A DNA stretch of 64,000 nucleotides, from positions 310,001 to 374,000 of the forward strand of contig NW_017265189.1 of NCBI RefSeq assembly GCF_001638985.1, read 5' to 3'. Source of the DNA: Phycomyces blakesleeanus NRRL 1555(-). Lineage: Eukaryota > Mucoromycota > Mucoromycetes > Mucorales > Phycomycetaceae. The stretch's first letter is position 1. Each line of letters starts with the position of its first letter. The notes under the pieces are model-generated. The model was not told where the DNA came from and ran no database searches. It saw nothing but the letters and a program-made list of their open reading frames with translations. Positions 1-64,000 of the stretch are shown here, in pieces. The position numbers were made by a program, and so were the translations under genes.

Positions 1-613
1 GCGTGGAAGTTTCCAAGAGCAATATGTGTATAAATGTCATCTCTATCACAAACTTTGAGCACCTTTTCAAAAGATCGTTTACAGAGCTTCTCGTTGATTG
101 TGGCCTGTGCCTGTCCAATCATAATCCATCCAACGGCATCATTGGGATCAGTATCAAATACTTCTTTATAATGTTCTTGGGCATCTGTAGCGCGTCCCAA
201 GGCCTGTTCAATAGCACCCAGGCGTAAGTGGGCTAATTTGTTTTTTATATAAAAAAAAAGATTCAAGATTGTATTTAGTTTTTTGTTTTTTGTTTTAAAT
301 CAACATTATATACCCCATATATATATATATATATAATCTTACCATCATTATAAGTAGGATATTCTTTTGTAATCTTTTTGTAGATTGCAGATGCTTTGTC
401 AGTATCCATACGTTCTTCATATAGTCTAGCAAGGTTGTAAGTAATTGTCAATCTCATTCCTGCGGCATATTCCTTGCTGTCTATGCTGGAATCCTCGGCA
501 TTTGAGATTGTCTCAGATTCTTGGATAGCTAGACCGTAATAACGTTGAGCATCATCCAAATGGCCTAAAAATGAATTATTGTTAGAATTATACATTCTAT
601 TTATTAGCAATAA

Positions 614-645
<32 letters not shown>

Positions 646-2974
646 AACATGACTGATATTTTACCAAGGGTGTGGTGCATTGCTGCAATATTATTCAAAA
701 CTTCCACTTTATGGCTCGAGACCCCCTTTTCTTTATTAGCTTCATTATCAAGCAAAGTAAGGGCTTGCTCATAATCTACAAAAAAAACATATGTACATAC
801 AATTAGCATTTTTATTTATAAGCTAGATTAGTTTTTGGCTTACACTTTAATGCGCGCGCACTGTCAGTGTCATCATGTAATTGAGCCATCTCAATAGCAA
901 GTGATGCATCACTATCGTCATTTTCCAATGCCTTGTTGAAAAGTGCTAATGCCTGGGGTTTCTTGCCTTCCATAGCATATAATGATCCAAGTACCTATAA
1001 CCCATTAAGCTTTTTAGATTTTCTCTTTTCTCTTTCCTTCTTAAGTAAAACATCTTTTTTTTTAAATATATATATATATATATATCGCTGCTATTATTAT
1101 TGTTATGTTTACTAATTCTACCTTCATCACTTCAACGCACTGGGGTTCAGTTTCATATAACTTTTCGTAAAGCTGAATAGCAAGATCGTATTCGCCTGAA
1201 AAATATAGATAAGTACATATATATATATATATATTATAAGAATAGTTTCCTGGCCTATATTACCTCTCTTCAAATGCATCTGACCCAGTCCATATTGTCC
1301 AAGTATATGATCTGGATTGAGTTCAAGACATTGGCGATAGAATTTGAATGCATCGTTGTATTCTTCCTAAGCACTTTAATATATAAATACAAACTCTAAC
1401 AGCCTCCAATAACATTCCCTAAAACCCCCCTAAAACAAAAGAAAGAAACAAAACAAAATACCATTTGATGATGTGCTCTAGCAATTTGATAAGAAGATTC
1501 TGCTTTGATCACATTGTTAGATGCATTCCCCATTGCCTTGGAAGCAGATTTGACTGTCTATTGAACACATTAAACAAGAGAAAAAGTTAAAATTATTGTT
1601 ACTATTGCTATTGCTATTTCTTCTTCTATTTTCCATGCTTATTATTGCTATTATTACTATTATTATTATTTCGGTTTGTACCTTTTCAAAGTCGCGTGTT
1701 AAAAAGAAGTGGTTTGCGAGCATATTGAGTACAACAGGATGTTTTTTGTCAGACTTGTGAGCCTGCTGCATGTATTGAAGACCGTTTCTCAGCGAGGTTT
1801 CTTGTTGTAAAGCTCCATGTTCATGTTTCTTGGACTCGTTCAATTCAATGATAGCGAGCATAATCAATGCTGTAGGATTGGGTTTTTCACTCTAGATATT
1901 TACCCAAAAATTTGAATATACATTATTATGTTATATTAATATTAATATGAATTATTATTATTTTTAACCTGCATATACATCTAGATCAATTCAGAAAACT
2001 GACTGTCTTACCAATTCAATAGTGCGTCGTAAAGCAACCTTGGCTTCATCATACATGCCTAACTGCCCAAAGCATTGGGCGATACCCAAACGAATCTCGA
2101 CATTTGCAAATTTCCCGCGAGAGTACATTAGCGCTGTCTGATAAATCTTTAATGCCTGTTTGTAATTCTTGATGTGGTAGTGAATCTTGGCTTGTCCAAG
2201 TAATGCAGGAATGCAGTTTGGTCTTTTGTCGAGCAACATGGAGAATACACGCGATGCTTCGCTGATATCGCGACGAAGGAGATGGTAGTTTCCTTTTACA
2301 ACAAAGGTTTGCTCGTACTGGTTATGGATCCGATCGGCTTCGTTGATGAATTGGGTTGCTTCACTCATATATTTCTGTTTTTCGCTACCGTCGGCTTTTC
2401 TTGCCAATCGCATGTTGAGTGTGGCAATAAGTGTCAGGAGAGGAAGCTTCTGGCGAGGCTGTGTGTGTGGGGAACGGCTGGCTACGTTGTTGAGGATGAG
2501 ATGAAATCTATACATCTATATACATATATATATCGCGTTGGAATACAAGCGGCCAGCAAGGTGTTTACCTGTGGTAAGAGCTGCCTGAATCACAGAGATT
2601 GCTTGCTCGATCTTGTTTTGTTCATAATATTCGATCTATAGATGATTTCGAAAATGAGAATCAGCGATGCGGAGAGAAGGATGAGTAGAAAAAGGAAAGA
2701 ATGGCGAAGGAAAATGTATGAAATAAAGAAAGAAAGAAAATAAGAGAGAGAGAAAGAGAAGAGAAGGGTATAAATATTTATTGGCGTTTCATACAGCAAG
2801 CATTCTGTAGTATGGCAAGGCGACACCTTCTTGCCCAAAGATGTCAGTGAGCTCGATTGGATTACTAGGCAAGTCATTGCATACAACTTCTAACACTTGC
2901 TCATGTTGAAGAGGTACTTCAATTGTATTTGATCTCGTCGAATATGAATTTCCAAAGCTCGCAGCAGTAGCCAT
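1..2974 (-). CDS. CTR9: RNA polymerase-associated protein Ctr9 (Paf1 complex), 5' part only
   Basis: Tetratricopeptide-repeat scaffold of the Paf1 complex, which travels with RNA polymerase II in the nucleus and supports elongation and histone modification. The chosen start (ATG read leftward from 2974) gives MATAASFGNSYSTRSNTIEV, then the Ctr9-type N-terminus with VLEVVCNDLPSNPIELTDIF. A second exon near 2500-2640 encodes IEYYEQNKIEQAISVIQAAL. A long exon (about 1991-2490) carries consecutive TPR helices, including LLGQAKIHYHIKNYKQALKI and IRLGIAQCFGQLGMYDEAKV. Further TPR exons continue to the window edge, separated by short introns, some holding (ACT)n or (AT)n tracts. The gene runs off the left end, so the C-terminal part is missing. 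Family assignment is confident; small exon borders were not all resolved. Confidence 0.9.
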
Positions 2975-3529
2975 GATGTCGAATATTGAAGAGTCGGTGA
3001 ACCAAGATGTCAATAAGCTTCGGTTTTCTCGAATAAGATAGCGGAGGGATGCGCAACTATTGCCCTAATTGGTGACGTCGCTGCCATTATACAGTATTCT
3101 TCACCCAATAAATGGAAACAGATATTATTCAATCATTGATTAATAAATGATATAGAGCTATTCCTTTGGGATTAGGTTGAAGTGTGATACACGTCTTTAT
3201 TATTTCAATTATATATATATTTATTGTTCAATTATTATTATTATTATTATTATTATCTATCTATTTTTATATTATTTTTAAATGGTATAAAATTAGGAAA
3301 AAGACAATAGAAGTATTGAAACAAGTGGTATAAATTTACTATTATAATAATAATAAGAAATGCTTATTTTATTTGCCTAAATAAAATAAGGTTAATAGTA
3401 AATACAACAAAGCAGCTTTGAAGAGGAAGGAGGAGGAGAATTTAGGCTAGTAAAGTGAGAAATGATTTTTTTAATCTTCCCACTGCAAAGGATGCTAGTT
3501 TATTAGCATACCTACACTATTAACCCTAC
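2975..3529. other. AT-rich 5' flank of CTR9
   Basis: No gene seen. It holds the presumed CTR9 promoter and TAT/ATT microsatellite runs near 3210-3260. A purine-rich stretch near 3420-3440 leads into the Fanzor relic. Confidence 0.5.
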
Positions 3530-4288
3530 ATGCTACTAAATCCACGAAGGATACTCTACTTCAATGGCTTCTCTACTGCAGAATCCAGACAGAATATTTA
3601 TCAAGATGTTCTACGAGTAAGAAAATTGACGGCCAGCATTCTTATTAATATAGGGAAAAATAGAGTAAGACCAATTGTAATAATACCAAGAAAAGCAAGA
3701 GAGAGAAAACATAGAAGAGGAAGACAAGATCAATTGCTGCTTCTGCTTCTGCTACTAATTTTGCTAATGCAGAAAAAGGGTGATACTTATAGATCTACCA
3801 ATTATTATAATACCTTCTAATACATAAACAGTAATAGAAGGCGCTGTATATCCTCTATGTCAACTTATGACAAGACCAAGCTGCGTACCATTTGCTTTCG
3901 TAGCGGCATGTTTGGGAAGGATGCTATATCTTTTCGCTATCATCGAACATGCGTAGCTGGTGTCATTTACCAACAATTGAAATACAGACAAAATTGTGAA
4001 GATCTACTGTTGGTAACAGTAGACGAGATTCGCCCTTCCAAGGTAGCATCTCATATATATTTTAGTTTTGTGTTAATATCTTACTGTTATTTAATATAGC
4101 TTTGACATCCTCGCAAAGAAGCTAACTTTACTCATGCTATTAATATGCTCTACCCTTTACTCGTTCCCCAGAGATCGGGAATAGTACGATAGCGTGATGT
4201 AAATGCAATAAAAAAAAGTATCTTTGGCATTACAAAGCAGGGAGTAAATGAGCAAGGACAACAAGCAACCTTTACAAAGAGTCGTTGA
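3530..4288 (+). pseudogene. Fanzor (TnpB-like nuclease) relic A
   Basis: Decayed C-terminal part of a eukaryotic TnpB-like RNA-guided nuclease. Frame 3857-4042 reads SGMFGKDAISFRYHR, then LLLVTVDEIRPSK, matching the family pattern of a glycine-rich 'GMFGKD' segment followed by 'V-DE-x-x-x-SK' just before the zinc ribbon. A plausible GT-AG intron (4043-4101) follows. The next exon starts L-stop-HPRKEANF, with TGA where the first zinc-ribbon cysteine is expected. At 4193-4288 the same frame gives RDVNAIKKSIFGITKQG and ATFTKS, the RuvC-III 'RDxNAxxN' block with its Asp, preceded by a TAG. The stretch 3530-3770 (basic, KARERKHRRGRQDQ) may be an upstream piece but is weakly supported. Stops and lost cysteines indicate a dead copy. 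Subfamily cannot be fixed without alignment. Confidence 0.62.
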
Positions 4289-4675
4289 AATAATATATAT
4301 ATATCGTCGTATCGAACACGGTTTTCCGTATAAGCTATTTAGATCTGTACATGTAAATAGTCTACAAATTAATCCTTATTTACCTAAAGGCTAACAGCGA
4401 CTAATTTTTTTTATCACTCTGTCTACAACCAAATCTTAACTGATCTAAAGAAAATCCTAACTCACCTCAATTTCAAGCTTAAATAATGTGCTACTACTAT
4501 GAGGGAAAATGGGTGTTTAGGGTGTATTTTTTTATGTTCCCCGGGTTGTGCTTAGAGGTATATCTTGCAAAAATCTCTTATGAAAATCACCCTTTTTTTT
4601 TTACCATAGTGTATGAATAAACTGACATATTAAAATTGGTTAAAGAAAAATAAAGATAATACATATAATTGTTTT

Positions 4676-4709
<34 letters not shown>

Positions 4710-4868
4710 CACATAGACACACATACTTTCTCTCTATCTCTCTTTCTCTATCATAGTGCAAAATAAGCAAATAGTAATCGTTTAAACTGACCTATGTGAC
4801 TTGTTATTGACGAAGACAAAGAGAGCGTCTTTGGAAAATGAAAGATTCCCTTGTCTACAGTCTACATC
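4289..4868. other. AT-rich spacer, YJU2 promoter side
   Basis: No gene found. Contains an (AT) run at about 4678-4706 followed by a CT-rich tract (4720-4755). It precedes the YJU2 start and presumably holds its promoter. Confidence 0.5.
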
Positions 4869-5977
4869 ATGTCTGAGCGAAAGGTCCTCAACAAGTATTT
4901 CCCACCTAATTTCGATCCTTCGCAGATCCCAAGGCAGTAAGTAATCGAGTATTATGAGATGAATAAAGAAAAAAGAAAAAGGGCATTAGACTGATTAATG
5001 ACTTCAGGAAGAAGCCAAAGGATCTTCAGCACAAGGTTAGACTGATGGCCCCTTTCTCCATGCGATGTGAGAGCTGTGGCGAGTACATTTACAAAGGAAA
5101 GAAATTCAATGCAAGAAAAGAAACTGTCGAGGGCGAAGCATATCTTGGCATCAAAATCTTTCGATTTTACATTAGGTGAGTGTTTGAGTGTAATGTACTG
5201 CGCATACATAGATTCACATACATACACACAGAGAGAGAAAGAGAAAGCTCGCATATAAAATAATTCTAATGTGTATAATTTTTTCTATTTTTTTTTTTGG
5301 GTAGATGTCCCCGTTGCTCGGCTGAAATTACGTTCAAAACAGATCCAAAGAATACCGATTATCTTGCAGAGAATGGTGCAAGTCGTAACTTCGAGCCATG
5401 GCGTGGAGAGGGCGGAGAGGATGATAAGGGAGGTGTCGATGAAGAAGAAGAGGAAAGAGAAGATCCAATGCAGGCGCTAGAGAATCGAACACTGGACTCA
5501 AAAAGAGAAATGGAAATTATGGATGCTCTAGATGAAATCCGAACAAGAAATGCTCGAAGTGAGCGTGTAGATGTAGATGACGTATTGGATAAGTTTTCAG
5601 AAGAAGATCGGGAGCAAATCCAGTTAAGACTGACTGCAGAAGAACAAGAGGATGAAGAAGTCACAATATCATACTTCAAGTCAGGGGATGGTGAACGTGT
5701 GCGAAAGCTGTCAGATACAATAGAGCCGGATGCAATTACACTTGTCAACCAGTCTGAGGCAGCGAAGGCACTGACTTCATTTAAGGCATCATCATTCTCA
5801 CAGCAAGCTAAACGAAAGAAGGAGACTGAGAAACATAGTCTTGGGCTTGTGGTGAAAAAGAAGAAAACGGAAGAAAAGCCAAAAACAGTAACAGCAGCGA
5901 CTGCAGCAACTGCTCCTAATGCATTGTCGATGCTGGCATCTTACGATGACTTGAGCGATGATTCGAGTGAAGACTAG
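4869..5977 (+). CDS. YJU2: Pre-mRNA splicing factor Yju2/CCDC94 (CWC16 family)
   Basis: Spliceosome step-1 factor of the CWC16 family, acting with the Prp19-associated complex in the nucleus. Three exons join in frame: 4869-4936, 5008-5175 and 5305-5977 (302 aa). The N-terminus [20 protein letters not shown] is diagnostic. It is followed by two zinc-binding CxxC pairs, [20 protein letters not shown] (about residues 47-66) and [17 protein letters not shown] (about 77-93). The second half is acidic and coiled-coil-like ([12 protein letters not shown] onward), then lysine-rich, ending [12 protein letters not shown]. Introns use GTAAGT and GTGAGT donors. Length and order fit the family. Confidence is high. 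Confidence 0.95.
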
Positions 5978-6196
5978 AATGATATACATCTAACATGGAA
6001 TTTTTCTTTTTTCTTTTTTCTTTTACCCACGGATGCGATGACGTGACTGCATAATGTACCCCACATTCTGATCTACACACAACAGAGAATGAAATGAAAA
6101 AAAAGGGAGGGAATATTATGAAATGTATGTATGTTATTGAGTGATGGAGTAAGTGCAAGAAAGACAAAGGCAAAAAAAAGTATACACGATGAAGAA
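5978..6196. other. Short convergent 3' spacer
   Basis: Separates the YJU2 stop from the stop of the minus-strand hypothetical gene. T-rich on the plus strand and A-rich further right, as expected for two converging 3' ends. No other feature seen. Confidence 0.4.
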
Positions 6197-6682
6197 TTAG
6201 AAGATTGGATTGGCAATAGGTGCGGGTGGTATAGTTGGGGTCAGGATGAGTTTGTATTCTGTAAGCAAAAGAGCTTGATCTAATTTGATTTCAACCTCTG
6301 CAAGTTCAGGGCCATCCACATTAGGTAGTGGTGGCTGTGGTTGGGTTGGCTCAAGCTCTGTGATAACTAGCGAGCGTAGTGGTGAATGAAGTTCTTTTGG
6401 TGAAGGCGCATGTTGCTTTAAGTCTTCTAGATCTTCCTCAGCATCCATTACTCTTCGATTGGTGCGTCGAGTGCGTTTATTGAGTACTTCCTCTGCGTTA
6501 CTTATTGTTATACAGAGTAAGAGACGCTCTCGAATGCTGTATTTTGGTTTTCTACGACGGTCGTCACGATCGAGCTTCTTGCAGCCTAGGGTGAGGGCTT
6601 TTGTGGCAATTTGGCGTGGTGAGAGTGTGGCGACAAAGACTGTGGTGGGAGCCTTGCTACGGTTTGACCAGAGGGCAGCCAT
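6197..6682 (-). CDS. Hypothetical protein, 162 aa
   Basis: Single-exon ORF that I do not recognise. The start at 6682 gives MAALWSNRSKAPTTVFVATL; a longer in-frame start at 6754 exists but adds an atypical leader. Residues 25-75 are basic (KKLDRDDRRRKPKYSIRERL), followed by NAEEVLNKRTRRTNRRV, an acidic stretch, and a proline-rich C-terminal half ending PTIPPAPIANPIF. No signal peptide or membrane segment is evident. The early 'RERLLLCITISNAEEVLNKR' could form a helix. The alternation of basic, acidic and Pro-rich segments and the low stop density support a real gene, but the function is unknown. Confidence 0.6.
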   Translation of the reverse strand: MAALWSNRSKAPTTVFVATLSPRQIATKALTLGCKKLDRDDRRRKPKYSIRERLLLCITISNAEEVLNKRTRRTNRRVMDAEEDLEDLKQHAPSPKELHSPLRSLVITELEPTQPQPPLPNVDGPELAEVEIKLDQALLLTEYKLILTPTIPPAPIANPIF

Positions 6683-8982
6683 GTGTATAAACTGACAGCA
6701 AAGATAAGGCGTGGAGAGGTACTTTAACTGCGAAGAGAGTCGATATAGACACAAATATTACTATGCACTAAGAGGAGCATTGAGCGGCCAGCAGGAACAA
6801 ATGCGAGCACAAAAGATCCTGCAACAACAAAGGAAAGGGGGGCAATGAAGAACATCAGCCACTGTATTGACCCCCCATCATTTTATATCACACTTCACGG
6901 CCAATTTCGGAAGGACTCCCACATGTCAATACAAACCCCATTTTAGATGCGGGGGACACATTTCAGTTCCGATACCTCTTTGAAATACAAGCTCTTTAGT
7001 ATCAAAAGTAAATCGTCATGGTTCCCATATACTAAACAGAAACAAGCTTTTATTGTATTGCCACCACAATACCTACTTTTACCAGCAGCGTATTATCTAT
7101 ATGTTAATTCTTATACTTGGAAAACAATTCCATAGAAATTCGGGACATCTTCTTTTAATAATACTATTATTCTTAGGACCAACCTAAACAGCCATTATCT
7201 TTCTTACACAAAAGAAAAACATATAAAGTAAGAATGGTAACTTTTGTCACTTTGAGAAAATTGAATGTCCTTAATAGCATTTGTTTTTTGGAAAGTAACA
7301 TATATGTTTTGGTTTAGGACATTCAATTTTCTCACAGAGACAAAATTTACCGTTCTTACTGTATTCGCAACATCTTAACCAATTATTTCAATTGCTTTAA
7401 ATAATCGTATATCTTATAGGTTAGTTGAATCGTTTTCTTATTATTGACCATCCCAAAACTGACAAGGCGAGATACTGTTTAACGGTGATCTCCATTGGAT
7501 CATTAGACTTCGCGTTGCTTATCACTTGATTAGAGTCTGAGTCTTATAAGCTCAACAATTAGTTACATGTCAAAAATCTGCCGATGCAAGCAACCTTTTA
7601 TTACAATTATTAGTAATTTTCAAAGATAGAATTATAAGTCTTTATTAATTTTATGGCTTTTAGGCTTTGGCCCATGGTTTATTAGTATGAGTTTGTTGTT
7701 GTTGTTGTTGTAAGGACAGAAAAGAGAGAAAGAAATAGAGGCAAAAACATCTACAATTCAGTCGGTTATTTCACAGTTTAACTATATAGTTAAATGTAGT
7801 ATATACAGCCATTATAGCAGACTTGTCGGCTATCTTTTATTGCTCAAGATTCACTGCATCATTGCTTTAGTCATTACACTTCTTCCATTCACATTGATAA
7901 CTTTCTTTTTGTAAAAAGAAAAAAAAAGCAGTCTAGTGAAACACTGCCGAAATATATACTGTCCGACAAAGTCCGAGCCGAATCCAGCGCACAATCTAGG
8001 CGGTCATTTAAATATATTTCTCGAGTTTTTTTTTTAAAAAGGGGAAAAAAAAAGAAATAGAATTTTGTGACGAGGGTCAGCGGTAAAGCCATATGATACT
8101 ACCATATTTGGACACTTCTACAAAACTACCAAAAGGTATATTTCAATAAACTCAGTCTTGTTAATAAATAATGAAAAGCCTTTCGCATACCATTAAGATA
8201 AAACTATCACTAAAATTACTCCCGTATTGATCGTTAGATCACAAGTCTATTAATCTCATCAGTATTTCATAACCCCAAATTCAAAAGGTCAAAAGAGAGA
8301 CTTACAATATCATAATCTATAAAACTCTTTGTGTATATATATTCCAAAGCTCCATAAAGGTACCTGAAAATAAGCATACGCAACATGGCCAGGACTAAAT
8401 TTCTCAGCCACCTTTCGTATTCTTCCATACTTTCTAGAAAAGTATTGTTTTTTAGTAATAGCAGCAGATCTTGCAAGATGTAACCAAAAGGTATGAACTA
8501 GGTGGATTTCCAGAGAAAGAAATAGGAAATAATTTTAAGAAAAAAATCAAGATAAAATCATGTACTTTAAAATTGGTTGACTTGCATAAGGAATATTGAT
8601 ATAATTGAGGTGGTGATTGGCACCTGCCACCTCTTGAATAGATACATCCGTTAGGATAATAGTAAATATATAATATAAATGTATATATGTAGATTCAGAG
8701 TAAGTTAAGCTACTAATAAAACATCTGTCTCAAGAAGACCCAGCCCCAAAGAAGAATATAGATTATTAGCTAGCTTGTAAACGCTTTGTTTCTTTATTGG
8801 TGTTTATAAAGGAATGTTCATGAAAAGAAAAAAAGAAAGATAATTATGGTCATTTGGGGACTCTCTAGTTATAGCCATTTGGCTCGTATAGCTCATTAAA
8901 AACAAATAAAAGAATACTTTAAGAAAGAAAAATAGGTGTATTGTTTACAGCCTATCCCTCTCTCCTTATTTCATATCAGAAA
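6683..8982. other. 2.3-kb AT-rich intergenic region
   Basis: No convincing gene on either strand; short ORFs here are low-complexity or lack codon structure. It contains the 136-bp inverted-repeat element described separately and a (GTT)n run near 7690-7710. The right part lies beyond the UFD1 stop. Confidence 0.5.
7226..7361. mobile_element. MITE with 48-bp terminal inverted repeats, TA target site
   Basis: The left arm (7226-7273) and right arm (7314-7361) are near-perfect reverse complements over about 48 bp. The outer ends read AAGTAAGAATGGTAAC and, from the other side, CAGTAAGAACGGTAAA; the inner ends share GAGAAAATTGAATGTCC. Only about 40 bp lie between the arms. A TA dinucleotide flanks each end (7224-7225 and 7362-7363), and the CAGT-like tip is typical of Tc1/mariner-family termini. 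It has no coding capacity, so it would be a non-autonomous element moved by a transposase elsewhere. The arms differ at several positions, so it is not brand new. Confidence 0.75.
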
Positions 8983-10656
8983 CTACTTTGGTTTACTTGA
9001 GCCCCCTTTCTTAGTTCTTAACGTCTGTCCTGATCCGGAAAATACATGTGTCTTTTTGACATCGCTTTCTTCTTCTGTGCTCTTTGGAGGAACAACCTTG
9101 TACCCAAAGAACAGTTGGCCAAATGGAAGATTGAGCGGTCCATCGTCGTTAGGATCAAATCGGCTTTCCTCTCCAAAGTCTGTATCCACATCCATAGGAT
9201 TTTCGGTTCTTATTGGTCTTTTTTTTTGGTTGGAAAATAATGAAGTGTATATCAACATCTTGTAAAATACCAATACCAAGCTGTTACCACAATACCCCAG
9301 GCTCATACACCATACACTTACTCTTTTCCTTTTCCTCTCAAACTTTGTCCGCTTCCACTAAATGCAGACGTTTCGGTTTTTTTTGGTGTTTCTGGAACAT
9401 CAATAACCATCTGACTCTTCTGCAAACACGATACAAAGTACATAATTAGCCAAAATACACGAAAACACAATGTATCATATATTTATTTATTTACCATTGA
9501 AGGTGTAGGTGTAGGTCTGCTTGGCTCAACATAACCAACAGGTGGCGCAAAATCGACCTATTTATTTTTACGTATACATATATAAGTAAAAGTATAAAAG
9601 CGTCAACAACCTATCCAAAATTTCTACTCGGGACTTAGTCTACCTCCAAATCGGTCTCAACGATAGATATACCACCATGATCTTCGTGATTAGGCTTGAC
9701 TTCCAGTACTTTAATTTCGTATACTTTACTATTGTAGTTGATCTGAATCATATCTCCGGCCGTCAGTGTTGAAAAGTTGCGCAGAGCATTCTCAAGCCTA
9801 TGATCGATAATTAATAATTAATAAATATATTCATTGTATTTAATTAATTAACCTATTTTTTTTCCTTCGTTATATTTACACTGCTCTATGATCACTGATA
9901 TCTAAAAAGTCTGTCGACTGAGGTTGAATCTTCACAAAAGATCCAAGTGGGAGGGTAATATTTTTAACTTCGATAAGGTTTCCAGGTTCGACCTTGAGAG
10001 ATTCCATCATCTACGTAATTAAATTATGTGTAAGATAAAAAAATAAATCTTCGCAGGTCCCAGTATCAGCACTATAGCCTACCCATTGTGGAAAATATGC
10101 TCGTCCTTCCTCTGCGATAAACTCAAGTACACCTGCATGTGTATGCTTCTTCTCTTGCCCATTATTCAAACGGAAAAGCATAGGATATGATATATTCAGC
10201 TGAGCTAGATGTAATAAGAACATACGCATTAAATTAATTCTCTGTTATTACTCATATATCTACTTTTTATATGCTTTTAAGAAATAAATAAAAACAGAAA
10301 AACTCGACTTACATAATTTCTCTAATGCTGACTGCGGAAGAATGACTAAAATCACACATTGGTTTATTAATGATCGTGTGTTTGAAGGATTGCTTTTATA
10401 TATAAGAAAAATATAGTTTACTTTTTCCACCATAATTGACGTTTTCTCTTTCGCTTCCGTGTTGCATCATTGCAATAGGATAGCATCGATATAGTTCGAG
10501 AAAGCCTCTATTGGGGTTCAAAATACCAGCTAGAGGATTACGCATGTTAAAGTAAGCGGCCCCAAATGGGTTCTCATCGTCAAATCCTTCTCCGTTGAAC
10601 TAAATTTAGAGTGTTTAATGAAGGTTGCCAAGTTACGACCGAAATTGGCTTACCAT
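8983..10656 (-). CDS. UFD1: Ubiquitin fusion degradation protein 1 (Cdc48/p97 cofactor)
   Basis: Partner of Npl4 in the Cdc48 segregase that extracts ubiquitylated proteins for proteasomal degradation. Starting at 10656 the first exon appears to be only the ATG, followed by GTAAGC. Exon 2 (from 10599) reads [19 protein letters not shown], then [20 protein letters not shown]. Later exons give [59 protein letters not shown] and [20 protein letters not shown], all standard Ufd1 double-psi-barrel segments. The last exon (8983-9217) holds the C-terminal Cdc48/Npl4-binding tail, with [15 protein letters not shown] and [11 protein letters not shown]. At least six short introns interrupt the gene. 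The product looks complete. Confidence 0.93.
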
Positions 10657-12203
10657 GGGTGCTTAATAAGGTTTTATATGAAAGAAAACGTCTCTTGGTG
10701 ACGTTTATTCAGCAAACCTCACTTCTTTAGTTGCTCGCTCGCTTTTTTTTAAAAGAGCGCAGATCGGACAGATAGGTCTTACCAGCCCGTCACAAATGAC
10801 GCAGCTAATGGCTGCGAAACGGGGAGAGAGAAATACCGATGGCCAATCAGGCATGTTGCAGGATCGTGTTTAATACAATCGTGATCTTTTCATGATTTAA
10901 TGAATTGCTTATGATTCATTACATTTACAGAGAAAACTCAAGGTAGAGATGTATTTTGTAAGGCTCCTTCTTAATGAGTAATGATCAAAAAGGGATATAT
11001 AAATATATCAGATAACCTTAGTAAATAGCCAGACGAAAAGCCTTAAAAACTTTAATCATCCCTAAGTTGAAACCTTTTGAAAGATTTATCTTACATATTA
11101 TTCTTAAATATTTTGAAATGTCTCCTAAGCTCAAGCTGTAATTATGAAAAGTGGTATTATAACTGTGATATTGAGATATATTCAGGCCTATTTTACTTTA
11201 AAGAAAAAAAGACTACTGTGCATTGAGATATTCATAGGTGTTGGCAGTGAACCTTTAGCCTTTTCTTTGTAATTTGGAAAATACGAGTATATATATATAT
11301 ATATGAATTAAACTCAACAGGAACAGTACAGAATTGTATCTGTGTGCAGCTGTATGCATAGCTAGAGGTTGTTTGTCTGATAAAGTTGCTGCAGAATATA
11401 TGCTGGTCTTTGTTGGTCTGCAGATTTATTCAGACAAAACATGTGTACCTGACATCTATCTGAAGACATTATCACACTAAAGATAAAGATCCCGCTTTAA
11501 AGTACAATATTGTATACCTATTATTTAAAGTATATATATATAAAAGACGTAAAGCTATGTATCTCTTATATGTATACCTTATTTTTGGGTAGTAAAGGTA
11601 GCGGATAACCAGCTTTTTGGTAATTTCAAAAGGTCCACTTAATACTTGGCCATGAAAGATAAAATGCAAGAGTGTTTATTGATAGATGATAATAATAAGT
11701 GATCTACAATAATATGGCTATTATTGTGCGAAATAAGATGCGTGGATATTCTTAGATGCTTCTTAGAAATAAACCATAATTAGCTATGAGTATTTACGTT
11801 CAAGTCTTGTCCAAATGAATAAAGCAAAACGCAGTCTATGCTACCATTGTTTACTTTTGAATTATTTGCTACAAAATATAATATATATGTTAAGCCATAT
11901 CAACAATTGGTATCGTTTTTTATCGATACGTAAGGAAGAAGAGTATATATATATGTAAATAATATTCATTTGCAAAAGACAAACATTAAGGTATAGACAC
12001 ATGCTTGTACAGAAGAATATCCTTTAAATAATTTTAACACACATGCAGAAAGACAAATACAAGGAAAGCCAAAGAAGGGAAAGAAAGTGAGAGAATCAAC
12101 AAGAAGAAATATGATTAAGATATGCAGTGAATAAGAAGGGGATGTGGTGATGTGGTGATGTGTATATGAGTGAGTGAGTGAGTGAGTGAGTGAGTGAGAG
12201 ACT
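10657..12203. other. 1.5-kb intergenic region, UFD1 promoter side
   Basis: No gene recognised. Includes an imperfect inverted repeat at about 11367-11441 (GTTTGTCTGA facing TCAGACAAAAC, each arm also containing CTGCAG). A GTGA tetranucleotide run lies at about 12165-12196, beside the stop of the next gene. Otherwise AT-rich. Confidence 0.5.
12165..12196. repeat. (GTGA)n microsatellite
   Basis: About seven to eight tandem GTGA units immediately 3' of the acidic-repeat gene stop codon. Confidence 0.85.
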
Positions 12204-15200
12204 TTAGCATGGTGGAGGACTAGTGCGAGTGGGTAAGCGACTTTGAGGACGAAGTGAGGTTCTGTTGTTTTTCTTGTCAAGTACAGAAACTGCAGGCCGG
12301 ATAGGAATGCGGCTAGGAACGGTAGGAGCGGTAGGTACACCAGGCTGATTAATTTCGGCCTTAATCGTGGGGCTTGTTTTTTTAGTCTTGGAAGCAACCG
12401 GGGGACGCATGCACGGCTGCTTAGGCATGTTGGTTGGAAGTGCATGATTTCGTGCAGTGGCTTTAGTAGGGGGTAAACGTCCGCCAGTATGGAGTCTATT
12501 CAGGGTTGTTGGCTCTGGTGCTTTGCGTTGAGTAGTTAATACACCTCCACGAGATCCAATGCGAGAAATTGGTCGAACGAGGGAGTTCTTGGGTGATAGT
12601 GCAGCTTTAGACGCCACCTGCTTGGCAGGAGGGGTTTGAACAGTAGGCGTGTTGTGGTGTTGAAGGTGGCTGCGCGGTATGAAAGACTGGCTTGCCTTTC
12701 GAGAACGCGAATTGACAGTTGTGATATTGCCTGAGCTAATTCGGGGCGCATCCTTTACCTCTTCCTTCACATAAGGCAGACGTTGCTCTTTTGTTTGTCC
12801 AGGACAGCTTGTCTCCGCAAACTCAAAGGTGGGTGAGTGCAGGGAGGGAATGGGAGACTGAGGTGACTCTGACGAGAATATATGTATATCCAAATATGTC
12901 TGTACAGCTACGTCCCTAGACAGAGAATGATTCACCTGATTTTCATGCACAATACACTCCATTAGGGCCTCATTTTCCATATTTGTAGGGGTTACTTCTA
13001 CAGAATTGCACAGAGGAACCTGTAGGTCGACAAGAGGCTCGTCAATGTGTACAAAGTTTACCACATCTGGTTCCTTGTCTGCTTGATCCAAGCTGGGTTC
13101 TTCTTGAGTAACAATTGTGCAAGCCTTATCGCCGTCTAATAAAACATTTGATGGGATCTCTGTAATTTGAGAACTGTTAGTGGTTACACCCCAGTACTCA
13201 GAAATTGGCTCTTTGGCGGGAGAAGAAATAGGGTGCTCAACAAGTTGATCGTTCTCTTTGTTTTCTTCAGCTAGCAGCAGCTCATCCACAGTAATAACTT
13301 CAACATTTTTTACTTCTGGGTTTGTTTCCTTCGGAAGCAGAATATCTTTAGGTGTAATGAAGTTAGTGGTATCACCCAAGTTTTCTTCATCTTCTACAGC
13401 TGATAATAATTCTTCTTCGGCTGAAAATGATTTTATCACGGGTAGATCGCTGTTATCGTCTTTTGATTCCTTATGCACTGCTTCTTCAAGTGGTAGGGCA
13501 GCATCAGCATGGCTTACACAAGCATTCTCTATTGTCTCTGTCTTGTGTGACACTTGTTCTGTGTATACTTCATCAGGAGTAATGATAGGCCAAGCACTTT
13601 CTTTAGTCTCTTTTTCGTGCAACATTCCTTTCTCTGGTGATTCTCCAGATGCGGTAATTGCACAAGAGTCTTCCATCTGGTGCAACGCAGCTTCCTCTGG
13701 CAATTCTTCCGTGGCAGTAATGGCAAATGTGGTGTGTTCATCATTCAGTGGCTCTTCAGATGGCAATTCTTCTTTTGCAGGAATTATGCACTCGGATTCT
13801 TCTGCCTTTACAATATTTTCTTCTCTGAGTAGTGATTCTTCAATGGTAGTACTTGTACGAGTAGCATAGTTATCATCGTGTAACGCATATTTGTGCGACT
13901 CTGTGATTGCTGTCAATGTACAAGCGCTATCCTCTATTCTGCTGACTTCATTTGCTGGATGCAGTAAGTCGTTTGTAGATATTTCTTCTTCAGGAGTTTC
14001 TTCAACTGCCTCAGTCCCATCTTCGTCGTTTTCATGTTCCAAGGCATCTTCGATCACGATAACCTCAGTTTTGGAAGATGTGCAGGCACTGCTTTCTGCT
14101 TCTTTGTGCGGTTCTTTCATCAATGCCCCCTCGACAGCAGGGATGGTGTGAATTAATTCTTGCTTTTCCTCTTTAGTCTTTGATTCAATTTTTGACTCAA
14201 TCTCTGATTCAACCTCTGGTTCAGCCTCTGGCTCAACCTTTGGTTCAACTTCTGGCTCAACCTCTGGTCCAACCTCTGGTCCAAGCTCTGGATCAACCTC
14301 TGGATCAACCTCTGGATCAACCTCTGGATCAACCTCTGGATCAACCTCTGGATCAACCTCTGGATCTGCCTTTTCTTCTTCTTTAGTTGTTAATTCTATG
14401 TTTGATGTTTGGGTTTCTCCTTGACATGATACATCTTCAGGCACAGACTGTTTAGCAGTGGTACACGTGTTGTTTTCTACAACATATTGTTCGAATAAAT
14501 CTTCAACAGGAAAATCTATGGGCGTGGTATGACTGAAAATATTTTGTTTGGTCTCATTTTCTGTTGCTGACTCTTCAATATGCGCTTCTGCGAGTACACA
14601 TGTTATTTGTTTATTATCCGGTGGCGTAACTTGTATAATAGACTCCAAAACAGCCTCCTCTCCTGCCTCTACGTCTGCTATCAGTGATATTTCAGGGATA
14701 ATTGGGTCAGGCTCTGCCTCTGCCTCTGGTTCTATTGCTGTCGTTTCTGCTTCTGCTTCTGCATTTGCATTTGCATTTGAATCTGCAACTTCAACTGCAA
14801 CTGCCTCTATCGCTGCATACACCTCTGTATCTGCATACACCTCTGTATCTGCATACACCTCTGTCTGTACCTCTGCTTCTGGCTCAGTATATGGTTTTAG
14901 ATCTGTCTCCGTTTCTGCCTCTGCCTCTGCTTCTGCTTCTGCTTCTGCTTCTGCTTCTGCTTCTGCTTCTGCTTCTGCTTCTGCTTCTGCTTCTGCTTCT
15001 GCTTCTGCTTCTGCTTCTGCTTCTGCTTCTGCTTCTGCTTCTGTTTTTATTTTTGTTTCTGCCTCTGCCTCTGCCTCTGTCTTTGTTTCTGTTTCTTTGA
15101 TAGATGGTTGTTTCAGTATTGTTACGTCGTTTTCCTGAAAATGTGTAAAGATAGATTCCATATAAGCCTTAATCAGCGCGTCTGCCTCTGTGTGCACAAA

Positions 15201-16053
15201 AAAAGTTGTCGCTTTGACTTACTGCACTAGAAACACTCCATACATCTGTCTTATCCGCCTGTTTCAGAGAGCTAATGCTACTATGATTTTCTTCTGGTCG
15301 GGATGGTTCTGCCACCAAGACAGGTGGATATGTTCGTTTTTCCAACACGGACCAATTTGGTTGCGGACTTGGCAAGGATTCACTTGGTATCCAATCAGCC
15401 TTGTTTTCATCTTTATATTCCGTCTTTCCCTTGGGATTTTCTTCTGTTGGCGCTGTTGACCTTGGAAGGGACAGAAGAGTATCTCTAGAAGAAGAAGAAG
15501 ATAGTGATTCTCTATGTCCAATTCGACTGTGCCTATAATTTTTCTAATTGTGTCAAAAAAAATTTGATTTTTTTTTATGAAATAAAAAAAAAGAAAAACT
15601 TTTCTTGGTTTTGCCATACCGAATCTCGGTTTCCAAAGGTGGAATAGAGGCTTGAGAGATAAATTCGGGCTTGTTGGTTCGTTGAATTATCGTACTCAAG
15701 ACCTGTTCACTTTGTCGCGTGCTCAGCTCTCGGGTCTCAGGGTATTTTTGGCTAGCTTCTGAATCTGTCGCACTGAAGGAAGTCTTGGGACTTGGGCGAA
15801 TGACATTATTTGATACTTTAACATGATCTGGGATTAGGTGATTAGGCAAAGCAATGGCACTCGTAAAATCGTCTGGTAAACTGAGTTTCAACCATTTTTT
15901 TTCGTTCTCTTGCTTCTTGGACTGGCTTTGCGGTGGTTGTGGTGGTGATGGTGGTAGTGGGTTAGCCAAAGGAGCGACAGACGCTGTCGCAAGTTTTTCT
16001 TGGGCAGCCTTTTTTGCAGCAGCCTTTTTGCCTTTCTTTTTAAAGAAGAACAT
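12204..16053 (-). CDS. Large acidic-repeat protein with basic SxIP-containing tail
   Basis: Not assigned to a known family. Three exons join in frame (15620-16053, 15223-15532, 12204-15185), giving about 1241 aa. The N-terminus MFFFKKKGKKAAAKKAAQEK is short, hydrophobic then lysine/alanine-rich. Residues from about 260 are an expanded (AE)n block, then (DPEV)n and (EPEV)n-type units, then several hundred acidic residues with loosely repeated 'EELPSEEP / EESxCxI' segments. The last roughly 200 residues are strongly basic and Pro/Ser-rich, including SRKASQSFIPRS, RPISRIGSRGG and PTVPSRIPIRPAV. The SRIP inside a basic/proline context resembles an EB1-binding SxIP motif. The acidic-projection plus basic-tail layout recalls microtubule-associated proteins, but that is inference only. 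Repeats make the exact length allele-dependent. Confidence 0.7.
14230..14368. repeat. 12-bp coding minisatellite (DPEV / EPEV units)
   Basis: Tandem CTCTGGATCAAC-type 12-mers within the acidic-repeat gene, encoding repeated Asp-Pro-Glu-Val on the minus strand. The units nearest 14285-14365 are almost identical; those further left have diverged to Glu-Pro-Glu-Val. Confidence 0.9.
14917..15046. repeat. (GCTTCT)n hexanucleotide coding repeat (Glu-Ala)
   Basis: About 20 near-perfect GCTTCT units encoding an uninterrupted Ala-Glu dipeptide run on the minus strand. Flanking degenerate units (CTGCCT, GTTTCT) extend it on both sides. Confidence 0.95.
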
Positions 16054-16484
16054 ATAGGGTAAAGTAGTTACAAGAGTAAGAAGTAAAGAAAGAAGGTTTT
16101 TTTTTAGAGTTGAATATGTGTATAAAAGACGGAGTATAAGAAGGAAGGATAAACGTGTTGCAAGGCGATGTTGCTCAAGAAAAAGTAATATATATATATA
16201 TATATACATGCCGCCTGCAAGTGACTTGTATTCAAAATGACATGCTATTAAGGGGTGTGGGGGAAAAGACCCACTAGTAATTATGTGCCTGGCACAACTA
16301 GAAGAGATACATCCGAGCAGTGGTGGTTAAGATCGCCGAGAAACAACAGATAGTTCTTATTTCAATGGTCTGTAATCCTCGTTCGATATATAAAAGAGTA
16401 TATGTGTATTATATATGTAATATATAATATATGATGGCATATCTTTATAAGTTATAACATACGCAGTGGTTGCATAAACAAAGC
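16054..16484. other. Spacer between acidic-repeat gene start and chitinase stop
   Basis: Promoter side of the acidic-repeat gene. Contains an (AT) run at about 16188-16206 and further AT-rich sequence. No gene seen. Confidence 0.4.
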
Positions 16485-18227
16485 TTAAAAAGCTAATGGC
16501 GGGCGTGATTTGATCGAACTGATAGTAGCATTATAGACATAGGTGACTGCAAGAGTATCGGCTTTTATACCTACTCCCAAACAAATTCTTGAACCGGGGA
16601 CAATAGGAGCTGTAGGCTCAATCCCAAGGCTTAAAAGATGGTCATCAATGTCACCCCCAGATAATCCAAAACTCTCGGCAAGGATCCGACTGGTCACAGT
16701 ACGTAGCAACAAGAAGGTTTGCCCACGGCATTCCAATGGCTCATGCAACGAGGCAATTTTGTGGCTGATTGGTACCATCAGAGGCATCATTGTATCCTTG
16801 TAGATGCTGGCAGTATCAAGGGCCAGAAGAGGCATCCAAATGTCGTCAGTACGTGAAAGGAACTGCAGATACTCTGCGACTGCTTGTCCGTAATGGATTC
16901 CGTTAAGGTAGGACACAGGATTACTGAATGCATAGCGTGCGTCCCACATCATCACACCACCAAATGTTTCTTTTGGCTCAATCGTATCCAGAATCTCTGT
17001 AAGCTTTTCATAATTTACATAGCCTGTATCCATATGGTTCTCCTTGCCCATCAAGCCCAAATAAATTTTGGTCCGTCCGTTTGTATTCTTAAGAGACCAA
17101 TTTTCCCATTCATCAAAGTTGAATTTTGCTGGTCCTTTTGTATCAAAAGTATTGGCCGAGCAATAGTTGTTGTAGAACTGAACAAATACCAAATCCGGGT
17201 ATGCGTTGTATTTAGGGTCGGGATGAAGTAAAGGGTACATGGCATTCATGGAATACATGTCGAGGTCTGGACATTGAGGTGCGGCTGTAATAAGGTAATT
17301 TCGAGGAGGATATGCTGTCTTGAATAATTTCCGGAGAGTATCGACAAGTTTATCATAGCCTTCGCCATTAGTGCCTTGTAGAACATATCATATTCACAAA
17401 TACATATATACCAATATGTAAATCCTTCTTGTCTTTTTTTTATACTCTTTTTTTTTTCTTGATATACTTTTTCTTGGCTTACCTTCTGGATCAAAATCAA
17501 TGCCGTCCAAGAGTACATCACCAAACGGTCTCTTTAGGGTACGGTCGTCCCCTCCTAAAAATTTATTCCAGATCCACCAGGCCAAAACTTCTGGATCCCA
17601 TTTTTGCTTATGGTATGGGCCAGCAGAACCACCCATGGATAAGAAAACTTTAATGCCCTTTCTTTGACAAGATTTGATATCATGCGCCACCTGTTCGCAG
17701 TTCTCGACATTGTTGCAGTTGCTTGATAGGTTGAGTATAGGAGAAGATCGTTTGCCACCAGTGTAGTCTGCAATAAAACCCATCACAACTGCACTCACGC
17801 CTGGTTGGTTGCAGTAGTATGACAATCTTTTTTCTGTGTTGTCTCCTTGACCCCAGTAAATTACCAGGTTGGTTTTTTGACGTGTCTATGAATATAGAAA
17901 ATCAAGGTGTCAAATCAGATATCTTCTTCTTTTTGCAATTATTCGACTATGTTTTGTTTTTAGACAATATTCATATAATCTACTTGCATCAAAGGAGCTG
18001 GCATGGAAATCTATGGCTCTATTGATGTTCCTTAAGGTATCCAGTTTTCCATAATTGGGATTTTCTTCAGCGTTATGTTCTAATGCAGACTGAGGTTCGT
18101 TGATTAGCACGCGCGCGGTTGCCTTTGTAGTCGATCCGATCTGCTGGGCATCCGCAATAGAGGAAATGGTGACTAGTAGTGTGCACTGGATAGCGATGAA
18201 CCAGTAAATAGCTTGGGTAATGAGCAT
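16485..18227 (-). CDS. Secreted GH18 class III chitinase
   Basis: Endochitinase-type glycoside hydrolase, likely secreted to remodel or degrade chitin. The N-terminus MLITQAIYWFIAIQCTLLVT is a good signal peptide, followed by a linker of about 50 residues. The barrel begins NLVIYWGQGDNTEKRLSYYC (class III 'IYWGQ' start). It continues GIKVFLSMGGSAGPYH and carries the catalytic signature LLDGIDFDPEG (DxxDxDxE, with the Glu as acid/base). YPDLVFVQFYNNYCS, IYLGLMG and GGVMMWDARYAF follow the family order. A C-terminal tail of about 110 residues after the barrel ends near GSRICLGVGIK and is only vaguely LysM-like. At least two introns; the first intron border near 17885-17995 was not resolved to a clean phase. 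Confidence 0.88.
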
Positions 18228-21200
18228 TCTAGATGGATATATTTCTTGGGCTGACCCAAGTTAAAACAGTGACAAAAATAAATTAGTGATTAAAAGAAAG
18301 GATAAGAAGAGATGGGTTTTAAGTACTCTCGGTGCTGACTATAGAATATAGAACCAAAAAAGGGGTATACTGCTTGGAATGTCAAATCTCTCTTTCTCTC
18401 TCCTCTTTCTCTCTTTCTTCCTTTCTCTTTGTTTGTATGCAATTTGAGATTTTATCATCATAGAATTTCATTGGGATTCCATCCTTTCTTTTTTAGGCTG
18501 CTGATTATTCTTTAGTCAAGTAGTATTTGAGGTTATTTAGTTTTGTTTTTGTTTTTTGTTTTGGGGGAGGAAAACAAGGTGAGTAAAGGTCTAGTTGTGA
18601 TTGATATAATAGCTCTTGGCTACTAGGTATTTGAATTCCAAATAGAAAGAATTAAATACTGTGAGTATCAACCCCAGGTGTCATGAATTAAAATACCATC
18701 AAGCAAGCATTTGTACTGCTGCATTTAGGTTGTAATGGATTGAATATCTCAGTATTTTCAATATGAATAAGAATAGGAATCTAGGGATATCAGTAAGGGT
18801 ACGGAAGATCTTATAATAGAATTATATATGCATGTATTCCAGCCTCAAGCTCTTTTAGATTGATCTCTTAATGACGTCTAGGAGGCAGAAATCAATGACT
18901 ACCTTTTATTTGCTTTTATCTTGCACTTATATAGACACCGTATTTTTATTGCGACCATGACATCAAAATATCTCAAATCAGATAATCTCTTTGGCAGAAA
19001 ACATGAGCCAAATACCACACAATAATTTGCTATTTCTATACTTTTTGTATTATCAATAAATTAGCCGCTTCTTCTTTTTTTAGGGGGCTTGATAGTAGGG
19101 AATTTAGCCAAACAAAGTCCATATCTCGTCTTGTAAGTGCGTTTTCTTTATTGTATTGCACATTGTCGATCACACACCTCCAAATCCTCGGATTCACTTA
19201 ATCGAACGACAAGAAGCACGTAATGGTTTTCATAAGCTCCATACATATCCCCACCCTAAATAATCGAATTACTAAACGTACTCGACTCATCGTACAGAGG
19301 TAGTTTTACAGATACACAAAAGAATTTTAGAATTTTATATATAAAGAAAAGTAAGCTGACAAGAAAATAGCCTTTGTAACCGAAAATTCGGATTAATGAC
19401 GATCTCTTGCCTTAAATCATATAGGGTTTATTTAGCTGCATCAAAGTTCTTTATAATACAGTATAGCATATATACATATATATCGTTTATAACCAGTTAA
19501 CCAGTTGTTTAGAAGAGGTAAGAGCAGGTTATTAACATTTTAATTAAACAAAATAAATCTGAATCTTTTATACCATCACGTTACTTATTACGCTTATTAT
19601 AGAGTGTAAAATATATTCATTTCAGCTGTCAAACACACCGTTTTGTGATGTATTATCTTGTTATTGTCACCTTTTATATTTTGATCTTAAAAACAAAGAA
19701 TATCTACTCTATAGCTTTATCTAGATATAATTGAAGTACTGTACAAAAATTTGGTCTTTTTGGAATACTTGATAGTAAAAATATAGCTGCTCCTTGCTCA
19801 GTAGTCATTAGTATAGACACTAGAATTATCATTTATGAATTAAAATGGTCTATTGGAAGTTTACATGATAATTTGCCTATGGTTTATTTATAAACTAATT
19901 ATTCTGGACTTTTGTTTGACTCCATAGCCTCCAAAGGTTTGTTGCAAAAAGCGTCTTGCGTCTAGGCGTTGATTTTCACAATTGTTCTGTAAGATCCAAA
20001 ACTAAAATTATAGTTCAATTACCAGAGAAAAACATAAAAAGAAAATAAACCGGAATGGACCCCCTCTCCACCCCCTTAAGATGTCTTTAGCTAAATATAC
20101 TATCCGGGCCTCTGATCCGGATGATTCATATTTTATGGTTATGTGGAAAAGTAATTTTACCGAGTGTTTAACCGTAGCAAGTGAATGACTAGTGCCTTGT
20201 TACCTACCCCTAGAGGTAAATTATAGATCAGTATTCTGGGGTAGATTTATTAATTCTTAATATAGCTCATTACAGCTTATTAGTTGTTTCAAATAAAACA
20301 AGAATACGTGTCATTTATAGAAAGCTGTTGTTCACAGACTGAGTTGGTTGGTTTAAGAATTTCGATTTAAGTATTAAAGAGGAAGCTTTTTTGTGTGTAT
20401 TATGAGTATAGCTTCCATTACGAAGTGAAAAACAGAAAACAGTTTGTTTTTTTACTTGTTGTTGATATATACATATATCTGTATAAAAGTCTTGATCTAT
20501 AAAGTGTCAATAGCTTTTATGGACATGTTTTATCAAAGAAAGAAAGTAGGTCAGTGTCCCATGAGTATTTTTTGGGTTCATTCACGTGCTTTTGATATAT
20601 ACATATACATTTTAATGCTTAATACTGACCCACAGAAGCAAGATGAGCTCTTTAGGGTCAGTACTAAGAGTAAAACAGAGGCTCTTTAATGGCTGAGCAT
20701 TTTTGGATCGAGAACTCTCTATTTTTATCATATACTTCGTTGTTTATGTACAGCATTATCTCTATTCTATTTAAAAAAAATGGCTCTCTCTCTCTATATA
20801 TATATACACACTTGCAGCTTTACAAAGTATACCGCAGTAATTCGCACATATATATATATATTAATTGATGGGCCACGTAGAATTTTCAAGGGGTTGGACT
20901 TCGGGTACCTGACAGGAGCTTGTCTTGTTATCGGCTAAATCACTTGCCAGACCTCCTTGTATGATACATGACCATCGTTTACACCCCTTTATAGCACACA
21001 CACATATAGATCATTTTGATCTGGTTAGTTTATTGTAATAAATAACTCAATATTACAATACTGTATAATTTATACTTCTACTACTGATATAATATCTTGA
21101 ACAAACAGCTGCCTATCTTGTTCCGGTTTAATAAAGGCCAACAATTGGACAGGTTAAACAAGTCAATACAATTCAGTTAGTTCTTGGAATGAGACATTCT

Positions 21201-21491
21201 AAAACTGACGTATGGCTATAAAAAAAATCCATTCATTGGGTAATTCAAATAAAGATCTGTCGCGCATTCGGCGGCCGAGTCCCAATTAAAGAAAACTTAA
21301 CAGCATCTACCCCGTAAAAAAAACCAGACATTTGTCTCATTGGCGGCCTATTTTACCCGAACTCTCCTGCATACATTGTACTGGTTGAGTATATAAAGGT
21401 AATTTTTGACTGACAAGACTTTAATTTGATAGCTTCATTCTTTTCATCTAAATCACTCTCTAAGCACTCGTACTATTATACAGAAAAAAGC
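18228..21491. other. 3.3-kb AT-rich gene-poor region
   Basis: No supported gene. CT-rich and T-rich tracts upstream of the chitinase (18380-18430) may belong to its promoter. Around 19160-19260 there is a locally less AT-rich stretch reading HIVDHTPPNPRIHLIERQ in one frame, too short to name. An (AT)/(CT) microsatellite lies near 20785-20860. The right end holds the P450 promoter. Confidence 0.45.
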
Positions 21492-23597
21492 ATGATCGAA
21501 TACCTGAAAGAATTTGTTGACAGAATCGATAGTAAAACATTGGAAAATGTCAAGAGTCTTGCCTTTTCAAAAGAGGGAGCTATTGGGATCAGTACAGCAA
21601 TAATTCTGAGCTCTGCTTACAATTACCACAAGTGGTCCAGTCGTACAGTAAGAACAAATCTACCAAAGTAAATTCGATTTGACCTTTTCTTTTGCTCTCT
21701 GTAGATCAGTAATGGCTGTCCCCGTGTTCCACACACACTACCTTTTGTTGGATTGACAAGGGTATATCGTAAAGACTCAAAGGCATTCTGTGAGGAATGG
21801 CATGCAAAGTTAGGTCCTGTCTTCCGTGCCCATTTGTTTGGAAAGGTATGATTTAATTGGCACTGCACCAAGTTAAACGGGCAACTTTCCTAACTTATGA
21901 ATACAGGAAGTAACTGTAGTATCAGGCCATTATGTTCGGGAGGTCTTTCTTAATAAACACTTTGACTTTGTCAAGGGCGTTGCAAAAGTAAGCTCGAGAT
22001 CAAATTCTAGATGGAGATCTAACATGAACACAGGTTTTTGACACTAGGCTATTGACAGACAGTGGATCTAGAGAGGATTTTACCCCAGAAGACTTGCGTG
22101 AGATTATTACAAAGTATTTGACACCAAAGCTTAACTTTTACACTAAGCGAGTAATAAAGCGGGTAATATAAAGAAAATCAACAAATCCAAGCTGTGTTAA
22201 CAAATTAATTAATACAATATTTACAACAATTATGATAGTTGAAACAAGGTGTTGAGAGTAGTCTTGGTGATAAAGGTCAGTAGTAGTATAAAAACACTAA
22301 TAGAGAATAATTAATATTAACGTTTTGCAACTGTTTGTTTTTTTAATAGATTCGATAGAACTTGATAATTTGTATCCATTTGTCCAACACTTGGTTGTCA
22401 ATGCAAGCGCCTCTATTTTTGTGGGAGAGGAACTTAGTCAAAACAAACTTCTCATTGATTCCTTCAAGAATATGGTCCGTGATGTTGGCAAAGAAATTAA
22501 GCAAAATCCCTGGTTTGAGCCTTTCCCAACTATCAACAAATTTCGGATGTGGTGAGTGAAAAATAAAAGCTTTGGTTATAAATTTATGAATAAAATCTAA
22601 AAAAAAAACTGCTCCAAAAAAAAAGGCTTATAGGAAAAACTTCCCCTGTCATCAAAAACCACAAGGAGCAGCTACTAAATGCCATAAAGCCAGAAGTTGA
22701 ATATAGACTATCACAAGCAAGGAGCAATCCAGACTGGAAGAAACCGGTAAGTTTTTGTTTTTTAGTCTAGACTAATTTCTTACTTAGCTCTTTCTCACTC
22801 ACACATATACAATATAATTTTTAGACCGATATGCTTCAAGATCTTTTGGAAAATTCAAAGCCACCTGCACATCTAGATCTTATGGATCACCTTGTACATA
22901 TCATTACTTTCCTCATATTTGTAGCTTTGCACACTACCAGTGAGAATACTACCGTCTTACTTTATCGTATGCTAGAGAATCCTGCAATTGTGGATGAACT
23001 AGTCATAGAACAGCAAGAGGTTCTTGAACAAGAAGGACTAGATGCAAACTGTGGGTCTGAAGTATTTACACGAGACATCCTCAAGAAATTTGTCAAGCTT
23101 GACAGTGTGTGTCGCGAAACCTTCCGAATGAAGAATCAGTATATTTCATTACCACATGAGTACGATGGAAAGGTTCCACTTACATTGAGCAATGGAGCAG
23201 TTATAAATCCAGGTATGATTTTTTGTCTATCAAAAAAACACTCACAAAAAATGAAATAAATTAATGTGTTTGGATTTTAGGTGAAGATGTATTGATTGAT
23301 GTATGGACAAATCACCAGTACACAGAAGACGCCAACGACGTGGAGGATGCGGATCAATTCAAAGCCTTTCGCTTTGTTGACCAAGATAAACAGTCAACAA
23401 AGGTCGGAGAAGATTATCTGTTCTTTGGTATGGGAAGACGTGCTTGCCCAGGACGTTGGTTTGCTATACAAGAGGTACAGACCATATTGGCTATGCTAGT
23501 TCGTGAATATAAGTTTATGCCCAAAGGCCCTATTGTCTTTCCTACAGAGGAAAGATCTCCTATACCTACCGGAAAATGTATAATTCAAAGAAAGTAG
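21492..23597 (+). CDS. Cytochrome P450 monooxygenase
   Basis: Membrane-anchored haem-thiolate monooxygenase; substrate unknown. The start at 21492 gives MIEYLKEFVDRIDSK, then a hydrophobic anchor GAIGISTAIILSSAY. Exon 1 ends at 21647 (GTAAGA), and at least seven more short exons follow. Visible P450 elements are the proline-rich hinge CPRVPHTLPFVG, an I-helix ALHTTSENTTVLLYRM (the usual acidic residue before Thr is altered), the K-helix ETFR (ExxR), and the haem loop YLFFGMGRRACPGRWFA with its cysteine ligand. Length of about 500 aa fits the family. No reductase or biosynthetic partner genes lie beside it. CYP family number cannot be given without alignment. Confidence 0.9.
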
Positions 23598-24604
23598 ATG
23601 AAGTGTATATTTTATGTTTATTAAACCTGTAGTTACCTATTTCTCCCTCCATTACTTTTGGATATATATCTCTCTCATTTTTGAACCATACGTATGAATA
23701 ATTTGAGTAGCAAATTAATGAGCTGTTTTATTTTAAGCCACGTAGTCTACCTTTAATCTCGACAGTTTGTTATCAATGGCTTATGTAAATATTATAATAT
23801 TTATATATTATTTACATATGTAAAGCTGTAAATGAGTATATTTGGTTTACTAGGAACTCATAGTAGAAAAAAAAACAGGCTGTTTTGAATGTTCCCTTGG
23901 AGTTCGACACCTTTCAAAAAATATTTTAAATGGACGCTTCATATATCACCTCATCCCTAATCATTTTTGACATCCTATATGGAGTTTACAGAGTTAGAAA
24001 GACCTCAAGAAAAGACGAGACTTATAACAGCTTTAAGCAGGTAGAGCGTATAGCAATGCTAAACATTGAAAGTTTAAGCGTTTTATTACTAGACTTGCTT
24101 TCTACTCATGTAATATATCCTCTTTAATATAAACTTTTGCCTAAGCCGAAATGGTTTTATTACGTGGATATGTCCTAGTACTTCTTCTTTTTAATTTAAT
24201 TGTAAACAACCTTAAACAGTATTATTGGTTGAGTAGATATTAGACCTATTTAAGAATTTTATGTCTGTCTACAGCTATTATTGATCTTTGATCGAGCTCA
24301 AAAGAGATTAGCTTTTTGAAGAAGCATATAGACCAAAATATCGAACCACTTGCAACAGAGTACTTACTCAGAACTCTTAAATATTTCTGTCGCTAATCCT
24401 CTGTTCAAGCTTGAAGACTGTTTTGAATAACAAACCAATTGTAGGATTTTTGCACACTTTATCAACTAAAAGAAAAAAAGGGAAGTTTGATTGGTATGCT
24501 CTTTTAGTATGAAATTTATTATTATTATTATTTTTATGTACGAAACATTAGTGAAAATAATGTATTTAATGCTATCTTAAATGGCATTTAACCTACCATT
24601 TATC
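23598..24604. other. 1-kb convergent 3' spacer
   Basis: Lies between the stops of the P450 and the MPS1-type kinase. AT-rich, with a small self-complementary AT segment near 23785-23815. A 65-codon ORF at 23930-24127 has no recognisable features. Confidence 0.45.
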
Positions 24605-27237
24605 TTATTGTGAAAAAAAAGGATGAGCAAGAATCTCTTGTATAGTCAGTCGATCTTTTGGTTTGCGCTGAAGACAGCCATCCAGTAGATTCCTTAACTC
24701 TTCACTAACTGGTACATGTAGCTCATGATTTGTATGATTTGATGGGTCGAGTTGTACAACTAGGGCTATATCCGGGTACTTGATTGGATAATTCGGATTC
24801 GGTATACATTGTATCTTTTGCCACATATTTAAATGCTGAAATGGTGTGTGGCCATACACCATTTGATATAAAATGCACCCTAATGACCACACATCGCTTG
24901 GTTTTCCGATCTATAATAAATAGAGGTATCCGTAAGGTTCTATGACATTACAATAAAACAAACTGATCTATTACCACTGTTGGTCTTCCCGAGCCAGGAC
25001 CACCTCCTGGATCCAATAATGCCTCTGGTGAAATGTAGTTCGGTGTTCCCATCTAAAATCAAGTTCTTAGATCGTGATAAATAAACTCTACAAGTCCTTC
25101 AAACTAACATTGTGATCACGGTGGACATTTGTGGTATCGTTCGCAATTTTGTTGGCAATTCCAAAATCAATCAATCTCAGTTCGCCTTTAACAATCATAA
25201 AGTTTGCTGGTTTCAAGTCAGAGTGAATAATCCTCGAATTATGCAATACATTAACTGCTTGCAACATCTGTCACAACCATTTGTTAAGCGAGCATACAAA
25301 AACAACACAAGATTATCACAATCTAAATGACGCAAGAACTAAATCCATTTTTGGGTTTCTTTATTTACCTTTTTCCAATAAAATCTAATAAAGTGCAGGT
25401 TGAGCGAGCTTTTCCTTTCTTTTGCCATAAGACAGGCCATGTCAACTTCCCCGAATTCCATTACCTTTTATATATATATATATATTAATATAAAAACCCC
25501 CTAAATTAGTTTATTTCAAGTCTCTCCGGTGACATGATCTCTTACAAGATATATAAGATTAAATGTTGCATTAATCTCATGGTCGTACATCTTTACTATC
25601 AGTTCGCTGTCACTCAAAGCTTGAAGGAGGTTGATCTCATTGAGATACATTTGATATGTCTGTACATCAGCATTCTCAAACGAGATTTGTTTTATGGCAT
25701 ACATTTTGTTATCTTCGGATAATACACAAAAAACTTTACTGGTGCCTCCTGCTCCAACTTGGGACAATATACTATATCTCACGTCATTTACCTAGAGTAA
25801 ATAAAGTATTGTGAATAAACAAAAGTTGCTTGCGCAATTTCTTACATAGATTGCGTCTAATGGTCGTGAAGAGGTGGTTGATTGTAAGGGTGGAGATGTT
25901 TTGGATGGTGAAGGTCGGGATGGCGATTGTGATAATAGAGGATTGGCTGTTTGTTGAGCCATTCTTTTCGGAGCAGTATAAGGTATCGAAGACTTTGCAT
26001 ACAAATGGTTGGTTTTATTATGCTCAGTACTTTGAATTCTTTCAAAGTTTTTTTGTATTTGTTCAATTGATTTTCTTACATTCTTATTCTTGCTTAAGGA
26101 TGGCGAGGGTTCTGGGCTACTGAATGGTGGTATTTCCTATATACCATACACTTGTCAATATTTAACTAAATCCTATGTTACATATATATATATTTACCGG
26201 CACCGTGTACTTGTTTACTAGACACGCAGACTTTTGTCTAAATTATCATGCATTAAATACCAATTGACATGTATAATATCCAGGTATCCTACCACAAACC
26301 TGATTATTTTATCGTCTGATTCTTCCCGTCGTCTCTTTGGTGACCGAACATCAGACTCCATATTAATACCATGGAGCATCTCTATAGATTTGTTACTGCC
26401 CTCTTCTTTTTGAATTGGAGAATTTATTGAATAACCTATGCATTGAGATGTAAAAAAAATTGTCAATAGAATAATAAAAATAATAATATTTCCTATTAGA
26501 CACACCCACCCACGCATATATATATACATATATATATATATTTACCCGTAACATATAATTTACTAGAAGATGGTTTATCGGTTGATTGGTATTGCATTGA
26601 TCCTTTTGTGAGAGAAGTATCACTGCACAAACAAGGTAAGTACATTTACTACTTTCAACTATTTAAAAAATATCCATAAAAGTAATAATATTAATACCCA
26701 ATATTCATTTTAGAAAACTTATTCGTTGGTACATGGTCTTTAGATGAGGAGCTTTTTGTCGTCTAGATTGTAATTTGGTCAATAAATGCATCTGAATTCA
26801 ACTATTCCCATACTATTATTATGTTGCTTAGATCTGCAGAGCGGCTGTGCGATAACGTTTTTGTTTCATTATTTGCGGCAGTTTCTTGGTGGTATTCCTA
26901 TGTAAATTATTTCCAATTAATGAGCTTCATTTTGTGTGTGTAATGATAACAAAAAAAATAGAAAAAAAATATGGTTTGATTAATTCTGTTAGTGAATTAA
27001 TTGGTCGAGAAATACTTACTTGAGATAATGAATACGAAGTCATCTGTGAATTCATTGGTCGGTCATCATCAAAGATCTCATCGAGACTATTAATGTAGCG
27101 CTTCACTTTATGAAATGCATTATTGGATTCGTCTTGTACAAGTTAGTTTTATACTTTCTTGTGAGTAATTTGTTTAATTATCTCAGGTGAATCAAGGAAT
27201 TCTATTTACTTTCTGAATCTGAGACGTCTCTTTGCAT
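24605..27237 (-). CDS. MPS1: Dual-specificity kinase Mps1/TTK (spindle checkpoint)
   Basis: Kinetochore kinase of the spindle assembly checkpoint (also spindle-pole duplication in yeast). Exon 1 is 28 nt (27210-27237, MQRDVSDSE) and joins in phase to [20 protein letters not shown]. The N-terminal region is Ser/Pro-rich, disordered and broken by many introns. The kinase domain starts [20 protein letters not shown], with the family-specific GGTSKVF loop and catalytic MYAIKQI lysine. It carries [15 protein letters not shown] (HSD in place of HRD, as is usual in Mps1), [24 protein letters not shown] and [20 protein letters not shown]. It ends [15 protein letters not shown]. The N-terminus seems shorter than in animal TTK. 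Exon borders in the middle are approximate. Confidence 0.87.
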
Positions 27238-27473
27238 CTTTATGGTATTGAAGGAATTTAATCTTTGCCAGGAAAAGAAAAATAAAGAGGGTCTGAATCA
27301 CGTATGTAAGTTGTCCTTATTGACGTCAAATATATCGCGGTGTTTCAAGTGTGGCGTATGAGAGCAACTACAGAGCAGCTTCAGCAGTTTCTTTATACAA
27401 AATCTTTACATCCAAATATAGAAATAAAGTGAAGATTTCCCAAAAAATCGTCTCCAACAGCTTCATCACAAAA

Positions 27474-27732
27474 AATCTTTATACTCAAAACAGTCTTACG
27501 ATCTTAATATTTTGGGTTATACTATAAAATTTAAAGTGACTCCAGAAGCTTATAAGAAATCAACAACTATTGCATTTCGTATTTTTTCTTCTAAATTTTG
27601 AACTGTCTTTTTGTATACTGTGACTTAGAATTATTGACTGTAAAGCAATGTAGATGATAAAAACTTTAAGAATTCTAAGATGTAGTGTGATCCAAAATCT
27701 TTATATTTAAAACGGTCTTGAGATCTTAATTT
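27474..27732. repeat. Pair of diverged ~40-bp direct repeats
   Basis: AAAATCTTTATACTCAAAAC at about 27475 and AAAATCTTTATATTTAAAAC at about 27694 are followed in both by a GTCTT.(C/A)GATCTTAAT extension. A shorter third match (ACAAAATCTTTACATCCAAA) lies near 27400. About 80 percent alike by eye. Origin unknown; possibly remains of an element. Confidence 0.5.
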
Positions 27733-28549
27733 CTTTGTAAAAAAAACTGCTGGAGTTTCTTTAACTTAAGACATATTAATGAGGTTGTGAAGTTCGGTTA
27801 AAAATTGGCAAATATTACACTGGTCATTAAGAAACTCAAATTGAAAATAAATATACTTTGGATTCGATACTTCTCGGTACATCGTATATAAATACATCAA
27901 TATAACTATATGAAAATAAGCTAAATAACCATCACCATTGAATTTTAATATATCACAATTTGAGGATCGGTTATATACGGATAACTCCTTATTATTGGTT
28001 AGAATCACTCTCCTTTTGCTTTAGAATTAAACCCTCCTCCTAGTAGTATTTATGTAGATTGAGTTGCTTGACAGAATACTTATATTAGAGTTTATAGAAT
28101 TCCTGCAAAAAACGTTTAATTTACGATCAGTTACACACTTTGTACGTTTTTTTTTGGTACTATTAGGGACGTTTATGAACCTGAGTCAAGTTGATCTATT
28201 TTTTTTCTTAGAAAAAACAAGGTCTCTTTTTTTTGTCTATCCCAGGTCCATTGATTAACCCTTAACGATATATTGGACAACATTGAGCGAAAAGACAAAG
28301 GACCTGTGGGTTCTTAAATTTGTTTTTGCAAGATGTTACAAGGTTCTTGATACCGTACTATAGAGTGTTTTATATGATAGCTTTAATTAATATGTTTACT
28401 GCAAGTATGTAAAAAGAAACTTTGATTGAGTACGAAATATATTTTTTGGGCGTTAACTAACGGATAGGGTAAAACTATTATTTGTAACAAAAATCGCGAG
28501 GTGAAATGAGAGCTTCTCCCAGCTTTCCACCTGCAAAGTCTAACTAGAA

Positions 28550-28774
28550 TCATTTAATATCGGGACAATTTGAACAGTAAGAAAAATGTCCCTGGTTGTC
28601 TTGGGAGTTGCTTTTGAAAACAACCACATTTCTTATTGTACTCCTTTCCTTATCTGGTACGCTTTGACTGCCTTCAATTGGAATGACCACCATTTCACTT
28701 TGGTACTTACTATTAAGCTTATTGAGATGGAACGAGGTTTTCTTATATAATCTACACATGGTGTGAGTTGTCAT
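28550..28774 (-). pseudogene. Unidentified ORF fragment with a C-x2-C end
   Basis: 74-codon ORF, SFHLNKLNSKYQSEMVVIPI continuing to VVVFKSNSQDN and ending GHFSYCSNCPDIK. Amino-acid composition is more protein-like than the surrounding AT-rich frames. Sequence after the stop still reads FAGGKLGEALISP in one frame. It could be a remnant of a mobile-element gene, but I do not recognise it. Confidence 0.3.
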
Positions 28775-29768
28775 TATTCTTGCTTGATAAATTTTTCTTT
28801 TTGAAAAGAGTTAATGCGATTAACTAATTAAAAACGTGTAAACTGGTATTGTGTTTGTTTATTTATTTTTATTGATCTAAGCATATTTAGATATTCTGCT
28901 TTATTGTGTAAGTTGATATGACTATTGACGTGAATTCAACATCTTCTTGATCCATAAATATAAGCTGTATATATCACATGTATACTCACTTAGCTCTAGT
29001 ATCACCGATACAAAATCTCAGATACATATCTTGAACGGTAACCTGTTTCTATACACCAGTTCTAAAATAGAGCCCTCCTCCTAATAATAACCGTGCTACA
29101 TGTTTGGACCCTTTATCTTTTACATTTTCTTTTTGGAACTATATATTATCAGTCTGTTACAGCTGTTGTGCGATAGACATACAACGGGATATAGTACTTT
29201 ATAATTATCGATTTTTTTTGTTGAAAATAGAAAATAATATATATGTATATCTTTTAGATTCAGAATCAAAGAAATATACTTAAGCTTTGACTTAGTTTAC
29301 AAGTAGTATATACTTGGTCATATAATAAATATCAACTGTCATTTATTACCGAGCAAACAATTTTTCGTATTATAAGCAAAATTTATATCATTATTAATAC
29401 TGGTATGATTGATATTGATTTCTAAAATATTGCATCTTATGGGATAAATTGTTACAATTGCTTCAAGTATAATTATACTGCATTTATGTATGTATGTATA
29501 AGTAGCTCATAAAAATCTATCACTTTAAATCTTTGTTTTCTTGATCCATTCTTACTCTGTTCTTTTTACATCAATGTACATAAAGAAAAAAGAGCCTGTT
29601 TTACTTAAGCAACGTCACGTATTTATATTTATATTTTTATATACACATATAATTTATACATATTAAAAAAATCATTTCTTTATATATATATTCCGTCCTA
29701 TCAAACATTGTCTTCTTCTTCTAGCTCGACTTTACTCCAAAAACTTCTCGGAAACCTTTCATCTCACA

Positions 29769-32037
29769 ATGAGAAAAGAAGAAAACTATCCAATTAAACC
29801 AATTGAGGTAATTATCCTCTTGGGAATGACCGCCACAAAGATCAAACCATCGGCTTATACATCATTAGATCACTCTAAATGAACTTGACAGAGAGATGAA
29901 GCGGGTAGAACTTGTTTTTAAAAGAAAAGAATCGGAAGAGACTTGGGAGATGCACAACGCTGCTCTAAGAAATATGACTACATGGATTCTTAAACTTGAC
30001 GCCCATAAACAAACATATTTTATCGAACGCATAAAGAAACTAAAGGCACCAATCATTATATCAGTAAGCATTTCTTTTTTTTTAAAAAAAAATTATTCCA
30101 CAACAAAGCTGCGTATACAAAAAAATCTTATTTTGTGAGCATGTGTCGTTAATAGCTTCTGTCCGAACGTAGTCGTCTCTCAGGCACTGCTATGGAAATG
30201 CTCAAAGCACTTTCAAAAGCCATGAAAACCGACTATCAAGACATACACGAACTATTTGCAACAGCATTATTCTCTTTATTCAGTAAATCTAGCAAAGTTA
30301 CACACACAAGAGCACTTGAATGCTACAAGTCTATTGTTAATAACTCAAGCATCCCAAAAGGAATTCGTCACCTTTGTTTAGCCTTAAAAAAACCTCCAAT
30401 CCCCAACAAATCCGCGCGCGAATGTGCACTTGAATGCTTAAATACACTGATCCAAGTTAATGATCCTACTAAAATAACGCAATACATCCTAAGTATTGAA
30501 GAGACTATAAAAATCTCTGCAAAGGACCCCAGCTCGGAAGTAAGATCCAAGGCTCGTGTATGCTACAAAGCTTATCACGATAAGTTTACAGAAGAAGCAG
30601 AAAGGTAAAAAGAGAGAGAGAAATAAATGGATTTTTCTGTTTTTAGTTGAAAGAATGTGTGTATATAATAAAGAATCCCTTTGTAGATTTATCTCCAAGC
30701 TTCCCGATGATGTGAAGAGATACTTAATACCCACACTCAGTGCTTCCTCTAGTACAAGTATGTCGCATTCAGTTTCATCCTTGGGGCGCCGTGCTTCCAA
30801 CCAGAGCATTAGATCAGTACCCACAAAATCAGCATCAATTGGGACCAGAAGAATACTTGGAAATTCTACACTCACCAGTAAAGCCTCAAAGTCTCCAGTA
30901 AATCCAATAAAAAATGAAATAACGAAAGAAACTCCCACTAAAAAGCACAAACCCACATCAGAACCACTTTCTGAAGAACCGTCTAAAAAAATCTTGGTAA
31001 TCGAACCTTTGATAACAGACCATGAAGCACAACCTACAAACGAAGACCCACTATCACCTACCCCTAGTCTTCGAACACCTACACAAGCCCCTGAAGAAAC
31101 GTTTGTACAATCTAAGTCGGAGAACGCTCTAAATGAACTGGAGAATGAAGAGTCTCCGAAGGTCACACCCTCGCCAACTCTTCATCATAAAGTCTTAAAC
31201 GACCAAGTGACTAAGCTTGCTGAAACACAACCTGACAAACAACCTGAAGAACAGCCTGAAGAACAACCCAAAAAACCACAACTTAATGCTTCACCTTCAC
31301 CGACTACCCATCGTGGACTTAAACGTATTGCAAATACAGAGGCTGATGAAGCACGCTCTACAAAACGTATTAATGGGAGACAAATGAAACGCCCAGTAGC
31401 AACTCGACTTTCTACTGCTCGTCAAAGTGCAGTTCGTTCGTCCATGTCATTACCAGATACCCCTCAACCTGTACGTCGATCTCCAAAGCCAACAACTCCA
31501 CCACAAAGGCTTACTACATATCATAAACTTCCTCGAGTAGCCACACTTGGTAGCAAATCAACTCCTTTAATTGGTAGATCATCAACTGAGTCCACCAATA
31601 TAAACAAATCTCCCACTCAAATGTCACCAAAATCTGTCTTGTCACGAAGATCATCTACAGGGCTACCATCAACGGTGACCTCTTCTGGGTCTTCCGAAAC
31701 AGCCATGTCTTCTACACCCAATCCTTCATCCAGCTCGCCGAAAACTTTAAAGTCTAGTCCTTTAATTCGTAGAAAACGTATGATTGCTCGTATGGATTTG
31801 GGTCAATTTGATATAAATGAGTGTCTAAGTCCAAAAACATGTATGTATTTGTCGAATGTTTACAAAATTAAAATATTACTTATCTAACCATTTATTTCGC
31901 GTATACTTTCTAAAGATACTACCTTTAAAAAGCCACACTGTACTTCTGGAACTCCCATACGTAAAAAGCGAGTGAAGACTACACAAACTCAAGACAATGA
32001 GCCACGAGCGCTTCGACGTGATGTAAAGAGATCTTGA
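29769..32037 (+). CDS. CLASP-like microtubule-associated protein (single TOG/HEAT domain)
   Basis: Five exons join exactly in frame (29769-29807, 29869-30063, 30156-30604, 30687-31840, 31916-32037), encoding 652 aa. Residues about 14-245 form helical HEAT/TOG-type repeats of the CLASP_N kind, with NAALRNMTTWILKLDAH, LLSERSRLSGTAMEMLKALS, KSARECALECLNTLIQV and SSEVRSKARVCYKAYHDKF. The rest is a long Ser/Thr/Pro/Arg-rich disordered region (RRASNQSIRSVPTKSAS; RRSPKPTTPPQRL; SRRSSTGLPSTV), typical of microtubule-lattice binding. It ends with a basic tail (IRKKRVKTTQ). Full CLASPs have two or three TOG arrays and about 1000-1500 aa, so this is a short relative. Function in spindle or cortical microtubule stabilisation is inferred from the family. 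Confidence 0.75.
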
Positions 32038-35000
32038 TTACTATTATCTTTGTCTCAAGCACGATACCTTTTTGATTCATTCCTTTGCATACTTTCAAAA
32101 ATCCCTTTAAGAGAGATAAAAGAGAGAAAGATAAAAAAGAAGTATATTGGAAATTAATATCCCTCTTTGTATAGCATAAACTCATTTAAATTATATTCTC
32201 TAATAGACAGTCATATGTTTACTTGTATTTATAAAAGAATACGACATAATAAAAGTAATTTCTTAATAAAAAATTGTAGTGTGGTGCAATTGGGGAGGTT
32301 TATTACTTATTATCATTTTATGAAAAATGCCGGGACAATGATCAGAGCTGCGATTACTCTTATATAACAATCGTGCGAATCAAAAGAGCTACTTCTTGCC
32401 TGGCTGGTTTAATAGGTTTTCTTGATTGATGTAGTCTTAATGTTAAAAATATTAACTGTAGCTATGGGCTACTAATTAGTTTGAAGAATATAAAAATCCC
32501 TTTGTACTGCAAGAAAATTCGAAGCACAAACCATCTGGAAAAAATTCAAGTTATTATTTTTCTAATATAATGTATACAATATTTTGGTTGGTTTTTCTTA
32601 TTGAAGATATCAGCTCTTTATATCAAAAACCTGAATACCTCGATAATAATATATATCTAATTAGTGCTTCTGTCTCTTCCAATCTGAAATAAAATAAATG
32701 AAATATTGGCTATTGGCTATTGTCTCTGTTGTATACGAATATTCAAGAGTGCTATATGTCTGTCAATATTTGCAGTAATTAACGTGTTTTAATATTATTC
32801 AAATGCAAAATAGTATACCTTAAAAATCTGTACTTTACCCATACCTTTGATATATGTGCTGTTATTTCCTGGGATATTTAACTTATACTACATAGTCCGG
32901 AATGGCTGGGCTTGTTTGTATCAGTTTTACCCTCGAATAAAAGGATAAAGTTCGAACTTTTCAGTAGTATTCATTTAGTGATTGCTTTCATTTTTATTAA
33001 TATATAGCTAATATTGAGCGTCTAGAGCTCTTAAAAATTAACGTATATCATGTTTCACGCTATCATCACCAAACATATGATGACAATCACTCATTCTCTT
33101 GGGAAATCGTCTTGACACTTTCAACTATTGGTTTAACCTCATTTCAATAAAACTCAACCTGGAATTCAAAATTTCGTCAACTATCGTATTGTAATGAGAT
33201 TTAGTTAGTATATACATATATATATATTCTACTTTTTACTTATTGCTTAATTTCATTTGGGAATATACGTGGGTTTATTTCTTAGTGGCTACTTGGTCCC
33301 TTTTGTGTCTACTTGTCCAAACAAAATAAAAAACTTTCTCTTGTACCCTTAAACAAAAGTGCACAGACCACTTTAGAGTAACCTACAAATCGCCGCTATA
33401 GAAACCTGTACTCCACCTTTAGTTATTTTGCCACGCCGATCAAGATTAAACCTTTCATTACTTCATTAATTCTTTGCTTTACTTCCCAAATTCATTTTCT
33501 GTAGCAATTTGATTAAATATTATTAGCTATATATTCTGCTGTAGAACAGTTACACAACCCCAATAAAAGAATATACAGCTATATCACGTTTACTCTGACG
33601 TGGACATCTAAGACTGACAAAAAGCGCAGTCCTAATCTTTAATCTCAGATGCAAAATTTTCTGTTACATATAGAACCCCTCCAACGCGCATCGTTTGTTT
33701 TCTCCTTGAGCAACAACAGTCCTGGTTTCATAGTGAGGCGTCTCTTGCGACCGTTGCAGGGAGATTCTTCCATGCTACAAGCATCGGAAAGTGAAAGTTG
33801 TTACTCGCCAGCTCAGTTAATTCTGAGAAGTCGTGGGGCATGGTCTCTTTTCTTTTGGAAAGACTACTGTGTACATCGCATCGCCAATGTGGAATCATGA
33901 TGCTGGGGGGAGGGAGGTCTAACCTGTGGTGAGATGTGCTGGCTCTTCACTGCTAACCTGACTGAACTCTTTAACGGCTGACGGTGAAGCTACTGGTAGT
34001 CGAATGAGCTGGACCTTATCACCTAGTGGTAAGTTCTCTGGCGAGTTCGCACCCACATTACTCGGTGACGAGATGTGGGGCTGGATGAACGGGTGCTTTC
34101 CGTTGGTTTGCCACCATTCCAGCACCTCCTTCGCTACCAAGTCAGGTTTACGTCCTGAAGGAGATTGAGCCGCGTAATGCGGGGACAAAGAACTTGGTGT
34201 CATGCTTTTTATTCTTTTACTCATGTAAAAGAACATTAAGTGAAATTTAATCAAATAGAATAGTTTCTTTACATGTATCTTTAAATAAATAAATAAAGTC
34301 TTTCTTATCTATTGTCAGCTTTAATAAAAAAAAACACGCTTTTAAACATTTTTTTTTTACTTGATTGAAGTCAATGTTGTAATTAGGAGGGCTCATTTAT
34401 AAGAAGAAATTAATTAGTCAAATAAATCTGAAAAGAAATAAAATAATGTTTGTATATTTTGACGTGGTATCGTCAATCTTCTTTAACTACAGATGCTGTT
34501 TTTGTCTATAAAGTATATAAATTGCAGAACAATGTTTGAGGATGCCGATGCCGTGAATTTTATAATATTGAATTTGGCTAGTGCGGATGGAGATTGTAAA
34601 GAGGATTTATTGGAATGAGAGAAAATTCAAGAGAAATGAAGAGAAATGAGAGATGAGAAAGAATATAGGCATGTGTTTGACAGAGAGACAGAAAAAACGT
34701 GATGAAGAATGAATACACACTAAGGCCCTCATTTTATTTACACAGATTGTGTGCAAGAAGTTTAATATTGACCTCTCTATAAACCAATGACCATTATCTA
34801 CAAGCATTTTTTGTATTAAAGCCAATCCATTGATACAATTATTTGTATGATGCTGCCTTTATGTTTTTCTTAGGTACAAGTGTTCAAAAGACTATTGTTT
34901 TATCATTTCAATATCGTCAATTTTTCTTTAAGCTACCACCAAAATTTATTTATTTTTCAATTAACCTTTGAAGAGATTTCAGAAAATATTTCCTGTCCAG

Positions 35001-35268
35001 AAAAAGACAAAATATTAATTTAGATTGATAGAGAACACTCTTGTACATCTTGTCATATTCGAGCGACTTAATGAAAGACTTAAAAAAGTGTTTCAATGTT
35101 TTTAAAAAGCATCTCATCTCGGTAATACTGCAAATCGCATTGTAAGTAGTCAATTAACTGAATTAAAAAATATACAATCTTACCCAATTTCTTAGTATAT
35201 CGTCCCTATCAATTGGCACATTTGATAGCACCAAGCAAGTAAGCTTCACATATCTATCTTGTTGTGAG
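32038..35268. other. 3.2-kb AT-rich gene-poor region
   Basis: Mostly AT-rich sequence without a gene. The exception is a block at about 33640-34225 with clearly higher GC, listed separately. The stretch 34950-35268 lies just 5' of Fanzor relic B and may include its former promoter. Confidence 0.45.
33919..34224 (-). pseudogene. Unrecognised ORF in a GC-shifted island (possible mobile-element remnant)
   Basis: The start at 34224 gives MSKRIKSMTPSSLSPHYAAQ, then DLVAKEVLEWWQTNGKHPF and VQLIRLPVASPSAVKEFSQV, ending AHLTTG. The block 33640-34225 is much richer in G and C than its AT-rich surroundings. Beyond the stop another minus-strand frame stays protein-like (FSELTELASNNFHFPMLVAW, then KNLPATVARDASL), suggesting a frameshifted or intron-split continuation. 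No family recognised. A gag-like fragment or a gene remnant brought by transposition are options. Confidence 0.35.
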
Positions 35269-36252
35269 TTGGAAGATAGTAAACATCATTACCCCATTCA
35301 GAGTCCTAACTGTGAAGACATCACTACAAAAAATCAGCTTGGGGGAGTGCCACAGTTCTTTGAATATATACAAGGCCTGGTTTTTAAAGCCCATACAGTT
35401 ACCATACACACGTACACACTCAGCAGATACATCTTTCGTCCCGAGTTAGCACGCAAGCCATCCTTCGACATTAACGGATGAATTAAACAAGATATTTTTG
35501 TCAATGTCTCTTTATTGTTGCTCGGTTTTCATACTACTTCCTACTATATAACAGAAACGACAAGGTAAACTTGTAAGTTCATTTATCGCTACGACGGTGC
35601 TTATATTACGATGAGTTTTTCCATCCTCAGCTCCTCTTGCACAAATACCAAAAGTCAAAAAAATCGTCAATATTTAATCCGCACACTTCGTCCCTCTTCT
35701 TATAATAAGCAATCCAAAGCCAATAAATGTATGTATGTCAAGAAATAACAGTGCTTAATTTGGTTGGTCTTCTATATGGATAGTGAAAAACTAGTCTGTA
35801 CCTCACAACCAATACCATAAACGAATTAAAGATGCAATAATGAGATGTCTACTTCGCAAGCATGGATTTAATGCTTGTTTGTTTGATGAACTTAGTACTC
35901 CCGAGCATTGTTTTTCATGCTCTCAACCTTCCCTTTGAACCTTCAAGTAAGTCGAAAACTAGCCAATATTGCCACACTTAAACGCCAGCTATAGCATGCC
36001 ATAGTCTTCCAAGACAAATATTACAACCAGTCATCACTGCTTTGTTATTCATATTTCTTATAAATCTACGCATATTTACCAAATCAAAATTGTTTGAAGG
36101 TCATGGCTTCGTTAAAGTTTGAACATCGCTTGCGGAATAAAGATCTTGCTGCTGTCCTGAACTTCCGATATATACTTAACCAATTGAGACATATTTGTAG
36201 TATGCCTGAAGTATTCGCCCGTGTCATTCAGGTCGGCAATACTAAAATGTGA
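35269..36252 (+). pseudogene. Fanzor (TnpB-like nuclease) relic B
   Basis: Three blocks in family order. (1) 35269-35560: QFFEYIQGLVFKAHTVTIHT and YTLSRYIFRPELARKPSFDI, matching the helical N-terminal region of mucoralean Fanzor proteins, with an in-frame TGA after it. (2) 35759-35959: FGWSSIWIVKN, a TAG, then HKRIKDAIMRCLLRKHGFNA, CLFDELSTPEHCFSCSQPSL, TGA, TFK. This is the 'GxWS' strand, the 'LRKHGF' helix, the acidic DE and the first zinc-ribbon C-x2-C. (3) 36103-36252: HRLRNKDLAAVLNFRYILNQ, the RuvC-III 'NxDLAAxLNFRxI' block with its Asp, then the usual MPEVFARV end. The blocks are in different frames. An intact gene would need several hundred more residues between blocks 1 and 2. Dead copy with internal loss. 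Confidence 0.78.
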
Positions 36253-37260
36253 ACGGAAGAAGATGTTTGGGAGGGTCATCCTGTGAGATGAGGACTGGCA
36301 AGAGTTCAAAGAAGATAACTGTTTTCTCCTAATATCCCTAGAATTCACCCAAAGTACCAATGGCAAACTATTACATTCTTTGAATAATTTTATCACCTTT
36401 ATTTTTGTATTGGGTTGAAGAAGTGGGTAAAGATGCTTTGGATTGATTCCAAAAACATAGTATGTAAAAGTGGGCTATTTTAAAAATATGACATTACTTT
36501 TAAAATGCGATAATAGTAAAAACAGAGAGAGAGAGAATGAAATTGAAACGTATTTATGTTTATATATTTATAAACTTATATTAAAAAGAGAAGAAAAATT
36601 AGTGCTTAATCGAAATTCCACTATAGAATACACTTTTAACCTCGGAAAAGCTTGCGAAAATCTCACTAAAATCGTCTTTTTTAACCAGTGTATGAAACAA
36701 TTCAAATTGTCTTCACATTTCTTCAAGAACAATAACAGGGTTTCAAAGTGCATACTGTGCCAATATTTCCACATATAAATATGACAGCGATTTAACTGTA
36801 TCTAGATTTTAGCATCATGTAGGAAATAAGACCTTTCTTACAATAATGAAGGGTATACAAATATTTTTTGTAGCTAGTCTTTTAACCATTTAATTTTTCT
36901 TAACCTTAAAATAAGATACTATACTGGATTTCTATTTGTTTAAATATGCCAGACATGTAAATACAACATCTTTTTTGTTAATATAATGTTAGAATATTTA
37001 GCATAGAATCTAATATTATTTATTTAAAGTATCGCATGCTATATGTGAAGCGGGTGTATATTATGGAAGCTTCTTCAGTTGTTTGTATATGCATGTTGGA
37101 GAAAGTATTTGATTTTTCTATAGAGCAGGTAAAGGTAATAAACGATCTCTAAATACTATATATTTATATGTATATATATATTAAACAATGAAAAAAGAAA
37201 GCAAGCAACTTGATTGTTACTATGATTATATGGGTATAGACTACTTAACAAAATTGTGGA
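36253..37260. other. 1-kb spacer, no gene
   Basis: AT-rich sequence between Fanzor relic B and the stop of the first ELL-like gene. Overlapping ORFs on both strands at 36470-36780 lack recognisable features. Confidence 0.4.
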
Positions 37261-40022
37261 TTATACATCTTCTGGGATTATATATCCTTGAAGTCCATGA
37301 GCGGTGGTGATGATAGAATAAAGAAGCTCCAATTTTTGCCGTAACCAGAAAAGTCGCTTGACAATGTATACAACATACCTCCAGTCCTCGGGATGACCCT
37401 CCAAGTCTAGAAAGACTGCTTTGAGTTTAACAATCACATCATCTTTTGGTCCAACTTCCACAGAAGATTTTGTCAGCATCTCATGAATAATCGGACACTG
37501 TTCATCAATTGTTTCATTGAGAAGTTTGACTTCTTCTTGAGCCTTTTTGTGTTCCAAGCAGAGTTTACTGAATTGAGTTTGGCTGTTGACGATTGGAGCC
37601 CGGTATGGTTGTGGAAAGCAATTTGATGATACATCGTAATTAGAAGTATCTATGTATCCACATTTAACTTTGCATTCAAAGTAAATTACGGTTTTAAAGC
37701 TTTTTTAAAAAAAAAATACCTTCGTTGGGTGGTTTTTCCCATCCAACTACACTTTTTGAAGAATATCTTGGTGTCGTGGTTGTATTTGATGGTTGGGGTG
37801 GTGTTACGTTTGTAGCCATAGGTAATGGTACTGCCGATGGTGTAAGTGTAGGAACTATAGAAGGAGATTGGGATACTTGATTTTTTGATGGTGGGGTTGG
37901 AGCTCGAACTGATAACTTTGCCGGTTTTTTGGAAGGTACTTTGACCAGTTCCTTTACAGGCGAAGCCATTTTGCTTGACATTGGTATTTTTTGTGATGGC
38001 AAAGTTTTTGTAAATTCTGTAAATTTAGTTGGTGTTATTACTTTTGTAGGAGTTGGTGTATTTCCCGGTGTCTTTGTCGGAATGGGTATTTTTGCAGATA
38101 TTTTTGAGGATGACTTTAAGTGGAGATTTTCTGATACTGTCAATTTTGTCGGTGATGGAGATAATATTATTGATGATTGTGCAGGTGTAGGAGTAAGCGT
38201 AAGAGTAGGTGTGGGGGTAGGCGTAAGTGTGGGGGTTTCTAACTTCGGCTCTGATATTTTTGTACTTGTAAGTGCCGTGGATTTTAGTTTGCTAGGTTTT
38301 GATTGCTTTGGCATGGATGCAGGGGAAACTGAGCGGGTCGAAACTTCGCGAGATTCCTTTGTAGCCTTAATGCCGCCCAATGAAGATTTTGTACTAGCAG
38401 ATTTTTTTGGATCAACTCTCTCTTCAATTTTTTTACTTGACTTCTGACGTTCGTTTCCATTACTGTATCCTGGTTGATCCGAACGTCGTCGCACAGAGCC
38501 CATCAACCCTTGTTTTCCATAATTTTCGTCTTTACTGTGGTCTCTCTTTTTAGGAATAGTAAGTAAGTTTTTATCTTTTAGTGGGGATGAATTGTTGCTG
38601 GTATTCTGCTGCCCTGAGTTTGGTCGTGAAGAACGAGGTGTAGTTGGAAATATTAGGTTTGCACGTTCTGGCGCGTCTGGTGAAAGCTTCATGGCTTTAT
38701 CATACATATTTTTGGTGTTTTGGATTACTGTACGCCGATTTTTCTCACTGTATCCCGGCCATTCCCAAATATTCAGTTCGGTGTGTACAATCGGATATAG
38801 ATGCCATTGATCCTCAACAGGTAACGCAACCTAAGAAAACAATGGAAATAGAGTTAATGTCAATCAGCTTTGGCCAAAATACAAGCAAAATGCCTGACTA
38901 TGATTTTTATTACTTCATTTAGGATTGGCATAATACTCTGACTTTCTACATTTAGCTTTCGGCACAATACTCTAGTGCTGGCAGAGTTTAGCGCGAGCAT
39001 ATGGATAACCTCTTTTCTGAGACTATCTTTGGATGTCCGTGAGTCGGTGCTGGTTGACCTTTTGAGAGTTGTATCTACATTACTTGGTCTCCTTGTTTGG
39101 AGATCTGTGCCATGTTTCCTTTTTGGCGAAGGCTCTATACTGTCATGTCTTCTCGAAAGGGTATTTGTGTTGCTAGATCGTCCGGATCCTTGATCTAAAC
39201 TACTTGGTCTTTTACCCGACACCTCAGAGTTCTTCACCTTTCTAAGAGGTGCGTCTACACTGCTTGTCTTTTTGATAGAAATATCAGAACTGCTGAGTTT
39301 CTCAAAAGAATTCTTGATCTTTGACTGGGATGGTCCTGAAGATACGGCGGTTGAATGCTGCTGAGTCTGAGTCGAGTGAGATGCAGATGCAGGTACAGAT
39401 CGAACAACAGGCTGTAATTTTTCAGAATTATTATTTTTTGTGGGACTCTCGGTGTTCACATTATATGTCTCGCGCACAGTAGTAGATTGAAGCTGATTGT
39501 GAGCAGATACGGCTGATGCTACGGAAGCTGGCCGTTTCGATGCCGGTTTCTTCAGTTTTTTTGTGTCTGGGAAGTCTCTTTTATCTTCTTCATCTAATAG
39601 TCTCTCTCTCTTCTGCTGCTGCTGCTGGATGTTCTCATTTGTTTTTGCACTCGGCAGTTTGCGAGTAGGCTCCTTGATCATAGAAGGTTCTCCAAGTGTA
39701 CCTTCGTGGCTAATATCGCATGTATGGTACATGATATTGCTACTTCCAGTATTTTTGTACATATGAGATGCAGTGTCTACTTTTTTTACGTTTATAGGAT
39801 ATACTTTATTGCCAATGACAATAGTCTGATTGAATTAAACGCCATGAGTTGACTGATACAGACAAGAAACATTAAATGCATCTTAAAGCACGTATGACTT
39901 ACTATACCATTGCCAGTGACATTTATTTTGATGTTTCTACGACCTTCCTGGCCATGATGAAGGTATGCTAATGCATCTGATGGTAGACGCAAAGAAATTG
40001 CTTTTGAGAATTCGTTCTTCAT
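37261..40022 (-). CDS. ELL-like RNA polymerase II elongation factor, copy 1
   Basis: Probable ELL-family factor that stimulates RNA polymerase II elongation in the nucleus. The start at 40022 gives MKNEFSKAISLRLPSDALAY, then NIKINVTGNGI and, in the next exon, IVIGNKVYPINVKKVDTASH and DISHEGTLGEPSM. A winged-helix-like part follows: IHMLALNSASTRVLCRKLNV, then NIWEWPGYSEKNRRTV, as in ELL proteins ('W-PGY'). A long Ser/Thr/Pro/Lys disordered region comes next, including TPTPTPTLTLTPTP. The last exon ends with a helical domain, HKKAQEEVKLLNETIDEQCP and WRYVVYIVKRLFWLRQKLEL, in the place of the occludin/ELL domain. About four introns. Family call rests on overall layout and should be checked by profile search. 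Confidence 0.7.
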
Positions 40023-41985
40023 GACGAACAAGCTTAATATAAAACAGAGAAGAATATATACATATATTATATTATAATATATTATAATATATTATATATT
40101 TTACGCTTGAAATTAAAACGATTCTTTTTTTTTTTACTTTCTTTGTATTATAATAAAATTATATAAATTTTGAAATTATTTTTGATCTTCTCCTTCTTCT
40201 TTAAGGAGAATATATTGTCTCTAAAGTACTTTGGGCAGGTCTCGAAGTGTCTTCTCAAGAAGACAAAGTATTATCATTAAGAGAAGAAGAAGAAAAATGA
40301 AAAGTCTTGATTGTAATAACTCGATTTTTATTTGTATAATAGTCCCATATTTGAAACAGAATACCCTTTCTTTCTCATTTCTAATTATAACCCTGAATTA
40401 ATCGGGAGTCACTTTTACCGTTCTTTTGTGATATCGCAAGTCACAATTTCTGGTGGCCACAGTCATGCGTCGCTTGTGTGTGTGCCATAAATTTGAGCAG
40501 AAGTCAGGTAATACAGCGACATTTTGTCATCAATTGTCTTGACAATTCGCCTTGAATGTCTTAATTTTAAAATCCAAAAAAGGGGTTTCCCAAAAGCAAG
40601 CCTCAAATTTTATCTGTATACCACTCTAATTCTTTTTGGAAAACTCCCACACCGTGTCCCGCAAAATGTCAACAAGCTTACTATCGTCTTGAATATCATA
40701 AACATATACGATATAATCGCAGTGATATTCTGAAACCTTATATGTGTGTGCCAAGTATCGTTAAAGATTGTCAGGAAATATTGTATGAAAATAACGAGCG
40801 CAAAAAGTGATAATGAAATAATATCAGCACGCCCAGCCCAGCATTATTTTTTTTTATCGATAGCTAACAACAAAAAGTAGATTAGCTCAAAAGCTAACAC
40901 AGCCAAAACCAGAATGCTTTTGTAGGAGTAAGACACGATTCTTCTTTGTGCCAAAAACTTGTCCAGAAATGGTGCCCAGACTCATGTACTACGTTTGAGA
41001 GTCTATGAATAACTCAAGTTCTCTTTCAATAGCAATGACAGATAAATATGAATTTGTTTCTTTCTTTATCAAGACTCGCAAAAATAGGGGCTTTGTAGAG
41101 CTTAGCTACCAACAGTGCTGAAGGAACAGAGATATCCCTCACATTTGACTGCCTTGAAAGTCACTGATCTTTTCATTTTAAGCACATTATATTTCAATTG
41201 CAGATGTAAATATCAAAACTGTTTCAAGAGTTTTTATCTGAAGAAAATATAAAGTATCTTTGATTTTTGTATAATTTTTATACAAAATAATATGTTTAAA
41301 CTGAAAGTGGTTATTATAATAGACGAACTCTTTTATATATATATATATAAAAGATTGACTAAACATAATGATAGCTTTCCTTGCTGGTAATTCAATAAGA
41401 CTATATTCTAATAAAACAACATCTAATAAATTCTACCTCTACTGAAATTGCAACCAAAATGTTATTTATAGTTGTAAAAATTTGTATTTACATATCTACT
41501 ATTAAAGTGTTTTAAAATGATCATTACAGTATAATGTAACGATTATGTGAATACAAGTACACGCACATACATGTATACATGTGTGTGTATAAGCATCATA
41601 AAAATACAAAAGTTCAATTCAATTCTAACTATAAAAAGCCGTTTTTTTTGTTCTTGTTCTATAATTTCACTTACATTATTATTGTACTTTTGCAATTATG
41701 TGATTAAGAAATGAAGAGGGGATAGGGATGGGGTTTTTAAACTGACTTGTTTACAAATGCAAATCATAAAAGAAAACAACAGCGACAATAATATGCTGTG
41801 AAGTAATGAAAGTATATGTATATAAATTAAAAGTAAAAAGAAGTATGTCATGGCAATTTTACATAAAACCCCTTGGTAAACTAAGGTGAGCATGTAAATT
41901 TGTAATGTCAAATAGTTTGTGTGTGTAAGTGTGTATAGATTTGGTGGATGATTTTCTTTTCTTTTCCTTTGTTTATGTTTGTAAA
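40023..41985. other. 2-kb intergenic region between the ELL-like pair
   Basis: Promoter side of copy 1 and 3' side of copy 2. Contains a self-complementary ATATTATATTATAATATATT-type tract at 40060-40100 and (TA)n near 41335-41350. A (CA)/(GT)-rich stretch lies at 41560-41590. No gene recognised. Confidence 0.45.
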
Positions 41986-44322
41986 TTAGATACCGTCTGG
42001 GATGGTAAATTCTTTCTTGGAACAAGTATTTTCGATGAATGGATATAAAAGCTTGATCTTTTGGCTCAACCAAAAGAAACGCTTGGTCATGTACACAACA
42101 TAGATCCAGTCTCTTGAATCTCCACCGAGATTCTCAAATGCCTCTCTAACCTTGTCAGATATATTATCACTTGGGCCGAGATTCAAAAGATTCTTCTTGA
42201 ATAATTCATGAACAACAGGACATTGCGTATCGATTGTGTGTTTTAGTGCCCACGCCTCTTCCTGTGCATGTTTGTGTTCGATACACAGCTTATTGAAATG
42301 TGCTTGTGATGTAACGTTTGGAAGACGATATGGTTTAGGGAATCCATCCGGAGATTCGGAAGAGCTCCTTGCTAATATATCTACACCAAAGCATGTGTTT
42401 AATAACATGCAGAGAACATACACATACACATTTCTACGTTTATTCTAGTAATTTAATACCTTCTGCTTTTTTTATACGTCTAATTTCCCTCTTGGAGTCG
42501 TGGGTTGATGTTTTTGATGGAATTGATGATAATGGTGGAGGTGGGGGCGGAGGTGGAGGTTGGATTGGCGCAGGAACTGTTGGAGGTGGTGGTGGAGAGG
42601 AATGATCTTTTGGGGCCAATTGTGGTGGAGGCGGTGGCAGTGGCGGTAATGGTGATTTAATTGGAAGTCTTTGTGGAGTATGGTTACTAGAAGATACTGG
42701 AACCGATTTCTTTGATTCGGCGTGTTTTGGCCGAGAATTAGGATGAATAGGTGGAGCGATCTTCTTGTCTTTCTGATCCATGATCCTATCGATGGGAGAA
42801 ATTGAATGAACGGATCGAAGGTCTGTTTCTTTCGATTTACTAATGATATTTGATGGTTGTGGTTGTAGTGGTGGGGTAGACTTCCCCTTTGTCGACTTGA
42901 CATCCAAAAGTTCCCGTTTTCTTTGGTGCACGGAGGTTGATAACGTATCGTAGTTTTCTGAAACACGCCGAGAAGTGACAGAAGGCGATCGCTTACGAGG
43001 TCTATCTTCCAAGCTTAAATCTCTTTTTTTATTAAGTCCGTCTCGATCTATTACTGGAGATAAATGGCTGCCTTGTTTGTGAATTGTTGGTTGGGATGGC
43101 AGTTTTGGTTGAACTGGGGGGATAAGATTAGCACGTTCAGGTGCATCTGGAGCATATTTCATCCGTTTGAACATTTCTTCTGCTTCTCTCGCAACAGCGC
43201 GTCTAGTCTTGTCATCGTATTCAGACCATGTCCATATTTTGACCTCAGGATATATTTCAGGCATAAGATACCAAATTCCATTTGTTGACAAGGCTACCTG
43301 AAGCAAAACAAAATAAGTTGTACCTTTTTTTAGAGTATGGATTTTACACACAGAGACATAGACACACACATATGAACAAGCAAACACACATGAAAATGTT
43401 ATCCATTGAAATGATATCTACCTTTTTAAGGATTGGCATAAATGTCGAAGTACTAACACCCAATTTTCGTGATAGTGTTTGAGGACTAAGGGATTCAGCA
43501 GCAAGTATGTGAATGAGTTTTTCGCGGATAGCATTTGTAGCAGCAGAAGGTCTGCTGGATTCAACACTTTTCCGCCGTTTTGTTGATCTGTCTGTACTAG
43601 ATGTTCTACGACTAGTGTTGGAACTAGATGACTTTTGAGTAGGGGTGTTTGGTTTAGAGTGAGCTGATCCGATCGACGAAGATCCAGATACCCGTAAGAG
43701 CTGGTTTGTGAGAGGAGTTGTGGCATGGGACTGAGATTGATGTTTTTCTGTAGGCCTACGACTACCGGTACTACTGCGGCGTGCAATCGATTGATCTGTC
43801 GGAAGACTGGGAGACTGGGAGGTAGGTACGGTGCGTCTGGACGACGGTTTCTTTAACTTTTTCGGTGCCGGTGTCTCTGTTCTGTCTGCGTCATCAATAG
43901 TGCGATCTCTCTTTGTGGGTGTTCGATGTTCAATTGCTATAGGGGCTTCTTTGACAGTACCGGTGTAGGTAATGTCCCCGGAATGAATCATAGAGATTGC
44001 ATGACTGGCTTGACGGTACAGATGAGCGGGATCATTGGATTTTGTTAGGGTTACAGTGTAAGTTTTATCGTCTAGGATGATGTTCTAATGATATGATTCA
44101 ATGTACTGATGAGAAGAAGAAACAAAAATAAAATAAAGAGAGAGGGAGAGAGAAAAAAAAAGAAAGAAAGAATGAGAGATATTGTAGAATAGGATCACTT
44201 ACGACACCATTACTGGTGACATCGAGCTTAAAATTTTTGTGCCCGTCTTGAGCACTGCGGAGACGAGCTAATACTTCAATGGGTAGACGTAACGAAATAG
44301 CCTTTGGGGCAGTGTTCTTCAT
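41986..44322 (-). CDS. ELL-like RNA polymerase II elongation factor, copy 2
   Basis: Tandem paralogue of the gene at 37261-40022, same strand and same exon layout. The start at 44322 gives MKNTAPKAISLRLPIEVLAR, then NFKLDVTSNGV, and in the next exon NIILDDKTYTVTLTKSNDPA and GDITYTGTVKEAP. The winged-helix part reads KLIHILAAESLSPQTLSRKL, then VKIWTWSEYDDKTRRAVA, then MKYAPDAPERANLIPP (compare copy 1, KLSPDAPERANLIFP). The disordered middle is rich in proline (PPPPPPPPLSSIPSK). The C-terminal helix domain has HFNKLCIEHKHAQEEAWALK and WIYVVYMTKRFFWLSQKIKL. Divergence in the middle but conservation at both ends indicates both copies are under selection. Confidence 0.7.
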
Positions 44323-45724
44323 AACTAATGGATTTATGAGAGGACAAGGATGCAAGTGTACCGGAGTTTATGTGCTTTATATATGTTAAAGATGGTCACA
44401 TAAAGTGATTGGCAATATCCTGCAATGTCCAAGGTGCCACATGTACAGCTTGTCTTTATTCTTCAGATACACATAGAAGTACTGATGTGTGTATTCTTAT
44501 TTTTAATATTAAAAAAAAATATTTATGTATTCATCATTTAATTGCTTTTGTTTAAAATCATGTTTATTTGACACCAGTCCATGATATTTACTGCATATTT
44601 ATTTATTACAGCCCATAATCATTGAGGATTAATAATAGTTTAACAGCAATAACCACAACAACAACAAAGGTAAATTATATAGATACCGTGCGTATTTTTT
44701 ATAGGTATTTCATTATTCATTTTTGGTAAAGGTAATAAACTAAAATAATATACTTCTTTTGTCGTGTATATATTGCAATAATTTGTTTTATGGCAAAGTC
44801 TTTGAGATATAAAGTACGCGTGTTCTCAAAATATTTAATTCCTGTAGCTGATCGCGTCTATCCAGTGCGTATTAATGAGTAAATCTTATGGCTCATTAAA
44901 TACGGATTACTTTAACTCAATAGATATAAACAATACATTTGTTCAGTCCTTTTTTTTTACTGTAAAGACGATCGATCTGCACATATTTGCTCTTTGCATC
45001 AAATCTTGTAAGCCAGGACCATACATATGCACTCTTTGACAGCACTGTCATACTTGTCACAGAATATGAATATGAATATTATTAGACAATTAGAAAATAA
45101 AATATTTAAATAAATATAAATAAATATAAAGAAAAAATAGCCCCGCCTTATCAGTGCATTTAACACATTTCTATAGTATTCACTATGATAAATAAATGGT
45201 TAATCAACAAGGAGCTAAGAGTGTTATGAAAAATTCGATTGTGAACTTCCTACAGTCTTTCCAGTTTTAATACCTCACACGCATGCTCTACAAAACAACT
45301 AGTAAAGTCATATATTTAACATTTTACTGTAATAACAATGTCATGTTTCTGTCTATTAAGGTGTCCAAGTAAATTCTTTGCACTCTAATATCTTTAAATT
45401 GAACTTCGGCTATATATTAACTTGAGTATTTTGGATCATTTAATATATCAAATTTACCAAGTAATTTCTTCAATATATACCAAATATCAAGGTATCCAAG
45501 GTGCGACAAAGCTTTATTTCACTATACTGATATTTAACAATCAGATCTATACCTGTATAAAACTAGAAAGTTTATTATTTTAATATTGGATTTGTACGAT
45601 ATATATATATATATATATATAGCTTTTGTTTTTCTTTCGTTTACTTGTTTCCCGATAGTAAATTTGTAGCAGACACTAATAAACCTTGACGCGCCAAATG
45701 TTTTTCAAACTGCCATTCATAACT
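44323..45724. other. 1.4-kb AT-rich spacer
   Basis: Promoter side of ELL-like copy 2 and 3' side of OST5. An (AT)10 run lies at about 45599-45620. No gene recognised. Confidence 0.45.
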
Positions 45725-46104
45725 TTATACATAGACACCGACAGAGATCGATGTGAAAATAGTACCAAATCCGAGAAAAAGAGCTGCAATAAGAGAAGTC
45801 TGGACTTGTTTTGCAAGCAATGTATTCTTTTCTTGGCTGATAATATAATTGAAGATAATGGTAAGGATTGCCATTAGAATGAGAGAATGAAGCCAAAAAA
45901 TAAGTAACTTGATGACTTACACGACGAACATGCCGGTTGCCAAGAGACCAGCGGACAGACTAATATAAGCCAATAGAGGGTAAAGAATAGGAGGGACTGG
46001 TGCTGTGACCGGTGCAGAATTCATCCATTCTTCCTAAGATGCATTGTTAGATTAAGTATTCTTCTTGAGGTAGGCCCGATGGAAAAGCTTACGAGTCCAG
46101 ACAT
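45725..46104 (-). CDS. OST5: Oligosaccharyltransferase subunit Ost5/TMEM258 (78 aa)
   Basis: Small two-pass ER membrane subunit of the N-glycosylation oligosaccharyltransferase. It is split over three tiny exons (46093-46104, 45921-46033, 45836-45725) that join exactly in frame to 78 aa plus stop. It starts MSGLEEWMNSAPVTAPVPPI, has a first membrane helix LLAYISLSAGLLATGMFVV, a loop QEKNTLLAKQVQTS, and a second helix ending LIAALFLGFGTIF with the family-typical TSISVGVYV C-terminus. Donors GTAAGC and GTAAGT, acceptors TTAG and TCAG. Because no exon exceeds 38 codons, ORF-based calling misses it. Shares a 218-bp spacer with MIM1 on the other strand. Confidence 0.9.
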
Positions 46105-46322
46105 GGTTTTAAAAAAAAGTGTGTTGGAGAGGTCTAACTGGCTAGCTTGATTATTTTTTGTTCCTTAAGTTGGCTACTTTTGGCACACATAAAATGATGT
46201 TTTAGTGTCCGACTGTGAAGAGAGAGAGGGAGAGAGAAAATAGAAAAAGCGTGCTGACGTAGAATAAGCGTCTAAAGCCAAAAAGGGTCGTGTTTGTTTT
46301 CTTGCCAATATTTATTATACCA
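46105..46322. promoter_or_regulatory. Bidirectional promoter region OST5 / MIM1
   Basis: 218 bp between two divergent start codons, so it must carry signals for both genes. Contains GAGAGAG/purine-rich sequence near 46216-46238. No specific factor site is claimed. Confidence 0.6.
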
Positions 46323-46646
46323 ATGGCATCCAACGACAAAGTCTCACTTACAAAACAATCTGATGGAATAATCATAACGCAATCGTGGTATCGTAACCCG
46401 ACCTTTGTCTGGATGCTAAAATCTACCGCCATCAATTTTATACTTCCCTTCTTCAACGGTGTCATGCTCGGTCTGGGTGAAATTTTGGCAAACGAGTTGG
46501 TGTTTAAGTTTGGCTGGTTTGGAGCCTCTCGCCTCTCACCCGTTTCACTTGGTATCCGTACTGGTGTTTCGCCAACTGCCACCGCAGAGTACAAAAAAGC
46601 ACTACAAACTGAGGTTAAGAGATTGGACAAGCAGAACGAGCGGTAG
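46323..46646 (+). CDS. MIM1: Mitochondrial outer-membrane import protein Mim1 (TOM13 family)
   Basis: Promotes insertion of alpha-helical proteins and Tom complex assembly in the mitochondrial outer membrane. Single exon; the start at 46323 gives MASNDKVSLTKQSDGIIITQ (an earlier in-frame ATG at 46290 would add 11 hydrophobic residues). The diagnostic segment is the membrane helix INFILPFFNGVMLGLGEILA with glycines spaced for helix packing, followed by NELVFKFGWFG. The basic, helical tail ends KRLDKQNER. 107 aa, within the family's usual size. Confidence 0.8.
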   Translation: MASNDKVSLTKQSDGIIITQSWYRNPTFVWMLKSTAINFILPFFNGVMLGLGEILANELVFKFGWFGASRLSPVSLGIRTGVSPTATAEYKKALQTEVKRLDKQNER

Positions 46647-46941
46647 ACAAAGAAAATAACAGTAACAGAACCACAAGTACCGCCGCCATCGTCATGACTA
46701 TTACGAACAACAACAACAACAAAAAGAACAAGAAAAAACCCCAAACAACATAAAGAACGTATGTTATTTTACGTGAGGATAATTTAGACGTCATTATTAG
46801 CTTCCTTTCCATGTTGACATGAAAAGAAATCTGGATTTGCAAAGGCACCTTTCTGTTGACAATATATATATATAAAAAAAAACACAATTTTACTGTTGAA
46901 TGCAAATACTCTATATCTCCCTTCTGTTTCCCTCCTTTCAT

Positions 46942-49900
46942 TTAGGTCCATAATCTCAATGAACCATCGGCACCTGATGAGAAGATCCATGGCTGGGTAG
47001 GATGGAATTCGATATTCAATACACCTAAAATACACAATGTTAGAAAAATAATTTATTTCCATGACAAACAAATCATTGGGCTTACCCAATCCGTCCTTTT
47101 CTGTGTGACCTCTGAGGATCTTCACAGGAACAATAAGAGGGTTCTGGAGAAGATCATTGTAAACCATTCCGTAGAAGATCTGAATAGTGCCATCATCTGA
47201 AGCTGAGGCAAATAGTGGGTATCTCTTGTGATACATGACCTGACGAACAGCCTTGGCATGGAATCTATAAAAAGCAAAGGAAGAAAAGGTCAATTACACC
47301 TATTCATTCATATTTTCTATAAAGGAAAGACAGTTTTTGTTTTGCTTTTGTTTTACCTCAAAGACTTGTACGGCCGTGAGCTAAGATCCATATCGAACCA
47401 GCACACCTTCTTATCGTAACTACCAATAATAACGTTATCACCTGCAGGGTGAATATCGATGCTAGAGATCCACTTGACACTTGGTTGGAGTGTCTTGACC
47501 AGCTCTTGCCGCATGAGATCGTAGACACGGACGTATATTTGTGTTGCAACGAAGAAGATAGGCTTGATGGGATGGAATGCAACCTTTTGAATGAGACCCT
47601 TGAGGCGTTTGAAGGGAGTTTGGGTAGAGTGTTTTGTGGTTTGGTGAATAAGGACAGCAAAGTTTTTGGCATCCGGTGCAACAGTAGCAAAGTAATCTCC
47701 CTTACGATGCCATGTAACTTGCTTGACAGCCTGGGTATGGACCAGCCTGACCTTATAACCGTACTTCTCTTCTTCATCATCAGTAGGGCGAGTCCAGGAG
47801 ACAGCCTTACTCTTTTCTTCGTCATTAACATTTGCAAAGCCTCCCTTCACAAATACGTCAACAGTCATCATCTGCTCAGGACTACACAACTTGGGGGGAG
47901 CAATCAAAAGAACCTCACCCTCGCCAATAGAAACAGCAAAGAGCCACATATCAGCGTTGGTGTTCCATGCGATAGAGTGAATAACTGCATCAAAGTTCCA
48001 CAGGAAGAGACAACGACCGGTCGACACTTCCCAGAGACGGACAGTTTTATCATCTGCACCAGATACGGCATAAAGACCTGCAGGATGTACAGACAGACAA
48101 CGAATACGTGCAGTGTGACCTTCATATGAAATTGATTGATGAGTAGGGAAGGGTTGGAGATCTTTAGGACTGGGAAGCTTGGGAACAAGTGATTCTGGGT
48201 CAATATTAAGCTATAAGGTAGAAGAAAAAAAGATAGAAAAGCGGTGGGTAAGTTTTAAAGGTTATATGGTTCTTTAATATTTCTCTTTAAGTAAATCATT
48301 GACTTACTCTGTTCTTTCTGACACGTGGTGCGAGGTAAAGATCAAGGCAGCGCTGGAATCGCTCCTGAATGAAACGGTCGTAGGCAGGTACCTGACGCAG
48401 ACTTGCATATCTAAAAACAAGCCAAGTGATCAATTTCCCCGTTCCTTCTGTATACTCTAAGTAGCAAAATATTTACTTTTTGGGAAGGTAGTTCTTGGGG
48501 CGTTCTTCATCCTCCATCTCATTCCATTGCTTAATCTCCTCCTCGTCAGGCAGATATTCGGCAGGAGGATTGTAACTCTCGTCGTGTTCTGGCAATTTCA
48601 TCTTTGGTGCAGCAACGTGCATAACATGCTCTTCACGATCCTTATCATCATCACCCCACAGGTTGTAAAAACGGGGTTTCTCATCCTTGGGCTTACGGGG
48701 TACAATGCGACCTTCACGAATAGCACGTACAATTTTCATCACCTATAAAAGCAAAGTCAGTATACAGGAGACCCATATGCTCTTAAGTGAATATTGATTT
48801 CCGATTTTTTTAGGTTATACTTCTTGTAAATAAATAAATAATCATACCTTCTTTGCTTCCCACTTGGATGGTACAAAACGTCTCTTAGGCTCAGGGCGGG
48901 CAGAGAGAGGCATAACCTCAGTCTTACTAGTAAACCACTCGACAGTAGGCTCGTAAGGGTTATAATCAGCATCAGGAATATTTCCACCCTGGAGACGTTG
49001 AATGATATCCATTTCCTCGTCGTTCAAGACAATATCACGTCCTTCTCTATCGCTTCGTACGGTCTTCCATGAATCAGGATCTTCCATAGTGGCCAAGAAC
49101 TTCTCGAGCTCATCTGCAGTAGCGGGTTTGAGGATCTTCTTGCCGTCGATGTCATAACCAATGTGAGGAAGGTCTTTGTACCATTCAAGAGGTACATTTC
49201 CAATGGTATTCTCAGTCTATTAATTTTCCATGCGTTTATATTAGTAAATTACCCTTATTTTATTTTTATAATAAATTCTAAAAAAAAAAAGTACCTCTTC
49301 GGTAGATGAATCACTGTCATAATCGGCTTCAATATCAGGAAGTCTGTGCTTGGGCATCTTTCCGTTGGCCATTTTAGGACTTATGCACAAATTCAAATTC
49401 ATTAGTTTCAATTCTATTTTTTTTTTCAATTATGCGAACTTAAATAATCTTTTTTTTTCCTATTTTTTTTAAAAAAAGAGAGAAAGAAAAAGGAGCAAAA
49501 AAGAGTGTAAGCTTACCCGACATAAGGCAAACCTTCTTCTTCTTCCAAGTCTGCTTCGTCCAAGCTATCGCCACCCAAGTAATCATCGGTATCACTATCT
49601 CCCTCGATTGCCTCTCCCTCAATTTCGTCGTCGTCTTCTTCTTCCTCATCCTCGAATGCCTTTAATGCCTCGGGATCTTCTTCGTCGTCGCTCAAAGTCA
49701 ATTCAGGGAATTCCTCAATCTCACTACCCGATCCGTTCATGTCGTCGTCCTGTTCCTCATCAGAGGAACCCATGTCGATCTCAACGGCTCCAAAATCTTC
49801 TTCTTCCTCTTCTTCATCGCTGCTTTCTTCCACAACTACTTGTCTCTTGCGAGAAGGTTTTGTAGCAGCAACAGGCTTTTCTGCCTTGGCAGCCTTTGCT

Positions 49901-49983
49901 GTAGAAGATCTAGTGGATACAGAGCTTGTTGGCTTTGTTTCCTTTGATTTCGGCGCGTTCTTAGTGGGTGTACGTTTGGGCAT
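46942..49983 (-). CDS. ERB1: Ribosome biogenesis protein Erb1/BOP1
   Basis: Nucleolar scaffold of the PeBoW (Nop7-Erb1-Ytm1) complex for 60S subunit maturation. Exon 1 (from 49983) is an acidic N-terminus: [20 protein letters not shown], then long Glu/Asp runs. The BOP1NT domain follows: [40 protein letters not shown] and [20 protein letters not shown]. Then come [20 protein letters not shown] and a C-terminal WD40 propeller ([51 protein letters not shown] at the end). Several introns of 60-150 bp. The 3' end converges on MIM1 with about 295 bp between stops. Looks complete. Confidence 0.95.
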
Positions 49984-50508
49984 GACTGTGGAAATATGTA
50001 GTCAAAGAGAACAAGTCTATCGACCAGGAAAAAATCGAAAAGGCACAAAGAAGGAAAAACGAGAAGCGTGGCTTTGCGGACCCACCAAAGCTGCTTTACA
50101 GTCACATTATTTCCTGCTTACTTTTCTTTTTTGAGTGCCCGATCCATTAGTTAAAGAGGGAGAAAAAGAAAAAAGAAAAAAGGAAAGGGCATGAAAGTAT
50201 AAGGCTAAGAATTAATAAAGGACAAGAGAGGAATATAATGAAGAGTAGAAATTATATCACAATTTTTGTAGCCTAAATTTCTATTAGTAGCTTTATATGT
50301 ATATGTGTATACGTACGTATGTATGTTTGTTTGTTTGTAAACAGAAGAAGAAAACATTTCTTACAAGTAATAAAATAAAATAAAAATAAAAATAAAAATA
50401 AAATCAAGATATCAGGAAACAGGAGGAGGATTATTCTTTGTCAAGTCACACCAAAGAGAATTGAACAAGGAAATAAAAGTGTTACTCATCTCTTTCCCAA
50501 TCCACAAT
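49984..50508. promoter_or_regulatory. Divergent promoter region ERB1 / GW mini-protein
   Basis: 525 bp between divergent genes. Contains A-rich tracts, a GTATGTATGTTTGTTTGTTT run near 50318-50338, and an (AAATA)n pentamer tract near 50370-50402. Confidence 0.5.
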
Positions 50509-50736
50509 ATGAAACCACCAATCCATCCCGGAAATCCTGTGTGGAAAACTCGTTCAGAATGGCTCAAGATGAAGGAATCCACTGCTGTCGATATCATTAT
50601 TACGAAAGAACAATCACGAGATGACCTGTTAAAGAAGTTTAGACTCAAAGACGAAATCACAAACCAGGGGTGGGGCGATGAACCCGTCGAAGCAGAAAGT
50701 GGTTGGGGAGAACCAAAAGCAAGCAGTGGATGGTGA
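50509..50736 (+). CDS. 75-aa protein with GW-repeat C-terminus
   Basis: Short intronless ORF starting MKPPIHPGNPVWKTRSEWLK at 50509. The middle is charged and helical (EQSRDDLLKKFRLKDEI). The last 25 residues hold three Gly-Trp sites in acidic/small-residue context: NQGWGDEP, ESGWGEP, SSGW-end. Such spaced GW motifs occur in Argonaute-hook peptides of RNA-silencing proteins, so AGO binding is possible, but this is inference from motif pattern alone. No signal peptide. A start further upstream is blocked by stops. The ordered composition and the position right after a promoter-length spacer argue for a real gene. Confidence 0.6.
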   Translation: MKPPIHPGNPVWKTRSEWLKMKESTAVDIIITKEQSRDDLLKKFRLKDEITNQGWGDEPVEAESGWGEPKASSGW

Positions 50737-50953
50737 AAAAAAAAACGAGCTTTTGTGGGGGTGTTTTTATTTTATTTTTATTGAATAAAAGGAAAGAGAC
50801 GTGGGAGTATGCGCTTGTGTATGTGTGTATGAAGAGATAAAAGAGATAAAAAAATAAAGAAAAAGAGAGATAAAGAGGGATTGATAGAGACAGATAGAGA
50901 CAGAGAGAAGAAGGGAATTTATATACACGAGGAAAGAAAAAGGGAGACTGGCA

Positions 50954-51272
50954 TTAGACATGGTCTTTACCATGATCAAGTCGTCTTCGCTTGGTATTTG
51001 GGTCGGTGTCATAGATAGGTAATGCAGTTGGAGGAGGAGGAGCAGCCCATCTGAGCTTACCGTCGGCTGAAGTTATGATGGTAGGCCCGTCGTTGGAAGG
51101 AGGAAGCACTTCTGGTTGATCCTGAGAGATCCAAAAGGTAGTGGGTGATCCTGCAGGGGCACTGTAGGGTGAATGGCTAAACCCAACCATCGTTGTTGGA
51201 TAGGGGTACACAAACGAGGACGATGATGAAGACGATGATGAAGCGACAGATGTTTCACTGTATTGTCCATTG

Positions 51273-51313
<41 letters not shown>

Positions 51314-53498
51314 TGAAGTTGTGGATGTAGTGTTATTTGCGGGTTCTAGTTGCATTGCATTAGGGGTAAGGCATTGGAGAGGAAGGCCGAGGTTACCCAG
51401 TCCGCGCTGGACAGCTGATATTTGGTCTGCACTGCCCTGACCACGTTGAATAGCTCTCAAATGAGCGCAATACTTCTCAAGCATGTTGTAAAGTGTTCGT
51501 TTCGAAAATGGTTTGGGCAATATATCTGTCATTCCACTGCCAATATATTGCATAATATCATTATCTGTAAAATTGGATGTCATTGAGATAATTGGCGTCA
51601 AGGCGTCGTATTGGCGAATATTGCGAGTGGCCGAGATACCATCGAGATTAGGCATCATAATATCCTAAAAACGTACATATATATAATTGTATAATAAGAA
51701 TTCTGTAGGATTCAAATCCACTGCATAATATTACCATAAGAATAAGGTCATATTTCTCTGCTCCCATCTTTCCGATAGCCTCTACGCCATCTTTAGCAAG
51801 GTCTATAGTGCATCCAATTACTTGCAATAATTTTCCACTGAGGTCACGATAGACAGAGTCATCGTCGACTAAAAGTACACGCGGTGGAACAGTCCAGCTA
51901 AATGTTGCTTTTTTAGTATTGTCAATGGTTGGCATAGTGAGTTCAATGCCAGGTTTGTTGTCACGAATGGCAACATGGGGTGACACTCTTCCCAAGGTAA
52001 CAAAGGCCACTCCTTCGGCTGTTTTGAGTGGCGATCCGACCAAACTCCCTGCATTCATTGAAACCGCTGCCGTGGCTGAGCATATGGGAGGTGGACTGGT
52101 GCTAGTACTTGAAGGGGCGTTTGTAGAAGTGGTCATATCTGGTTGGGTGGTATTGTTAAGTGATTGTGGGGTGTCGTCCGGGTAACATTCGCGTTTAACT
52201 GGTTTTTTATCGGGTTCATCTATCCACGTATAGTGTTGTGAAGCCTGCAATTGTTGAGTAATACGTTGCATTTGTTCTGCGTTTACTCGTGCAGCCTCCG
52301 AATAGCAAGTTAACAAAGAATGTGTACTGTCCCTCGAATTTACACGCAAAGGATTTGTCTCTATTTAGATATATAAACACAGAAAAAAAACTGGTCAGTG
52401 CTTGTGTGTCATAGATAAGGCGTACAAAACTTTACCTTTTTCTCGTTGGGCCGATTGTTGGAGGAAGTCTTTTATGAGGTTATCTTTGGCTACCATGTTT
52501 TTGTTAAACATCAATAGTTCATTTAAAACTGTTCCGTCAAGTCGAATTCGTTTCTCAAACGTCTTTTCCAATTCAGCGCGTGATTGCTGCAACTGTTCGA
52601 TTTGCGACTGTAGTCCTGCAACAATGTGTCGGACGTCTTTGATAGAGTCTGCTACAGCAGAGTTGGGTGATTGTTGCTGGGGCTGAGTTTGCTGTTGAGA
52701 CTGAGACTGTTGTTGGGTTTGCGTTTGATTTTGTTGATGTGGTTGCTGCTGTTGTTGGTTTTTTGTTTGATGCGGTTGCTGCTGTTGCTGCTGCTGCTGT
52801 TGCTGCTGTTGCTGCTGCTGTTGCTGTTGCTGTTGTTGCTGCTGTTGTATTTGTTGTTGCTGTATTTGTTGTTGTTCAGGTACCAAAGTACGAGTAGAGT
52901 TGGTGTCTGACTCGTTGTTAGTTTCGTCCTTCTTCTGCTTTCCAGGTGTCTTTCGTCGAATTTCCTCCAATAGATCTTTACGGTCTCTAATGAACTTTGG
53001 GTGGACAAACTCCCACGCCTTTTAGGGTAACTTTTTTTTGTTAAAATAAGGTCCAGTAAAATAGCAGTACTTTACTTGCCTGGTCTCCATAGGATTTTGG
53101 GGCATCCTCGGCATTACGGACCTTGTGAAAGTCGTATTTATTTAGTTGACGAACAAAACTAGCGAAATTACAATGCTTAAAATGTTTTGGGAGAATTGTC
53201 TTTGAGAATTCGTTTGTATCCTTGACAATAAATGTCTTGCCGTTGGGACCCCAACAAAAGGTGTTTCGGAAAGCTTTATTTTCTAGCATTCTAATAAATG
53301 TTTACATGAGATGGGATAAAGAAGACTACGAATGTATTACCGAAACAGTTTCTGGATGAACTCAGGCACAGAGCCTGCGCCATCGGCTGTTTTCCCAGTA
53401 GGTTTCACTGGTGTTTTTCGGGGTGTGGGATTCATAATGTCTTTTCGGGTGATTGTCGATGGTGGTGAGGGGTATCCCTTGATGGTGGGTCGTTCCAT
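50954..53498 (-). CDS. SKN7: SKN7-type transcription factor (HSF DNA-binding domain plus response regulator receiver)
   Basis: Nuclear stress-response regulator that links phosphorelay signalling to transcription. It starts MERPTIKGYPSPPSTITRKD at 53498. The HSF-type winged helix is FIQKLFRMLENKAFRNTFCW, then NFASFVRQLNKYDFHKV and AWEFVHPKFIRDRKDLLEEI. Next come a long polyglutamine stretch and a coiled coil (QSQIEQLQQSRAELEKTFEK). The C-terminal receiver has RVLLVDDDSVYRDLSGKLLQ, the phospho-acceptor Asp in LILM-DIMMPNLDG, IISMTSNF and the lysine of DILPKPFSKRTLYNML. An intron sits directly before the phospho-Asp codon. The tail holds poly-Ser/Asn and ends RRRLDHGKDHV. Confidence 0.93.
51278..51312. 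repeat. (GCT)n trinucleotide repeat in SKN7
   Basis: About ten GCT units, read as serine codons on the minus strand in the SKN7 C-terminal tail. Confidence 0.85.
52735..52878. repeat. CAG/CAA polyglutamine tract in SKN7
   Basis: Interrupted (TGC/TGT)n on the plus strand, giving more than 40 glutamines on the minus strand, with a few Ile, His, Pro, Thr and Lys interruptions, between the HSF domain and the coiled coil. Confidence 0.9.
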
Positions 53499-53793
53499 GA
53501 AGGGGAGAGGTTTTTTGTTTTTTTTTTGTTTTTTGTTTTTTTTTTGTTGAGTTGAATTGTAAGCAGAATAACACAGGCACAGGCACAGGCACACACACAC
53601 AAAACAGAAAGAAAAATAAAAGAAGAAGAAGAAAAATAAAAATAAAAATAAAAATAAAAATAAAAAATAAAGTGTGGGTGATTAGGGGGATGAAGTTGGA
53701 AAAGAGAAAGACGGTATTTTTTTGGGCAGAGTTAGCTTTTTATAAATGCACCAGTCACACGTCTCGCCCAACTAACAACCGAAACTAACTAAG
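53499..53793. promoter_or_regulatory. SKN7 promoter and SF3B4 3' flank
   Basis: Holds T/G homopolymer-rich sequence, CA repeats near 53572-53600 and an (AAAAAT)n run near 53632-53670. No gene seen. Confidence 0.45.
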
Positions 53794-55002
53794 CTACCAG
53801 CCAAACTGCGGCTGCCCGGGATAGCCCATTGCCGGTGGTCGTCCATAGGCTGGCATGGGAGGGGGTGGAGGGGGCCTAAAACCAGGTGTTTGTGGATAGG
53901 CCATCATTGGTTGGCCTGGTGCAAACCCTGGTTGCTGCTGCATTTGTTGCATCGGCTGCATTTGTTGGTGTTGGTGTTGGTGTTGGTGTTGGAGCTGGTG
54001 CTGGAGCTGGTGCTGGTGTTGTTGTTGGTGTTGTTGCTGGTGTTGTTGCTGAAGAAGTTGTGGTGGTGCACCAGGAACACCAGCCGTTCCGTTGGCAAAT
54101 AATCGGTTTGGAAGCTGAACATTCTTGCGACCCTCGGCTGCTAAAAGACGTTCGGCTGCTGATCCATGACGTTCTCCGCGACCATCCTTCTTGAATGCAT
54201 ATGAAACAGAAACCTGCTTGTTCATCAAATATTGGTTGTCCATCGCATCGATTGCCGCATCGGCAGACTCGAAGTTGTCGAAACTGACAAAACCAAACCC
54301 CTTGAAATTTCCGGTCTCTGGGTCGCGCGCAATTTTGGGTGTTTGTACAATTATACCAAATGCACTAAATGTGTCATAAAGAAGCTTCTCATCAATATCC
54401 GGATCCAGGTTACCAATGAATAGAGTTGCGCCAACATCCAGATTCTTCTTGTCTGAGGTTGCCTATATTATTGTTGTTGTTATAATCATTATTAATAATA
54501 ATAATAATATTTTTATCATTGTTGTTTTGTTGTTATCAATATTATGATTATGGTTGTGTTATAAGGATATTAGAGTTATCGTTTTATGTTTTTTTTGTTT
54601 CATTTTGTTTGTACTCTACGATTCTTTGTTACTTTACCTTGTTAACGCGAATAGGTTTGCCGTAAAGTCTGATCTGATTCATAATCTTAATTGCATAGTC
54701 GGCATCCTCTTCTGTAAGAAACTCGCAAAAACCATAGCCCTGATGCGATTGTGTTACTCGGTCCTTTGGTAAATGGACATTCACTGCATGATTTTAGTAC
54801 AATTATGCTTTATCGAGTCCTTTGTGGTCTATTTATCTACAATATGTAAAAAGAGAACGAGAAAGAAAAAAAGAAATGGAGTCTTACCAACAGGTCCTGC
54901 CTGGAGCATCAATTCCCACACAAGGGAATCGCTGCATCGTTCATCGAGATTTCCTACGTATACCGTAGCTTCCTGGTTACGTTCGATCTGCTGGTGTGCC
55001 AT
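53794..55002 (-). CDS. HSH49: Splicing factor 3B subunit 4 (SF3B4/Hsh49), two RRMs
   Basis: U2 snRNP SF3b subunit that contacts pre-mRNA upstream of the branch point. Three exons, starting at 55002. It begins [20 protein letters not shown] (RNP2 VYVGNL), [20 protein letters not shown], then QGYGFCEF (RNP1). RRM2 has [20 protein letters not shown] and [20 protein letters not shown], followed by [20 protein letters not shown] and ERLLA as in the family. The C-terminal tail is Gln/His-rich (about 53940-54055), then Pro/Gly-rich, ending [10 protein letters not shown]. Introns lie after residue 38 (GTAAGA) and at about residue 85. Complete. Confidence 0.95.
53935..54056. repeat. CAN-type coding repeat (Gln/His) in SF3B4
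   Basis: TTGGTG/TTGTTG-type hexamer and trimer repeats that encode alternating Gln and His on the minus strand. Confidence 0.8.
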
Positions 55003-55422
55003 CGTGATGAAACTGAGATCGCTTTTTCGTTTTGGGCACAGAAGTGTGCTCTTCTACAAGACAACGTCACTTGTGACTTGTTTGAAGATGAAGTTCACTT
55101 TCAACCATTTCTGACAGCTACCATTAAGAGTCTTACTCAGTCTTAGTTTTTATTGATTCATTTATATATATTTATATATTGATAAAATACTGGGTATTTA
55201 TTGTTCATTCATATGTCAAAATATAAGCCTTTATTTTATTTTATTTATTTTTTGGTTGGTCTGTTTAGGCAATAAAGGGAAAGATACTAATAGAGCCGCA
55301 AGGAACAATAAAATAAAATAAGGGGATCGATACAACTAGTATTTTAGCAAATGAATAAACGAATAAGCGAGTGAAAGCTTCCAAGTATACTAGGCGTGAG
55401 CTGTTACTGAGCCGCTTTAAGC
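55003..55422. other. SF3B4 promoter and 3' flank of the small secreted gene
   Basis: AT-rich, with TTTATTTTATTTTATTTA-type runs near 55230-55250. No gene seen. Confidence 0.4.
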
Positions 55423-55626
55423 TTAGTTGTGAACAATCTTGCCGTTGTTATTGAGAATACCCTCCTTTAAGATACCACCCTTGAGGAGGTTGTTAAGGAC
55501 GCCGTTATCATTTTTCTGCTCGGTATTTTGCTTGACTTCAATGTTCTGGTTGTTTCCATAGGTAGGAACAGCCGAAGAAACCATGGCAACGGCAGCAAAG
55601 ATGGCGATGAAAAGAGTAGACTTCAT
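55423..55626 (-). CDS. Small secreted peptide, 67 aa
   Basis: Single short ORF starting MKSTLFIAIFAAVAMVSSAV at 55626, a clear signal peptide with likely cleavage after SSA. The mature part of about 48 aa is hydrophilic and Asn/Lys-rich with no cysteines: QNIEVKQNTEQKNDNG, then GVLNNLLKGGILKEGILNNN. The second half has an internal near-repeat (GGILKEGILNN). A small secreted protein of unknown role; an effector, signalling or surface function cannot be told apart. The longer upstream reading is out of keeping with a signal peptide and was not used. Confidence 0.65.
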   Translation of the reverse strand: MKSTLFIAIFAAVAMVSSAVPTYGNNQNIEVKQNTEQKNDNGVLNNLLKGGILKEGILNNNGKIVHN

Positions 55627-56379
55627 GATGATTAGAAAAAGGCTGGTTGGTTGGTTTATAAGTATGTAAGATGAGGATGATGTTGTTTTTTGATATCGAA
55701 ACAAACGGTGTTGTTGACGTTCCTTTTTATATGGAATAAGATGCAAGAAAATGAATTGATTGTCTATATTGCTTTTTTTGCAAAGATGCTTCAATTTCTC
55801 TATTGATTATTCGTGAATATGATCTTCTATCCAATCTTTTGGCTGTTCACACATTTAATGGCACATCTTTATTTATTCCTTCTTATTTCATCCCTTTGAT
55901 AAATAATATAGCAGACCTCCTTGAATGAAAGTAAAAATACGACTTTAAATTATTGGCTGGAAGCTCCTCTTTTTTATTTTATTTTTTAATAATAATATTA
56001 CTTATGTATTTTATGCATTTTATGCATTTGATTGTTGCCTAGATACACAGCAGTAAAAGACGTTCCGATTGCTTAACGATACCAATAAGCATAAAATGTA
56101 TATATGTACTGGTTACGCGGATAGGACGTATTTACATAATTATAAACACTTTACTGAACACAAAACTAAGCAGTTCTTATGTCTTGAATACTTATAATCG
56201 ATGTAGTAAATGTAATCAAAGACTATTAAATACAATACAATGGTGATACGGTATAGATACTTTCTGCAAAGAACCAAATAAGAAATAAGGGGAGGAAAGT
56301 AGGAGGGGGGTTTACAATACAATACATATCTATCTATTTTTATATATTGAAGAGTTGATCTCACTTGTCTTAATAAGAC

Positions 56380-56418
<39 letters not shown>
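56380..56418. repeat. (AAT)13 microsatellite
   Basis: Uninterrupted AAT run of about 39 bp in the intergenic region. Confidence 0.95.
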
Positions 56419-56422
<4 letters not shown>

Positions 56423-56962
56423 AATTAATGATTTCTACTGACTATACACCACAGGAAAATGTAGCTATTAGCTAATTATTGATAGGTCTGTTGTTTATGT
56501 TAGACTGAATACTAAAATAATAATAACTTTGGATCCAACTGAAACCAAAGATTTGCATGGATTTTTTTTAAATAATAAAAAACACACCCACACCCACACC
56601 CACATTCATATATGTATCAAACTTTTACAAAAGATGTATCTCATTAATTAGCTAATTTATCCCGGGCCGAAATGCAATTGAAACTTTTTGTCTTCATTAT
56701 CCTCTTCTTCACCTGATATCACGTCAATATATAAATAAAAAAAAATAGTAAGTAAAATATAGAGAGAAACTGTTTCTAGGAATCGACAAAAAATCTGCAC
56801 ATGGTAAATCCAGTTTTTTTTGGGTTTTTTTTTGAGATTCAATACAGATAAGCTCAAGGCCAATACAATTAACGGATCTTAACTCGATAATACAACTACA
56901 CTATTGGTGGGCTGAACTCTAATGTAATTACAGAATCCCCTATACGTGACGCCTTTTCTTTT

Positions 56963-56969
56963 TGACTCA
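56963..56969. promoter_or_regulatory. Gcn4/CpcA-type site TGACTCA upstream of AROM
   Basis: A perfect palindromic TGACTCA 85 bp before the AROM start codon. This is the consensus of the Gcn4/Cpc1 bZIP regulator of amino-acid biosynthesis, and its position in a promoter of an aromatic amino-acid gene fits cross-pathway control. Occurrence by chance in AT-rich DNA is not excluded. Confidence 0.55.
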
Positions 56970-57053
56970 CTCTGAATCCACTTTTGCTATTATCAAAAGC
57001 CGGGCTTTGATTTATTTTCCTATCCACTTCTTTATACACAAATTCCACAAAAT

Positions 57054-62122
<5,069 letters not shown>

Positions 62123-63576
62123 AGAAGTACACATGTATATATATATATATATATATGGCTTATCATTTAGAATTCCCCGTCTATCTATATTTATCTCCCT
62201 ATGTGTGTATTCACATCAACAACAAAAGCATATATAAATAAATAAATAAACACAATCTTGATATACATCATTACTTGTAAAAGTAAACTATTTACTGATT
62301 ATCCTTTGAAATTAATTGCAATCAAATATACGATATTAGCGATTTTATAAGCAAAAATATCGTTTTTCGTGTAATTAAATGAATATAAAGTATGGAATAT
62401 ATATATACTTGTGCCGTACGTGTTTGATTATTTATTTCTTTACTCTTGGATAATATGATAGCCATTAGAGGGTTACATGTACAATGAATTAACAAATAGG
62501 CAAAACAAAGACAATCTTTTCTTATGCTGTAACAATATTAAGATATATATTTATTTCGTAAAGTTAATAATAATGATAGTGATGATGATAGCCTTTCAGC
62601 ACAACACCGTGTTCTGGCTGTGAGGGAGGTGGCAAGAATGATGGTAGCGTCAAACGTACGCGTACAGAAACTTGGTACCTCCCCGCGTAAGGGTGGGAAT
62701 TAGAATTATATAACCAAGATATAAAACAAAACTACCACATTCGAATTGTGATACCTTTTGTCTACATGGCAGACTTTTTTTTTTGGTTTTAATCTCTTGG
62801 TGACATGACTGATTGAGTTGTAAGAAAAGGCTATGAAAAAGGAAAGCAAATGAGGTATGGTCAAAAGAAGGTTATAATTCTGGTGAATTGGCTGTGTTTT
62901 ATTATGTGAAAGTCTATATTTTTTGTAGTTTATTGAAAGCTTTGTAATATTGGAGCAAAAGGGTAGTATTAAGAGTTTTAAGAACGATGCATATGTAGTT
63001 GACCAGCTAAATTAGAAAATTAAAGAAAACGTAATTTTTTTTTGTAAATTTGATAGAGTGGGAAGTAGTAGAGAGTTTCTTGTGGGTTTTTCAAAGTTGA
63101 TTAAGATTGTTGGTTACCTTTGTTCTTATCCTACGGACAGGCTGCTCAGGTCCGAGCCGAAAAATAATATTGAAATAGATAGATATATATATAAAAGTGT
63201 GGGGGAAACCTTATTGATTTGGTACACAACTCTTGTTGTTGTTGCTGTCATTTATGGCCGCAAAGGTACAAAAACAACAAAAGACGGCTTTTTGTTTTTG
63301 TTTTTGTTTTTGTTTTTGTTTTTTTTTTGTAATTTGGCTTCTGGATAGCACAACCCGTCAGCGTTTATTATCATTATCTTTATTGTTATCAAAAATGTGT
63401 GGGGTTTAGCTCTGTATTTCAAAGTCTTTCAAGTAGAAGAAATTAACATATTGAATATTAATAAATTACAATTAAGTTTATTAAAATATTATTATTAAGA
63501 TTTATTAGGCCCTCTTCAAACGATAACTGTTCACCTTCTTGCTTTTCGCAGTACTCTCTTATACGAGTTAAAGTTT
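62123..63576. other. 1.45-kb region 3' of AROM
   Basis: Begins with an (AT) run (62132-62155), then AT-rich sequence. A locally less AT-rich stretch at 62600-62700 includes the near-palindrome AACGTACGCGTAC. A (GTTTTT)n run lies at 63293-63325. No gene recognised. Confidence 0.45.
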
Positions 63577-63740
63577 TTAAATGGAAAGGGGCGGCTTCCT
63601 CAAACTAGTGCATGGCATATTTCCTTGCTCATCAATCATTCTACCTTGACCATCTTCATAATAAAAACGAATAGTCATCTTATTTCCTATAAAAAACCGA
63701 CTTTTGAGAAAATGAAAATAGCCCTTTGGCATTGGAACGA
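63577..63740 (-). CDS. Last exon of an unrecognised gene (partial)
   Basis: A probable 164-nt terminal exon with a CAG acceptor at 63741-63743 and a stop at 63577. It encodes VPMPKGYFHFLKSRFFIGNK, then MTIRFYYEDGQGRMIDEQGN and ends CTSLRKPPLSI. The composition is convincingly protein-like in this AT-rich flank. Upstream exons would lie right of 63740 and may leave the window; I could not join one. No family recognised. It could be a functional gene or a fragment. Confidence 0.4.
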
Positions 63741-64000
63741 CTGTATATATATCTTTGTATACTTTTAAAGATCAAAGTTAAATATATTGCTAAAAAAGCT
63801 GCTTTAAATAACCCCAAAAAAAAAACTTTGATTAGATGTGTGGAAGCCAGAAAAAATAAAGGTGCGCTTGTAAATAAGTATGTGGTTGTTGCCATGGTTT
63901 CTGCCGATCTATCTTTATTCTAAATTTATTTATATGTCTGTACATGCATATACTGGGCTTCAATTAATAGATCTATACAATTATGGGTGCAATAAATCAA

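Follow-up and report, generated by a model that had tools for sequence, protein, structure and literature searches.

The Fanzor-like sequence that we have analyzed in Phycomyces blakesleeanus NRRL 1555(-) is very probably a dead copy of a non-autonomous Fanzor1 transposon derivative, which would have undergone an internal deletion, spread in trans and then decayed. The Fanzor1 descent of this copy, its membership of a repeat family, and the presence of a common deletion junction and a common stop in that family are observed directly. The copy is most likely inert now. The stretch of DNA under study, which we call the window, has 64,000 nt and corresponds to C32:310001-374000. The searches described below indicate that the window copy belongs to a repeat family present throughout the genome, and is not a single gene dead in place.

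Three Fanzor1 blocks are found on the + strand at 35368-36315, in the order N-terminal, middle, and last, when the window is compared by tblastn with the pieces of L014, a better copy on contig C27 of the same genome. The coordinates are given in Table 1. The blocks score 66.6, 77.0, and 72.0 bits, while the best score in 200 dinucleotide shuffles of 35000-36500 is 22.7 bits. A preliminary description, made from the raw letters, had proposed a decayed Fanzor gene with these three blocks in order and a large missing centre. All of this is borne out: the tblastn search matches all three blocks to one family, that of L014, in order, and L014 itself matches solved Fanzor 1 proteins. Other parts of that description need correction. 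It placed the feature at 35269..36252, but the similarity goes beyond this end, and the repeat as a whole extends much further, from 33065 to about 36682. It also listed the motifs GxWS, LRKHGF, DE, and C-x2-C in the middle block: the last three are present, while GxWS is broken, a stop replacing the W of L009 and L010. Finally, the feature was named "gene B", which would imply another gene: we have found no second Fanzor1 piece in the window at E <= 1e-3 with 47 relative proteins (tblastn, whole window). One weak match of these proteins is found elsewhere, at 50636-50812 (E 0.009).

Table 1. Features of the window copy and of the unit which contains it (window coordinates).
Feature	Coordinates	Strand	Basis
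Whole unit in common with L009 and L010 (R repeat and deleted Fanzor element)	33065..36682	+	blastn
R repeat core, two-exon Phycomyces-only gene; in the common unit, not part of the Fanzor element	33700..34250	-	
Weak remnant directly upstream of the N-terminal block	35263..35340	+	tblastn, 42% identity, E 0.004 / 0.002
N-terminal Fanzor1 block, residues 2 to ~81 of the 263-aa L014 piece	35368..35608	+	tblastn, E 5.5e-15
Internal deletion junction	35603..35620	+	DNA alignment of 12 deletion copies and tblastn coordinates
RuvC-II and first half of the zinc finger (LRKHGF, DE, CFSC)	35620..35959	+	tblastn to L014, E 2.0e-19
RuvC-III block, NKDLAAVLNFRYILNQ	36079..36315	+	tblastn to the 85-aa L014 piece without low-complexity filter, E 4.5e-19
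Decayed 3' end of the element	36578..36690	+	alignment; terminal CTATAGGGTA of relatives lost in the window copy

The full N-terminal alignment, to which the E value in Table 1 belongs, spans 35368-35643 (residues 2-87 of the 263-aa L014 piece) and includes IHTYTLSRYIFRPELARK. The middle block, which aligns to residues 150-261 of the 280-aa piece, is interrupted by stops and shifts frame between 35727 and 35735. The RuvC-III block is also found with low-complexity filtering (36082-36246, E 7.8e-14). Here the second pair has retained only one of its two cysteines (NQNC, compared with CTNLNC in L014). At the 3' end, the segment 36578-36682 aligns with other family members. The window copy jumps from residue ~81 of the N-terminal block to residue 150 of the 280-aa piece, and about 360 residues are missing: 182 from the first piece, a 31-codon link, and 149 from the second piece. 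The RuvC-I motif of L014, LIDPGRR, falls inside this gap. The first catalytic aspartate, which is part of RuvC-I, lies within the deleted centre, so the window copy is a relic of Fanzor1 and not a Fanzor nuclease. The names RuvC-I, II, and III are those which we take to apply to these blocks; they agree with the alignments of the 280-aa piece to solved Fanzor 1 proteins.

The identity of the family is clearest in L014, which has three long pieces of 263, 280, and 85 aa in one frame. L014 has stops of its own, and its last gap, bordered by GT...AG, looks like an intron. The closest solved protein is Parasitella parasitica Fanzor 1 (9cf0), with E 7.8e-48 for the 263-aa piece and 1.1e-41 for the 280-aa piece; Spizellomyces punctatus Fanzor 1 (8gkh) gives 3.4e-4 and 2.2e-20, respectively. 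Among 5.8 billion proteins we have detected 47 relatives at E <= 1e-5, and all 39 which carry an organism name are fungal. The window copy also matches Fanzor-like proteins of other fungi directly, for example P0006 (E 3.0e-13), and these similarities identify it as a Fanzor by descent. Pfam does not detect a Fanzor model in the raw frames of the window; its only match there, to NDNF_C on the opposite strand, is below threshold. In L014 the only Pfam match is to Cas12f1-like TNB, also below threshold (E 0.045). Rfam finds nothing at E <= 1 in 32000-38500. According to PMC3627910, the Fanzor1 motif is D-X(125,275)-[TS]-[TS]-X-X-C4 zinc finger-X(5,50)-RD. The [TS]-[TS]-X-X stretch followed by a C4 zinc finger is absent from the window copy, which reads STPEHCFSC where L014 reads ATSRYCPRC. 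At the RD site it has NKDLAA, compared with NRDVAA in L014: the D is kept and the R has changed to K.

We have searched the whole genome (53.5 Mb, 60 contigs). A 47-aa block of the window copy, SVPHN...QPSL, has 48 matching places, and the 280-aa L014 piece finds 121 matching pieces among 137 candidates. With 48 places listed, we have read 26 copies, the window copy and 25 others. In 13 of these the N-terminal block is joined to residue 444-468 (joined numbering): the window copy, L009, L010, L012, L017, L018, L021, L022, L023, L028, L029, L030, and L031. Five copies start at 444-460 and have no N-terminal block (L016, L024, L025, L026, and L032), and L020 begins at residue 471. The centre is whole or partial in the remaining seven: L011, L013, L014, L015, L019, L027, and L033. 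A second common deletion, from ~555-559 to 623, is found in seven copies (L017, L021, L022, L024, L028, L029, and L030). L021 and L022, both of which contain Fanzor sequences, form a large inverted duplication (C15:197400-217200) with an identical run of 8319 bases.

Both borders of the main deletion are readable in L013, L014, L015, and L033 when these are aligned at the DNA level with 12 of the 13 deletion copies, and all 12 have one and the same junction. Tree and codon analyses included 11 of the 13 deletion copies (L022 and L030 were left out) and three of the seven long copies. In the tree, which is midpoint-rooted, a 100/100 branch separates the deletion copies from the long ones; the deletion copies would be a clade only if the root lies outside them. 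The tree places the window copy together with L009 and L010, both from contig C20. The tblastn coordinates place the junction in frame in the window copy, L009, L010, L017, L023, and L031. A stop is found beside the junction, after TR (or TK), in 10 of the 11 deletion copies; it reads AAGGTAAAA, which could also be a splice donor. A second stop, before YSP or YNP, is present in seven of the 11. The preliminary description had suggested an internal deletion before pseudogenisation. This may be refined: because the deletion and the nearby stop are common to copies on other contigs, both would have preceded, or come early in, the spread of the subfamily.

Differences between the window copy and the 10 other deletion copies amount to 0.290, 0.240, and 0.233 at codon positions 1, 2, and 3, with no excess at the third position. 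When the deletion copies are compared with L013 and L014 the values are 0.302, 0.268, and 0.376, and the third-position excess is the one expected for an earlier coding past. These counts agree with a sequence which was coding until the deletion and, in the lineage of the window copy, no longer coded afterwards. The dN/dS values (Nei-Gojobori) are 0.92 for the window copy and L009, 0.94 for L013 and L014, 0.58-0.91 for L009 against L018, L017, L031, and L023, and 0.48-0.61 for the six pairs among these last four. L018, L017, L021, L028, L031, and L023 differ among themselves by 0.116, 0.098, and 0.130 at the three positions, slightly more at the third, and some coding constraint may possibly have persisted in this branch after the deletion.

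The element has a sharp 3' end. It reads CTATAGGGTA in 13 of the 14 aligned ends outside the window and CTATAAAGTA in the other one, L010. TA follows CTATAGGG in the same proportion of ends, and a variant in L010; it is also found at the 3' end in six of six further cases. Six of 20 stretches do not have a 3' end of this kind (L011, L012, L015, L020, L023, and L027). A 24-mer from the 3' end has 76 matches in the genome, 41 of them exact, and the reversed control has none. At the 5' side there is a common start, CACTGTAGGAAATGGC (CATTG in one copy), with TA 0-2 nt before it in nine of 11 loci. This count leaves out L040, L042, and L044, which have a different start, L021, which is the same as L022, L014, L015, L024, and L028, which are cut short or different, and one locus with an unreadable left end.

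TA beside the ends fits a putative assignment to the Tc1/mariner superfamily. Terminal inverted repeats of the Tc1/mariner kind were not found: the 76 matches of the 24-mer include one inverted pair less than 10 kb apart, in L026. L026, a region of 4.9 kb, is the sole copy with close inverted ends (3693-3788 and 5433-5525, 87.5% over 96 bases), with a left arm in which a copy of the family's 3' end is fused to the usual 5' start. A long-TIR element, an idea suggested by L026, was dropped, given this single pair. Pfam finds no transposase in eight frames of the L022 5' part. No proven target duplication was found, and none longer than TA was seen. The ends read CTATAGGGTA and do not show the CTRR 3' end of Helitrons.

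Scoring of 40 of 256 candidates has revealed nine shorter relatives, which have the 5' part and the 3' end with, between them, only a piece over the RuvC-III region. We have rejected the idea that they are Fanzor-free elements: their middle piece (query 1580-1683) overlaps the L026 RuvC-III block, which points to further deletions. L014 and L022 are 86-87% alike at both ends; identity in the middle block of L014 and L028 is ~0.70. Several copies (L013, L014, L016, L022, L024, and L028) look like mosaics, with ends 84-94% alike and middle Fanzor blocks 66-75% alike, suggesting exchange between lineages. L009 and L018 run on past the common terminus with TAACC(T/C)ACTTGTGCGC, about ten bases in common, unlike other copies.

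In 71 of 91 pairs the 3' 90 nt show higher identity than the coding block, and the opposite is found in the other 20. A consensus fold of nine 3' ends is weak (-4.9 kcal/mol), with two-sided change in one of 14 pairs. It seems very improbable that the conserved 3' ends of deleted copies are omega-RNA genes, which would supply the few Fanzor proteins still present with guides in trans. If this were true, dozens of nuclease-less copies would steer where the family cuts and spreads.

The 5' half of the unit in the window is foreign to the Fanzor family. It consists of a repeat (R) which, with its core, spans 32665-34821, and is also found in this position in L009, L010, and L018, although L018 is placed elsewhere in the Fanzor tree. 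The unit is 85.5% identical to L009 over 33065-36485 and 85.2% to L010 over 33069-36485 (blastn). A 40-mer from the R core is found at 66 dispersed places, 57 exact, nine with one mismatch, and none with two or three; the reversed control gives none. We have scored 40 of 106 R candidates. In the 15 copies read, pairwise identity averaged per 50 bases is 0.96-1.00 over 33700-34299 (about 99% in the core), compared with 0.65-0.92 in the common flanks, 33100-33699 and 34300-34799. The core is consistent with a two-exon minus-strand gene (P0058, 143 aa, in a cluster of 56 sequences). Its database relatives are Phycomyces proteins in 27 of 27 cases, and it has no Pfam or Rfam match. The intron is as invariant as the exons, with 3/65 variable columns against 20/303 and 3/119. 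Copy L059 is frameshifted, the ATG at 34224 is altered in three of 15 copies, and gene models begin either before or after it. For both strands, the RNA folds are somewhat more stable than those of shuffles (z -2.5 and -2.25). This pattern points to an old repeat whose near-invariant core would be due to gene conversion or strong selection: the core looks homogenised or under strong constraint at the DNA level. Five inverted pairs of core copies, ~13-22 kb apart, are found in contigs C4, C9, C26 (twice), and C43, for example C9:239810+ and 261749-. On the other side of the element, two adjoining minus-strand genes (37261-39834 and 41986-44084) have clearly similar parts, FPQPYRAPIVNSQTQFSKLC and FPKPYRLPNVTSQAHFNKLC, seen by eye, and are likely a tandem duplicate.

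The origin that we favor for the window copy starts with one ancestral copy which would have lost the ~360 central residues, with a stop next to the junction. Having lost RuvC-I, it would no longer have been able to cut DNA. The outer parts of Fanzor would have been retained, as would, in most cases, the 3' end. Non-autonomous elements move with enzymes supplied from elsewhere, and we infer that this also applies to the ancestor of the window copy: such enzymes would have spread it to many sites, where its copies would then have decayed without coding constraint. This ancestor presumably made no protein, and a transposase from another source would have mobilised its copies. Long elements did exist, as the seven copies with a whole or partial centre indicate, and a full element might have been inserted at the window, undergoing a private deletion and decay there. 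The same DNA junction in all 12 aligned copies, on one 100/100 branch, makes this extremely improbable. Multiplication by segmental duplication instead of transposition would account for the 3.4 kb, including the unrelated R repeat, which the window copy has in common with L009 and L010, and for the inverted L021/L022 copies. Yet we consider it unlikely, since the family stops sharply at its terminal sequence in many unrelated places, as seen in the 76 matches of the 24-mer against none for its reversed control.

It might also be proposed that the deleted gene coded for a small Fanzor-like protein lacking RuvC-I, which was selected for a while, for instance as an RNA-binding or regulatory partner. 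The in-frame junction, found in at least six copies, agrees with this proposal, as does the dN/dS of 0.48-0.61 in one branch, a value below 1 which had suggested a selected mini-Fanzor to us. However, 10 of 11 copies have the stop at one and the same codon, a second one is common to seven, and the third-position excess is weak or absent: we have largely dropped the idea, which now appears quite improbable. A deletion derivative which was mobilised in trans and decayed is the origin that we retain.

Several known systems may be compared with this family. P. parasitica Fanzor 1 (PpFz1, PDB 9cf0-9cf3; PMC11423790), the closest solved protein to L014, has the same order as the L014 family: the N-terminal part comes first, followed by RuvC-I, then RuvC-II with the zinc finger, and lastly RuvC-III. 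PpFz1 is active as an RNA-guided nuclease, whereas the window copy lacks the RuvC-I centre and has stops and a frame change. Three Fanzor1 families were described in 2013 in the same P. blakesleeanus strain (PMC3627910). The present family may be one of them. One of the three, PBl-3, is reported to have MuDR-like TIRs and 9-bp TSDs, neither of which is seen here. In the same paper, the Chlamydomonas Fanzor1 Helitron families CRe-1, CRe-2, and CRe-3 are also non-autonomous, with frequent internal deletions, 5' truncation, and intact 3' ends. They are Helitrons, however, while the present family does not end in CTRR and gives no sign of rolling-circle replication. MCi-2 of Mucor circinelloides, also described there, has varied 5' regions on a common Fanzor-bearing 3' part and no recognisable TIRs, and is similar in that the 5' half of the window copy, L009, L010, and L018 differs from the rest of our family. 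MCi-2 copies are ~99% identical, with 11-12 bp TSDs, while the present copies are old (the window copy is 85% identical to its nearest relative) and show no TSD longer than TA. A non-autonomous Fanzor1 element is also described in an ascovirus (PMC10711439).

In the open-licence literature we have found no description of a deletion subfamily of Fanzor in Phycomyces. Internal deletions, intact 3' ends, or variable 5' regions have been known in Fanzor1 families since 2013, so the interest of this one is modest. The window copy alone changes little, and the computation bears out a call made from raw letters. In summary, a Fanzor1 transposon of Phycomyces would have given rise to a multiplying derivative without RuvC-I, much as the Fanzor1 families of Chlamydomonas have done. 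Its copies, which have one junction in common and a strongly conserved 3' end, may be useful material for work on the function of the ends of these elements.
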